Shown piece by piece: positions 1 through 64,000 of a DNA stretch of 64,000 bases; the stretch's first letter is position 1; each line of letters opens with the position of its first letter. Origin of the DNA: Paraphaeosphaeria minitans (lineage: Eukaryota; Ascomycota; Dothideomycetes; Pleosporales; Didymosphaeriaceae); contig WJXW01000007.1 of assembly GCA_015832175.1 (NCBI GenBank), positions 2,108,001 through 2,172,000 of the forward strand, given 5' to 3'. Position numbers and translations under genes: made by a program. The notes under the pieces were generated by a model. The model saw only the letters and a list, made by a program, of their open reading frames with translations, had not been told where the DNA came from and did no database searches.

Positions 1-2077
1 GATCAACGCTGTGTCGGAAGCTATCATGGACCAAACGCCTTCGTACGCCATACCCATGTTCGGCGGTGAAGGTTACAGTCGATCTCCCTTTGCCATGGCA
101 GATGACTTCGCTGCTTGGCTGTTCAATGACCAGCAATTCGGTACTACCAACGCCTCACCGCTGCATGGCCCCGGCGCTTCGAACCCAAACGTCGGTTTGT
201 CGTCTCAGATCGGGCTGCAAGCACCGTACTTCAACTATGATCCACTCGTGAGCAATGCCACCTACACCCAGCCGCCACCAGTTCATCCTATGGCTGTCAA
301 CAGTATCCTCGATACCTCGCTTCCGGAGACGGCCTTGTCAGAAGACAAACGCAAAGACCTCCTTGACCTAATCCTAGACCGTTTTAATGAGACGGATCAT
401 GCACCGGTCAAGAAACAAAAGGAAGACCTGCTCGAAGGTGACAAGGAGAGGAACGGCCATGTCCTGAGTCTGCACATGATGCAGCAGTACATCGGCGCTT
501 ACTGGCTACATTTCCACCCGCAGCTGCCGATCTTGCACAAGCCAACTTTCAACGCATCGACGTGTCCGGATCTCCTGCTGCTTTGTGTCATGTGTCTAGG
601 CGCCTCCTGCTTGGATAAGACCCAAGTGAGCGAGGAAGCCACCCAAGCGTGCGCACAACTGTCCAACTTCTTGGCCTGGCATCTACGCTGGGAGATATTC
701 ATGGATGCCGACTTCCGGCCACCGGCCAAGCTTTGGGTGTTCCAGGCTCTGCTGCTCCTCGAAGTGTTTGAGAAGATGTACTCTACGCGTCCTCTGCACG
801 AGCGAGCACACATTCACCATGCAACTACACTCACATTAATGAGGCGAGGTAGCTCGCTCATTGGCCGATCTGCAATGGACTCCCCGCCAAGTCAGAGCGG
901 CTCAAGCAGCAAAGGAAGCCACGTCAACACCCCTGACGAGTGGTGGAATCACTGGATCACCAATGAAGCCACCAGGAGGGCCGCCTTTGCAGCTTTCGTC
1001 ATGGACAGCATCCATGCTACCATGTTCGGCCATAGCGCTGTCATGGTGGCCCACGAGATGCGCCTTCCACTGCCTTGCAACGAAGCCCTTTGGTCAGCAA
1101 CGAGTAGTGCGGAAGTTGGGCGAGTAGAGGCGAGCCTGCATGCAGAAGGTGTCAAACATACCACATTCCTCGACGGCTTGAAGAAGACGCTCAATGGCCA
1201 GACCGTTCGGACCAACTCGTTCGGCAGGACAATTCTCATGGCAGGTCTGCTCAGCGTATCATGGCACATGAACCAACGAGATCTGCAAGTAAGCTCTTTA
1301 GGCGTTTCGACCGTCCTCGGTGGGCGAGACAAGTGGCGAGGCTCACTGACACGCGCGTTCGACTTTTGGAAACAAGACTTCGACAAGTCGCTTGCAAAGC
1401 CCATCGACTTCGCCGCGCCAGGCGCGCACTCTCATCCCAACAGTTCAGCCGACGACAACATCTTTGAGTCACGCACCGTACTGCATCACCTTGCACATAT
1501 GGCGATGCATGTCGATATCGTGGACTGTCAAATATACGCCGGTGCGAACCGCTTGCTCGGACGTTCCATTACAAACCTCGATTCCAACGGCGCCAGGAAA
1601 CGGATGCAAGAGCATTGGGCGCCCACGGCTCGAGCAAGAGACGCGACCTTCTACGCTCTCCGCTTTTTGTCGGCCGTCTTGGTCAGCGAGGAGCCTGGCA
1701 TCAACGGACAACCACCCGTTGCGCGTTTACGCTACTCGGCTCGCAACGACTTCTTGCTGAACCGGCCTTGGGTCCTCTACTTCGCCACGCTCATCGTATG
1801 GTCGTACGGCTATGCGCTTGACGGCCCGGTGAAGCAGCCATATATCCTGACCACCTACGAGGACAAGGAGACGGACATGGTTCGCTTCCTGCAACGTGTA
1901 GGTGGCGTGCACGCTCCCGACGATCTTTCCAAGATGCCGGATCGGAATGCGTGTCTTGGACTGCTCCTCTTGATGCGCGACATGTTCAGGAAGACGAGAT
2001 GGGAGCTTCTCCACGAGGCGTGCAACCTGCTGAGCAAGTGCATCACGATGCTGGTGCCAGGATATCAGGGCGACTAG
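1..2077 (+). CDS. fungal-specific transcription factor, 5'-truncated (fungal_trans domain)
   Basis: The frame is open from the window edge (codons from base 2) to a TAG ending at 2077, so the gene begins upstream. About 690 residues are visible. The first 130 residues are low-complexity and polar, as in a linker. The segment with the motif YWLHFHPQLPILHKPTF near residue 165 is the usual start of the fungal-specific transcription factor domain (PF04082-like), followed by helical sequence that fits the middle-homology region. No zinc cluster or zinc finger is present in the visible part. In relatives with this arrangement the DNA-binding domain, often paired C2H2 fingers, lies N-terminally, so it is probably outside the window. 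It is expected to be a nuclear DNA-binding regulator; its targets cannot be inferred. No intron is apparent. ATG codons inside the frame (for example at 26) could be mistaken for the start. Confidence 0.8.
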   Translation, partial: INAVSEAIMDQTPSYAIPMFGGEGYSRSPFAMADDFAAWLFNDQQFGTTNASPLHGPGASNPNVGLSSQIGLQAPYFNYDPLVSNATYTQPPPVHPMAVNSILDTSLPETALSEDKRKDLLDLILDRFNETDHAPVKKQKEDLLEGDKERNGHVLSLHMMQQYIGAYWLHFHPQLPILHKPTFNASTCPDLLLLCVMCLGASCLDKTQVSEEATQACAQLSNFLAWHLRWEIFMDADFRPPAKLWVFQALLLLEVFEKMYSTRPLHERAHIHHATTLTLMRRGSSLIGRSAMDSPPSQSGSSSKGSHVNTPDEWWNHWITNEATRRAAFAAFVMDSIHATMFGHSAVMVAHEMRLPLPCNEALWSATSSAEVGRVEASLHAEGVKHTTFLDGLKKTLNGQTVRTNSFGRTILMAGLLSVSWHMNQRDLQVSSLGVSTVLGGRDKWRGSLTRAFDFWKQDFDKSLAKPIDFAAPGAHSHPNSSADDNIFESRTVLHHLAHMAMHVDIVDCQIYAGANRLLGRSITNLDSNGARKRMQEHWAPTARARDATFYALRFLSAVLVSEEPGINGQPPVARLRYSARNDFLLNRPWVLYFATLIVWSYGYALDGPVKQPYILTTYEDKETDMVRFLQRVGGVHAPDDLSKMPDRNACLGLLLLMRDMFRKTRWELLHEACNLLSKCITMLVPGYQGD

Positions 2078-4392
2078 GCAGCCAGAAAACCGCGCCCTTT
2101 CCTACCGGTCGAGATTTTTCCTTATAGCTTCGGCGCTTCCCACCTTTGCCCCGAAATATGAACTTGGCGACGGGGGGATTTACGATGTGATGGCATTTTC
2201 TTTTATACGTCGCTTTTCGCAACCTGTTTTTTTTCGCGCTATCCATTCCTTTCTCTCCGGGCTTTTGAGCTTTTCACGCGAATTTAGCGGGCGAGTTGGC
2301 TGCTTGAAACCTCCCTTTTGCTATGATAATGTGTATGTACATATAAGACGAGACGGGCTTAGCGCAGAATCGAAGGCTGAGAGGATGGCAAGCGGAGAGT
2401 GGGAAGAATGGTTTGTCTTATATACCCAGGGTGGTGCTGCGGGAGATGGATCTATCGACGCGAGATATAAATACCATCTAGATGGCGAAGTGACGATGGC
2501 ATACCAAGTTGTCTGACGTCTGTGCAGCATCGGTCGATGTTCTGGGCTTGTGTGCGTTTCGGTAGATTGCGGTGCGGTAGGTAGTCTTTTGCGTCGCGTC
2601 TGCGGGGGTGCTGAGTCTTGTTCGCGTGAGCGTGTAGTGGGTTATGGCGGGTTCGAAATGGACTGTGGATACATGATGGGTTTTGAGAATGGGTTGGGAA
2701 GTGAGCTGTTCGAAGGCAATGGTAGGCTCGTGATGGGTTCCAAGTGCCACTCCCTACCTACCTACCTACCTACCTACCTACCTAGCTAGGTAGCAGTTAG
2801 CGCTCATCCCCGCTTTCTGACCTCGCCCATCGCCCTACACGCTACAATGCATCCGATAAGAACAATGTGGTGTAGCAAGTCCGCACGCGAAATCGATTTA
2901 CCGTGATCTATCCAGAAGGTGGGACGACGTGCAGAAAGCAAGTCCGGGAGAAAGTAGGTACCTATGCGTCCAGTGATTCATTCGCGAACCTGCTAGGTAG
3001 GGGACAGTATCCAGGGTATGACCTTGTTACTTCGCCTACGTGAGTAGCCCGCCGTATCCGCGTCGACCACAAGAGAGGCTTGCTTAGACAAGTGTATAGT
3101 GGCTCTAGTGCACACTCAGATGGCGGAATGTTAAGTGTTTTGACTTGGCTGTGTCCTACAGATTTATTTACAGCAGTTTCCGGGATTGTTACAGCTTTTC
3201 TGGGCTAGAGAGCGTATGGAATGGTCATGTTCGGAATGATACGTGGATGCTGATACGATGCGTGCACCAATGTCCAAACGCGACTTGACCCACCTCAGGC
3301 TTGATGTACATGTGCTAGGTAGTGAATAGGAAGGAGACGAGGATATCGAACGGGATCATTGGAAGTTAGAAACAGGTGAGACGGATGACTGTGGCTTTCG
3401 GTGGGGCAATAGCGGCCCTACGGAGCCGTACTGGAAAGGATAAATGGGATCAGATGTGGATGATCGATGATGAATGAACCGGAGCTGGGAGTGTACTTTT
3501 GTGGAGGAGACGCTGCACCAAGAGGCGGGAATTTCCTCGCAATTCGAGACCCCACATATCCATCACCTGTGTACTGCTGACCCGAGTGGTGGACAAGTAG
3601 GTATTCCTGGCCAACAAATGCAGTCGCATTTAGAGCACAATCTCCATTGTGTCCAAGCATGTCAATTCTCACGCTCCCACGGCTGGCGCAGTGATGGTGC
3701 GGATGCTGGCACATTCCGCGGGAAAGGTCAAGGACTTCCCAGGCAGGTCCGAGCCGTTGGTCGCAAACGGCAGCTACACGCAAACGGGGTCGAGGTGAGT
3801 GAAACAGGATGAAAGTCGACTCTAGCGTTTTCAACAGAAACACTTCCACCACCTAGCAGCGTGGTATTCACCCCACTAGTACTTCAAACACATGAAGGCC
3901 TGCAGACGAAGTCACGACAAGCTTGTGCCCAGAGGGTGATCCCTTGGCTTGCGGGACTTTTGTGTAACACAGGGTCCAGCCCGCGATGGAGGCTGGAACC
4001 AGAAAGAGTGTGTCCGCTCGCTCCAGGCCTTGCTATTTGCTGTTGCTGTTTTCTGTCTGCGCATTCGGATACAGTACGTGTAAATGTACATCTGCATCTG
4101 GAAGGGCCATCGATAGCGTCTCCGGAATACGCATGCACTGTCGAAGGGGTTCGTTAGTGAAGGAGACTGGAGTACGCGCGTGGAATCATACTTAAGAGCT
4201 CGAGTGATGGTGATTAGCATGGATTTCGCTTCCTCTTGGTGACCAATTTCGTTGAGTATTAACTCATTCGAGCTCGACGCACCGCACGTGACCTTGGTCT
4301 GTCAAACGACCGTACAGAAATCCCACGACCGTGGGGCTCACCTGCTGAGAAAGCGTCGTCTGACTCTCCATCTGCGCATCTCCGACCGCACA
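2078..4392. other. intergenic region with (CCTA)n tract
   Basis: This 2.3 kb spacer has only short overlapping frames with no recognisable domain. It holds a CCTA tetranucleotide tract at about 2753-2784 that ends in a small CTAGCTAG palindrome. It should include the 3' end of the regulator transcript and the promoter of the DOMON-b561 gene. A 144-codon frame on the minus strand (3418-3852) has no family signature I recognise and I do not call it. Confidence 0.6.
2753..2784. repeat. (CCTA)n microsatellite
   Basis: About seven consecutive CCTA units are followed by GCTAGG, so the end of the tract is palindromic. It is a simple-sequence repeat in an intergenic region. Confidence 0.9.
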
Positions 4393-5690
4393 ATGGCGAG
4401 CATGTTCATCGCGGCTGCCATTGCGGCACTTGGTACGCGACTGCCAGCTCGTCAGTCACAGAGTTGGTACTGACTTCGAACAAACAGCATCGACTGCATT
4501 CGCCGCCATGTTGACCAATTGCCCGCTTCCTGACGTCTGCTTCCGCCTCGAGTACCTCGACGCTACCTCGACCTTTAAGAGTTGCTACATGCTTGTGGGG
4601 ATCGATGCACCCATCACGTACAACGTCACGCTTGGTCGGCACAACCGGGAGCAAGACTACGACGACCTGTTTCACGTGTATCCAAATGCAGAGAAGTCGA
4701 ACTTCTCCCTTTCTCGGGTTACCGCGGGCACCGGATTCGACTTTGACCCGACGTGCGAGCTGTTGTCCTCGGCTGGCGTCAAGGCCGGGAAGATGACGGC
4801 AGACATGCGATGTATGAGAACCTCGGGCTATCTCTGGGTAACCCAGCTAATATGCGAAAGGCCCATTTTGCAGCCCGAAGACCAGCAAGCCAATGAACTT
4901 ACTCGGTCCTTCCATCAATGCATATGGGAACTGGACCTATAGCGTCACGGACGTGTCGGGACACACAGTTGGGTCGGGCGCAAATGCTTTCGGCGCTCCC
5001 CCCGGTCATCTGCTGAGGCAGGGCAGACGGCTCCTTGGTCGATGGGCTCCAGCGGCCGGTCACGCAGGCGGCTTCGGGCCTCCAGCAAAGACCGTCCACA
5101 TGGCGATGGCGCACGGCGTTCTTGCCTGCCTGGCCTGGGCTATCGTATTCCCCTTGGGCGGAATCCTCGTCCGATTGTTTTCCTCCCGCTACCTCATATG
5201 GGTACACACCGGCCTCCAGATCTTCGGGCTCTGCTTGTACACTGCCGCAGTCGGACTGGGCATCGAACTCGGCATGAGCCCTTTCCACCACTGGATAAAG
5301 AACAAGCATGCCATCATTGGCTTGACTGTTTACGCTCTTTTCCTCACGCAGGCCGCTAGCGGATACATCCACCATCTCATGTTCAAGAAGTACATCTCGC
5401 GGAGCACCTGGAGCTATATCCATCTGTGGACAGGCAGGCTGTGCATCACTCTCGCAATGATCAATGCGGGCCTTGGGTTCCAGCTCCGAAAACAGAAGAT
5501 TGGCAGCTGGAAGGTCGCTCTGTACACGGTCTGCGCGGTGTTGATGTGGTGCGCATACGTTACGAGCATTGTCATTGGAGAGTGGCGCAGGAACAAGGAG
5601 ATGAAGAAAGCAGCTCCATCGACTGTCCTTTCTGCAGCGGACTCCGGTATAGACATGCCAACGGTTCGAGAGATCCCAAAGCACGTTTGA
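4393..5690 (+). CDS. secreted DOMON / cytochrome b561 transmembrane protein
   Basis: Three exons: 4393-4432, 4488-4811, 4861-5690 (397 aa). Intron 1 is GTACGC..ACAG. Intron 2 is GTATGA..GAAAG with a GCTAAT branch site; the AAG acceptor is chosen because it alone restores the frame and rebuilds the Cys pair RCPFC. A hydrophobic signal peptide covers residues 1-20. Residues about 22-165 resemble the cellobiose-dehydrogenase-type cytochrome (DOMON) domain, with the ADMRC..C segment near its end. The C-terminal half is a cytochrome b561 core with five or six helices and four candidate haem histidines in MAHGVLA, WVHTGL, NKHAII and YIHLWTG. The family passes electrons across a membrane, for example for ferric or quinone reduction. 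The short cytosolic tail is basic. The exact substrate is unknown. Confidence 0.85.
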
Positions 5691-6108
5691 GAAGGAGCTC
5701 GGAGTGAGAAATGTGATTGTTCAAGACTTCTTCGACGGATTGAGGTGCACATGCACCGGGCATTCTGCCTAGTTTCAGGCTGTATATGATTAACTGGATA
5801 GTCAGACTCGCAGTAACGAGTTCTACTTGGTACCAATAGTACTGTATGCTACGAGGAGGTTATTCGAGTGTCTACATAGTATCATACACATGATTTGGCT
5901 TTTGCGTCATACCACGAGTAGAAAGTAGACTTACACTAGGTGATACCCATCCCTTCGAGTGCGAGTGTGCCATGCCCTTCTCGCCAATCACAGATCCTCA
6001 AATCCTCTGCTCCTGCTGCAGGTGTGCGTTGGCTCAGCCTAGAGCGGATGCATCTGACAAACGTGATCGTCTAGATCGTACGTACTACATCCGATTTCCC
6101 AGCCGATC
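5691..6108. other. intergenic spacer
   Basis: This 0.4 kb AT-richer stretch lies between the b561 gene and the opposing F-box remnant. Both genes would end here. I see no repeat or RNA gene in it. Confidence 0.5.
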
Positions 6109-6960
6109 TCAAAAGCGCAGGGTCGTGAGTGTGAAGGCTAGTGGTGCTTGTGGGAATGACCATACCGTGTGTCGTAGGGTATCTTTCTGGATGTCTTCGG
6201 AGATACTTACGTTGGGGAAGAAAGACATATCTAGGTTTCTCACGTTTGGGAGGTAGAACAGAGAGAGGTATGTTTGCGTGGGCATCGACAGATTCTCCGC
6301 GTAGTTGGCCTCATTTCGGCCGTGATCCCGGGGGGTGCGGTGATGAGCGTCAGTGTGAGTGATTCTTACTTGGTGCAACTTCTCGAACCAGAACTGTATT
6401 CCCTCGGGATCGAGATACCGGTATAGTGTGCTCCTGAGCATTGCTGGAAGGCGGTAGTTGTGCATCAATAGTTCGATATCGATGCTTAGCGACTCCACCC
6501 GTGTACAGTACGAGATCAAGACCCCAATTCCAGCGTTCAAGTTACCTTCCCGCGCGGTTCGATCATCGCATTTGCCCTCTTCTTCGCGTGGGCATTCTTC
6601 CAGAGCCTTTTCGAACATCCCCTAATCACATGCAGGAATGCGGTGGGTATGCCCCGGGGGAAGCATGTCCGCGTAGAATCCGGGTGCCTGCAAGCCACGA
6701 CAGTTCACAGACTGTAGGACTATTTCCCTGACGTTCTTTCCGACATCCGGGTTTTCGAGGATGCTTCCAAGCAGTGCAGTAACTGGCGGACCACGAGAAT
6801 TGTTTGAGTTCCACTGGAAATCGATCCTGCGAAACATCGTCCGCAAGGCCATCGCTCGAATTCTCTTGCATGTCTTCGAGAGACTGCTCAGGTCGCGAAG
6901 AGGAGTGTTAACAATGATGGCCTCTGTTAGTTCAACGGGCAGATCGTCGAAGGGCACCAT
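6109..6960 (-). pseudogene. F-box protein gene, probably broken by an in-frame stop
   Basis: Reading from ATG at 6960 on the minus strand, residues 1-40 form an F-box (FDDLPVELTEAIIVNTPL, then LSSLSKTCKRIRAMALRTMF). F-box proteins of this kind recruit substrates to SCF ubiquitin ligases. The frame meets a TAG near 6622-6624 after IPACD, then continues in the same frame with GMFEKALEECPREEEG, so one codon interrupts an otherwise coherent protein; CAG to TAG would explain it. Further on, GTAAGAATC after FEKLHQ is a good donor, and NYAENLSMPTQTYLSLFYLPNVRNL resumes in phase if the acceptor is ATGAG. A second GTAAGT donor follows FFPN, after which I find no convincing long exon, so the leucine-rich part expected in this class appears truncated. 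A small unseen intron removing the TAG remains possible. Confidence 0.5.
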
Positions 6961-8635
6961 GCTGAAAGAGGATGCCGGTGAAGATCGATTTGGTACCTTA
7001 TAGACCGCAGTCGATAGAGCCAAACAATGAGCGTAGGGTGTGGAGCCCAAAGTGACTTGCTGCGCTACTGTCCGAAGGAGGACTGTCGAAGGATCTCTCG
7101 CAACGGGGGAGAAGCGTCGGGGACCATCATCGGGAAATACGAAACGCTTGGGTCTCTTGCTGACTCATCTATAGACTTGCAAACTTACACCGACTAGGTC
7201 TACAATGCGCGAGAGAAGAGCGTTGATGTAGTCCAGGTAAGAACCCCGGGATGTATGCCGTTCAGATAATCCAGCAATTCCATCGCGTTGCAGGTGAACC
7301 GAGATGTCGGAGTCGATGGCCTCACAAACAATCGTATCGAGCTCAAGAGTGATCCAGACAGCTTCAGAGTGGACCTCCACTCCAAGGACAGGATTCAGCT
7401 ACACCCACATGGTCGATGCGACAGAATTTGTTGCCGTTGTTGGGCACTGAACGGCAGTTTCCACTTGACGACTGGTAAAGACAGAAAGAGCTTTACATCG
7501 TGACAAGTACTTAATATGTTGACTAATAACGATCAACATGGAAATACAGGAAGTAAATAGATGGAAGCCTCTTTGAAGACGATACTGACGATGAAGTGTT
7601 CAGTTCAAAAGTCAGAGCGGTGCAGTAGGTAGTAAAAGTGGAGTGCTTATCGATAAGACGATCGTGTACCTAGGTACCCACTGATTCTGCTTCATTCAAG
7701 CTGCAGTCACCACCGCACTGAGACGCTATCTGACAATGGCCGCTTGGGACGTCCAGATCTTTCCAGCAGCCCGGGAGGTGGGTCCTGGTAGCTTCGCCGG
7801 TGAACAGCACTCTTCAGGCGCACATGTACACTGCACTAAACGCTCCCCTTTTCCAGCGACAGCCCATTCAGACGGCTCGCAGCTACCGCAGGTAAGAGAT
7901 TATCTAGGCAGACTCGATCTGGTTGACCAGTTCCATGGATGCAACCTCGTCGCACAACGACTGGAGCAGGATGTGGACCTCACGCTGAAGCCCGGCCTAC
8001 CTATTCGGCCGAGGAATTGGAAGTGGCCCCCAAACCTCTCGTCTGATCACACTTTCTAACCGATGCATTGCTTGGCTATATTCTAAACGAACATCCTCCT
8101 ATCAAATACACGTTTCAACGCCCTAAAATCTTGGCACTTGCCGGATACCCAAAATTGCGGTCTATGTATGGGATTGACGTTTGTTGTCTGGAAAGGATGC
8201 AGTACCTAAGCCTCGGTGGGTGTTGAAAATCATGATCACGACAACAGCTAGGTAAACCCCTGCCAGGCGACATCAGCCTTACGGTGCGCTTCGAGTCCTT
8301 ACAATGTCCGCCAGGGTTTTTGGTCACTGTACAAGCCCCCAAAGGAGTGCCAGTGCGCGCGGCCAAGGACCAAGACGTAAGACTGGATCCGACTTTCCGT
8401 ATCTACAAGGGTCTATCTGGCTAGGTAAGGTTAATACAGAGTAGGGTACGTACCTACGAACGATATTAAGTGGAAGGGTCACCCCATGTATTGTCGACGA
8501 TTGTCAGTAACTGTGTCGTTGATGTGCGAAATTCTAAACACCATGCAAGGCTATAAGACCATCTAGTCCACGCTTAACGTTTTCATTACCTACTAGGTAT
8601 TGGTTGAGTGGGAAAGCGACACGGCATCAAACGAC
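6961..8635. other. gene-poor stretch without a supported gene
   Basis: This 1.7 kb region has frames of at most 107 codons and none carries a domain I recognise. A minus-strand frame at 7165-7385 and a plus-strand frame at 7736-8059 look protein-like over short spans but lack homology cues, splice logic or a plausible start context. They could be relics. Confidence 0.45.
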
Positions 8636-10885
8636 ATGGAGCTCCGCGCTCTTTCCAGCGATCCGCAAGACCAGAGACCAGTTACCAATAAACATGGAGT
8701 TGGCGAAATTTCGACATCGCCACGTTCGTCGATTACTGCCCGGGAGCCACAGATCACGCGCATGCGTGCTACATCATGGCCAGTCCTTGTTTTCGTCATC
8801 TACGCAACATTTGCCTTATTCCCATGGATCTGTCTATGCATTCTGAGCAAGCGGCCCATCAGAAAGGAGAAATCATACATCTCAGTCGATACGAGTTCGT
8901 TTTATCCCGAACACTGGTACCACATCAGCGAGAAGTACTTCAAGGCGGCACATACCTTGCAGTCTATCGCCACACTCATCACAATCCCAGTGACAACCGC
9001 GATATGCTCCATGGCATGCGTTGTATACATGCAGAGTAGTCCTCTGAGACGGAGCCTTACGTTGAGACAGTCGATGGCCCTGGCCGACTCGGGCTGGTTA
9101 AGCCCTCAAATATTGGCAAAACTCGGGACCATGGGAAGCCTTCCAATGTATACTGCATTTGCTTTGGCACTAATTGGTAACCATTCTGAGCTCACCTTGA
9201 GATCCGCATTGCGCTAATCGGCACAGGGAGTGCTAGTCAAATACTGCAGACTGCAATGGTCGGCCAAGTTGAAATACTCGCCAGTACTGGTTCTCATCCT
9301 TCATACGCTTACGTCTTCGACACGTTGAATTTTATTGGCGATAAGTACGATTCCACAAGATCGAGCGACACGAAATCTTCTGAATAACGGGTTCTGGACC
9401 TGCGCAGCTTGCTCGAGTCGCCTTTCATCAGCAACGACGACATCAACAACTGGGGGATACCACTAGATTCCCTCTACTCCGACCACTATGCTGGCACTGA
9501 TCGAGCTAGTGCTGCTGGACCAACATACGTTCCGCTTGTGAATAATTTTACTTCGGGTGCCTTCCCATTTCGACAATTCGCACCGCGTATGAACTCCTCG
9601 CTTATGTCCGAAGAACTCTCATCGAATGAGTTTGAAAAAAATTGCAACAACGAAACCGAAAATGGTCGCTTTTACGCTCATTATTGCTACGCTGAGAAGC
9701 ATCCCTACGACGACAGCTACTACGACCCTGATGTAGATTTTGAGGTATGCGTGACTAATGACCTGCGCATCTCGCCCTGGAACTGTAAGTGCCCCGCTGC
9801 TGCACAGTTTCAACTTTTGACAAGTACTGACCAAGTGTTCGCGGACTTAGTAACAAAGGATCGTCAGGACTTAGTCGAGGAGATGTATTTCAAGACACGA
9901 GACCAGAACAAGGGCAGCCTTGGCTACTGGAAGATGACGTCAACTACGTCTTTGGGGTACTTTGAAGTCCCAAGCTCACAGAACGGGTAGGTATGTGTCT
10001 GGACCGTTGCTAGAAAAAGACCCCTTCATCCACGACAAGGTCCAGATCTCGAAAAACCGCAACGCACACTATAAGGAGACCCACCTCTCGAGAAGGCGAG
10101 ATAACGTAACCTACAGCGGAAACGCTACGATGATTATGATTAATTACAACAAACGCCCACTTACATCCGTCGCCATTGCGTTGTTTGGTCCGTACTCCTT
10201 TATTGACACTAGGATGTCCAATCCTTCAAATTTTGTTATACCCGAGGATCCAGACTGTGATCTAAGATATTGTACAACCGGTCGCAACTTGCGCAGCTGT
10301 ATTCACAAAGCGCCTTTGTACGACTTTCTAGATAGCTCAAGGAGCTGCATAGACGCATACGATTCGGGGACCGTCGGCAGGGTCATCGGTCAGGTCAGCT
10401 CATTACTGTTCTTTTTCACCCAACAGCAGCAATATAGGATTCTGCCGACGCTGTCCCATACTCTTTACATGGCGAACAAACTATGGCTGCATCAACCTAC
10501 GGCTGGCTATCGCACGCAGGACCAACTGAGAATATACTACGATGAAGGGGTCCCGACTACAAAGCCCGATATGAGCGACGCTGGTATCATCGTTGGATCG
10601 TTATTTCTCGGCCTGCACCTGCTAGGATTGCTATTGTTGGCACTCTACGTTGCCAGAATGAAACCATGGTCAAGCAGGATGGGCTCAGAGGTCATGCTGA
10701 AGATGGGAATGGTATACTCGGATGAGCTGGCAAGGTCCGAGACGAAGCAGCAATGGGACCGAATGGTGACTACACTGCCTGGATTCATAGGTGATGAGAT
10801 GCCAGAGGAGATTGGCCGAATGAGGCTGGGCGCGGCGGCTGGTCTGAGCAGAAAGAGGGACAGGAAGTTTGAGATCCTGAGGTAG
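8636..10885 (+). CDS. uncharacterised multi-pass membrane protein
   Basis: The start is ATG at 8636; the longer open frame reaching back to 8600 uses only a TTG. Exon 1 is 8636-9176, exon 2 9227-9344 and exon 3 begins at 9408; introns are GTAACC..CACAG and GTACGA..GCGCAG, both in phase. A third intron must lie near 9940-9990, because the frame changes before YVSGPLLEKDPFIHDK, but I could not choose its borders. The last exon runs to TAG at 10885. Hydrophobic segments appear after a polar 45-residue N-terminus (SWPVLVFVIYATFALFPWICL), near residues 115-140, around the exon 1/2 junction, and near the C-terminus (IIVGSLFLGLHLLGLLLLALYV). The central loop is long, polar and Cys-containing, which suggests an extracellular domain. 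The architecture recurs as a hypothetical membrane protein in Pezizomycotina; the function is unknown. Confidence 0.65.
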
Positions 10886-11401
10886 TTGCGAGAGCGTTGT
10901 CTTGGAGTATTTGACTGTCGGTTGTGTTCGATTATACACATCGCGCAGTCCAGGTTACAATTTCGTGGGCATTGATCACAGTAGTTGGGGAGGAGGGAGT
11001 GTAATATAGATACGACGTATACCCTAGATTCGAATCGTGGACAAGAAGGTATCTTATGGCGAACGTCTCGCTGAGGGCTTGTTTCCTACGCTGTCTTTAA
11101 ATACGTCATATTTACTGAGCAGATGTGCTAGAGTAAAGAGGACGACATGCAACGCTCAAATGAAGCTTCACGGTATGCAAGAGAAGGCGCAATGTCGGTG
11201 GGTGCGGTTGCGTGGAGCGAGTTAGCGACCGAAGGCGGGGTCGTCATCCCTCCTAAGCGAATGGCAACCCACAAAGGCCTTAAGAACACTCAACGCGCCT
11301 ATAGCATCCTGGTGCCATTGCTCTCTAATTACTGTGTTAGCAGCCATGGGTTCTGATTATAAGCATCTAATTTTCAAAGCTTCCATCAAACAAGTACAAC
11401 A
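10886..11401. other. spacer between membrane protein gene and tRNA
   Basis: Half a kilobase without a recognisable gene. The short frames here show no domain. Confidence 0.5.
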
Positions 11402-11500
11402 TCCGATATGGTCTAGTGGCTAGGATACATCGCTCTCATCTCTTCAAGCAATTGAAGCATATGCACCGATGTGGCCCGGGTTCGATTCCCGGTGTCGGAA
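11402..11500 (+). tRNA. tRNA-Glu (CTC) with intron
   Basis: A complete cloverleaf can be drawn. The acceptor stem is TCCGATA (11402-11408) with TGTCGGA (11493-11499), with one G-T pair. The D arm has the A-box-like TGGTCTAGTGGCTAGGA. The anticodon stem is CATCG (11428-11432) with CGATG (11467-11471). The T arm is CCGGGTTCGATTCCCGG (B box). The discriminator is A at 11500. The anticodon loop CT-CTC-A gives anticodon CTC at 11435-11437, so glutamate (GAG). A 27-nt intron at about 11439-11465 sits at the canonical position after base 37. Within it CTTCAA and TTGAAG pair around a GCAA loop. Confidence 0.93.
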
Positions 11501-11874
11501 ACACTTCTTTTTTTACCTTCAACATAATATGCGCGATGTGGAAAGAGAGGATGTGAGGTTGTGTGTTCATTGCGACAACGGGCACCTGGTTTTTGCCACT
11601 CCAACATCACCGGCTCCCCTGGAACACGCTAGCGAATCCTGTATACGCTTCATAAAGAGAGGTGAACAGCCTCTGATATTGTCTGTTGTGTAGTCTCTTG
11701 CAAGGTATCGCCTGAATTCCGGCACATTTGACAACCAGTTTCATCTAATCGCTTCATCCATGCCCAATCTCACACACAAGACCAGCCTGGGTTCAGATTT
11801 CAAGAGACTGAAGAGGAGCATTCATTGTTATATCTGCATCAATGCTAGACGTATAAAGATCTCGTCTAAAGGAC
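11501..11874. other. spacer after tRNA
   Basis: This 0.37 kb stretch includes a T run just after the tRNA (TTCTTTTTTT near 11505), suitable as an RNA polymerase III terminator, and then the 3' flank of the dehydrogenase gene. Confidence 0.55.
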
Positions 11875-12971
11875 TCACCATGCCTGTACACCAGCCGCGT
11901 TGACCACCTTGCCGGCGTCCGCATCTCTCTTCCCCTCCACAACATCCCTGATCAAAATTCCACCTAGACTTGGGTCAAGAGCACCCATCTGTTTCATCTT
12001 CTCTGGGCCCATGCCTACAAGTGTGGGGTACAAAGTCAGTGAATCGTTCAAAAAAAAGAGTATTAGGCAGAAGTAGGTTGTTTTAGCTTCAGCTCGGGAC
12101 TAAAGTCTGACATTTTCAGACAATAGTTGTAGCTGAAACAACCACTTTGTACCCCAGGAGTTCTTACCACCAAGATTCGTGGCCAGAAATCCAGGGCTGA
12201 TACAGAATACTTTGACACCGTCTTCTTTCAGGAATCTCTGCCACTCCAACATCAACATGTTCAACCCTGTCTTCGAGCTGCGGTAGGCGATCTGAGAGAG
12301 CACAGGGGGTTTTGGCCTACGAGAACAGATCAGTCAGCAAACGTTCGATCATGTCATGAGGAAAGAACTTACCAGCCTGCAGGTATGCTAGGCAGACCTG
12401 CCTTGCGGGCTGGGGAGATGGAGCTTCCGCCAGAGCAAATGTCAAGCGACGACATTCCGGACGTGACGAACAAGATCCGTGGTCCCGACGACTTGAGAAG
12501 AAGCGGGACGAGGGTGTTCGTCAAGACGTGTGTGGAGGTAACATTGAGCGAGTACGAGTGATCAAATGCCTCGCGGATTCCGGCGGGCGTAGGATTTTCT
12601 CGCATAACAGCGTCGTGAGAACCTCCTGTTGCGACTTTAGTACTAGAGCAAGCCGTGGCTGGATCTACACATCACAGGTCCTTACCAGCGTTGTTGACGA
12701 GAGCATCAAGTCTGCCGTACTTGGACTCTATCTCTTTGTTCAATTTTTCAATCGAAGCATCGTCCTCGATGTCGATTTGGATCGGAGCCACCTCGGATTT
12801 GGACTCGGTCACTTCGGACTGCAGTGTTTTGATAGCGACATAAGCCTTGTCGAGCGATCGGCTCCCCATGAGGATAACATGTGCGTCCGGCGAAGCATAA
12901 AGAGCCTTCACAGTCTCATAGCCAAGGCCCGTGTTTCCGCCTGTGACGAGGACAATGCTCTTTGCCGCCAT
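11875..12971 (-). CDS. short-chain dehydrogenase/reductase (SDR)
   Basis: Four exons on the minus strand: 12686-12971, 12373-12625, 12168-12316, 11875-12014 (275 aa). All junctions are in phase with GTAAGG, GTAAGT and GTAAGA donors. The classical SDR order is complete: the nucleotide-binding TGGNTGLG near residue 11, the acidic patch DIEDD, NNAG, the catalytic Ser region FVTSGMSS, the YRSSK catalytic pair, and the ISPGFLATN segment after it. It is a soluble NAD(P)-dependent oxidoreductase resembling carbonyl-reductase-like fungal SDRs; the substrate is unknown. The last intron (12015-12167, 153 nt) is unusually long and contains a terminal-inverted-repeat element (separate entry). Exon 4 ends with TGG TGA, which also resembles a donor, so a further exon cannot be fully excluded. 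Confidence 0.87.
12024..12156 (-). mobile_element. intron-borne TIR element A (introner/MITE-like)
   Basis: The element lies wholly inside the last intron of the dehydrogenase gene. Its ends are perfect inverted repeats: TGGGGTACAAAGT against ACTTTGTACCCCA (13 bp). In the gene's sense direction only 11 nt separate the left end from the start of the GTAAGA donor, and the right end is close to the CACTTGTAG acceptor. It contains a small hairpin, GTCTGA/TCAGAC, at about 12105-12122. Its interior aligns with element C in the ABCC gene. I see no coding capacity and no clear target-site duplication. Confidence 0.7.
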
Positions 12972-14908
12972 AATTTGCGTAAGAAGTGTAGATGAGCAGC
13001 GGATGGTTTGAATGAGTAGTAGAGTAGGCAGGCAAGATATAGACCTTTCCCTCCTAGCTTCACAGCCTTTTATACAAACAATCGTGCCTCTTACGTACAC
13101 GTATAACTTTAAACGACCCGGATCTGGGTCTGCCACTGAAGCGGGACAATAGCTGATTTAGGGCTAGCTAAATTGGCTCGTACTTGCAAAAAGAGCAAGA
13201 ACTTGCTTCCCTATTGGCTAGGAACCATCGTGTACATGATCAGGAACACTTATTCTCGTCTGCTTACTTTTCGTGGAGTTTCCGTACAATATCCGCCAAC
13301 TGTTGGATCCACCTTTGGACTCCTCTGCACGGCTTTATCGGGATTTATGAGCATCCATTCGTTGAATGTGGGGTCGGCCGCCACGGCCGCGTGGATAAAT
13401 AACACTTAACTCCGGACGGTTAATCCGGACCTCAGCCGTACTAACTCCTTGACCGTTACGATGAACGAGCACTGATTTGATAGATGCCCAGGATGCGCAG
13501 AAATAGCAATATATTGTGAGACGGTGTTCTGGCATTGGTCTTTGTAAGTTAAAGTTGCGACGAGCATCCCAACAAGGACTTGGCTAAATCGACAAACGCT
13601 GTAGGTATTCTTCTCGTGTGATTCCAACCCCACTCTCATTCGTGTCTCAAACCTACTACCTGGTATTACAACTGCAAGTGTTATAGCAGGAAGTAGAGGG
13701 AACATAAGATACGATGCAAGGTTACCTCCTATCTGAACTATGTACCTGCTGGTGTTCTCCTATCCATCATGTGTCTTGAGGTAAATTGGCACTTAATTTT
13801 CTCTTTTTTTCATAGAAAGTATGCTGATAGTACTCTGGCTTTGTCTAACAACGAAGGATGAAGTTGGTTCCCCGGAACATTTAAAAAGGAGTTTAACAAG
13901 CGCAACCTAGCCGGTGTTGCCCTTCCTAAACATTAAGACACCATCTGCGACATTCTTGTCAAACGCAATTAGCTTGCTAACGACGATGCCAATAGGCAGA
14001 CGACTATCGGCCTAATGCTATATCGTAAGGCGTACTGAAAGGTTAAGAAGATTGGCGCGACTACTCTTATGCTTTCAGTAATAGCTTTGATAAGAGTTTT
14101 GCCTTAGTTGAAGGTGTTGATGCGGCTGAGACATAGTGGCAATTGGTTCTGTAGCAAGGCTAGGTATAGTAGTTTGCTACTCGGTTTGAGCACATATTCG
14201 TGACGCACAAGAAATTGTCTGACGTGTGACTATTAGAGTTAAGAACCTTGAAGTGGCTAGATCTTATAGTTGTATTCCCTGCCTCTTGCAGTCATGCAGG
14301 TAATATGCGACAGTGAAAACTTTTCGTTCGCGGTTGCCTATTACTCGCCGACTGCCTTAGCAGTACTTTGACAGTAGAGTCAACTGCGTTGAGCCAGCAG
14401 TCTTTTGTCAGAATCGGAACCGGTGAAGCTGCTGATAATAGTTCATACATTGGTTGCGCATGAAGAACAAAGCTCTTGTTCATGTCGTTTATCGTACCTA
14501 TCTGAGGCAAAGCTTTTGGTGTGTACGATTCTCCAATACACCAGTCTTGCAGCATTATTGAGAAAGTCTGGCAGCGGCTTCGGGCATCAAAGGATTGCAA
14601 CTAGGATCAGTCAACAGAGAAGCACAGATAATGCTCACGACAAAGCGATGGCCTGAGTCAAACGAATACTCATGTGGCGTGGGGCAGGAAGGATCATGCA
14701 GTTCGTGCTTGCCCAAAACAGCAAGGCGGCTCTTTTAGGGCGTGCTTGTGCGCCGGAACCGTTGAGGCTGTTCACCGACATCACTCCGCTCCTCGTCGTT
14801 TATCGCTGGTGCCTAGCCATTTCTTTTAAAAGCTCTACATGATAGCCCCCTTCGATCCAAGCTTCATATTGCTGGCGCGCAGGTGGAAGGAGGTTTCCAC
14901 AGGCTGCA
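12972..14908. other. gene-poor, AT-richer region
   Basis: 1.9 kb between the start of the dehydrogenase and the ABCC gene, which point away from each other. No intact gene is visible. The central part (about 13700-14300) is AT-richer and contains the decayed reading frame listed separately. A minus-strand frame at 14292-14600 shows no family I recognise. Confidence 0.5.
13885..14110 (+). pseudogene. stop-riddled ORF remnant, possible RIP-mutated repeat
   Basis: One plus frame reads like a protein (FNKRNLAGVALP, then DTICDILVKRN, then LANDDANRQTTIGLMLYRKAY, then KVKKIGATTLMLSVIALIRVLP) but is broken by TAA, TAG, TGA and TAG. Each stop could come from a Gln or Arg codon by a C-to-T change, which is the pattern left by repeat-induced point mutation. 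The surrounding DNA is AT-richer than the genes. I cannot name the parent element, and chance cannot be ruled out. Confidence 0.3.
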
Positions 14909-17900
14909 ATGGCGTACGCACAGATCCTGATGACGCTGAACCCGGGGAATGTCAGCCAGGGCGTTCCACCATTGGCTCGGTGCCACAGTCTTTGGGTAGG
15001 TACAGTCTTAATTCTTGGAATGCCAGGAACAGGAACGCCACTAATATTGCGAAGGATAACCAAACAGCTCGCTTCACGCCTTGTGCGCTACCATATGTCG
15101 CCACTTTCCCGGCCATCCTAGGCGGAATTGTGCTATTGACTTATTCTCTACGAATTTTCGACGCTTACAAGCCAAAATGGATGAAGTCATTCATCACGGA
15201 AGAGAAAGAGAGCTCAGACGAGCTGCTCTCTACGTTCTGGAGGCAGCCTCTGTCTGCGACATTCGGGCTTCTAGTGGTTTCGATGATTGGACTCACGATG
15301 CAGCTCTTAGCCAGTTTTCTCCCCGTTCTTTATTATAGTGGGATATATCCTTCAGTTGCTTGGGTAAGACATATATGTCGTTTTTGATACATGAGCTTAC
15401 CGGTCCAGGTAATCGCCATCAGTATTATTGTCATTGAGCGCCCAAGGGCGGCTTCACTCTCACTCATAACTCTGTATACTGGACTGCTTCTTGAGCGGCT
15501 CGTCGTGCTCTCTCATGGGTCACAATTGGTACCATTGTTCGCGCTGGATTTCCTGGCAGCATTAGCGGCATTGCTTGGCATGTTGGTCGTCCTTAATATG
15601 CCTCTGCGCGATCCAGTTCTGTCGCGTGAGGGCATCAGTCCCGTCGGTACTGCGCCGACCGTCGACTTGCGGACGCCAGAAGACAATCTTACCCCTTTCC
15701 AATACATGACTGTGTCATGGATGAGACCTCTGATTAATAAAGGGAAGACCCGAGAGATGAGCGATGCAGACGTTTGGGATTTAGGATACGAATACAAGCA
15801 CGAGCGACTCCACAACACGTTTCGTGTGCTTAAAGGCTCTGTAACGAAGCGTGTATTCTTTGCCAACGGCATAGATCTGCTCATTACCACGTTATTGGGG
15901 CTTCTCCAACTGGCTCTCACATTGGCAATCCCTGTACTACTACAGCAGTTGCTTGCGAGCATGCAAGGCTCGAACCCTAACGGCAACGCCACCATTACAT
16001 ATGCCTGTATTGCGTTGTTCTTCCGCTTGCTCAATGCTCAGACCCAGGTGTTCGTTATCTGGCATCAGAGAAGGGCTTATGAGCGGTCACGGGGCGAGAT
16101 GATCACAATGCTTTTCGAAAAGACTCTCAATAGAAAGATCTTGGGCGCAAAGCAAAAGCCAGAAGAGCAGCCCAACGGGCACATCAACGGAGATCTAGAT
16201 GAAGCCGCCAATGGCCACATCGAGGAAGAATCTGCCAAAGGACGCACATGGCCAGGCCATGTTCGATGGGCTTTCTTAGGCCCACTTTTGTTCATTCAGA
16301 ACCTCTTTGCGAAGAAACCGGCGGAGCCAGAAAAGAAAGATGACGAAGCTGCATCTATGGGAAAGATTCTGAACCTTATGCGAAATGATGTATATGAGGT
16401 GTCTCAGCGCTTCTGGGAATTCTCCGGTACGATCCCCCCCGGTACAAAGTCGTTATGTTTTAGACAAGTTGTACACAAAATCATTTTTATGACTCAGCTG
16501 ACTTTGTACCCGTGAGTATAGACATAATCACAAAACCAGTAGGGGTTATCTTTGCGACACTCCTCATCTGGAGGATGCTCGGATGGGCCTGCTTGCTGGG
16601 AGTTCTAGCATTGTTTGTCACCCAATCGCTCAATGTCGTCCTCGCTCGCTACAAAGTGTATTTTGAGAAGAAGCGTAGAGTTGCTACAGACGAAAAGCTG
16701 CAGCGGATTAATCAATTCATCGAATCGATCCGGCACTTGCGCTGGTATGGTTGGCAGGATTCGTGGTTGAACGGAATACTCGAATCGCGCCAAAAGGAAC
16801 TGCACCTCCGCGTCATACTGATCGTTTTCGAAACAACATTGGCTTTCGTGGTCAAGTTTGGTGTTGGTATGTTTCCCCTGGTCGCATTCTACGCATACAC
16901 GAAGTTATCTGGTAAATCCCTCCGCGTCGACCTTATCTTTCCGGCTATCGACTTGTTCAACCTCTTGGATTCTTATCTCCGCGAGCTGCCCAGAATGGTT
17001 ACGACATTGCTCAATGCGTATGTCGCAATGGGTCGAATTGAGTCATTCATGCAAGAACCCGACAAAGAAGAGAACGACATGGTTCCAGAAGGCACCGCTG
17101 AATTGAGCTTCTCAAATGCCTCCTTCGCTTGGCCTGGCGTAGAGAAAATGGTATTGAGCAACATCACTCTAGCATTTCCACGTGGCCTTACTGTCATATA
17201 CGGAGAGGTGGCATCGGGCAAGACAGCTCTTCTGCAGGCCCTTCTAGGAGAGCTCGACAAGACTGCTGGCGAATTCGTACAACCGGATGAAGTCATCGGA
17301 TACTGTGCTCAAACGCCCTGGCTGCAAAGCATGAGCATTCGAGAGAACATCCTCTTCTCGTGTCCATACGAGGAAGGACGCTACAAGCAGGTTCTTGAAG
17401 CATGTGCACTTCTTCCTGACATGGCTGAATTCAAATCTGGAGATCTTTCCAATATTGGTGAGAATGGAATCGGCCTCTCAGGTGGGCAGAAGGCTCGAGT
17501 AGCGCTCGCACGTGCGGTGTATAGTCCGGCGAAAGTAATCATGCTCGACGACCCACTCTCGGCGCTTGATCATCAGACCGCAGAGGCCATCGTTCGCAAA
17601 CTACTTGCTGGCCCACTCATGGCCGAACGCACTATTATATTGGTCACTCACCGAACCGAGCTCTGCCACGGTATTGCAAAGCAGTGGGTAGAATTGATTC
17701 ACGGCAAAGTTACGATCCATGAGCCTGCTCCCGAAGAAGAAAACGCGCTCAAACGCCAGGAGACCCAAGAATCAATTTCGGAAGAAGAAGCCAAGAAGCG
17801 CGAGGAAGCCCAGGCAGCCGCTGTGCCAGATAAGTTCATTGAAGATGAGTACCGTGCGACCGGGACCGTCAAGCTCCAAGTCTACTGGCGATATATCAGA

Positions 17901-19775
17901 GCTGGAACCTTCCTCTGGTGGTCCGTTGCGATTTTCGTCATGGTTCTCTATCGTTTTGTAGATATTGGTCAAGGATGGTATATCAAAGCGTGGGGCGAAG
18001 GATACGAGCATGATCATTCGAGAGGCACATTTCATTTCCTCCCACCTCCTGGCCAGGACGTTGTACCTTGGCTCGTCGGATTCTTTGTCATCGCTTGCAT
18101 CACGTCCGTGACGTTCTGGTGGGTCTACATTGTCATGTACGGCGTCGGGTACCAAGCGGCGAAGACGATCTTTAAAGAGGCCATCGACAAAGTTGCGCAT
18201 GCTACGTTTCGTTTCTACGACGTCACGCCAGTAGGGAGACTGATGAACCGGCTTACATCGGACATGAACACCATCGATGGACATCTGAGTTTCATCTTCA
18301 CAATCGTAATATGGCAGGCCGTCGGCTTCGTCAGTTCGATCGTAATCATCTTGACTGCAGCCCCGGCCTTCTTGGCTTTCGGAGTCGTTCTTAGTTCATG
18401 CTATGTGTACTACTTCAGACTATTCTTGCCAACTTCTCAGACGCTGCGTCGTCTTGAGGTAAGAACCTCTCCATTCGTCCACTCAAGTTGCTAACTCTGT
18501 ACAGATGGTGTCACTCTCCCCATTGATGTCCAACTTCGGCGCCCTTGTTGAAGGCCTCACTACAGTCCGCGCCTTCTCCGCCCAGCCACGCTTCCAATCC
18601 AACGTGATCACTGTTGTGGACAGCTTCCAGAGACAGGACCACTTTTACTGGGTACGGACCCCTGGGGTGCAAAGTGGGTGTTTTTCTGCTGTGTCTATTG
18701 TCTGAAACTGTCAGACAAGCTAAAGCTAAAACACCTACTCCCAACCTATCTTCCTTGATATTTGTACACTTCACTGACTTCGTACCATCCGCTTTAGTCC
18801 CTGCAAGCCTGGCTCGGCCTCCGCTTCTCATCATTATCCGCCTCCTCAACTCTCGCCATGGCCATCATTGCAGTCTACACAGGCATTTCGCCCGGACTTA
18901 CCGCCTTCGTCCTCATCACCGCAAGCAAATTCGTCATCCAAACCGAACAGCTCTGCAAGATCTACGGCCAGCTTGAAATGGACTTCACCAGCGTCGAGCG
19001 CGTCGTCGAGCTGCTCGACCTCGAAACCGAGGCTCCCGGCGTCGTCAACCCGCCCGCACATTGGCCCACCTACACCGGCGACATCGTCTTCGAGAACGTC
19101 ACCATCCGGTACGCGCCGAACCTCGACCCTGCGCTGCACGACATCAGCCTGCGGATCCCTGCGGGCTCGCACACAGCCGTCATCGGGCGCACAGGTAGCG
19201 GCAAGTCGACCCTCGCGCTCTGCCTCCTTGCCACCATCGCACCCGAGGCGGGCCAAATCTTCATCGACGGCGTCGACATCGGCACCGTCAACAAGCAGGC
19301 GCTGCGCAACCGCGTAACGTTCCTGGCGCAAGAGCCCGTCCTCTTCCCCGGCTCCATGCGCAAGAACCTCGACCCCCTCGACGAATACAGCGACGCAGCT
19401 TGCGAAGCCGTGCTCTCCAAGATTGCCGGGAACCACGACTGGACGCTCTCGACCTCCGTCGAGGGCGGCGGGAAGGGTCTTTCTCAGGGGCAGCGTCAGC
19501 TCGTTGGTCTCGCGCGCGCGATGCTGCGAAGGAGTCCGGTGCTCATCATGGACGAAGCCACGGCTTCCATCGATTTTGAAACCGCGCAACGCATACAGAG
19601 TGTGCTGCGGGAGGAGATGCGGGAGAGTACCGTGATCACGATTGCGCATCGGTTGGAGGCGGTGCGAAATGCAGATTATTGCGTCGTGCTGGGGAAGGGG
19701 AAGTTGGTGAAGGCTGGAAAGGCGGTGGACATGTTGAGGGAAGGGGGTGAGTTTACTGGGATGTTGGCGCAGTAA
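14909..19775 (+). CDS. ABC transporter, ABCC/MRP type (full length)
   Basis: Six exons: 14909-14995, 15055-15363, 15409-16426, 16522-18458, 18505-18651, 18798-19775 (1491 aa); all phases close. Order: an N-terminal membrane region (TMD0-like, residues 40-220), the first ABC transmembrane domain with a charged insert, NBD1, a charged linker, the second transmembrane domain, and NBD2. NBD1 has Walker A GEVASGKTALL, signature LSGGQKARVALARA and Walker B VIMLDDPLSALD. NBD2 has GRTGSGKSTLAL, LSQGQRQLVGLARA, VLIMDEATASID and the H-loop AHR. The first Walker A is slightly unusual (GEVAS where GPVGS is common). Such proteins export glutathione conjugates, drugs or metabolites from vacuolar or plasma membranes. 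Introns 3 and 5 (95 and 146 nt) each carry a TIR element; the other three introns are 45-59 nt. Confidence 0.92.
16440..16512 (+). mobile_element. intron-borne TIR element B
   Basis: A 73-nt element inside ABCC intron 3 (16427-16521), bounded by GGTACAAAGTC and GACTTTGTACC. It shares the end sequences of elements A and C but is shorter, and its interior does not clearly align with theirs. Only about 13 nt and 9 nt of host intron lie outside it. It follows a run of seven C residues. Confidence 0.65.
18663..18788 (+). mobile_element. intron-borne TIR element C
   Basis: A 126-nt element inside ABCC intron 5 (18652-18797), with ends TGGGGTGCAAAGT and ACTTCGTACCATC, diverged copies of the element A ends. 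Its interior aligns with element A in the same orientation relative to transcription. Shared blocks include CTATTGTCTGAAA and TGTCAGAC (18695-18716), AGCTAAAAC, CCTACT and TTCACTGACTT. It leaves 11 nt of host intron on the 5' side and 9 nt on the 3' side. Confidence 0.7.
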
Positions 19776-20158
19776 AGGGGAAGGGGTGCGAGGGTATTGG
19801 GGAGGTGTTGTGGGAATGGTACTAGATTGCAAGGCTTTTGAACAGGGAAACGTTTCTTTTTTGTAGAAGTTTCACCCACGATAGACGTAGTCCGTCAATA
19901 CTTTCGGTCGTTATGGGTGTAGTTACATTTCTTGCCCGAGAGGATTCAATATAAAGAGAATGCGTCGCACCTATGCTCTTGTATTCTTCTAGCGATGCAG
20001 ATGCAGGTGTAAAATGAATATACCAATGCCACCCGATGAGTCTAGCCAGACAATCTTGTGCAAAGTACCCGTCTACACCCACCCAGACACCCTCCAGAGA
20101 TAACTCGAAGGTGTGCGAAAGGAAGTACGTGCCTAGCAGCAGAACCGGCCAGCAAGGC
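19776..20158. other. convergent 3' spacer
   Basis: The 0.38 kb between the ends of the ABCC gene (plus) and the R3H-type gene (minus). It should hold both polyadenylation regions; no gene is seen. Confidence 0.6.
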
Positions 20159-21253
20159 TCACACCAGTGCCCACAGCGGCCGTGGCAACGGCCCACAGCC
20201 AGCCTGCCTCCCCGTCCTCATCTTGACATCCTTCAACCCAACATAAGCCTCCCTCCTCGCCGGATCTCCCACCGTAACGCTCCACGTCTTCAGCCCATAG
20301 TACACCCCAATATGATGCACAAGCCACCGGCCAAAGCTCCCACCCTGGTCCTCCTCAGCCGTCTCGAACAGCATAATCTCACGCTTGCCAGCCCCCTCCA
20401 TCGAACCCCTCCAATCGCTCATCACGCCGTTCCTCCCCACAAACACAATCTCGTCGTCCGAGCTGTCCGGATCGGCAGGCAGCCCGTCGTCGTCGGCAGC
20501 CCTGCGCACGCTATCCTCCCACTCGGTCACGAAGGCGCGGACCTCGGACTCCAGGTCCATGAGCAGGCCCTTTGCGCCGCGCGAGCGCTTGAGCTTCTCG
20601 CGCAGCTCCTTGGGGACCACGCCGGGGGCGGTGGGCTTGTTCGCGACGGTGCGCGACGAGGCTTTTGCTTTGGCGGCGGAAGTCTTGCGCTCGGCGTGCT
20701 GGCGGGCGAGGCCGGCGTCCCAGAGGGGCGCGAGGTAGTAGGGGACGTTGTGGACGGGGTGCGTAGGGTGGACTTCCCAGTCTTTGGGCTGCGGGGGCTC
20801 GGCGTGGGGGTTGTTCAGGAGGCGGTCTGGTAGAGATCAGTCGGAGGGAGTTCTATACATAGCATATGAATCTGTGTGTGTGCATGGCGCGGTGCGCTCG
20901 TTTCACGGCTGGACTCGGTGACGCGTACCGTTCTCCCAGCGCAGCCTGCGCCGGGTGCCCTCATTCCCCTTAAGCAAGGACTCGCGGCGCTTCAAGCTAT
21001 CCCGGCGGATCGGCTCCTTGCGCTTGTAGTAGCCACCCTCCTTCGCTGCCGTGGTAGAGCTCGGGCGCTCCCTGGGGGCAGCTGAAGTCGAGACGTCATC
21101 GAGCGGGATCTGGAGGTTGACGATAGCGCCGGGGAGATCGCCAGGGGTGGCGATGGTGACCTGGCTGATGGCTGCGGTTGCGGTCTCGACAGTCCATGCC
21201 TGGATGTCGATGGGCTGGGGCTCAGGAGCCGGTTCAGTGGTCAAGATGGCCAT
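20159..21253 (-). CDS. R3H-associated domain protein
   Basis: Two exons on the minus strand: 20929-21253 and 20159-20826 (330 aa), joined by a 102-nt GTACGC..ACCAG intron in phase. Residues about 60-150 contain a run of Arg/Lys and the signature RWENDRLLNNPHAEPPQPKD followed by WEVHPTHPVHNVPYYLAPLWD, which matches the R3H-associated N-terminal domain (PF13902-like). The C-terminal third (FGRWLVHHIGVYYGLKTWSV, then PARREAY) resembles the R3H helix region that binds single-stranded nucleic acid. A Ser/Asp stretch (DPDSSDDEIVF) sits between. The role is probably in RNA or DNA binding, but no pathway is established. The N-terminal 40 residues are low-complexity. The start ATG is the second Met of the frame; an earlier Met five codons upstream is possible. 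Confidence 0.8.
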
Positions 21254-21694
21254 GGTGGTGAGTGGCAATGCAGTTGTGATGGGGGGTTACGATAGCAGTA
21301 GGGGTAAGAGGGTGGGGTTGGAACGAAGGACGACCGGCGCGGCAGGTACAACGAGGTCTGCTTGAAGCAAACAGGTGTTCAGAAGAAGAGCAATGCGATG
21401 GACATGTCAAGACGGCGGGGAGGGAGCACGATAATGCTCCGCGATAGGAACCGAGCTAGCTTCGTGAGCCAATCACCAATCCAACGTGGGTGAGACGGCG
21501 CGAGTCACACTCGGTGACCACATCGGGTCTTCTCCGCGGTCTCGCGGAAGCTGACCCGCAGCCGTGCATCATGATGGACATGATTCATCTATTGCTATCG
21601 ACACCAGCGCCATAATATACCCGCAATGCCCAACCATCCCTCGTATACACTTTGGGTATCTACAAAACCTCATCATTAACAACGGTGGAATCGA
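21254..21694. other. spacer between R3H-type gene and aminopeptidase
   Basis: The 0.44 kb holds the promoter of the R3H-type gene and the 3' end of the aminopeptidase; both lie on the minus strand. No further feature is visible. Confidence 0.55.
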
Positions 21695-23027
21695 TTACTC
21701 AAACTTATGAGTAGCCAGCTCGTAGGCTAGAGCCAGTGTCAACTTCGCATGCTGGAGCATGTGGTCGAAGCTGAGATATTCGATCTTGTCTATGCTTAAG
21801 TTAGTACATTTGGTTTTCAATACTCTAGTGACCTTCTTACCTTCGGTTGTGTGAATCTTGTTGTCCGAAAATTTGAAGTCCGACTCAATAACAAATGACG
21901 AGGGGTATCCAGCCTTGCTGGCACTGGCATGGTCGGAGCACGCGTAACCGCACTTTGTGAGTACGTAAGGAATGTCGCAGTACTCGGTGATCACCTTCTT
22001 GATGAACTCGGTCAGGCCAGGGTCGACAAAATCAGTGATTACGCCAACGGACTCAGGTTCTCCTGCGTCGATAGTCTTCTGCACGTAGCCTGTCATGTCC
22101 TGCTGAAGCATGGCCTTAACATCGCGGCCCTCCTTTTCATATGACTGGAAGATTGCCTGAGAGCCAAGTAGCCCTCCCTCTTCGGCGGAGTACCAATGGA
22201 ACTCTACCGTGTTCTGTTGATCGGCTTTCACGATATCTTTGGACTTCAGCAGCACGCGCAGAGCTTCGAGGATCGTAACGGTGCCACTTCCATCGTCGTC
22301 AGCTCCAGGCGCAGCGAGGATGGACGGGAGAAACAGGTTGATGCTGTCCTGGTGGGCACCGATGACGACGGTCTTGTTGGTCTTTCCCGGGATCGTGGCG
22401 ATGATGGAAGACTGGCCCCAAGCGTGGGAAAAAGCTTTAACCGATGCACCGTGTTCGAAAGCTCCGCTCTTGGCGATTGTGTCGTTGACTTGCTTCAGCA
22501 GCCACGCCGAGGACTGCGCGCCATACTGCGATTTGTAGTATCTATTATGGAGTCAACTTGCAAGTCCCACGGATAAACGCAAGGAATGTAATACCTCGTA
22601 TGGAAGGAAGTGAAGACCTCCAGGTGCTTGCGCATGTTGTTCTTCTCGAGCTGCTTGAGCAGCGGCGCGACAGTGTCCTTCTGAGCGATCTTATTAGGAA
22701 ACGTGACGCTCCGTGCGGAGTATTTGCTGTTCAAGGCGCCGAGCTCAGAGTTGTCCGTGATGTCCATGAAGTTGATGCCTTTCTGATGAGCCATTAGTGA
22801 CCTTGTCTAGCTGCACCATTGTCGAAAGATAGCCATGTACTTACGCGACGTAGAGCCCACTTGTCGTCTTCCGTAACCCACTGAGTCTCTCCCGGTGCCA
22901 GCTCGATGAGGTACTTGTCGGCTTCAACGATGGGTGCCTGTTGCGAGTCACCCAGCACGACCTGCGGAGGGTAGACAGCAGCGACCAGCGCTGCGGTGCA
23001 TAATGGTAGCAAAAGTGACGACTTCAT
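21695..23027 (-). CDS. lap1: secreted leucine aminopeptidase, M28 family
   Basis: Four exons on the minus strand: 22845-23027, 22595-22782, 21841-22541, 21695-21789 (388 aa). Introns of 51-62 nt are all in phase. The signal peptide is [20 protein letters not shown], followed by a propeptide ([20 protein letters not shown]). The mature part has the whole set of co-catalytic zinc ligands and the general base of M28E enzymes: His in GAHQDS, Asp in ADDDGSG, Glu-Glu in AEEGG, Asp in QDMTGY and His in IHTTED, plus the paired Cys in [10 protein letters not shown]. It should remove N-terminal Leu and other hydrophobic residues outside the cell. Length and domain order match fungal LAP1. Exon 4 completes [16 protein letters not shown], which fixes the last acceptor. 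Confidence 0.94.
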
Positions 23028-25287
23028 GTTGGGTTGAGGATGAGTTGGGATGAATGCGCTGCTCGTGTGCGGGATGTAGGAACTCGGAGCTGGAGCTGGA
23101 GCTAGTTGACCCAGTGATGTCGACATCCGCGGTCGGCGATACCGGGATTAGGTACCGTACCTACCTACGATAAGACAGGAATAGGACGGCACCAGCGCCT
23201 CGTCCAAGCTACAGTCACGACTCACAGAAGCTTGCCAGCATATTGATCATTGTACAGGACCTACCAAAGGTCGTCGATTCGTCGTAACATTTACGTCCAC
23301 AATGCGCAAGGCTACTGTCTCCTTGCGTATCCGACAGAATGCAAACGATCACCCGTAGTCACAGCACGACATCAGGTACCTATTGATTCATGATTACCTA
23401 GGCACCTAATGCAGCTACTCCTGAAAAGAAGTTCAGCGAGCGCAAGGTTCCTCCAAGAACTACATCTAGACCACGAAAAGCATACGGGAGCAACTTGCGC
23501 TCTATCCTGGCTGCAAACTCGGCTTTGTAATAGGTATACCGCTGTACGTACAAGGATGAGTCGCAATGGGCGCGTTTCATGGAGCATTTCAAAAGATGCA
23601 CGCTTGGGATGGGTATTTGATGACACCGGTGACGGCGATTTTTCTCGGAACGTTGACTAGGACGTCCATGGGGACCCACAGCTTGAGGACGCTGTTATGT
23701 CTAACATGCGCGAGTGAGTTATCTCCAGCGAAGTCTAGCTTTACTTGACGTTCTCGTGCTTACACAAGTAGTCCGATACTTCCAGCAATGGGTCCGGACG
23801 GATGCCGCGCAATCATATTGGGGAGACCCTTGAAAGGCGGGCTTGCACAGCTGTCAAGCAATTCCACGTTCAACGAGCGTTGAAAGACATGGAGTGGGAA
23901 GACCACGAGGATTTAGGGTTAGCTGAGTGTGCGTAGTTGAGCTTGTGCCTGTTCAAGACGAGGATGGATATGCGACTGTCGATTTATCGTCCGTCTTTTC
24001 GCGGGTCTACTCTTTGTTCATGACCGTAGGTTGGGATGCAATTGATGTCGGCGACGAGAGCGTTTTAGAAGGGCAGAGTGAAAGGGAATTTGTAAGCAGA
24101 AGGGGAAGCAGGAGCGTACGAGTGTGAGAAATGCGAGGCTTCATTTTGTGGGTGGACTGATAGAATCCTTTTGAGTCGAAGTGCGCTTTGATTAATCATG
24201 GTTTTCATCTCTACTATCCATCTACGGCTAGCACGTGGTCGAACACAGGATTGTAATATATTAAAAGATTAATAGGCCGCTCCTATTCATGACTTATTTT
24301 GTGTCTTTCATCCTAGTTGACAAATAGTAGCCAAGGTGAATTCAGCGCATGATACTTTAGTAGATCATTGACTTCATCGCAAAGCGCGACCAGAACCGGC
24401 TTTCCAAGGCTTGCCATGTAAGATTCTAGCCTCGTCCAAAGAGTTACATTATTTTACGGGGACACATGTTTGTGGGTTCTTAAGGAAGCAAGTTTGAAAT
24501 GATGTAAAGGGAAAATGGGGTGTCTACACTTTAGACGAAACGCAACGTCTTAGTATTAGAGAAATAAAAAGAATGAATTAGGGTTACAAGAGACATCTCG
24601 CACTTAACAGTTATATGATGTAAATCAGCAAGGCCACGGTAGTTTAACAGTGTAGGGGAGTTCTAGCTGCTGTTACCTACGGTACGTGTTTCCGTATCCT
24701 CTTTCGCCTGCCCAAGAACAAACATCGAGAACCAATCCACAAGACCCAAACTAAACCGCCCCTTGTATACAAAATCCTCCGTTTCTTGAACACAATCTCT
24801 CTTCGATAAAACAACCCCACATGCACTCTGCATTCTAAAAACAAAGGTGGAAATGAAAATGATACATCAACTCCATCCCATGAATCCTACGCACTCCAAG
24901 ACCACACATCCACATTCTACGCCTCCCTCCCTCCCATCCTTCCTTCTCCCTGAAAAACAAAACGACCCCACCTCTACAGCCCCTCCGACCGTTGAAACTC
25001 CGTCCACGCCCCCCTTCCCACTTGCCCACCCACCACGGACCTCCGCCGGCCAAAACATCGGACTTCGCGACCTCGCTGATGTCACGCAGTGACAAGCGAG
25101 ACACCGCATCGGAGCGCACGAGGTTTCGAAATAAGCTTTCTTTTTTTGGGGTTTGGCACGACCGGTTTTCTCGGGATGGGGGTGGTGTATCATCGGGTAG
25201 TGGTTTGAGGGAAGGGCGACGTGTCGCGTGTGAGGGGAACAGGTCTGGAACGGTACGGTACGGTGAGGGCTTATTTTTTTCTTTTTT

Positions 25288-25344
25288 TCTTCTTCTTCTT
25301 CTTCTTCTTCTTCTTCTTCTTCTTCTTCTTCTTCTTCTTCTTCT
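25288..25344 (+). repeat. (TTC)n microsatellite
   Basis: About 18 uninterrupted TTC units follow a T-rich tract, intergenic. Reading the other strand gives a spurious poly-Lys frame. Confidence 0.95.
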
Positions 25345-28300
25345 CTTCTTTATTTTCGTTGATGGATGGACTGTTCTTGTGAGGGTAAGCTTTCTTGGTG
25401 ACGGGATGTGAGTGTGTGATGGAATTGCAGTGAACGGTACCTATATATATGTATATATGTAGTCTGTGGTATCGCACGAGCGGTCTCGTCTGATCAAAAG
25501 GTTCTCAACTTCATCGACGGTCATGAGGCTAAGCTATGCTGTACCCGTCAGAGACCAGCGGACGGTACGAATGGTGTGCCATGTACACTTGTTAAAGCAA
25601 GCCAGCCCGTGGTGGTGGTAGAGGGGTTACATGTGCTGTGGCATGCAGGTGGCTCGGTGCCTGACTTTGCCCATGTCGTAGGAGACTGGCAATGATGATG
25701 ATGATGATGGTTGGTAAACGTAGTCACGTCTACCAGGACTGTATGGAGTTGTTACGATGAAATGTGGAACACGGACAGTTCGGTGGGGGGCAATGGACTG
25801 CGGAGTGTGTATACGCCCACGGAAGAAGCAAGAGATGTAGGTGGGATGACTGCATTACATCGCTTCTGTTCCTCACGGCGAGCGTATGCCAAATACTCTT
25901 TGCAATCCTACCTCGTCTCAAAGGCTTTGCAGACATCTGGCTGCAGATCAAGTCGTATCTCGCATGCTCAACAATGGAGAGTAAGACCTTTCACATCCAT
26001 TCTCACGAAACCACCCACGCGGAGGTCGGACCGCTCAACACTGCACCTGCGGTAGCTAGACTATGTCTGCTCCGCATTACCTACGAAAGAGATAGGTACG
26101 GCAGTCATCCCCGCGTGCATCAGTGGGACCCAAGCGCACGCCGATCGACAACCTGAGAGCGACGCCTCGCGCATCAGACGCCTCGATCTCCCACCGTCCC
26201 ACCCACCCGCACGTGCCGCAGCCAAAGCATCACCTTCGCACCGTCCACTGAGCAGCGAGCACCCACCCGAACCGTCGCTAGCCTACTGCGCCGCCAACGG
26301 TACCTACATGTGCGTCTCACCTCACCTCACCTCGCCCCGCCTCGCCTCACTCATCGCGGCCTCAAGACAGAACATGCACGCAGCAGGCGCGCAAAAAGCA
26401 GCACTGGATTCCCCACGACCCAAGGTTCCTTGTCCCAAGCCGCGAGTTGGTAGAAGAGGCACGGCGCGGTCCCCAATTCGCTCTCGGCACCTAAGCGTAG
26501 CATACTAGCGAGGGGGGGCTACGCCTCAGATTTCGATAATTGGGCTGCCCGAATGGGAGACCCCTATCTGCATTCGTCGACCAACAGGCAACGCGTTTAT
26601 GCGACGTTGATCCAAGACGAGGACGCGATTCAACAAGACGAAAGCGCTCATTTTGCATTTTTTGTGGTGAGATGCTGGCTGCGTTTGCGGTTGCGGTTGC
26701 GATTGCAATTCGGATTGTCTAGTCGGTCGGGATTACGCACGCTGCTGCTTACTGTGTACTGTGATGGCGCTAGCGCGGTGGTATCCGCCACGTCATCTTT
26801 GAAGTCGTCTTCGGTGGTTGAGCTCGGGATGCTAATCAGACTGAACAAAGTCGCGTGGGCTGCATGCGAGAAAAACTGGTGCGCTGCTGGATTGCGACAG
26901 CGGCAAGCGGGGCCATGCAGGCACTGGGGCGCCGGCGCGGCTGAGCATGGGCGGCTAATGCCGAGGGAACCAAATATACAGCTGCGGTGGATGCGCTAGA
27001 CGCGGTGGGTATCGCTGGCGTGTTGGGGGCAGATGTCGTAGGTAGGTAGGTAGACGTGTAAAAGGTATGCGGAGTGATGGCGGTGCGGATTGCGCAATGT
27101 CTTGTACAGTAGGTATCTAGACGTCGGAGCGTAACGATCGTGACAAAAAAAACTGGGCTACCTAGTCCTCCGAGAGGCACGGAAAAGCACATCGGCGTTC
27201 CAGAAGTGCAGTGGGTCTTTGTACACGTGCATGCATGCATGCTCATTTCGGAGAAGTTGCCGTTGGACCCTCGACAACTGATGCTGAGTAAATGTTGACG
27301 GCGCGCACACGTGTGCATTGTGGAATTGCGATGCTATCCATTTGGGACACCATGAACAACTGCCTGGATGCTGTTGCCGCCTTTGCACTCGCAAAGAGAA
27401 GTCATGCCAGCCATGGGTGCTACTAAGTAATGTCGCAAGAAGCCTTCAGAAAGGTGGTTCGGATAGATCAAGTGGACCCGATCGTCTGAACGCGCAAGCT
27501 TCACCCCCACAACCCCATCTTCAAGTGATAATCACGTTCCGGAAGGCGGCGAACAGCAGGCTGCTGAAGCAGCGTGGACTGCCAAAGTGGACTCTGGAAT
27601 GCAGTAGATGTTCTCGGCAATCCGTGTTGGAAATTGTCCGTCTTGCTTGTTGCACTCTGGCCGACTCGCATCCAACACAGGTGGATAGATAGCGATTCCT
27701 GTCGTTGCTGTTGTCGTGCAGAGTAGGCTGTCTGTCAGCGCAATCCCCGGCCTAGTCCGCTAACCCACGGAACTGGTGAACACCGACATGCCGCGAACAT
27801 ACGGATCTTGGTACCGTGTTGTGTGGTCCGACGAGTGACCGGTATACGGCGTACGCCATGGGGAGCCGACGTGCAGCGAACGCTCCGCGATAAAGAAACT
27901 GCTACATTACCTGTGTCACGAGCCTGTTGACGTAATTTGTTGAAAATGGAAGATGAAAACGTTCTGGTCATGGAAATAGAAATGGCAAGAGAATTTGAAA
28001 AATTAAAACTGTGAAATTGGAAATAACAGACAGATCAAAGTCTATTTCAATCCGGCTAGCCAGATATATAGCGTACCAAGGTCGCTGCTTGGTTCTCCAT
28101 GACAGTGGCTGAAGTTAGATTCAACTTCATGAAGCTTGGGGGAGTCTACCTGCCAAGGTAGAGTGATTGTTGAGCTGATGAAGGAAAATGTCTATCGGGT
28201 CAACACATGTGGCGCAGGTGGGCAGCAAGATGAATGTGAAACGAGCATGGGTCGAATGAAGCCCGCGAGTGCTTGAGCTTGTCCTGTGTAACCACTTGTG

Positions 28301-28880
28301 GCTTCCTTCACCTTCTCAGTGAAACGATAGGACGTGGACAGGAAAATAGATTGTGAAACGGAGCCGGCGTCGATGGTAGTCACGAAAGGAAATGAACGAG
28401 GTGGAGCCCAGCCGTGGCAAAACTTCAGCAATGGAAAGTACCTGGCACAAGGTGGGCTCAAACGGGCGTTCGTGGTCGCCCAGGCGAAGGAGGGCTCAGT
28501 ACGGCAAAGGCTGGTTTCAGGTGAGCGGTAGATGGACGTGGCGTCGGTTGGCCTGGCTGTCGCGGAAGCTAGAATGCGAAGCAATAGAGTGTGAAGGGGA
28601 GAGTTGGCGGCGCAGAGCATGGCAGAGGAGAAATCGATATATCGAAGGACGACTCAGTCGAGGCTGCCGGTACATGGCGTTGTTAGCAGCATGTTGGTCG
28701 AATTCCGGCAAAAGTCCCAGCCGGGTTCGCTGCATGTCGACATGGCCATGTCAGCGGGGAGGAGAGGAGAGCGGGGCAAGCATTGGGCGGGCGGCTGAAG
28801 GACGCAGGTCAATTAAAAGATAGATATGGAGATGGCACACTGCACAGTGCAGCGTCGGTCGCGGATGGCAAGCAGCGGAG

Positions 28881-28950
28881 GGTGGCAGGGTGGCAGGGTG
28901 GCAGATGGGCAGGTGGGCAGGTGGGCAGGTGGGCAGGTGGGCAGGTGGGA
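28881..28950 (+). repeat. GGTGGGCA/GGGTGGCA minisatellite
   Basis: Short G-rich units, first GGGTGGCA and then about five GGTGGGCA repeats, in the gene-free region upstream of MSB2. The strand asymmetry (G-rich plus strand) is strong. Confidence 0.9.
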
Positions 28951-29269
28951 GGGAGCATGGCGCCTTCCCGAAATGAAATGAGGCAGGGGCGACTGGCCTC
29001 GCGAGGTAGTAGTCAACGGGCAGGTCTCCAAGTAATCTGGCGCTGGCGCTGGTGCTGGTGCTGGCTGGCGTTGGCTGGCAGCACCCACGGGGCGTGCGTT
29101 CACAACTCTCACGTCTCTGCACCACGGACGGGAGACGCACCACGGCAGCGTTCTGGCAGCGAGCGAGCGTGCGGCAGAGGCAATGCTGAGATTTGCGACC
29201 AGCGAGGATCGATATTGGCTCGGCGACGGGGCCCTTGCAGTGTTGTTGGGAGCACAGACAGCCCATCCG

Positions 29270-29320
29270 CCCACAGCCCACAGCCCACAGCCCGCAGCCC
29301 GCAGCCCACAGCTCACAGCC
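29270..29320 (+). repeat. CCCACAG/CCCGCAG heptad repeat
   Basis: Six to seven heptads of CCCACAG or CCCGCAG in tandem, intergenic. They account for the repetitive translations in all frames here. Confidence 0.85.
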
Positions 29321-30735
29321 TGCTGCAGCGAAACACGGGAAAAAACTGGCGGCGCACACTGCGACCAGGTGCACCGTGCCAGTACACAGCACGGGTGGAC
29401 ATCACACGGGTGGAAATCACACGGGTGCGCGCCCATACCGTCCCGGACCTGTGTCCGCTGCCTGTCCGTCGCCGCACATCGAGACTGCTACCTACAGTAC
29501 ACTCAGAGGCAGTAGACTATCTACGATCTACACACCGAGTCTATCTAGCGCACGCAGCCCTGCCGACCTCTCTTTGTTGTGCCCACAGCCTTGACTCCCG
29601 CCCAAGCGCCGCAGCTCTACCGACCAGTACCCAGACGACCTGGCAATTTTGCGCTATCGAAAAGCGGCGTCCCGAACATCCCATTCAGCAAGCGTGGCCC
29701 GGCCCAGGGCGCCCGTTTGGCACCACTCCGCAAGGCACCGCTGCTAGCGACCCCCCTGCTCAAGCTCATTTGGCGAAACTCTGTCCGCGAGGCCTGGGCG
29801 CGCTGCTCGCCGTTGTGCTAGGCTCTCACGCTCCTCTCCCTTCCTTACCACCGCCTTGCCGACCCACCACCTCTCCTCACCTCTCGACAATCCTCGACCG
29901 GACCGCATAACAGCACTTGTCGCCGTGCTGTGTGCCCGTCTTCCGCCGTCGCAGCCCCCCTCCCCTCTTCCCCTTCGACATCACCTCGCCCTCTCCTTAC
30001 GAACCGCTCCCCACGACCGCCCTCGGGCCCACACTCTCTTCGTTGCGCGCTGCAATTCCCTTTCTTCGTCTTCTCGTCACCCAGTCCTCGCCCGCCGCCG
30101 CCGCTCATTCATCACAAATTGTTTCCTGCCAGCCCCGCAACGGACCCATCGCCTAGGCTCGCAACCCGTCACCCAGGAACAACGCGCGAACCCACCCGTA
30201 CTTTGTGCGCGACCATACCCAGACCAAGCCACGTCCACCTCGGGAAAGATTTACTGTGTAGACGCCTTTGTTCCGGCTCCGTTGCTCATTGACAACCCGA
30301 TTACGTGTGCCAGCCCCTTGTTGCGACCACGCTAAAGACAACTGCCGTACCACTGGCAGTAGTCATTGCGAAACCAGAAATTGCCCGTCCAAACATGACG
30401 GCATAGCCCACTCGACGACTGTCTCATTCGCGTCGACGCGGCATCTGCACTGTTCAGAGCATCGTCCGTTTTTCTAGCTGACTTGCCAGCTTAGTGAGTT
30501 TTGCTAGGCGTGTAGCTGCAGTGAGGGTGCAGTCTTCTAACCTGCGCGCAGGTCCACTCATTAAGTTTGTACCCTTGATTCGTCAAGTCCACTCGTTTGA
30601 ATAGCGCTCTACAGTATGTTTGCCCGTGCATTGCTGAAGCCCGTCTAATGCGGATAGATTCGGTTCTGAACATCAGCCTCGATATCCTTGCGAGACATAC
30701 ATAGTACGCCTTAGCGATTGAAGATAATAATAAAT

Positions 30736-33700
30736 ATGCCGCGCTCCACGACAACATGGGCCTTTGCCCTGCTCGTTTCGAGCATGGCTGGACCGATGGT
30801 GGCCACGGCCGATGCCTTGCCAGCGGGCCCACAGCAGACCAACATGCGCCCCCGGTACTACTTCCCTCGGCATGTCAAGCGACAATTTGCGAACACGACC
30901 GCACCGGCAACACCACCAGAACCGACACCTGAGCCATCCGACAACCAGTCTCCGGACATATCGGACATCTTCGAATCGCTGTTGCATCTGCGTCCTTCCT
31001 CTTCCGAAAGCGCTGAGACTGTGGTAGTCTCCCCTTCTCCAATCACCAGCCCGGGAGATTCTGCATCAGACCCAGCCCTTACCACGCCGGAAGTTGGTTC
31101 GACGCAACCTGTACCCTCCGATCCCGTTCTTCCTACATCATCCTCCGCCTCTTCAGCAGCAGCAGCAGTGTCGAGCGAAGCACCGCCATTTGTCTCCAGT
31201 GTCGCATCTAGCGGCGGGATCCCCGTACCCGTTCTCACGCCAAGTCTTTCGCCTTCACCGAGTCCGATTGAGCCTTCAACTCCTTCAGCTGGCTCTACGG
31301 ACCCGGTTCCCGAGTCTCCCGTTCTCCCCACCACTGCACCTAAGCCGATTGAGCCTTCAACTCCTTCAGCTGGCTCTACGGACCCGGTTCCCGAGTCTCC
31401 CGTTCTCCCCACCACTGCACCTAAGCCGATTGAGCCTTCAAGCTCTCCCGGTGGAACTCCCACGCCATCGGCAACGGAGATTGTAGCTCCTACGGGCGCT
31501 ATCCCATCTTCTGTCGTTCCTGTCTCGACTCCAGCAGCTCCCGTTGAAAGCGATCCCGTAAAGTCCAGCGTTGCGTCAACCGGTGTACTCCCTTCGTCGA
31601 TTGTCAAGCCTACCTCTTTAGCCACTCCTGTGGCGAATGAGTCTATCCAGCCCAGCGTTGCCTCATCTGGTGGAGTTCCGTCGTCGGAGCCATTGCCTAC
31701 CACTTCTGCCGGTAGCGCCCCTGTTCAGTCCAGCGTCGGCTCGACGGATGGAGTGCCCCCGTCTATCGTGACACCCACTACTCCTGTTGAGTCGGTCGCC
31801 TCAACTGGATCACTGCCCGCTTCTCCGGTCCAACCTTCGGCTGCTATCTCTTCGCAAGAACCCAGCTCGGCGACACCGACAACAATCTTGGGACCGTTCA
31901 TCATTCCAGGCTCGACCAGTGCAACTCCATCTTCGGAGGCACAGCCGACACAGTCGCCGCAGTCGCCCACAGTACTCTCCAGCCTGGGTGGTATTGTTGG
32001 CTCGACTGGGATCCTGCCGACCGGGATCCTGCCGACTGATATCCTGCCGACCGGTGCCTTGCCAACTGGTATCCTGCCTTCGGAGAGCGCTACGCCCAGT
32101 CTGACTGGGATCCTGCCGACTGATATCCTGCCGACCGGTGTCTTGCCAACTGGTATCCTGCCTTCGAGCGCTACGCCCAGTCTTACAGGAGAATCTCCTT
32201 TGCCGACTGGCGTTTCGCCCTCAGGTACCTTGACTAGCCTTACTGGTGATACGCCCTCAGGTACCTTGACTAGCCTCACTGGTGACTCGCCCCTCCCCAC
32301 TGGAGCTTCACCTTCCAACAACTTCCTGTCCAGCATTCTGTCCAGCCTCACGGGGGAGCTTGCTTCCCCGACTGGAGTTTTGCCGATCACTTCGCAATCG
32401 AGTGTGGATGAGACTGCCTTGGCGACTGGTACTGGCTCTGCCATTCCCAGCAGCGTTGTGCTCCCTTCCAGCGACGTCAGTTTCTCTTCTGAGATCCCGC
32501 TGTCTTCGCCAACAAGCGGTATTGTTGTCGGAATCACCACTGCTTTTGGTACTGGTGCCACGAGCGCGACCGCGACGCCCACCATCACCAGCTCTGGTGC
32601 GATCCCCACTTCAGAGACTCCCAGCGAGATAGATATTCTTCCTGGTGTTTCATCGTTGCTCTCCTCAGTTTTGGGTGACGTATCATCTGTCGTCTCCTCG
32701 GTTGTATCTGATGTGACCTCAATCCTCAACCCGACTGAACCAACTTCAATTGTTGCACTTCCCACGACGGTTTCGGGAGTCAGTGACTCGACCTTTGGAC
32801 CCACTGCTCCTACTGCCACCATCACGTCTGCGCCCGCCAGCGAGCCCACACTCTTGCCCAGCGAGACTCTTTCTCTGCCAGACCTTTCCAGTATCATTTC
32901 CAGCATCGTCTCGGATGTCTCCAGCGTTCTTTCGCTGACCACCGACACATCTGTCCTTCCCACCGTCCTCCCTACCGGCACTGGCATCCTTACGTCTTTG
33001 CCCACCGTCCTCCCCACCGACAGTAGCATCCTTACGTCTCTGCCAACCGTCCTCCCTACCGGCACTGGCATCCTTACGTCTTTGCCCACTGCGTCGACAG
33101 ATACCATCATTTCCATACCTACTTCCGAGGTTCCCCCGAACATCTCTACGGATGTACCCACGTCTATTCCGACGAGCGTCCCGACTGCTTCCGGCATAAC
33201 TGGGCCTGGCACAGGTGTCAAGTCTTCCGCTTCAGAACCTACCGCTACTGAGGTGACCACGTCTTCAGCGCCTATTCAGACGGGTGGTACCACCTCTTCA
33301 TCCGTAGGCACTGGCGCCACTGGTGTAACGAGCAGCCCTTTGCCAACGAGCGAGCCCACGATCCCCGTCTCTGAGGAACCGACCACGAGCGTTACGGAAT
33401 CGTCCACTACCTCCCAGGCGCCGAAGACTACACCGTTTACCATCTCCGCGGAGACCAGCGCTCCAGCTGTCACCCAGCCTCCCGCGAGGACGACGCAACC
33501 TCCCCAATCCCTCGTGCCAATCTCCAACGATAGCGCTACAACTCTGGCGGTACCCTCCAGCATCGTCTTTGCACCCTCCACGCTCAGCACTGCATCCCAG
33601 AGCGCGATGCCGAGCGGCATCGCTCCTTGGATTCAGCCTCCTCAAGGCATGCCTTCTGAGGTACCTCACAACATGTTTATGGGACAAATCGCTTTCGACT

Positions 33701-34470
33701 ATGGTCTAAACTACGATTTCGTGGCATCAAGCGGCAGCAGCAACCAAATCTTCACGTACTTGAGGCCTGCTATCGCTCAAGCTATTGGTGTGAAGGAAGA
33801 AGACGTCATCAACTACGGTCTTAGAGCCGCCGACACTACCCAATACAAGGGCTGGGTCACGACTCTTGCTGTCTTCATGATTCCCATGGACAAGAACATC
33901 ACTTTGGAGGTGCAGCTCGGACAGCCAGCGTCCCGCTTCTACCACAACGTTGACGAGAACGGTCAGCCTCGGGCCACCGTTAACGAACTGACGTCTCTCG
34001 TGGACCCCACCTGGCCTCTGGCTTATGGCAGCTTCCCCGCTGGCACCAACAACCCTCTCACCAGCCAGAACAATGCATCTCCAGGTGCAACTGACGACAA
34101 TGGTCACGGCGGTGCGCTTCCAGGTGACACTACTGGCAGCCGCAAGATCAACCCAACCAGCGCTGGAATTGCCACCGGTGCTGTGTTCGCCGCGGCCGCC
34201 TATGGTGCTGCCATGTTTTTCGTTGCACGTCGTTACAGGAACAAGAAGGCAGCTCATCGTCGATCCAGTTCTGTGCCAAACACAAGCCTCTACACTTACG
34301 GCTCCGTGGGCGGTGGGAACTGGATGTCAGGCGCTCGCAACGGAAGATTGACTCCCACCGTTCCGGGCAGTCGAGGCAGCCGAGGCAGCGACAGCAGCAA
34401 CGGTCGCAGCGTACGGACACAGCAGATCTCAGCTCCCGTCATGGCAGAGAACTCGCTTGGCTGGAACTGA
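30736..34470 (+). CDS. MSB2: signalling mucin, Msb2-like
   Basis: A single-exon frame of 1244 aa from ATG at 30736; the open frame extends 6 codons upstream only from a TTG. Residues 1-26 are a signal peptide (TWAFALLVSSMAGPMVATAD). Residues about 55-960 are a Ser/Thr/Pro mucin-like region with internal repeats: two perfect 27-residue units (IEPSTPSAGSTDPVPESPV, then LPTTAPKP), GILPTD/GVLPTG-type heptads near 430-480, and PTVLPTGTGILTSL units near 740-780. Residues about 970-1110 form the conserved membrane-proximal domain shared by Msb2/Hkr1 sensors (PHNMFMGQIAFDYGLNYDFV, and INYGLRAADTTQYKGWVTTL). A transmembrane helix lies at about 1142-1165 (AGIATGAVFAAAAYGAAMFF), followed by RRYRNKK and a tail of about 75 residues. 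In relatives it is shed at the surface and activates Cdc42/Ste20-MAPK signalling for invasive growth and osmosensing. BEM1, another part of Cdc42 signalling, lies 10 kb away. Confidence 0.92.
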   Translation: MPRSTTTWAFALLVSSMAGPMVATADALPAGPQQTNMRPRYYFPRHVKRQFANTTAPATPPEPTPEPSDNQSPDISDIFESLLHLRPSSSESAETVVVSPSPITSPGDSASDPALTTPEVGSTQPVPSDPVLPTSSSASSAAAAVSSEAPPFVSSVASSGGIPVPVLTPSLSPSPSPIEPSTPSAGSTDPVPESPVLPTTAPKPIEPSTPSAGSTDPVPESPVLPTTAPKPIEPSSSPGGTPTPSATEIVAPTGAIPSSVVPVSTPAAPVESDPVKSSVASTGVLPSSIVKPTSLATPVANESIQPSVASSGGVPSSEPLPTTSAGSAPVQSSVGSTDGVPPSIVTPTTPVESVASTGSLPASPVQPSAAISSQEPSSATPTTILGPFIIPGSTSATPSSEAQPTQSPQSPTVLSSLGGIVGSTGILPTGILPTDILPTGALPTGILPSESATPSLTGILPTDILPTGVLPTGILPSSATPSLTGESPLPTGVSPSGTLTSLTGDTPSGTLTSLTGDSPLPTGASPSNNFLSSILSSLTGELASPTGVLPITSQSSVDETALATGTGSAIPSSVVLPSSDVSFSSEIPLSSPTSGIVVGITTAFGTGATSATATPTITSSGAIPTSETPSEIDILPGVSSLLSSVLGDVSSVVSSVVSDVTSILNPTEPTSIVALPTTVSGVSDSTFGPTAPTATITSAPASEPTLLPSETLSLPDLSSIISSIVSDVSSVLSLTTDTSVLPTVLPTGTGILTSLPTVLPTDSSILTSLPTVLPTGTGILTSLPTASTDTIISIPTSEVPPNISTDVPTSIPTSVPTASGITGPGTGVKSSASEPTATEVTTSSAPIQTGGTTSSSVGTGATGVTSSPLPTSEPTIPVSEEPTTSVTESSTTSQAPKTTPFTISAETSAPAVTQPPARTTQPPQSLVPISNDSATTLAVPSSIVFAPSTLSTASQSAMPSGIAPWIQPPQGMPSEVPHNMFMGQIAFDYGLNYDFVASSGSSNQIFTYLRPAIAQAIGVKEEDVINYGLRAADTTQYKGWVTTLAVFMIPMDKNITLEVQLGQPASRFYHNVDENGQPRATVNELTSLVDPTWPLAYGSFPAGTNNPLTSQNNASPGATDDNGHGGALPGDTTGSRKINPTSAGIATGAVFAAAAYGAAMFFVARRYRNKKAAHRRSSSVPNTSLYTYGSVGGGNWMSGARNGRLTPTVPGSRGSRGSDSSNGRSVRTQQISAPVMAENSLGWN
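31267..31428 (+). repeat. 81-bp perfect tandem duplication in MSB2
   Basis: Two back-to-back 81-bp copies begin ATTGAGCCTTCAACTCC and a third partial copy starts at 31429. No difference is visible between the two full copies, so the duplication is recent or homogenised. The unit is 27 codons, so copy-number change keeps the frame and only lengthens the mucin stalk. Confidence 0.95.
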
Positions 34471-35489
34471 TCCCGTATATGCGCAATCGATGCCCACATG
34501 AGTTCACGCGCTATTGTATCATATTCGGACGGACAAGTCATGGCTTTACCTGCCAACATGAGTGGGTCACTCGGACCCTCGTGTAATTATCTCGCGGCCA
34601 TCCCACTGGCGCAGTTCGGAAAAAGCTAGTCTAAGCTGCCACCGACCCGCCGGGGATGCCGTCCGCATCTTTCATGTTCGGACACTCTCACTAAGGACTT
34701 TACTATTCATATCTCTTTTATTGCCTGACAGATCTCGGATCTTTTTCTTGACTCGTACCTTTTCTGTTCTTAGATACCTGTCTATGCTGATAAGCTAGAC
34801 ATTTGCTTTTGCTTTCGAGAGGAGATACTGTTGAAAACGGTTGTGGGATCTAGCTGTTGTGAAGCATCTGTAGCGTCTGCATGGAGGAGGGGCTTGGAGC
34901 AGGCAGAGCCGCTTGTGGGGATGTTGCACGTAAATATTTGACCTACGTAGGGGAGAGGAGAACGAGAATGAAAAGTCAACACAAAACCTGGCTGCAACAT
35001 AGCTCTGATGCGTCTCTATTCAACGATAGCTGCGTCCTGTGGTCTTCACTGGCAAATGACAACGCCGCGTGATCAGTTGGATCCATACACCAGCTGGCTA
35101 GGCTACCTAAAACGCACATCAAATTCTGCTTGTTGGACACCTCTGAAGATGCGTGCCGAGTCTTGTCGTCTGCCAGAGGATTTCGCGCAGGTCGATGTTT
35201 GGCCTGAGCGGTCCAAGTCAAGCTGCGTCGGGGAAGGATCCACCTGGTCCCTCGAAGTCTTGGCGGGCAACACCGATCCCACATGTCCTCTGGCCTAAGC
35301 AACGAAGCCGCAACTTGTTCATAGCTCCGCACCCAACGACTGTCCTCTCTTTTGCGGCCAATCTCTACTAACTAGGGCGCACTTCTTTACCTGGTCTCTA
35401 GGCACCGAATTTCGTGCGCCGGCGGGCTTTAAGTAGCCACGTCTTTCTAAATCCACCCCTCTGCTCAACATCCATCCCAGGCTCTCACA
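34471..35489. other. MSB2 / coatomer intergenic region
   Basis: A 1.0 kb spacer with no recognisable gene. It contains the MSB2 3' region and the promoter of the downstream coatomer gene. A C/T-rich stretch precedes the ATG at 35490. Confidence 0.6.
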
Positions 35490-38400
35490 ATGCGTCTAGA
35501 CGTCAAGGTATGGCACGCTGCTAGGAGTTGTACAGTACGGAGAGGAGCAAGTGCTGATACATTTGGCAATACAGAGACAGCTGTTTGCGCGGTCAGAGAG
35601 AGTCAAAGGTGAGCTTGCGCATGCGCTCCGGGACCACATTAAGCTAATACGCCGTAGGAATTGGTAAAAACCACCCAATCCGGCTGCGACCTACATACTA
35701 AACGCCTCGAAGACTTTCACCCGACCGAGCCATGGATCCTCACCACACTATACAGCGGTACGCGTGGACGGAGCTCTACAAGAGCATTGCGCATACTGAC
35801 GCCGACCAGGACACGTTCACATATGGTCCTATGTCTCGCAATCTATCGTCAAGACTTTCGAGCTCTGCGATGTGCCTGTCCGAGCAGGTCGCTTCATCGC
35901 TCGAAAGAATTGGATTGTCGCAGGTGTGCAGCCCCCAGGTGATGCGAAGGCGCAAAAAACATGCTGACGGTGCACTCCAGGCTCGGATGACTTCAGGCTT
36001 CGCGTTTACAACTACAACACCTCAGAGAAGGTCACCGAATTCGAAGCACACCCCGATTACATTCGTGCGATTGCTGTGCACCCTACACAGCCCTTTGTTC
36101 TCACCGCGAGCGTAGGTAGTTCGAGTGGACTAGACCGTGGGCAACGCTGATAAAGTGGCAGGATGATATGACAATCAAGCTGTGGGACTGGGACAAATCA
36201 TGGAAATGTGCGTCCACTGATACAGCGGCCAGCTGCAGCGCTAACCTCGTGCAGGTGTACAGGTATTCGAAGGCCACGGACACTATGTTATGGGCATTGC
36301 GATCAATCCCAAGGATCCCAACACATTTGCCTCGGCCTGCTTGGACAGGACCGTCAAGATATGGTCTCTAGGCAGCTCTACGCCTAACTTCACACTCGAA
36401 GCGCACGAGGCCAAGGGTGTGAACTTCATCGACTACTACCCGCAATCCGACAAACCATACCTCCTTACCACGTCGGATGACCGAACCGTAAAAGTTTGGG
36501 ACTACACCACGAAGGCTCTCATCGCCACTCTGGAAGGTCATACTTCAAACGTCAGTTTCGCAGTCTACCACCCCGAACTTCCAGTGATCATTTCCGGATC
36601 TGAAGATGGCACAATCAAGATTTGGCACTCGTCAACGTACCGACTAGAACAATCGTTGAACTATGGGCTAGAGCGCGCTTGGTGTGTAGCGTACCAAAAG
36701 GGCAAGAACGGCGTGGCACTGGGTTTCGATGATGGTGCGGTGGTTATTTCCATGGGCCGAGAGGAGCCAGCGGTCAGCATGGATGCCGGAGGAAAGCTTC
36801 TCTGGGCAAGACACAACGAAATCCTCACAGCCGTGATCAAAGGGAACGAAACCCTGAAGGACTCCGAACGACTCACCCTGCCGAACAAAGACCTTGGCTC
36901 AACCGAAATATATCCCCAGTCGCTACTCCATTCGCCAAACGGACGTTTCGTTGCTGTTTGCGGTGACGGGGAATACATCATCTACACTGCATTGGCCCTC
37001 CGAAATCAAGCGTTTGGCTCAGCACTCGATTTTGTGTGGGCTTCCAAGGAACACGACAAAGATTATGCGATCCGAGAGTCCTCTACCAGCGTTAAGACCT
37101 TCCGCAACTTCAAGGAGCGAAGCGTGCTCAACGTGGGCTTTTCTGCCGACGGGCTGAGTGGCGGTGTACTGCTCGGCGTCAAAGGACAAGGTGGCATCGG
37201 CTTCTTCGACTGGGATAGCGGCGCTCTTGTACGTAGGATAGAGGTCGAGCCAAAGAGTGTCTACTGGTCGGAGAGCGGAGAGTTGGTCACTTTGGCCACC
37301 GACGACACATTCTACGTTCTCCGATACTCGCGTGAGAACTACTTGGAGGCGGTGCAAAGTGGCGAGGTCGACGAGGATGGTGCGGAGTCGGCTTTCGAGG
37401 TTGTGTGTGACATCAATGAGAGGTATGCATTGACTGGAACTGTATTTTTGAATATTTGGCTAACCAGACTAGCGTTCGGACTGGTACATGGGTGGGAGAC
37501 TGCTTCATCTACACCAACAGCACGAACCGGTTGAACTACCTTGTGGGTGACCAGACCTACACTATTTCACACTTCGATGCGCCACACTACGTACTTGGAT
37601 ACCTCCCCCGGGACTCAAGGATATACATCGCTGACAAAGACGTCAACGTGGTCTCTTTTGCACTCTCACTCGCTGTTGTCGAGTACCAAACTCTTGTACT
37701 GCGTGGAGACCTCAATGCCGCCGAAGAAGTTCTTCCTTCAGTACCAAAGGATCAGAACAACAAGATTGCGAGGTTCCTGGAGGGCCAGGGCTACAAAGAG
37801 CTCGCACTTACCGTCGCCACGGATCCAGAACACCGTTTTGATCTGGCTCTGTCACTAGGGGACCTTCAGCAGGCCGTTGCCATCGCCCGGGAGCAAGATA
37901 CCGAGCACAAGTGGAAGACAGTCGGAGACGCTGCTCTGAGCGCTTGGGAGGTAAACTTGGCACAAGAGTGCTTCGTGAAGGCGAAGGATCTCGGCTCATT
38001 GCTCCTTATCTACTCCGCTACCTCGGACGCTGACGGTCTGCGTGAACTCGCCTCCCTCGCTGAGGCGGCAACGGCTAATAACGTAGCATTCTCGGCTCTG
38101 TGGCAGGTGGACGATGTACAGGGTTGCATTGACCTGCTCGTCAAGACCAACCGCCTCGCCGAAGCCGTCCTCTTCGCCCAGACGTACAAGCCCAGCGCCG
38201 CCGCTGGACTCGTCAAGGAGTGGAAGGTCAGCCTGGAGAAGGAGGGCAAGACCAAGGTCGGCCGGTTGCTTGGGCAGCCTCCCATCGAGGGCGAGGGTGA
38301 CGACGAAATGTTCCCTGAGTGGGAAGAGTACTTGAGGTTGGAGAAGGAGGGAGGCACCGTCGAAGACCTCGCGGTCGGTGAGGCGGAGGTAGAGGAGGAT

Positions 38401-38499
38401 GCGGACGGCGTTGAAGAGGAGATTGCGGAGGAGGCAGAAGAAGAGGATGAGGAGGAAGAAGAAGAAGAAGAAGAAGAAGAAGAAGAGGACGAGGAGTAG
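35490..38499 (+). CDS. SEC27: coatomer subunit beta-prime (COPI, WD-repeat)
   Basis: Nine exons: 35490-35507, 35575-35608, 35658-35663, 35713-35757, 35810-35923, 35981-36111, 36162-36207, 36255-37422, 37473-38499 (862 aa); every phase closes. The start [20 protein letters not shown] and the six to seven N-terminal WD repeats ([68 protein letters not shown]) are those of COPB2/Sec27. The second propeller and alpha-solenoid follow ([20 protein letters not shown]). The C-terminus ends in a Glu/Asp-rich tract of over 30 residues. The protein is part of the COPI cage that returns KKxx cargo from Golgi to ER. Exon 3 has only 6 nt (GAATTG) and is needed to complete KGID. The heavy loading of 5' introns fits an ancient, highly expressed gene. 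Confidence 0.95.
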
Positions 38500-38994
38500 G
38501 ACTCCCACTCCGACCATACACTAGCGGATACGGCGGTGGCGCCTACGGAAGGTGATCAGGATTGGGGAACCCAAATGAGGGAGTTGTCAACGTTGTTCAG
38601 GGAATGGAGGGTCTACATGGCTGATGGTCCTGCGCGTCATCCGTGACGATGCGGGTGGGTAGATGAGCGAAAATAATTCCCTCTGTTCTAGAATAGCGAG
38701 TTGTTGTTATCGTATGCTTGGTACGCAGTCGCAGTCGCATGCGCATGCGCTTGCGCCGTCTAATCGTCCGTCCCCTTTCTAACGACGTAACGCCGATCGG
38801 CATGTCCAATCCATGTCCCCAAAGCAGAGAGCACCTACATGCCGTCATTGGTCAAAACATGCCGCCTGTTATATACGGCCGGTGAGCAGAGTCCCAGCCA
38901 CCGCTCCCTCGAAATCTGTACAGTACAATCAAGAAGCACGAAAAACACGCCGCGCCCGCGTGCCGCTGCACCCCCTCCCACGCTGCTGGCGACT
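38500..38994. other. convergent 3' spacer
   Basis: The 0.5 kb between the coatomer gene (plus) and MSP1 (minus), which converge. No gene or RNA is recognised. GCATGCGCATGCGC near 38738 is a short alternating purine-pyrimidine stretch. Confidence 0.55.
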
Positions 38995-40513
38995 CTACCG
39001 CACCCGCGCACCCTCAGCGTCACGGTGAGCGCTGTCCCGGGTATTGTCCTCGCCGCTCTCCGTCCCGGAGCTGCTCGTCGCGTCGCTCTCCTCGGTCGTG
39101 TGTATCTGCCGCCCACCGCCCTCGGTCACGTTAACGACCTCGTCGGCGACGTCGTCCAGCTCGGGGCTGTCAACCTCGCGCAGCCCGCGGCCCCGGCCGA
39201 AGAAGTCTTCCGTGCGTAGCCCCCGCACGTCCTGCGGATTCACGCCCTGCCGTAATCGCCCCTCCTTCTTCATCTTGCGGATGTACTCGCGCACGGGGCC
39301 CATGGCCGCGTCGCGACACGCCTCCTTGATGTCTGAGCCGGACATGCCCGCCGAGAGCCGCACGATGTAGTCGAGGTCCAAGTTCTGCTTGTCCATCTGG
39401 GTGTCGCGCAAGATCAGGCTGAAGATTTTGCTGCGCTGTCCGGCGTTGGGCAGCGCGACGGGGAACTTCTTGGGCATGCGCCGCAGGATGGCTTCGTCGA
39501 TGTCCTGGATGCGGTTCGTCGCGCCGAGGATGCAGATGCGCTGGGGGTCGCCCGAGCCCGAGCGCGTGGCCGACGTCAGCCCGTCCCACTGCGTCATGAA
39601 CTCGGCCTTGACCATGCCCGAGGCCTCGTGCTCGCCGGAGCGGCGCTGGCCGAGCACGGCGTCGATTTCGTCGATGAAGACGATGGAGGGCTGGAGCTTG
39701 CGCGCGAGGCTGAAGACGGCGGACACAAGCTTGTTGGAGTCGCCGTACCACTTTTCCGTTATGGTGCTGATGTGCAGGTTTATGAAGCAAGCGCCCGACT
39801 CGTGGGCGAGGGCTTTGGCGAGCATGGTTTTGCCGCAGCCGGGGGGACCGTAGAGGAGGACGCCCGAGGGTGCGGAGAGGAGGGACGACGAGTGGGAGTA
39901 GAGGTGAGGGAGGGTGAGCGGGTAGATGACGGATTCTTTGAGCTCTTCGATGATGGGGTCGAGGCCGCCGATGTCTGGTTGCATTCTGTCAGTTCATACC
40001 TAAAGATCGTAGCACTTTGGTGAGGGAGCATGTAAAGGAAGAGCATAGAAGGGGAATATAAAGGGAGGGAATGCAAGTACCGTCGAAGGACACGGGAATC
40101 TCCTCGGGCGCAACAACCTCCATCGCAATCGTCTGCTCGTACGCCGTCAAGTTCAGGTCTTCTATCCTGGGCCTGTCACCGCGTTTTCTCCGCTCGTATT
40201 CGTCATCGCTGTCGCTGTCGTACGCATCGCGTGCTTTGTTGCTGAGTATGGCGCCGAGCTTGCGGTTCGCGGCCGATGCTTTGCGCTTTGCTTCTTCTTT
40301 CTGCTGGGCGTCAGGGTCGAGGCGCGCAAGGAGATTTCGGATGATGAAGTAGGCTATCGCAGGCTGTGCACACGAGTTAGAGAGATACTCGGCGTGATTG
40401 TCGACACGTGCTGCGCGAGCAATATGTGCACGGGGCAAGATACGTACGGCGGCCATGGCCATGATTATGTCTGGGAGGTAGCCCGTGAGGCTGCTCTTCT
40501 TGTTGGAGCTCAT
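38995..40513 (-). CDS. MSP1: mitochondrial outer-membrane AAA ATPase Msp1/ATAD1
   Basis: Three exons on the minus strand: 40448-40513, 40081-40363, 38995-39974 (442 aa). The 106-nt second intron is joined at the AACCAG acceptor because this gives FDDIGGLD, the canonical Msp1 motif. An N-terminal helix (IIMAMAAPAIAYFIIRNLL) anchors the protein. A charged linker and one AAA+ module follow: Walker A GPPGCGKT, Walker B IVFIDEIDA, the pore-loop-like EKWYGDS, GATNR and RRMPKKF. Msp1 extracts mistargeted tail-anchored proteins and stalled precursors from the mitochondrial outer membrane. The C-terminal 60 residues are Glu/Ser-rich and longer than in yeast. It is divergent with TIM21, 247 bp away. 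Confidence 0.93.
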
Positions 40514-40760
40514 TGTGGATGATTTGCCCTTCCAATCCTCAAGACGTGGAGTAGGAGGATTGCGACGAGCGGCGTGGACACGGAGGCGAATGCGCTGCGT
40601 TGGCTCGTGAAGTTGCAACCATGTCGCTGTTCCGCTCCCGCTCGGCGACGCCACACGTGTGGCGCATGGCCTCGGCCTTGGCCTGCCTCTCGCATCGAGC
40701 TCGCGCCGTGAGCTCCTCCATCTGAACGCTTTCGCAGACTGCGAATGCCTGAGCGACACA
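40514..40760. promoter_or_regulatory. shared divergent promoter of MSP1 and TIM21
   Basis: Only 247 bp separate the two start codons of genes transcribed in opposite directions, so both promoters must lie here or overlap the 5' ends. Both products work in mitochondrial membranes, so co-regulation is plausible. I do not see a TATA box; specific factor sites cannot be assigned. Confidence 0.55.
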
Positions 40761-41526
40761 ATGGCAACTATTTATAAGCCCACCGAAGCGATCCAGCTTC
40801 TTCGGCCCATCACGAGACGACCTATTTGTCTACAACGGAAACGGGCGGCGCGCGTAGCATTCTCTACTTCTCAGCCCGCACGATCAACGGAAACGAGCAA
40901 AGGTCCTCCGCAGCCTACGAGGAGGGCAGTCACAATCGCCAATGACTCAGGTGCGGTGCGCTGGAGCGACCTGTCACTGGGGGAGAAGGCATCGCGAACT
41001 GTGCAGCAGTCCTTCAACCTGTCTGTAGTCCTAGTGGGCATCGTTATGACAGCAAGTCTCCCCGCCCGACTACACCTCGACCCAACTGACAGGATAACAG
41101 TGTGGCGTGGGCTTCTTCCTCTTCACCGACGTCTTCAGCCCCGACTCCAAAACCGCACACTTCAACCGCGCGACCACCGCCATCCGCGCCCACCCCGAAT
41201 GCCAGCGTCTGCTCGGCCCAGGAAACGAAATCGCCGCCCACGGCGAAGCGTCGTGGTCACGTTTGGCCCGCAATCGGTACCTGTCATCTAGCACCGAGAC
41301 GGACAAGTGGGGCACCGAGCACTTGAGGTTCAGGTTCTACGTGGAGGGACCGCTGGGACAGGGCGTTGCGCACGTGCATCTGACCAAGAGGCCGAGCCAG
41401 CACGAGTACGAGTACCATACGCTGGCGGTGGATGTGAAGGGACACCAGAGGATATATCTGGAGAACGCGGATGGGAAGGCAGGGGGGAAAGTTGCGCCCA
41501 AGATCTTTGGCGCGCGGTGGTGGTGA
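40761..41526 (+). CDS. TIM21: mitochondrial import inner membrane translocase subunit Tim21
   Basis: Two exons: 40761-41042 and 41101-41526 (235 aa). The intron starts with GTTATG, a less common donor, and ends CTGACAGGATAACAG; it is the only choice that joins VVLVGI to CGVGFFLFTDVFSPDS in phase. The N-terminus is Arg-rich without acidic residues (LRPITRRPICLQRKRAARVA), a typical presequence. One transmembrane helix follows at about 85-105. The intermembrane-space domain has the Tim21 signature FTDVFSPDSKTAHFNRA. Tim21 binds Tom22 and links TIM23 to the respiratory chain during presequence import. The frame runs to WWG-less GARWW and TGA at 41526. Confidence 0.9.
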
Positions 41527-42116
41527 AGGAATGAAGAAGTGTGCGAACGCGACCTGGGAAAAGCAGGTGATGGAAGAGGGAGGACTGAGCGTTTCAAGTT
41601 TGGGAGTTCGACGGCACTCCACAGTATTTGGGAGTGTCTGACCTTTCGATGAAACCCACAGCCACACACCATGCCGCCATGTTGGCGCAAGAAGTCGGAT
41701 GTTCCCAGGTAACGCCTGTGGTAAAGGTATCTGAGTTTACCCCGTAACCTTCTTGTACGAATGTGATATACATTGACCGCATCACTATCTTCCTTGACAT
41801 CAGCGTATCCGACCCAACATGAACTTTGCAATCCGGGAAGAGTACGCGAGCGCAAGATACGTACACGATGAAACCCTCTCAAATGCTATCTATTTCGTAT
41901 GCGATGCAAGTCCCAATGTACCAACCCCATATATCATCGTTATCGAACCCAGTCCCAATCCAAATCCCAACGCCAAGACGCTCAATATGCACAACGTTAC
42001 CAGTGGACAATCAAGCTCCACGAGCGAGACCGGAGTCCTGTGCCATCCATCCAACCCAACCCAAGCCGAACGACCACAAGCACAAGAATCTTCCCCCGAA
42101 CCTAACCCAGCACCTC
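41527..42116. other. convergent 3' spacer
   Basis: 0.59 kb between TIM21 (plus) and the unassigned minus-strand gene. The long frame across 41819-42635 on the plus strand is antisense to that gene and is not called. Confidence 0.55.
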
Positions 42117-43444
42117 CTACTCCAAGCGCCCCATCAATCCCCTCCTCACCTTCGTATTGACCACCCCCCCCACCCCAAACGCCGGCACAATGCGCCCCAT
42201 GCGCGCCAAACTCGCCATGCCCCAATCCCGCAGCACCCGCCTCGCCCTCCCGTCCCGCCCCCACAGCGCCACCCCAGCCCGGTTGTACAGATCCAACCCC
42301 AGCAAATGCAGCGGCGTGCTCACCACCTGCACGGCCGCCGGGGTCACAAACTGCGCCACGCTCGCGGCACTCATCCACCTCTGCGCTTCGGCGCCCATGT
42401 GCGTGGCCACGGTGGGGGCGAGCAAGGGGGGCAGGTTGAAGGAGGCGAAGATGGTGAGGGAGTCGCGGAGGGTGAAGAGGGCGAAGGTGGGGAGGGGTAC
42501 GGGGCGCGTGGATCCGGGGGAGCCGAAGAGCTGGGTGAAGCGGGAGTCTTTGTAGAGGCAGAGGGCGAGGTTGGCGGAGCTGGTGGCGAGGAATTTCGGG
42601 GTGCCGGCTGTGGTGGTGGAGGCGGGTGTGGATGAGAGGGTCGAGGTGGCGGTGTCGAGGGTGTTGGCTGTGAAGTAGGTGCCGAAGTAGAGGGACTGTG
42701 GCGGTGGTTGTTAGCTTGTGGGGTTTTGGGTGGGGAGGGGCGTCGTGGAGGTAGGATAGATGGGATGAATGATGCATGGTGGAGGATGGGATAGAAGGGA
42801 TGGATGATGCATCGTGGATAGTATAAATGGGATGAATGATGCATGGTGGAGGATGGGATAGAAGGGATGAATGATGCATCGTGGATAGTGTAAATGGGAT
42901 GAATGATGCGTCGTGGAGGATAGGATAGATGGGATGAATGATGCATCGTGGAGGATAGGATAGAAAGAATGAATAATCCATCGTGGAGGATAGAAAAGAC
43001 ATGATCAACGGTAGGCAGGTATATCAGAAAAGAAAGAAAGGTTCGCCCAACACGTACAAAAATCAGCACAAAAGGCTTGCTCCCCAGAAACCGATGCGGC
43101 GCCACCAGCAACTCCCTCGCGCTCTTCTTCAAGCTCCCCCCCAGCGCGTTCCGCCCGCTCGCGTTCTCGATGATGCCCTTGTCTATGATGGTGATGATGG
43201 GCGCGACCAACACGCCCGCCGCACCCGCAGCCAGCGCATCCGCGCCCACCCTCAGCCCCAGCTTCTCCGTATTCCACGGCGCACTCGGGTGCGCAGCGGG
43301 CATGTTGGGTTTCGGGAGTGTGGGCGCGTCCCAGGGGATTTCGGCTGGTTCGGCGACGCTCTGGATGGCGGTATGCGGTGCGGACGGGTCGGCGTGTGCT
43401 GGTGCTTCGCTCACCGAGTGTTGTGTCGCGTTCGTCTCGGCCAT
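42117..43444 (-). CDS. conserved fungal protein of unknown function, probably membrane-associated
   Basis: Two exons on the minus strand: 43058-43444 and 42117-42695 (321 aa), joined by a 362-nt intron GTACGTG..GCCACAG in phase, giving KPFVLIF-SLYFGTYFTANT. The first 60 residues are low-complexity. Then come WNTEKLGLRVGADALAAGAA and a hydrophobic stretch (GVLVAPIITIIDKGII), a basic segment (LKKSARELLVAPHRFLGSKP), and a second hydrophobic stretch across the exon junction. Gly- and Ala-rich helices with conserved small residues recall mitochondrial or organelle membrane proteins, but I do not recognise a named family. The neighbours MSP1 and TIM21 are mitochondrial, which is weak contextual support only. 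The intron is filled by a minisatellite. Confidence 0.75.
42755..42995 (-). repeat. intronic minisatellite, units of about 31-36 bp
   Basis: Seven to eight degenerate tandem units with the core GGGATGAATGATGCATCGTGG alternate between longer and shorter spacers (GAGGATAGGATAGAT versus ATAGTGTAAAT). The whole array lies inside the intron of the unassigned gene. GATGAATGATGCAT contains ATGCAT palindromes. Confidence 0.9.
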
Positions 43445-44667
43445 GGCAGCGTTCTCCCGGAACTGATAGACTCGAGCGTCCTGCGGTGCTGCATGTACTT
43501 TCTTTTTCTTGATCTTTCGTGTCGGGCTCTTTCGTCTGATCACGTCGCTGTTCTCCCAAGTCGTCCTCGAGCCGGGCGTCTGAAGGCGCGGATCCCAAAG
43601 CCACGCTGAACCGACGACACAAACGGCGCGGGAGTGAGAGGTAAGTACTCCATCTCGCAAAGACGCACGATCACCTACCTAGTTTCCCGCAAAGAAAGCT
43701 CCACGACCCCAGTCGCAGTTTAGCAAGCTTAGCGTCGGTGATCGCTGCGTCGTCAAGGTTCAAGGTGCCGAAGTCGGAGCAAAGCGCACCGAGGTCCATC
43801 GCGCCCCGTTTCCTTGGCGCGTGGGCCGCGAACCGACCCGATCGGCTCTGGGGGGGATCCCGCGGGAGGGTATCGTCGGGTGAGCGATATACCATGTACG
43901 TCCAGACTTGACTTGACGGCGAGGGTTGTGTGGGCCCTGGGGTGGCAGGACAGGCAGAGCGCCCTCCTAGACTACTAGATGCCCATGTCTGCGCCGTGCA
44001 GAATGAGAATGGGCGTCGATTGCGTGGGAGCGCTTAGCCCCGGCGCTGTTGGACACCTTGTCGTCCCTGACTATCTATTGCAACACTCGAAACGAACACG
44101 CAAGCCGAAGAGGCAGATGGACATCTAGATAGTGGAACGACTCGGCGCTAAACAGGCCTCCGCTTCAGTGACCAAGCAACCATTCGCACGTGATATTTCT
44201 CTCTTCTCGTCTCAATAACCAACTACAACCCGCAGCCCTCCCAGTAATACCAAATGCGCGTGAAATCCAAAACGATCCAGGGTAATAGAAACGGGTTCGC
44301 CGCCATGATGTTCCGGTACGCCAAAGCTCGGATTCGATCCTCCCCCATTTTGCAACGCCGTGAAGTCGTGAGTGCCGAAGAACCGCCCAGTCGAAAAGCT
44401 GAAAAGCTGGTCAAGTGAAGCGAAGAGTCGTGTATGCCAGATCCCATATCGTCCCGTTATGCCCCCAACCCAACCCAATCCAGCCCATCCCGATCATGAT
44501 CCAATCGTGCCCATCCCCTTCCCCCTGCCTGCACCCTAAATCCAAACCCAGCGTTTTCTCGTCGCAAAGCCAAAAGTTCAAACGATGCAAAAAGCCCCAT
44601 CCAACCGCTTTCCCAAAACACAAAAGGCACCTGGCAGATCCCATGTTCGCTGAAAAACACAAAATGC
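43445..44667. other. spacer between the unassigned gene and BEM1
   Basis: 1.2 kb carrying the promoter of the unassigned gene and the 3' region of BEM1; both are on the minus strand. Short frames at 43671-43895 and 44212-44671 show no domain. The BEM1 stop is next to a donor-like AGGTGAGC, so a small extra 3' exon of BEM1 could lie here. Confidence 0.5.
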
Positions 44668-46821
44668 TCACCTCTTGGTCATGACCGACAATGAAAGCTT
44701 CGGGTTCCTCTCCACCGCGATTTGCAGATCCTCGTCGTTTTCAATCGGGTAGTACTTGCCTTCCAGCTCGTCCCTGTATTCAACCATCAAATCTTCGTCC
44801 CTCTCCGAAGGATGTTCCACTGCTCTCCGTTCTTTCAGCTTGGTGTACAGGTCAGAGTATCTGAGCGATAGCGGCATGCGAATGACAACACAGTTGTCTT
44901 CTTCGAACCAGACTTTGATCTTCAACGCTGATCCAACCCCGGTACTCGTGGATGTGGATGTTGCTGACAGTCCAGTGTGCTGGTGTGACATCGGTGGGGG
45001 GTTCAAACCGCCCTGGGTGCTGCCCATGGACATGCCTCGCTGGTGGCTCGGAAAACTGGACCCTGTAGAGTATGGAGTCTGCGGTGTGGTGGCCTGCAAC
45101 TGATCCGCAGACGACTGCCTCGACGCGCCCTGCGACGGATTCGATGATTGACCTGACGTCTGCGATAGACGGTACTCTTCTTGCGCGACCAGTTCTGGAT
45201 CAATTTCGTAATCTCCTGACCTGGGTGCGAAGAAGCCCTTGACTAGATGACCACGGGTGATGTGCTGGCCCAACATCAATAGTTTTTGGATGTATTCATC
45301 TAGGTTAGCTCGACGTCCATTAGAGATGTTGTCGGTGACATAAGTCACTGGTCCAGGCATAAATGGCAGCGTGCGCTCGCCCCCGGTGGTACCAGCTTCC
45401 TGGGGGTGTGTCGCAATCAGCTGAATTTGCAGATCGTAGAAATCCTGGTACAGTCGCTGCAACTCCCAATGGCGGCCATCTTCCATCTGGCATTCGATAA
45501 TGAACCAGAAGATGTCGTCGGCGAAACAGTACCGTGGAACGCATGCTTTTACCGGTGCACAGAGACTCGAGCCCGATGCTCGTTGGTCCTGGCGAGGTTG
45601 CTGTGCGAGTGAGCCACTGCGCGAATGAGATGAGACCTACGAGAATCCTGGTTAGACAAATGCGGAAGCTGCAGAGTGCTCATTAGGCAAAACTCACCGA
45701 ACTGGCTTGACCATAGCCTCCATTTGATGCCCCGCCCGCCTGACTCTTGCCACTCAGGCTCATTCGTTCCATGCCTTGCTGGAGAGTTTGCTGAGAATTG
45801 GCTTCAAGTTTGCCGAGAGGTATGCTTCCGTTCTTGTAGTCCGCGGCCATCTTTTTCCACTCTTCGACCTTTGGCACGCCCGCCCGTCGCACCGCTTCGT
45901 GCGGATCAGTCACAGCCTTTCCGGTCGTCATGTCCCTGATCTCAATAAAGGAGACCGGTATGAGGCCGGGGCCCCCGAGTCGTGTGATGGGCTTTGCGAC
46001 AAACCATTCCGGGTTTGACTGTGCAATGACAATGATGGCCTCTCCCTCTTTTGCCTCCAACTCGTCCGGTCGCTCTGCCTTGAAATCGTACATGACGATT
46101 CCGTAAACCATGGCTCCCGTTCCCTTCATCATGGCGGCCATGCCACTCATGCCACTCATGCCACTCATGCCGCCCATGCCTCCCATGCCTCCCATGCCTC
46201 CTGTCCGTGACATTGTGGCTAGTGATCCGCCGACGTCTGTACTGATTGGACTGGTGATGCTGCGCTCCTGGTAGCCCGAGTCGTGGGGTGCGTTCTGGTT
46301 CGCAGGGGTAGATTTGGTAGAGCCAGCGCTGTCACGCACTGTTTTGCCCACTTCGTCAAAGTACGTAACGGGCACCAGACCGCGGGCGCCGTGGAGAGGG
46401 TTACAGGCCTCGTACCACTCTTTGTCGTTTTCGCGGCCGATGACGTGCAGGAAGTCGCCCGTGGAGAAGCTCAGGAAGCCGGCGTTGGGGGCAGCGTCGG
46501 GCGGGCCGCTGTAGTCGTAGAGGGCTTTTATGACCTGCGTTGCGGCGCTGTTAGCGGAGAGGACGCGCAGCGTTGCGACGGCTCACCTTCTTGGGCGGTA
46601 CTATGGCGATGGCGTCCTTGGGGGGGATGGAGATGTGGTGTGGCCGAGTGTCCTTCTCCCCCTTCACCGATCTCCTGACGAACTACGAAGCACGTTAGCG
46701 CTGGTGACGGCATGACTCGGCGGCGAGGGCGGGCGCGTATGCATGTTTGGTGCACGGTGGACGGTGGATGGTGGATGGTGGATGGTGTACGGTGTACGGT
46801 GTACGGTGTGTGTACCTTCAT
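44668..46821 (-). CDS. BEM1: polarity scaffold Bem1/Scd2 (SH3-SH3-PX-PB1)
   Basis: Four exons on the minus strand: 46816-46821, 46587-46682, 45698-46534, 44668-45636 (635 aa). Exon 1 is only ATGAAG; exon 2 gives FVRRSVKGEKDTRPHHISIP, the usual Bem1 N-terminus. First SH3: VIKALYDYSG through GLVPVTYFD. Second SH3: VYGIVMYDFKAERPDELEAK through GGPGLIPVSFIE. Between them lies a Gly-Met tract, (GGM)n(SGM)n. The PX domain covers KACVPRYCFADDIFWFIIEC to GHLVKGFF, binding phosphoinositides. A Ser/Gln/Pro linker leads to the C-terminal PB1 domain (LKIKVWFEEDNCVVIRMP) that binds Cdc24. The protein brings Cdc24, Cdc42 and PAK together at sites of polarised growth. The stop codon overlaps a GTGAGC, so the last residues are less certain. 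Confidence 0.92.
46752..46812 (+). repeat. GGTGGAT/GGTGTAC heptad array in BEM1 intron 1
   Basis: Heptad units GGTGGAC, GGTGGAT (three) and GGTGTAC (three) in tandem occupy nearly half of the 133-nt first intron, next to its donor. The units nearest the exon include the GTAC that forms the donor itself. Confidence 0.85.
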
Positions 46822-48696
46822 GGCGGGCAGTCACGGTGGTTGCTGGCGCGACAACAGACTCGACGACGATATGCGGTGCGGAAGAGTGTGCGAGATTGCG
46901 CGTGCGGACGTCGACGCAGGACAGCACAGCGCCCAAGATGGAAGCCGGCAGGCTGGCCTGTGTGCTTGGGCCCGCGTGGGGAGGATCCTTGAGGAAATGA
47001 GCTGCTGCGCTTCGCCAGGGCCGTGCGCGGTGATGCGCAATCGTCGTAGCAGTAAAAGGTAGGGCTGCAGGTGCTCGGTGGAGTCGTTCTTGGTACGTCG
47101 TTGGTGTAGGTCGTAGCGATGCGTCTTCCAAGTTCGCAGGAGGCGGCAGAACCGAGAATCGAGAATCGAGAATCGAGAATCGAGACCAAGTGTGTACGTT
47201 GACGATTATGCGTGTGCCACCCTGTGCGCAGCTGCAGATGCGACCTCTCCACCGCCCGGCGTGGCTGATACACCAGCAATCGGACAAGGGCCCGGCGGCG
47301 CAGCGAGCGGACAGGGTGAATTTGTCTTTGTCGTGGCGGGTTCCGAGGCTGCGTAACGACGCCGGCCAGACAATGGAAGGCGGAAAGCCCCCCCCAAGGA
47401 ATGAAAGCTTGCAAACGCCCGCCGGTGGAGCCTCGACGAGATCCGCGCCTCCACTCGACACCTTGTCGGAGCCACCAAGCGGATCCCAAGTCCGCTGTCA
47501 GTGTCAGGCGCTGGAGTCTGCAGCTTTCACCCGTGTGAAGTATGCCCTGCGCGCCAGTAACCGCACCTAGTTGGCACCATAGGTAGATACAGTGCCCAGT
47601 CTCCAACCTGTCTCATTCAATGCACAGCCTTCCTCACGCGTTACCGAGCCTCACCCACAACCCACCACCGTGTCTCTCGCCCACTCCCCGCCACTTCCAA
47701 GTCCGTGGTCTGGCGCTTCCTACCAGCATCTACCTCGCTCGCTCTCTCCGACACAAGCTCCAAAGTTGGCTTACACGCGACTTGTCCGCTAGCTCAGCGC
47801 CTTACGAGTAGCTACGCGCTGGTTGTGCACTTGCAACACTTGTGAACCGGTGCTTTCATTGACCATCTAGATATGCTCTCTGCGCGCGCCTCCCTGCTTC
47901 TACCACACACTCGCCCAACGCCACTCGACAAGCCATCTCAACCACCCTATTGGCCCTGCTGGCGCCTCAAACGAAAACCACAAAGAGCATCCTCCTCGTA
48001 GACTCATCACCTGGCGCATTCACGAACATGGTCTGCCGCCCCGTCGTGATACTGCTTCCAGTGCATGTCACCATGGAGAAAGAGTCGTCGCTTCGTGCGA
48101 GTGCGCTGGGAGCCAATCGATTTGGTGCATGTTTACTTGCCTACTTGGGAAAACGTGCATAGTCATGCTGGCGTCCTATCCGCAATCCCACGTGTGAGTC
48201 GGACATTTCTTCAGCCGCTGATGCCTGCCACCATGACACATTAGACCCGTGGTGCCCGAGAGCCCAAACTGTCACCACACCCCTACTACTCATCCCACCA
48301 ACTTGGATCCATTCCTTTTTCGCAACCAGACTTTCTCTTCAACAGCCCACCAGTGCAGACATGACGTACTAAAAAGGTCCAAGTAGATTCACTCGGCCGC
48401 CGAGTGTTCCGAAAAAGGAATATCCAAACGTCTCGCGTATGAGGTTGAACGTTCTAGAACGATCGCACAGTCTCGCATGGCGCGGCTTCCCCGCGTTCCG
48501 GTCGATTGTGAATAGCAGACGAAATAAGGGGCTACCGAGTGAATGCTGTTTAGGAAGCTTGCGTCGGGTTCTGGGCAACCAGAATGGTGACGTGGGAAAA
48601 GTGGCGCAGGGTATCGTGCAAAACATGGAAAAATGTACAAGAGGTTGAAATAGATGAGCTTCGAGATCATGTGTCGCATCGAGTTCGTGAGACAGC
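46822..48696. other. BEM1 upstream region and Thp3-like 3' flank
   Basis: 1.9 kb between the BEM1 start and the end of the SAC3-domain gene, both minus strand. It holds CGAGAAT heptads at about 47153-47185 and a C/T-rich stretch near 47590-47960. Overlapping frames in several phases at 46664-47606 lack domains. No gene is called. Confidence 0.5.
47153..47185 (+). repeat. (CGAGAAT)n heptad repeat
   Basis: Four to five perfect CGAGAAT heptads in the BEM1 upstream region. Confidence 0.9.
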
Positions 48697-50325
48697 TCAT
48701 TTTTGGCCTTTGATGTCTACCAAGGCGAATGCAGCCTGTCGAAGGCTTTCGAACACGGAGGCGGCCTCCTTCACTTTGACACGGAATTGCGGTTTGCCGT
48801 GCTCGTCGAGCTTCTTATCGATGGCTTGTGAAGCACCGTGCGATTCTAGAAATTCACGGCATTCACCATCGTCTCCGAATTGGAGTTCATCCGTGAGGAA
48901 ACGAAGCCCGACAGTCATGTATCTGCATCTCGTTAGCAGGGTTCCTGCACCTGCTACCCGTCTTACGTACGCTCTAGAGATATTAGCGAGAGCATGCAAG
49001 CGCTCACGCCCGATGAACATGTCCATCAGGTACATGCCCATTCTTGGTGCGATAGTATACAGTCTAAAGAACTTATGGTAGTTGCCGAGGGCCAACGATG
49101 AGCGTACGTCAAGTGCATGTTTGATCTCCGGTTTGATTTTGTCTGAAGGGGTTAATTCTGCCAACAAGTCGTTCATGTCGGTCTTGTTGCACGTATACAC
49201 AAAGTAGAGGACGCGGTAGGCGGTGAACTCGTCCGGGTTTCCAGCCAGATTTTGCGAATACAGGGCCTTCAGCTGTGTCTGGCACTGGTTATACTCACCC
49301 ATGTCCCCCTGCTCCAGTGCGATCCGGGCGTGACTCTCGTAAACCTTCACAGTGAAGTCATTCTTGATGTGCTGCACGGTGAGGTCCTGACGCAAGGATT
49401 TGAACTGGTTGCACATGTACCCGTAGTTCTTGTCGGCCTTCCATTTCTTTCTCAGCATGGCTAACGTCTTCTCGAGTACGTGTTGAGGTCGCACAGTCTC
49501 CGGCTTGGGGGGTGCGGTCAGACGAAAATAGCTTTTCTCGAGACTCATGTTGGTGCCAACGCACGGGGCATTGTCCATATCTGCATCGGAATCAGGCTTA
49601 GGGGAGTTCCATGGCGGTGTTGAAGAATTTCCGTTCTTGCCCAACTGGAAACGCTGCTTGCGCTTTTCCAGATCAGCCTGATCGAACTTACTAGTGGCAT
49701 CCCCAGACACAGCATTCTTCTTGTGGCGCTTCTCATTGCGGCCATTTGCATACGTGATGCGAGATTCTAGGTTAGTTCGGCGCCAAGGCGGGACAGACGC
49801 GTCTGCCGATTCTGACAGATCCATTTTGTCTTGCGACTTGCGCTTCTTGGATTGGGGAGTGTCAAGGGTGGGATTAGCGGGGCCGTTAGGAGAAGAGAGG
49901 AGAGAGTTGCTTTGAGCTTGAGCCCACGCAGCGGCGCGCTCGTCCCGCAGCAACTCTTGTGGCAAGGGATAGGTAGACCAATCGATGCCCTCGAGCTGGC
50001 TCCGCTCGGCGAAGTAGCTGAGGACGACCCTGAGTTTGTTCGTGGTATCTTCCTTAGAGATGCCGGCGATGGTGTTCTCAGGCTCGAAAGCACGTCCCAC
50101 GTAGTTGCGCACCTCAGGCGTCCACTCCACCTTCTTCGGCTGTTCGGACGGTGCGGTGGGTGGCTGTAACGAGGCGTCAAAAGGCGAGTCGCGCATGGGA
50201 GTGTCGCTGTGACCTACATGGGCGGGCGGAGGTCGTGCCAGCGTCGTGCGCGCAACGACAGGATTGTAGGCGGGTGGCTGTAGCGGGTTCGACCACGCCA
50301 CGGTGGAGGTGGTTGGCAGCGCCAT
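48697..50325 (-). CDS. THP3: SAC3/GANP-domain protein, Thp3-like
   Basis: Two exons on the minus strand: 48971-50325 and 48697-48922 (526 aa). The intron (48923-48970, 48 nt, GTACGT..ATGCAG) has a length divisible by three and no stop, so the unspliced frame stays open; removing it gives ISRAYMTVGLRF, the better match to the family. The start is placed at the Met before ALPTTSTVAW; an upstream in-frame Met at 50496 would add 57 residues of poor complexity. Residues 1-220 are disordered and basic (SKKRKSQDK, NEKRHKKN). Residues about 270-520 form the SAC3/GANP domain (VYESHARIALEQGDMGEYNQ, then RVLYFVYT, then HKFFRLYTIAPRMGMYLMD). Yeast Thp3 works with Csn12 in transcription elongation and splicing of nuclear RNA. 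The gene is divergent from VPS36. Confidence 0.85.
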   Translation of the reverse strand: MALPTTSTVAWSNPLQPPAYNPVVARTTLARPPPAHVGHSDTPMRDSPFDASLQPPTAPSEQPKKVEWTPEVRNYVGRAFEPENTIAGISKEDTTNKLRVVLSYFAERSQLEGIDWSTYPLPQELLRDERAAAWAQAQSNSLLSSPNGPANPTLDTPQSKKRKSQDKMDLSESADASVPPWRRTNLESRITYANGRNEKRHKKNAVSGDATSKFDQADLEKRKQRFQLGKNGNSSTPPWNSPKPDSDADMDNAPCVGTNMSLEKSYFRLTAPPKPETVRPQHVLEKTLAMLRKKWKADKNYGYMCNQFKSLRQDLTVQHIKNDFTVKVYESHARIALEQGDMGEYNQCQTQLKALYSQNLAGNPDEFTAYRVLYFVYTCNKTDMNDLLAELTPSDKIKPEIKHALDVRSSLALGNYHKFFRLYTIAPRMGMYLMDMFIGRERLHALANISRAYVRRVAGAGTLLTRCRYMTVGLRFLTDELQFGDDGECREFLESHGASQAIDKKLDEHGKPQFRVKVKEAASVFESLRQAAFALVDIKGQK

Positions 50326-50634
50326 TTCGGTGCTGGCCAAGCGGATAGCAGAAAGTGAAGGGAATACCGAGGGTGGGTCAAATGGGTAGCTCGTGGGTGA
50401 GGGTGAGGGTGAAGGTTGTATACAGCGGGCGACGGTGGTGAGTGAAGGGCGGAGATGTGCGGTGAGGCGCGTTGTGCGGGATCCAGTCAACGCCAAGAGC
50501 GCCGTTGCCCGATCGAGTCACGCCAATGACGAGGAGGGGTTGGTGAAGCAGATGGACGTCGCATGCCGCGCTTCGTGCCTACAGGCTCCACGTGCGCGTA
50601 GCTCCAGGCCACACTCTCCCAATGCATAGACTGA
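50326..50634. promoter_or_regulatory. divergent promoter of the Thp3-like gene and VPS36
   Basis: 309 bp separate the start codons of the two oppositely transcribed genes, so it must contain both promoters. If the upstream Met of the Thp3-like gene (50496) were used, only 138 bp would remain. No specific element is assigned. Confidence 0.5.
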
Positions 50635-52538
50635 ATGTTTCTGCATCAGCTCGACCTTACGACGGCATTGCGCCCATCTTTGCTGCCGGAAGAGACTCTC
50701 TTGTTCGTCCAAGATGCGGTTGGCCTGTATGAGGGGTATGTGATTACCCGCGTTCCTGCTGCTTTCGCGACATTACATTAACCCCATTGGCACAGCAAAT
50801 ACAAGATCCCTCAATACCAGAACGGACAGGCGTACTTGACTTCACATAGGGCGTGCTATGTGGATCACAGCGAGCCTCGACAGAACTCAGTATCCATCTT
50901 CTTGAAAGATGTAGAGCGACACGAATTCTACGTAAGCTTTGTATGTTTAAGTAGATGTTTGCGCGCATAGCTCACTAGGTTTAGGCCGGCTTCCTCAAGT
51001 CGTCTCCTAAGATCACGCTCTATCCCAAGCCTTCCAAGCAGCTTTCCAAAGGCGCTTCGAATGCAGCGAGCAATGCAAGCATCACACCCGAGAGGCGTGG
51101 AAGCCCTGCACCAGCCGCACCATCTGTCAACGCAACGTGGGTCTGCCCCATATGCTCCTTCTCCAATCCGGTCCCGTCGAATTTCGATCCAGCGACTGCG
51201 AATGCCCGAACACCACTACCACCATGTCTTGCATGTGGCATCAAGCCTCCGCTTGTGCATGTAGTCAAGGCTGCTATATCCGCCATGTCAAACCGACAAG
51301 CACCAGCACCACCTCCTGGTTACAACGATGGATTCTCAAATGCTCCCGTCCCCGGCAGCGGCAGTCTGAGTTCATTGGGGTCCGGCACGATTCCTTGCCC
51401 ACGCTGCACTTTTCAGAACCACCCCTCATTGTCAACCTGTGAGATGTGTGGAGGTCCACTTGGCAGTGCAGTAGACAAAAGGTTGGATATAGCCCAATCG
51501 ATAGGACGGGCAGAGTCTCCAGGTCCTTCTCTCAGCAGCCCTCTAAAAGACGAGACAATTCAATCCATCAAGTTCTCATTTCGTGGCGGTGGCGACAAAA
51601 TCTTCTACGAACGCTTGAAGAATGCACTAGTACAGCGAAAATGGCTCCTCCAAAGTGCCCCGCCAATTCCAAAACCACGCCCCGCATCTGGCTCATTCGA
51701 AGACGCTTACTCGGGCAATCCAGATACACCAGCGGCCGATCCAGTACGCAGCAAGGTCGTCGGAATAGCGGGTCTTGAACGGAGAGGACTTGAACAGAAG
51801 ATGAACAACGAAGCTATGATTGGAGGTGCTTTTGAGGATCTTGAGGCTTTGATGACCTCTGCTAAAGAAATCATTGCGCTTGCGGAACAGTTCTCCTCCC
51901 AAGCAAATCTGGGAACCAACGGGGGCTCTGACGCGAATGACCTGGCATCTGCTTCTGCCCTGGGTCTGGTGACTACGAAGGATATGCTCGGTACCGGGTC
52001 TGGATCAGAGTCTCTCTACGTTTCGGAACTGTCGAGAAATCTGGCTGAATGGCTGACCGACGATACGCGTGGTATTTTGCGGAGAGAAGGCGGCATCGTG
52101 ACATTGGTTGATCTGTGGGCTGTCTTCAACCGCGCTAGAGGCGGCGTAGAGTTGGTCAGTCCAGCAGACTTTGAAAAGGCAGCGAGGATGTGGGACAAGC
52201 TCAAGTTACCTGTCCGGCTTCGACAGTTCAAAAGTGGCCTTCTTGTGGTGCAAGGTCGCGATCGAACGGACGAGAAGACCATTACAAGTCTCCTCGCATG
52301 GCTCAAAGAGTCGCACAACGATCAAACAACAGATCTCTCGTGGGATATAAAGGCCTTTGGCAGAGGGGTCACGGCGCAGGAAACTGCGGAGCAGTTCGGC
52401 TGGAGTGTGGGTGTGGCCACTGAAGAGCTTGAAATGGCTGAAGAAGCAGGCGCCCTGTGTCGCGAGCAGGGCCTTGAAGGGATAAGATTCTGGGAGAATT
52501 GGCTGGTCAAATCGCCCTTTCACTCGGTGGAAATATAA
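50635..52538 (+). CDS. VPS36: ESCRT-II subunit Vps36
   Basis: Three exons: 50635-50735, 50796-50931, 50985-52538 (596 aa), all in phase. The N-terminus (MFLHQLDLTTALRPSLLPEE, LLFVQDAVGLYEGKYKIPQY) and SHRACYVDH start the GLUE/PH-type domain. It is split by two Npl4-type zinc fingers: WVCPICS with PPCLACG, and IPCPRCTFQNHPSLSTCEMC. The C-terminal half is the EAP30 winged-helix module (REGGIVTLVDLWAVFNRARG, GLEGIRFWENW). Vps36 recognises ubiquitinated cargo and phosphoinositides on endosomes and starts ESCRT-II assembly for multivesicular-body sorting. Two NZF fingers, as in yeast, contrast with animal GLUE domains that lack them. Confidence 0.94.
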
Positions 52539-52813
52539 GACCTTATCATTGTCAAATCTATTGATAGCTGCTCTTCACTATGAGAAGCCCAGAGACATAT
52601 AGACACCGCAAAGACTTTCCCCGCTAAGATATACTTGGCGTGTACATACCAAAGCCGCAACCTCAAGACGAAGCTCACATTCTTAACTCGCAAGTTCCCC
52701 TCTTTACCTATGCCCCCGCATACTCATAGTCATGACGACATCAATACTCCCTCGCACAATCAACAAACGAACACCTCCTTGCCTACACACGCTCAACTTC
52801 CTCACCCACCACC

Positions 52814-53699
52814 ATGCCCGGCCCCCCTACCGCAGTAATCCGCTCCATAACACCCCCCCGACCACCTTCACCATCCCCTTCAACCGCATCGCCCTTCTCG
52901 GCTACAGGTCCTTCGTCGCAGTCGGCAACCGCGCCACCACCATCCTACTCTCTTCAGGCCAAATTCTCCTCCTCAACCCTATCCCGGTCTCCCCGCCCGT
53001 TCGCGAAAGACTCGATGCCCTCGGCGGCGTGCACTTCATCGCAGCGGATTTCGGGCACCATCTCTCCGTCGCCGAGTACGTCGCTGCGTGGCCCGGCGCA
53101 AAGACGATTGGCGTGCGCGGGCTGGAGAGGAAGCGGAGCGATGTGAGGTGGGATTGGATCTACGGTGGAGAAGAGGAGCTGGGGGAACGACCTGAGGAGG
53201 TGTTTAGGTGGGAAGGGGAGGTAGGGAGTGTCTTGTTTGAGGGGTTTATTACGAGGGCGGTGGCGTGGTTGTACAGGCCGAGCGGGACGTTGGTGGTGAG
53301 TGATTTGGTGATGAATTTGCCGGCGAGAGAGGTATGTGTTGTGCTCGTTAAGTGCTGAGTTGGGATTTTAGGGGCACCGAGTTGCCCCAAGAGGGGCAAT
53401 GCGACGTACCTAGTCTTGTGGTAAATGATACTGTGTGCTGACGGGTAGTGAAGCAATATACGTCTTCATCGGCAGAGCAAGGGCCTCTTTCGAGGGAGTT
53501 CGCCACAAGGGCGCACCCGGGGTCTATTTGGTTCAAGAGACTCATCTATTGGATTGCAACCGTAGATTATGCGCTGATGAGGCGGGACGTGAAGAGGGTG
53601 GCGCAGTGGGATTTCCAGAGGATCATTCCGTGTCACGGGGAGGTAATTACGGAAACGGGCAAGGAAGCTTGGGTTGAAACACATCGATGGTTCTTGTAA
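52814..53699 (+). CDS. DUF4336 (metallo-beta-lactamase-like) protein, apparent frame break
   Basis: ATG at 52814 (context CCACCATGC) opens MPGPPTAVIRSITP, which fits the N-terminus of DUF4336 proteins. The conserved continuation TTFTIPFNRIALLGYRSFVA is in another frame that begins across a run of seven C residues at 52853-52859; one more C would join them. The body then reads RATTILLSSGQILLLNPIPV and AADFGHHLSVAEYV to a donor at 53332 (GTATGTG). Exon 2 starts near 53454 after TGAAG and gives QYTSSSAEQGPLSREF, LIYWIATVDYALMRRDVKR, IIPCHGEVI and ends TAA at 53699. The family is a degenerate metallo-hydrolase fold of unknown role. The break may be a sequencing slip, a real mutation, or evidence that an upstream start in the second frame (52732) is used. 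Confidence 0.7.
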
Positions 53700-54009
53700 G
53701 GAATTGTGGCGCCAGGTTTATTCAGGAGAGTCGTGCATAGACCGTTCATGAATGTCGTGCGCTGGTTCTTCTTGACTTAGATGCGTAATGCAATTTTACT
53801 TAAGAGTTGAATGTGCAACTGCACGAAGCCAAAGGATGTGATGTTCTCCTATGTAATGCATCGCTCGTCATACATAGCAGACGAACTTAGTACATACACC
53901 TGTGGTAGGCAGACAACCCTTCACCCTAGGTGCTGGATAATACCCGTGCGTGATCTAGACGTAGATTTACACTAGAAGTGTTCAACCAAGAAGCGCCGCT
54001 TGATAGACA
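53700..54009. other. convergent 3' spacer
   Basis: 0.31 kb between the ends of the DUF4336 gene (plus) and ERG6 (minus). Nothing else is recognised. Confidence 0.55.
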
Positions 54010-55229
54010 TCAAGCATCCGGCTTCCGGCCCACCATCAGGAACATAGGCGTAAAAATGCCTCTCTTCCCACCATCGATCAAAGCATCCGCAGCAGTGATG
54101 AATTCCTCGGTCATCTTCAGCGTCCCCTTCGGCGCAACCCTCACCGTCTCCAAGATCCTTACGATGATTTTCACGCCCACCCTACCCCACGGTGTGTTCC
54201 GGATGACCAACAGCCAGTCCTTGAAGCCTTGTGCATGCTTGACGTCCCCGGATATTGGATACCACCATGGAATCTGGTCTTGCTTCTCTCCAAGATCCTC
54301 GGTTACGAGCAGCTCGAACCCGGCCTTTTCCATAGCTGCACAAGCTACTGATTTGGTCTGGAGCGAAGGAATTCCGTTACCACGCTCGATGCCGGATCGG
54401 GTTGCTTCATGTGCAGGGTCACCAGAGATGAACTTATCGGTGAGGACCCATTCAAAGACTCCAAACACCGAGCCGGGTCGCAGCACTCGATAAACTTGTG
54501 CGTATACGTCTTGTAGAGAGGGCGCATGAACGGTCGCCTCCAAAGCGAAGGCTGCGTCGAATTCAGCATCCGAGAACGGAATGTCCTTGAAAGTAACGCG
54601 TTAGTACGTAGTAATGGGAATGACGTAGGTAATGGAGGCCAAGAAACCACTTTGTGGGGTATGCGTGGTTGAAACTCACCATGAAATCGCCTTTGACAAA
54701 CTCTACCACCTTCTCCATGCCTTCAGCCTCGGCCATATCAGTGGCTTTTCGAACTTGGTAACCATTGTTGTTCAGGCCGACGACTTGGCAGCCCGCGAAG
54801 GCGGCGAGCTCTTTGGCAGGACCTCCGACACCGCAGCCTACGTCAAGTACACGCATTCCGGGGCGGAGACTCATCATGTGTGCGAGGTAATGCTCGTGCC
54901 TTGCAGTCGCTTTCTCTTTGTTTTCGGGACCTCGCGGATATCGAGCCATGTGGAATGACGGGCCCCAAGATTCAAGATAGAGGTCTGTCGCCGCATCATA
55001 GTAGCTGTGGTGCCCCGATTAGTTGCGCCCTTTGAGCTGCATCAAGCACTCACTCGTTGACCAATTCCTCGTATTTCTGCTTTCGGGTGTTCCGAGCGTC
55101 CTCGTCATCCGGCAAGGCCTCCCCATTCTGCTCCCAGTGTCGCGAATAGCCTTCTGGGCTCTTGTTGCCGACCTTGGTCCTGGCGACTGCCGTGCTCGAG
55201 AATGCGGCAGACTGTGTGGTTTGCGCCAT
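54010..55229 (-). CDS. ERG6: sterol 24-C-methyltransferase
   Basis: Three exons on the minus strand: 55054-55229, 54680-55004, 54010-54585 (358 aa), in phase. SAM-binding motif I is LDVGCGVGGPAKELAAF. The sterol-binding signature YYDAATDLYLESWGPSFHMA precedes it, and VKGDFMDIPFSDAEFDAAFA plus EATVHAPSLQDVY follow. The C-terminal sterol methyltransferase domain is present (LMVGRKPDA end). It methylates C24 of the sterol side chain in ergosterol synthesis, at ER or lipid droplets. It is slightly shorter than yeast Erg6 but has all motifs. The second intron is 94 nt. Confidence 0.95.
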
Positions 55230-55636
55230 TGCAATTGTTGTAGCGACGCAGGTGCGATTGCACAAAGAGGAATGAGTGGAGGAGGTGCAGAGAGTGCTAG
55301 AGCAGCTGATGAAGCTGGACTACATTCATCGCACTAGTATCGTTGGGGAATTGAAGTGGAACGAGGCGCAGGCGGCGCGGGGCGAAAACGAGAGCAGGGG
55401 GTTCAAAGTCAAGGTTACACGGAAGGCACGGGCGTTTGCACATGGACGGGGTTCCTGCTGACTTCGATATTCTCCCAAATGAAGGCATGTGGCACAGCGT
55501 CGCAAGTTTTGTCTATCACACTGCATATCAAGCCTTACTGACCCTGAAATGGTCACATATTCCACCTGTACAGCCTGCTATCTTTGGAACACATCTCTCA
55601 GCCCCTGATCGGTCTCACGTCGTCGTGTGTCCCAGT
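55230..55636. other. spacer between ERG6 and the rhodopsin-domain gene
   Basis: 0.41 kb with the ERG6 promoter; the next gene to the right also reads on the minus strand and ends here. A 148-codon plus frame across 55436-55882 overlaps that gene antisense and is not called. Confidence 0.5.
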
Positions 55637-57049
55637 TTACAGCCTTTCGAACCCTACATCGTTGCCTGTTCCAGTCTGCTGCCTTTCGAACCCCACGTCG
55701 CTCGGTCTCACCGTGCTCGTAAGCGTCCAGCCGTCATTCTCCACATCGTCGACGGAACTCAAGGCCTCGGACCTGGACTTTGCGTTCTGCGAGCGACCCC
55801 CAAAACTATTGATGAAGGTCAAGACTCCGCTGAGCTTCGGTCCCTCCAACTTTGCCCTCGGCAAATAACTTCTGTTGCCTGAGATGGAAGCTTGGAGGTC
55901 GGCATCCTCGTTGGCCTTCGCTCTCATCTGATGAATGCGGCCTCGGAGATTGTCGGGTCGCCGACCCAGTCCTCCATTGCCATCCACATCGTGAAGCCTG
56001 TGTTGCTCCTCCTGTTCTCGGCGTCTGGTCTCCACGAAAACGCTTCGGAAGGCGGCAATGCACGCCATGAGCACGGCAATACATGCCTCAAGATATAGAA
56101 TCAGGTATTCCGACGTGTAATCGTCGTGGCCTTTGAAGCGACTCAGAGCCATGCGAGTTATGCCCGTGGCTATCATAACGACCGAGAGGCAAAGGAACAT
56201 GGCAATGGCGAATTTTTGTTTTAGTCTGAGTCTAACGTTCCGGAGAATCCAAATAGGTATGCTAACAACTACTCGCATGTCAGAAGTAGGCCTTCTTGTT
56301 CATCACTGCCGCATACTTATCAGGTCGGTGGCAATGTCAAGAACGGTGACCATTATCGACAGCGCTATCGTCTTTACGTATGGCGTATCCGGGGAACAGT
56401 GTAGGACTATGGTAGTATCAGTCTACTGCATCGATACAAAGAGATATCAACATACTCAATTCGTTGCCAACATACGGACAAATAATCCAGGCTATCGTCC
56501 ACGAGAGACACCATGTTACAATGGACAGCGCTACCGCGAACCAGTAGAATACCGTTACACGAATGGACACATTGGCGATAAGAGACTTCAGTGCTGTCAG
56601 AAAGCATAGCTTGACTGAGCAGATTGCCGTCCAGATGGCAGCCAAGAGTGAATAGTTGATTGCCTGTGCGTGCCCGATGGCTTGGAGGTCCTGTAAAGTA
56701 GGGATCACGGCCCTCTCATACTTTAACGCGTTGAGAACATATATCAGGTGACAAAACCGATAGATGACTGCCGTTGCGGAGATCAGAGCGGCATATCCAA
56801 ACAGAAGGATATAGTCATCCAGAAACAATCTCCGGCGGATGATCAGACGGACACCTATACGACCGAGCAATGCGATTGTTGCAAGAGCGAAGAAAAATCC
56901 AATAATTGTCTGTCATTGATGCATCAGCTGGAAGTAGCACGTATCCTGGATTTGGCACATACTTGGAAGATCTCACGACTCACTCGCCCAGCGTGGTCGA
57001 TTTTGTATATCGTAGCATCATCATAAGAAGTAGGGAGTAAATTTTCCAT
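55637..57049 (-). CDS. integral membrane protein, fungal rhodopsin-like domain (PTH11-related)
   Basis: Four exons on the minus strand: 56963-57049, 56456-56909, 56317-56406, 55637-56268 (420 aa), all joined in phase through short GTATG-type introns. About seven hydrophobic helices follow an extracellular N-terminus: FFFALATIALLGRIGVRLII, DDYILLFGYAALISATAVIY, NYSLLAAIWTAICSVKLCFL, VFYWFAVALSIVTWCLSWTI, a loop with Cys (ILHCSPDTPYVK), IALSIMVTVLDIATDLIIVSI, FAIAMFLCLSVVMIATGITR and LILYLEACIAVLMACIAAFR. This is the fungal rhodopsin-domain (DUF) family related to PTH11-like receptors; ligands are unknown. The cytosolic tail is Arg/Ser-rich and ends with two copies of a VGFER motif. Confidence 0.85.
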
Positions 57050-57705
57050 TCTGCATGAGATGACTACCTAGGTGGAGAGGACGAGATTACAGTTACTGGC
57101 AATGCATGGGTCACTTAGCTGGATTATGTTTCTATCACGCTTGAGCCCCAAGGGTCTTTACTCGACGCAAAGTGTTGAAGACACATGCAGCACTGCCCCC
57201 CTTTGGCAGGGTTATGCTGTGGTACACGTTGCGGCCCCCAAATACTTCGGGGTGTTTGTTGTGAGATTAGCGGGCCGTCGCGAGCTGACAGGAAGACTTG
57301 CCTACCAGGACACCCAGGCAGCCATCGACGGCTCTGGCCAATAGCGCTATATATGGCAACGAATCAAATTTCGGGTTCGCTATCTCTGCACAACTTCTCC
57401 CAAAGTTCCTGGGATCGAATGATGGTGGACTTGCTCCAGCACTCGCCTTCTTCGCCTTCTCAGCTGCCTTCATATCTAAGCAAGTACCGAGAGCGTTCCG
57501 ACTCACACACATAACCGAGATGCGCTGATGTAACATTTCTTGCACCAAGCTTGGATGTTTTCCTAGAAATCGAGGTGTTGTGTGTACACTTTACGCTTTA
57601 CTTTCACGCCCATGATTTTCGACCTAGACTGGTACCATATGTATATTGCTGTGAAACCGCCATATTTAAATAAGCCACACTGGAAATCCTCGAGGAATAG
57701 AGCAA
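57050..57705. other. spacer between rhodopsin-domain and P450 genes
   Basis: 0.66 kb containing the promoter of the rhodopsin-domain gene and the P450 3' end. Short frames only. Confidence 0.5.
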
Positions 57706-59487
57706 CTACACGCGCCGTCTGACACTGAAAGGAACCTTGCCAACAGGTAGTAACGTACCCAATCCATGATTTGCATGACTGGCACGCAAGGGACGGTCGC
57801 CTGCGGCAATCTCCATGTCGAAAAGCATGACCATGGCCGCCACGATGACTAGCATATGATGTTTGGCTAGATGACGACCGGGGCACGCTCTTGGCCCCCC
57901 ACCAAATGGAATCCAAACGCCCTCAAGCCCACGGAGAGAAAATTTCCAGGGGTCCTCGGGGCATGACTTACTCGTGGCTGGTGGGGCCAATTTGGTATCC
58001 GTGTCTGTTTTCAGTACCAAGAATCGATTGGCCCAAAATCGGTTCAACGGTTCTTTGCCGCCGTCCGTGTTCCATTCGTCCCCGTGCATATGCGCGATAT
58101 GGGTCGATACGAGGCAGATCTGATCTCGCGGCACTCTCCACCCATGCAGATCTACAGAGTCATGAGGAAATCGTCTGACCACGAACGCACAGACCCGAAG
58201 TCTCAATATTTCGGTGTATATCGACTGCATGAGTGGGTCTGCGCATATCTCCTCCCGTATCTGCGCCTGGCTGAGGAGTGAGGTCACATTGGCTACAGAT
58301 CGAGCGCGTGGTAATCTACTCCGAACCCGTTCAAGTAGGATTGGGTCATGGAAGATTTCTTGGACAGCCCAGAATGCTGCAGGACCAAGGCTGACGTTGA
58401 CGCTATGATTGTGTCAGTGAAACGACCAGTATTGTGCCCTCACTTGGTAACAGTGCCACTTACGCCCACGCAAACGTTAGATGAACCGAAGCCAATCCCG
58501 TGGCGTCAGCATCATCCATCCCCAGGAAATCAGCCTGCCACTTTCTCAGCCGCTTCGAGCCCCATTTTCCATCATTGTACTCGTTGTCCTCCCAGGGTGC
58601 AATATGGCCATCAACCCCAGTGGCAAACGATTGCCATCGATGCAAGTCAGACAGTAAGCGCTCTCTTCGAGCAAACGCCTTTGGGATTAGCCATCGGGGA
58701 AGCCGATAGGTAAATATTTGTGTATCTTTGAAGAATTTGATCAAATCGTCACAAAAGTTCGACGTTTCGGTAAGGTGTGTTCCCCATAATGCTTCGGTAT
58801 TGGCCAGCGTCAAAGCGCCCCCTACAAAGTTCACAAGATCTGGCTGGGACGTCCAGCTCTCGGTGATATCAGATTGATCCAATGCGTTGCACAAGCGCAG
58901 AACATAGCGCTGGCAGAGAGACGCAGTGTCTGAGCCACTGAGAACATCCTTGAACACGGAGTGGCTGAGCCTATCGGTACGGTTCTGTGTCTCCACAGAG
59001 CTTAGATGATGTGATTTAGGGCCACTCCCGGAGTCGTCGGCCAGATACTTGTCGATGATCTTTTGTGGCATTGCAAACCAGTGCTTGAACAGGTAAACGT
59101 GCAACGACAATGCTCGAGAACCGAAAGAGTGCCTCCACAGGCGTTGTATGTTTTCTTTGCGTTGAACAAGATGAATTGTTTCGTTAACCAGGTGCATTCT
59201 TGAAGGGGCTGGTTTGCCATGTGCAGTTCTATATTGATCAGAAATAGTCCACAGATGAAGTAGTCAAGGCCTACTGACGTGAAAGAAAGCAGTATAGTCT
59301 TTGGACTCAAGATGAAGTAGATCGTGTTGAAAAGCGATACTATAGGCCGGAAAAAACCAGAGACATTTGTGGACGAAATAAGTGGTGGACGGTCATAAGG
59401 AGCATGTCGGCGTGTAACCGTGACTTTACGAGCCATGCGAAACGCTAGAATACAGAAGACTAGGAAAGAAAGAGCTCGATGGTCCAT
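57706..59487 (-). CDS. cytochrome P450
   Basis: Three exons on the minus strand: 59279-59487, 58464-59198, 57706-58390 (542 aa), with phases closing. The first intron uses a weak donor (GTCAGT) and an AAG acceptor, so the N-terminal join is less certain. The start MDHRALSFLVFCILAFRMAR looks like a membrane anchor. The I-helix is LTFAWALGPAAFWAVQEIF, the K-helix ExxR is EILRLR, and the haem-binding loop is FGGGPRACPGRHLAKH with the Cys thiolate. All catalytic landmarks are intact. The protein resembles fungal P450s of the CYP7/CYP8-like, sterol-oxidising type, but the substrate is not deducible. It is divergent from the ABCG gene and may share regulation with it. Confidence 0.88.
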
Positions 59488-60134
59488 ATGCTCATTTGGT
59501 AGATTTTGAGGTTTAGATAGCGTACGGACGATGTGCCTGTCGAAGTCCAAGTCAAGCGGAAAGGTTGCGAAAGTAGAATTGGAGAACAACATATCGAAGT
59601 GCCTGTAAAGTCGATATACAGATTGGATGAACAACATAGAAAATTTCCGTACACTACTAGAATTTTATAGCAATGTGCATGTGTCAAACGCCTCTCTGTT
59701 TCTGAGGACCCTCCTGTCAGATCTGGGTTATCGCAAAACCCTGGGCAAACGGACCCACAAAATCGCGAGGGTTGCCGCAGACGGGCAGATTTCTGCCTTC
59801 GCCTTGTTACAGCTGAGATGGTATGACAGGCTGGATGTGCGCTAGTATCGATTGCCACTGGAGGTGGCACCCGGACAGAATGGGGCCAGAAGCTGCGCCA
59901 GCGTTGTATCAAACACAGACTAGATTCGGCGCTTACCCTTGATCCAGCTGGAAAGGATATCCCAATATGCTGGTGTATTTAGTTCTACCGCTATTGCGGG
60001 TACATTGATTGAGGCGCAGCGAGGCCCAAGTACCTTCTTCAGATCAACCTTGGTAGTTTGCAGAAATTGGGTTCCAAGTGGAGTTCCACGCAATTGCTCC
60101 TGGAGTTTCGTTTCTGCTCTGAATTGCAATAGCC
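59488..60134. promoter_or_regulatory. divergent region between P450 and ABCG genes
   Basis: 647 bp separate the two start codons. A minus-strand frame at 59920-60234 and a plus-strand frame at 59939-60142 overlap each other and have no clear family, so I treat this as promoter sequence with possible relics. Confidence 0.45.
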
Positions 60135-62928
60135 ATGGCTGAGAACTCCTCCCTTTGCCTGACAGGAGCAGCACCGATATATCTGGCGAATACTTTCGTC
60201 TGTAACGCTGGGTTCTATTGTACGTCAAACTCAAGTCGAATATCTAGGATGATAGCTAAAAACTCTCTACCAGGCCCAGAAAGTAAGAGAACAGAGCCTC
60301 CACAGTATTGCCCTCCAACGAAAGAATGTCAAGCTGTTCGGCTTCAAATGGCAGAGAATACATGCGATCAGCCGCAGGGGCTCTATGAGCCAATCGTCTG
60401 CACCAAGGGATACTATTGTCCACGACCAGGAGACCAGAGGTACTTATGTCCAGACAAGCACTATTGTCCCTTGGGAACAGAATCGCCTGTCAAATGTGGT
60501 CCGCTGTCAGTGTGCCCATCGGGATCCTCCCGTGAATTCCATCTGGACGGATTTGTTGTTGCTATGATTCTAGACATTGTCTTGTTGATCATCGTATTCG
60601 TGCCTCTACGTCTAGGGGTGAGCAACCTTGACTTCAAAAAGTATCGCAAAGATAGTCAATCCAGCAGTGAAGAGGTCTTAGAGGTGGCTGAGAGACCCAC
60701 ACTCCTCTCGATCCCTGGCGAACATGAGACCAATTATCCAAGCATCTCTATCACATATGAAGAAATTACTTTTGAACTCAGCGAATTGAATCGGCCCGTG
60801 GTATCTTCTGTATCTGGAAGCATCCAAAGAGGAATGCTATGTGGGATTCTCGGGCCCTCTGGCGCTGGAAAAAGTATAAGACCTGCTCTCTATAGAGATG
60901 TTGCTAACAGAAAACAGCAACGCTGATGAGACTGTTGATGGGAAAGATTGAGCCGACTAAAGGGATCGTGAAAGTCAACGGCTCGCAAACGACAATCTCT
61001 CGGTTGGTAAAGCTTGTTATTGCAGTAAAGGCCGAAGCTGACATGGCCAAAGGTTGAAGAAGCTCACCGGCTACGTGCCTTCTGACGATATTCTCCCGTC
61101 TCATCTAACGGTTTATGAGACTATACTGCATGCATGTCGACTGAGAGGACCACGCAACTGGTCTGAAAAGCAACGCTCTGTTGCGACACAGAGTATAATG
61201 CAAAGTCTTGGTATACTTCACATCCAACATCAGCTGGTTGGCGATCAACTCATGTCATTAATTTCTTCGGGTCAACGAAAACGTGTGAGTATAGCTACGG
61301 AACTAATTGCTGCTCCCATGATGCTGTTTTTGGACGAGCCTACCTCCGGGCTTGACTCAACAACAGCCATGGTGCTCATAGATCTGCTCAAGAAGATCTC
61401 AGGAACGGGTGTTATTGTCGTTTGCATTCTTCACCAACCACGGCAGGAGATTTTTGTTGCTCTGGACCACGTTATGCTCATGGCAGAAGGAATGCAGCTA
61501 TACGAGGGCTCACCGGGAGAAGCTGCAAGTTACTTTAGTAGCCACGGCTTCGAGATATCCAAGGATGCTAATCCAGCAGACTATCTTCTAGACATAGCGG
61601 CTTCGAAAGCAAGAAGTGCATCGCCGCATATAGGGACTGTCAACATGGCGCAACAGCTTGCACGGATGTGGGAACAACAACAATGCATTCAGAACGAAGC
61701 CATACAGCACACCGAAGATGAAATCGAAACCAGCGAACTGGCTCCAGACGCAGTAGTCGATCTGGAACGTACCGCTGCCCTACGGGGTGCATCTTGGCTG
61801 CGACAAGTCCAGTACTGTCATTTGAGGGCGATGAAGCAACAGTTGCGGCAACCCTTCAGTCTACTCTTAGAAATAGCCGTTGGAGGTGTCGCAGGACTAC
61901 TCATTGGTTTAGGTCTCTATTCGAATAAAGGCATGCACTTTGAAGGAGTGTACCTCACACCGTTTGAAATGCTGTCAAGTGCTGTAGATTATTCAACAGT
62001 ACCAAAGATTGGAAATATGATCACGCTTGCGATAGGTACGTTGTGCAGGTATAGAAAGAGTTCAGAGAGATGTACTGACTCTAATGCTTCACATAGCTCT
62101 TGCAGCGTCAGCGCCTGGCGTAAGCACCTTCGGCGACGAAAGTACGTATGGCATGTGCACTCGTGCATGTAACAACTATAGCAATATCACTAACACAATA
62201 GTGAAGAGCCATTGTATTGGAGAGAAGCTGCCGCTGGTCATCGTCGGTCGGCTTACTTCACTGGCAAAGTCCTGGCAACCATACCTCGAATGACGCTGTC
62301 ATCCTTGCACTTTGCAAGCTTTTATGCGATACTTGCGACTCCTTCGATAAACTTTTGGTTGCTTTACGTATTAGTTCTGTTGTACTTCTATTGTTAGTAA
62401 TCCCGTTCAGTGGCGCATGTATGCTATAACTATTACTCACGCGTAAAAACATAGGTGTGTACGGGCTAGCTTCAGCGGTATCGGTCGCAGTAAAGCGCGA
62501 GAACGGTGCTCTTCTTGCCATGATTCTGTGTCTCATCATTGGAGCTTTCGGTGGTTATGCACCGATGCTGTCGAACGTGCAATCCTGGCATCTGGAGTGG
62601 CTATGGAGACTGTGTCCAGGAGTAAGTTGACCACCCGTAAAAGGCTATGACTGACCTGTTATTTACACAATGCAGACATGGCTTACTGAGGCCTACTTCG
62701 ACCTCGTACTAAAGAGAGTGGAATATCTTTACGATGTCCATGCAGCAGCGGCCTGGACCGGGTTCTCACTGAGAAGAACTTCACTCGATGTGGTGTATGT
62801 TGCAAGAAACTACTCAAATAAAGTTATGATACTAACCTATGTGCAGAATGATCTTAATTATAGGGACCTTCTATAGGGCTGTGACGTTTGCTGGTCTAGT
62901 CTTTTTCGATCGTGACAAGCAACGGTAG
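60135..62928 (+). CDS. ABCG-type half transporter with Cys-rich N-terminus (Adp1/ABCG24-like)
   Basis: Nine exons: 60135-60219, 60274-60873, 60918-61002, 61053-62035, 62097-62145, 62202-62392, 62455-62621, 62676-62794, 62847-62928 (786 aa); phases close throughout. The N-terminus is an extracellular-type Cys-rich region (CNAGFYC, QYCPPTKEC, GYYCPRPGDQRYLCPDKHYC, CGPLSVCPSG), then a membrane helix (FVVAMILDIVLLIIVFVPL), then a nucleotide-binding domain: Walker A GPSGAGKTT, signature ISSGQRKRVSI, Walker B MMLFLDEPTSGLDS and H-loop ILHQPR. The C-terminal ABC2 membrane domain follows (LLIGLGLYS, FGDESTEEPLYWREAAAG, YGLASAVSVAVKRENG). The signature has ISSGQ where ISGGE/Q is usual. The architecture matches yeast Adp1 and plant WBC24/28. 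The short exons 5-9 cover the membrane domain. The first donor in the NBD (GTTGGT) is weak. Confidence 0.87.
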
Positions 62929-63877
62929 GCAACTTTACAGTGGTGGAATGATTGACAGTGATTGCATTTCGGCGCCTTCGCAACCTCCATACTTCGTACT
63001 ATGATTAAAATGGATTCTGTGTTCAAGGTGCTACATAGTTTTCATCTATCTCAATTGTGACATCTCGCATGTGTTTGTAGACAGTGGACGGATACGGAGG
63101 ATACGGTCGTATGAAGATAACGACGTGCAGCGAGATTTTAATCTGGTAAATTTCCGTGGCCCCTTCAGTACCCCCTAAACATTCGTACGAAGCATGATGA
63201 GACAATGGCCCCCAGACAAATGCTACGCGGCATTGCATAGACCCTCGTGTATGTCCTCGCGTGGCGGCACGGCCGCAGACTGCGTCTACCTGCATCGGCT
63301 ACTGCATGTAAGCTGACGACCAGCCTTGTGTGGCTTGCATACTCGTCAAGAGTTGGAATTTCATCACCTTTAGAACGGCGCGTATCACCTTTCACCCCTG
63401 TCCGGTAGGGTCGCGTATGCTATCGATATTTTACCCGAGATTTTCGGTACCCGAAGAGTAGTTGCGCAAGGTATGATGCGAGATGAGACTATTTGCCCCC
63501 AAAACCTTGAGACTTGGGGCACACGATGTGCAGAAACGCCTCAGTATCGTCACACTCTTCACAACACAATCGAGGAAGCAATGTCTCCTTGGAAGGGTGT
63601 CCGGCTATCCGAATGAGGCACATGATCTTTGATTAGATATTGTCACTGATTAGAAGGTACCTACCCTCTGTCGTTGGCTTAACGAGTATTCTTCGGATTT
63701 CGTTATCTTTCGCTATTGATTCACTGCACCATATTGTTAAAAACCTGTCCCCGAGATTCGCAAGCTTGCAACTCATTCCATCGATGTCACGCACCTCGGG
63801 AGCCCAATTTCGCCTTCCTACTCACTTGACGAATTCAGATACGCCTACTTCAGCTAGATTCGACAACCAACTTTGTC
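62929..63877. other. spacer at right end
   Basis: 0.95 kb without a recognised gene. The frames at 63023-63395 on the minus strand have no domain. Confidence 0.5.
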
Positions 63878-64000
63878 ATGGACAATGGTATCTCCTCCGT
63901 ACGTCCAACCAATATTGGAAAGACAAACTCAACATCCGCACCGAATGCCTTCCAACCGGATCAGACTGCTTCTTTTACCAATTTAAGCCAGGCGGGACAG
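63878..64000 (+). CDS. possible start of a gene running off the window
   Basis: From ATG at 63878 the frame stays open for 41 codons to the edge. The visible residues are polar, rich in Ser/Thr/Asn/Gln (MDNGISSVRPTNIGK, then NAFQPDQTASFTN), like the disordered N-terminus of a regulatory protein. Too little is present to assign a family, and it may be chance. Confidence 0.35.
   Translation, partial: MDNGISSVRPTNIGKTNSTSAPNAFQPDQTASFTNLSQAGQ

Follow-up and report, generated by a model that had tools for sequence, protein, structure and literature searches.

Two related families of introner-like elements with near-terminal inverted repeats in Paraphaeosphaeria minitans, one with a partial statistical signature of a 4-bp target-site duplication

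The origin of new introns is an open question. In the 64,000-nt stretch of Paraphaeosphaeria minitans (Pleosporales) DNA analysed here (the window), two genes hold three introns, A, B and C, with inverted repeats near their ends. The original prediction took them for introner-like elements that may create introns or insert preferentially into existing ones, the repeats hinting at a DNA-transposon (MITE) origin. The features are as follows.

11875..12972, minus strand: host gene of A, a short-chain dehydrogenase; ends read from the sequence and the gene model
12015..12167, minus strand: intron A, a full-length family-1 introner-like element; 153 nt, GTAAGA...TTGTAG; 162 bits against the family-1 model R1
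12144..12155, minus strand: 5' near-terminal inverted repeat of A (GGGGTACAAAGT); 0 mismatches
12025..12036, plus strand: 3' near-terminal inverted repeat of A, sense reading ACTTTGTACCCC; 0 mismatches
12035..12039, minus strand: CTGAC, the putative branch point of A, overlapping the 3' repeat
14830..19775, plus strand: host gene of B and C, an ABCC-type transporter; start codon not fixed
16427..16521, plus strand: intron B, a short, divergent family-1-like element; 95 nt, GTACGA...TATAG; 26 bits against R1
16439..16450, plus strand: 5' near-terminal inverted repeat of B (CCGGTACAAAGT); 2 mismatches
16501..16512, minus strand: 3' near-terminal inverted repeat of B; 1 mismatch
18652..18797, plus strand: intron C, a full-length family-1 element; 146 nt, GTACGG...CTTTAG; 128 bits against R1
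18664..18675, plus strand: 5' near-terminal inverted repeat of C (GGGGTGCAAAGT); 1 mismatch
18777..18788, minus strand: 3' near-terminal inverted repeat of C; 3 mismatches

On inspection, the sequence bears out all three introns at these coordinates, together with their inverted repeats. All three are indeed bounded by repeats, with B being only a short and divergent member of the family. A and C are two of the 15 training copies of R1, and B, which lies outside the training set, matches the model with an E-value of 0.0032 over the loci examined, a rough figure, as are all E-values of our home-made family models. The original prediction had aligned A and C along most of their length, sense strand to sense strand; the alignment in fact covers the entire length of both. 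Both contain an internal palindrome, with R1 matching their opposite strand at model positions 15-103, and in A the putative branch-point A of CTGAC is separated from the intron end by 21 nt. Neither family model finds a further copy in the window, and ARAGORN (bacterial code) detected no tRNA there.

Across the A junction, the spliced product has the same sequence as the annotated P. minitans protein P0001, and an alignment of nine homologues, P0001 included, runs gap-free over this junction, at which the Pfam adh_short match ends. The dehydrogenase gene model is four residues longer than P0001 at a different, ordinary intron. Removal of four introns, B and C among them, leaves the ABCC gene as a single 1537-codon frame from stop to stop. 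The B and C junctions are both covered by P. minitans protein P0121, with 100% identity over query residues 430-1290, and both lie within Pfam ABC_membrane matches, of 26.8 bits (slightly below the cut-off of 28) and 19.9 bits (below it), respectively. The ABCC stretch is 96% identical in P. sporulosa, the sister of P. minitans.

Genome-wide search revealed that A, B and C are far from alone. The search used patterns, DNA and protein only, and all copy numbers are lower bounds. Family 1 has at least 21 copies with GT-AG ends, counting A, C and the divergent B, and a sister family, family 2, has at least 53 across the genome, in addition to 16 full-length copies without GT-AG ends. After omission of 10 partial model matches, 89 full-length copies were tested, 73 of which are GT-AG (20 of family 1 and 53 of family 2); the 16 non-GT-AG matches of family 2 were excluded from the coding and target-site duplication (TSD) tests. 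The repeat exceeds chance expectation, as the pattern GGGTACAAAGTNNNT matched 27 times, compared to two matches of its reversed control; two of the 27 are the arms of A, and seven loci (L001, L003, L009, L014, L017, L022 and L026) match neither family model. Further patterns gave 62 matches against 1, 37 against 0 and 10 against 0 for the controls, and looser ones 29 against 9 and 109 against 49. The host genes of both families are mostly unrelated. Flanking sequence is shared only between copies that are neighbours and in two stretches 20-30 nt long, indicating that the insertions are otherwise independent. The median identity among copies is ~64-65% in both families, rising to 84% and 90% in the closest pairs, values that make recent activity unlikely. 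A, B and C belong to two related families of mobile introns spread through the genes of one genome, and with 20 family-1 and 53 family-2 copies both families are introners in the sense of at least five introns in different genes that are similar over their whole width.

The copies also behave as introns. For 64 GT-AG copies with 150-nt flanks, splicing left an open 300-nt frame in 45, compared to 18 and 19 after shifts of 1 or 2 nt, 16 in antisense and 1 when unspliced; excision of the single GT-AG intron thus preserves the reading frame. Among 30 joined products submitted to Pfam, 18 gave a match (E ≤0.001) spanning the junction by at least five residues on each side, and 13 of these exceed Pfam's own cut-off. 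CTRAC occurs 10-40 nt before the intron end in 19 of 20 family-1 and 48 of 53 family-2 copies, and the exon resumes with G at +1 in 14 of 20 and 45 of 53, respectively. One copy, L111, entered with a wrong 3' splice site the copy count and the coding-frame, position 5-7, cluster-restricted, flank, distance-fade and folding tests, as well as some of the Pfam-junction tests. Altogether, the elements appear to be spliced out in the sense orientation with the frame kept, in agreement with the P. minitans proteins at A, B and C, and the predicted introner-like family is borne out by copies in mostly unrelated genes.

The source of the 5' splice site seems to differ between the two families. In family 2 (n=53), intron bases 3-4 match bases 3-4 of the downstream exon in 55 of 106 comparisons, against 38.2 after permutation (P 3e-5). 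The association holds within age strata (P 0.0001-0.002), within similarity clusters (P 0 to 0.0044) and among the 30 copies left after thinning to >25% divergence (P 0.007), and positions 5, 6 and 7 match at chance (P 0.44, 0.38 and 0.95). Where the 5' end of a copy differs from that of its nearest relative, the exon matches its own intron by 21 to 7 (P 0.006), or 19 to 8 (P 0.026) in another alignment; by position, the counts are 6 to 4 at position 3, which is not significant, and 13 to 4 at position 4. The age-strata test excludes copy age as the entire cause of the signal, and the cluster-restricted, thinned and nearest-relative tests likewise exclude relatedness of the copies as its entire cause. 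The first four bases of intron and exon are identical in 10 of 53 family-2 copies, compared to none of 78 ordinary introns, in which positions 3 and 4 show no association (33 of 156 against 37.8); these introns were picked by rule and only 26% have G at exon +1, so the set may hold false introns. The exon information of family 2 is limited to +1..+4 (0.44 against 0.03 bit), and the match weakens with distance from the family model (rho 0.41, P 0.002), by a score that includes the first bases.

Several observations make this signature partial. The downstream exon does not start with GT in 28 of 53 family-2 copies, and silent change does not explain the missing GT, since of the 16 such copies with one clear frame, 12 have exon base 2 at the first or second codon position. 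When 574 offset pairs were scanned, two offsets that mean nothing for a TSD (z 4.75 and 4.70) came out ahead of the TSD offset, which ranked third (z 4.68), and the null is therefore not clean. By eye, no convincing duplication was seen in the non-GT-AG family-2 copies. Family 1 shows no TSD (n=20, 8 of 40 against 9.9, P 0.91). The signal in family 2 is thus a partial, statistical signature of a 4-bp TSD that would supply the 5' splice site.

We thus favour, with somewhat better than even confidence, a model in which A, B and C are introner-like elements, that is, whole spliceosomal introns derived from a small non-autonomous mobile element inserting in coding exons, with family 2 taking a 4-bp TSD route. 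The element carries near-terminal inverted repeats, and with them the 3' splice site and a probable branch point that lies within the 3' repeat. In family 2, the element would most likely insert as DNA, at a staggered cut of 4 bp that duplicates the target GTRA (or GTGC); the upstream target copy and the first GT of the element would together form the 5' splice site GTRA/GT, and splicing would take out one target copy and restore the exon. Family 1, to which the window's elements belong, now carries its own conserved 5' end (GTACG or GTAAG) and shows no duplication; it may use the same ends in another way. The model builds on whole-intron homology, in-frame splicing, consensus inverted repeats and the family-2 association at bases 3-4, all read from the DNA; beyond these, we infer DNA-level transposition, a transposase and the relation between the mechanisms of the two families.

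The inverted repeats agree with this model at the consensus level. Both element ends bear a near-terminal repeat, CGGGTACAAAGT and its complement, with the family-2 consensus arms reading CGGGTACAAAGT and CGGATACAAAGT, as in introners of the DNA-transposon type with terminal inverted repeats (TIRs). Within individual family-2 copies, the repeats have decayed near background (11.45 against 10.38 when shuffled), and the score exceeds the 99th percentile of shuffles in one of 53 family-2 and nine of 20 family-1 copies. No convergent repeat pair flanking a larger element was found by eye among the pattern matches listed. The predicted DNA-transposon link may hold: the consensus repeats and the statistical 4-bp duplication of family 2 speak for it, and family 1 without duplication and the lack of an autonomous partner among those matches speak against it.

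The same repeats could instead belong to RNA. An excised intron might reverse-splice into DNA or be copied during break repair, with the repeats forming a stem that protects or shapes the RNA, and GTRA in family 2 would then be a target preference, 5'-splice-site-like or by microhomology, with no duplication. Seamless insertion and sense-strand introns are compatible with such a route, as are the lack of a TSD in family 1, its internal palindrome and its folding, which is better than that of shuffled sequences (mean z -2.05). Reverse splicing has been argued for fungal introner-like elements (cited in PMC8469720), and an RNA-level route is favoured for these and for TIR-bearing stwintrons in PMC8469720 and PMC12403724. 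However, family 2 folds hardly better than shuffled sequences (mean z -0.68). Nor is there compensatory change between the arms of a copy: in family 1, own arms score 16.25 and those of other copies 16.0 (P 0.31), and in family 2 the two values are 11.45 and 12.01 (P 0.97), which rules out an RNA stem maintained by selection after insertion. Moreover, target preference alone does not explain why exons match their own intron over that of the nearest relative. We regard the RNA-level route as possible and rather unlikely.

Insertion of a MITE into pre-existing introns is highly improbable, despite the intronic position of the elements and their inverted repeats. The repeats are placed 9-14 nt inside the splice sites, not at the very ends, and this reading expects host sequence in between, as the original prediction had assumed for 9-13 nt on each side. 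These nucleotides belong to the element: in the 20 family-1 copies, information amounts to 0.83 bit per site at intron positions 3-13 and to 0.46 over the final 12 (AG excluded), compared to 0.03-0.04 in the exon flanks, and overall positions 3-13 are conserved at 0.81-0.83 bit. The same 5' splice-site context recurs in different genes. Conservation thus runs through the 9-14 nt outside the repeats and ends at both splice sites, which shows that the whole intron is the element and leads us to reject insertion into existing introns. Least probable of all are old ordinary introns alike through splice signals or gene duplication: the modest median identity fits an age that is not recent, but homology extends over the whole length in genes with unrelated flanks, the patterns with 62 and 37 matches found 1 and 0 in the controls, and a deep ABCC paralogue on C8 has an uninterrupted frame over the position of B, a weak comparison at 26% identity.

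Introner-like elements of Dothideomycetes are reportedly the subject of van der Burgt 2012, known to us through citing papers. Our literature search found no paper on introners in Paraphaeosphaeria. As a kind, such elements are known in the class, in Fulvia fulva, Dothistroma and others (Collemare 2015, PMC4457414), where, as outlined there, similar whole introns likewise multiplied in different genes, decay with age and form several families per genome. Those hosts belong to another order, and their elements presumably differ in sequence; what sets family 2 of P. minitans apart is a 4-base signature in the exon, exact and co-varying with the intron 5' bases. Proliferating fungal introns with near-terminal inverted repeats are also known, namely the sister stwintrons of Hypoxylaceae and Xylariaceae in the Xylariales (PMC8469720 of 2021, PMC12403724 of 2025), which share repeats of 9-10 nt, seamless insertion and function on the coding strand only. 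However, these are twin introns, described as having neither TSD nor exon bias, whereas the P. minitans elements appear to be single GT-AG introns with an exon bias in family 2 confined to +1..+4. Introners of the DNA-transposon type (PMC9860276; Huff 2016 cited there) similarly have inverted repeats and take one splice site from the element and the other from the TSD, as in Symbiodinium, with a 4-bp TSD and a 3' site carried by the element (PMC9860276). Compared to these, P. minitans differs in its ascomycete host, near-terminal repeats and partial TSD signal.

Tentatively, and at slightly less than even confidence, the two may be sister introner families with shared inverted repeats and different sources of the 5' splice site, a 4-bp TSD (GTRA) plus GT in one and a site carried inside the element beside a long hairpin in the other. 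Such a pair would lie between DNA transposons on one side and self-contained mobile introns on the other, and family 2 would be, to our knowledge, the first ascomycete introner with TIRs plus TSD. The weight of such a family lies in its host group, as the ascomycete introner families covered by Gozashti 2022 (PMC9860276) are reported there without TIRs or TSDs, the signatures of DNA transposons. If true, the combination of fungal inverted repeats and a 4-bp duplication would place at least some fungal introners under the mechanism described for other eukaryotes. A comparison of filled and empty sites between P. minitans and its close sister P. sporulosa makes the question directly testable, and a family that assembles its splice signal partly from a short duplicate of host-gene sequence, as family 2 seems to do, would bear on how introns are gained.

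The three introns with inverted repeats that the original prediction described are present in the window sequence, with the repeats as claimed:

12015-12167, reverse strand: intron A, in the dehydrogenase gene
16427-16521, forward strand: intron B, in the ABCC gene
18652-18797, forward strand: intron C, in the ABCC gene

The dehydrogenase product shows a 99% match to a protein of Paraphaeosphaeria minitans, a member of the Didymosphaeriaceae (Pleosporales), and the junction of intron A falls within a gap-free alignment of nine proteins from nine fungi, including P. minitans. Residues 430-1290, which span the junctions of introns B and C, are 100% identical to a P. minitans protein, and the ABCC gene minus four introns (B and C included) forms a single stop-to-stop frame of 1537 codons. 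At window positions 11400-11500, a tRNA-like stretch that contains an insertion was seen by eye, for which ARAGORN (bacterial settings) gave no call.

In the 47.45-Mb assembly of 30 contigs (G000, with the window at G000:C7:2108001-2172000), the pattern GGGTACAAAGTNNNT has 27 matches, compared to two for the reversed pattern. The two arms of intron A account for two of these, and seven of the 27 loci have no match to either of the two family models. Homology searches with element A and with an element from the pattern matches as queries yielded two related sets: family 1, the window's own (A, C and the divergent B; consensus GTACGNACNNCTGGGGTACAAAGTGGTTGTTTTCTGCTG ... TTCACTGACTTTGTACCCCACACTTTAG), and its sister family 2 elsewhere in the genome (consensus GTGAGTAAACCACCGGGTACAAAGTGGATGTGTC ... 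CTTAACTCACACTGACTTTGTATCCGTACCTTAG). The tested set comprises 89 full-length copies, namely 20 family-1 and 53 family-2 copies with GT-AG ends and 16 without, all of family 2; one further family-1 copy was found later, outside this set, and the copy numbers of both families are lower bounds. A family-2 copy at L104:328-449 (reverse strand) has GC-AG ends (GCAAGC...CTTCAG). Searching with a 21-base family-2 piece gave 62 matches in the genome against one in the control: full-length GT-AG copies hold 43 of the 62, full-length copies lacking GT-AG hold 10, and nine lie outside any full-length match. For a 24-base 3' piece the counts were 37 against 0, and for looser 5' pieces 29 against 9 and 109 against 49. 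Among the matches listed, 5'-repeat-like 18-mers at G000:C15:86726, 1152976, 804564 and 950979 form two pairs, each with two identical members; the first 18-mer (86726, locus L126) has no match to the family models. Pairwise identity peaks at 90% in family 2 and at 84% in family 1, with medians of 65% and 64%, respectively; nothing suggests recent movement of either family.

A 300-nt frame made up of the two 150-nt flanks is open in 45 of 64 GT-AG copies after splicing, compared to 18 and 19 with a 1- or 2-nt shift, 16 in antisense and one unspliced. Among 30 joined products, selected for likely domains out of 48 printed, 18 have a Pfam match (E 0.001 or better) across the junction with at least five residues on each side, 13 of them exceeding Pfam's own cut-off; in seven the matches end at or before the junction, and five have none. 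Judged from sequence, both families are introns of real genes, and A, B and C, together with both families, are almost certainly introner-like elements.

Some copies are unusually arranged. At L062:1318-1588 (reverse strand), a family-2 and a family-1 element adjoin, separated by just 18 nt that would form an exon if both were spliced. Over some 1.6 kb, locus L082 (G000:C5, about 1805300-1806920) holds three matches to family 2 and one further pattern match, in a single gene or in adjacent genes, with one flank coding for a low-complexity repetitive protein. Apparent nested or tandem copies, in which a direct or inverted family-2 3' end lies beside another copy, are found at L011:1428-1529 (reverse strand), L096:331-441 and L007:1326-1509.

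The sequence outside the repeats, which had been taken for host sequence, belongs to the element, because per-site information falls at both splice sites in either family. In family 1, it amounts to 0.83 bit at intron positions 3-13 and 0.46 over the final 12 (AG excluded), compared to 0.03 and 0.04 for the exon flanks. In family 2 (52 of the 53 copies, one having no flank), the 5' and 3' intron parts have 0.81 and 0.68 bit, the upstream exon 0.034, exon positions +1 to +4 0.44 and positions further on 0.03. The flanks of separate copies are unrelated; the exceptions are copies that neighbour each other and two 20-30-nt stretches.

Near-terminal repeats are present in both families; in family 2 the arms have the consensus CGGGTACAAAGT and, reversed, CGGATACAAAGT. 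CTRAC lies 10-40 nt ahead of the intron end in 19/20 family-1 and 48/53 family-2 copies, most commonly with 19-21 nt following its A. Beside a family-2 match, L018:1330-1508 repeats a 17-nt putative branch-point segment, CACTGACTTCTAACTCA, 10.5 times in tandem (98% matches) and so multiplies the branch-point motif. In family 1 there is an internal palindrome, as several copies also match the R1 model (trained on copies including A and C) on their opposite strand, at about positions 14-104. Family 1 folds better than shuffled sequence (mean z -2.05; family 2, -0.68). A repeat above the 99th percentile of shuffles is found in nine of the 20 family-1 copies and one of the 53 family-2 copies, where single copies are close to background. 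Since arms are no more complementary within a copy than between copies (16.25 versus 16.0, P 0.31 in family 1; 11.45 versus 12.01, P 0.97 in family 2), the stem was probably not kept up after insertion, and the inverted repeat seems to belong to the element's mobile form.

The downstream exon begins with G in 45/53 family-2 copies and with GT in 25/53, compared to GT in 11/78 rule-picked ordinary introns. Moreover, intron and exon agree at base 3 in 25/53 copies (16.6 permuted, P 0.005) and at base 4 in 30/53 (21.5 permuted, P 0.0012), or 55/106 pooled (38.2 permuted, P 3e-5), with no excess at bases 5, 6 and 7 (P 0.44, 0.38 and 0.95). The ordinary introns show no such excess at bases 3 and 4 (33/156 versus 37.8). 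The signal persists when permuted within age strata (P 0.0001 to 0.002) or similarity clusters (P 0 to 0.0044) and after thinning to 30 copies that differ by more than 25% (P 0.007). Where a copy's intron bases differ from those of its nearest relative, the exon fits the copy's own by 21 to 7, or 19 to 8 in another alignment, and the match rises with closeness to the family-2 model (rho 0.41). In the proposed mechanism, a GTRA target would be duplicated and the element proper would start with GT at intron base 5, so that target and element together would create a GTRAGT 5' splice site.

Several results weigh against this reading. The exon does not start with GT in 28/53 copies, and in 12 of the 16 such copies whose frame is clear, the second exon base does not fall on a third codon position. 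A scan of 574 offset pairs ranked the offset of the target-site duplication (TSD) third, behind two without TSD meaning, for which our guess is codon phase and copy age. Position 3 alone fails the nearest-relative test (6 to 4), no clear duplication was seen by eye in the non-GT-AG copies, and family 1 shows no signal (8/40 versus 9.9). Because of this counter-evidence, we consider it somewhat likelier than not that family 2 inserts at the DNA level and duplicates 4 bp.

Introner-like elements are an established kind in fungi (PMC4457414). Gozashti 2022 (PMC9860276) reports TIRs in 72/177 and TSDs in 49/130 introner families, and states that ascomycete families have neither. One open-licence collection searched contained no paper pairing introners with Paraphaeosphaeria. 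The stwintrons of Xylariales are described in PMC8469720 and PMC12403724 as having inverted repeats without TSDs. The P. minitans families have inverted repeats and, in family 2, the 4-bp signature. As repeats of this kind are already described in fungi, those of P. minitans are a further case; what appears new is the 4-bp signature.
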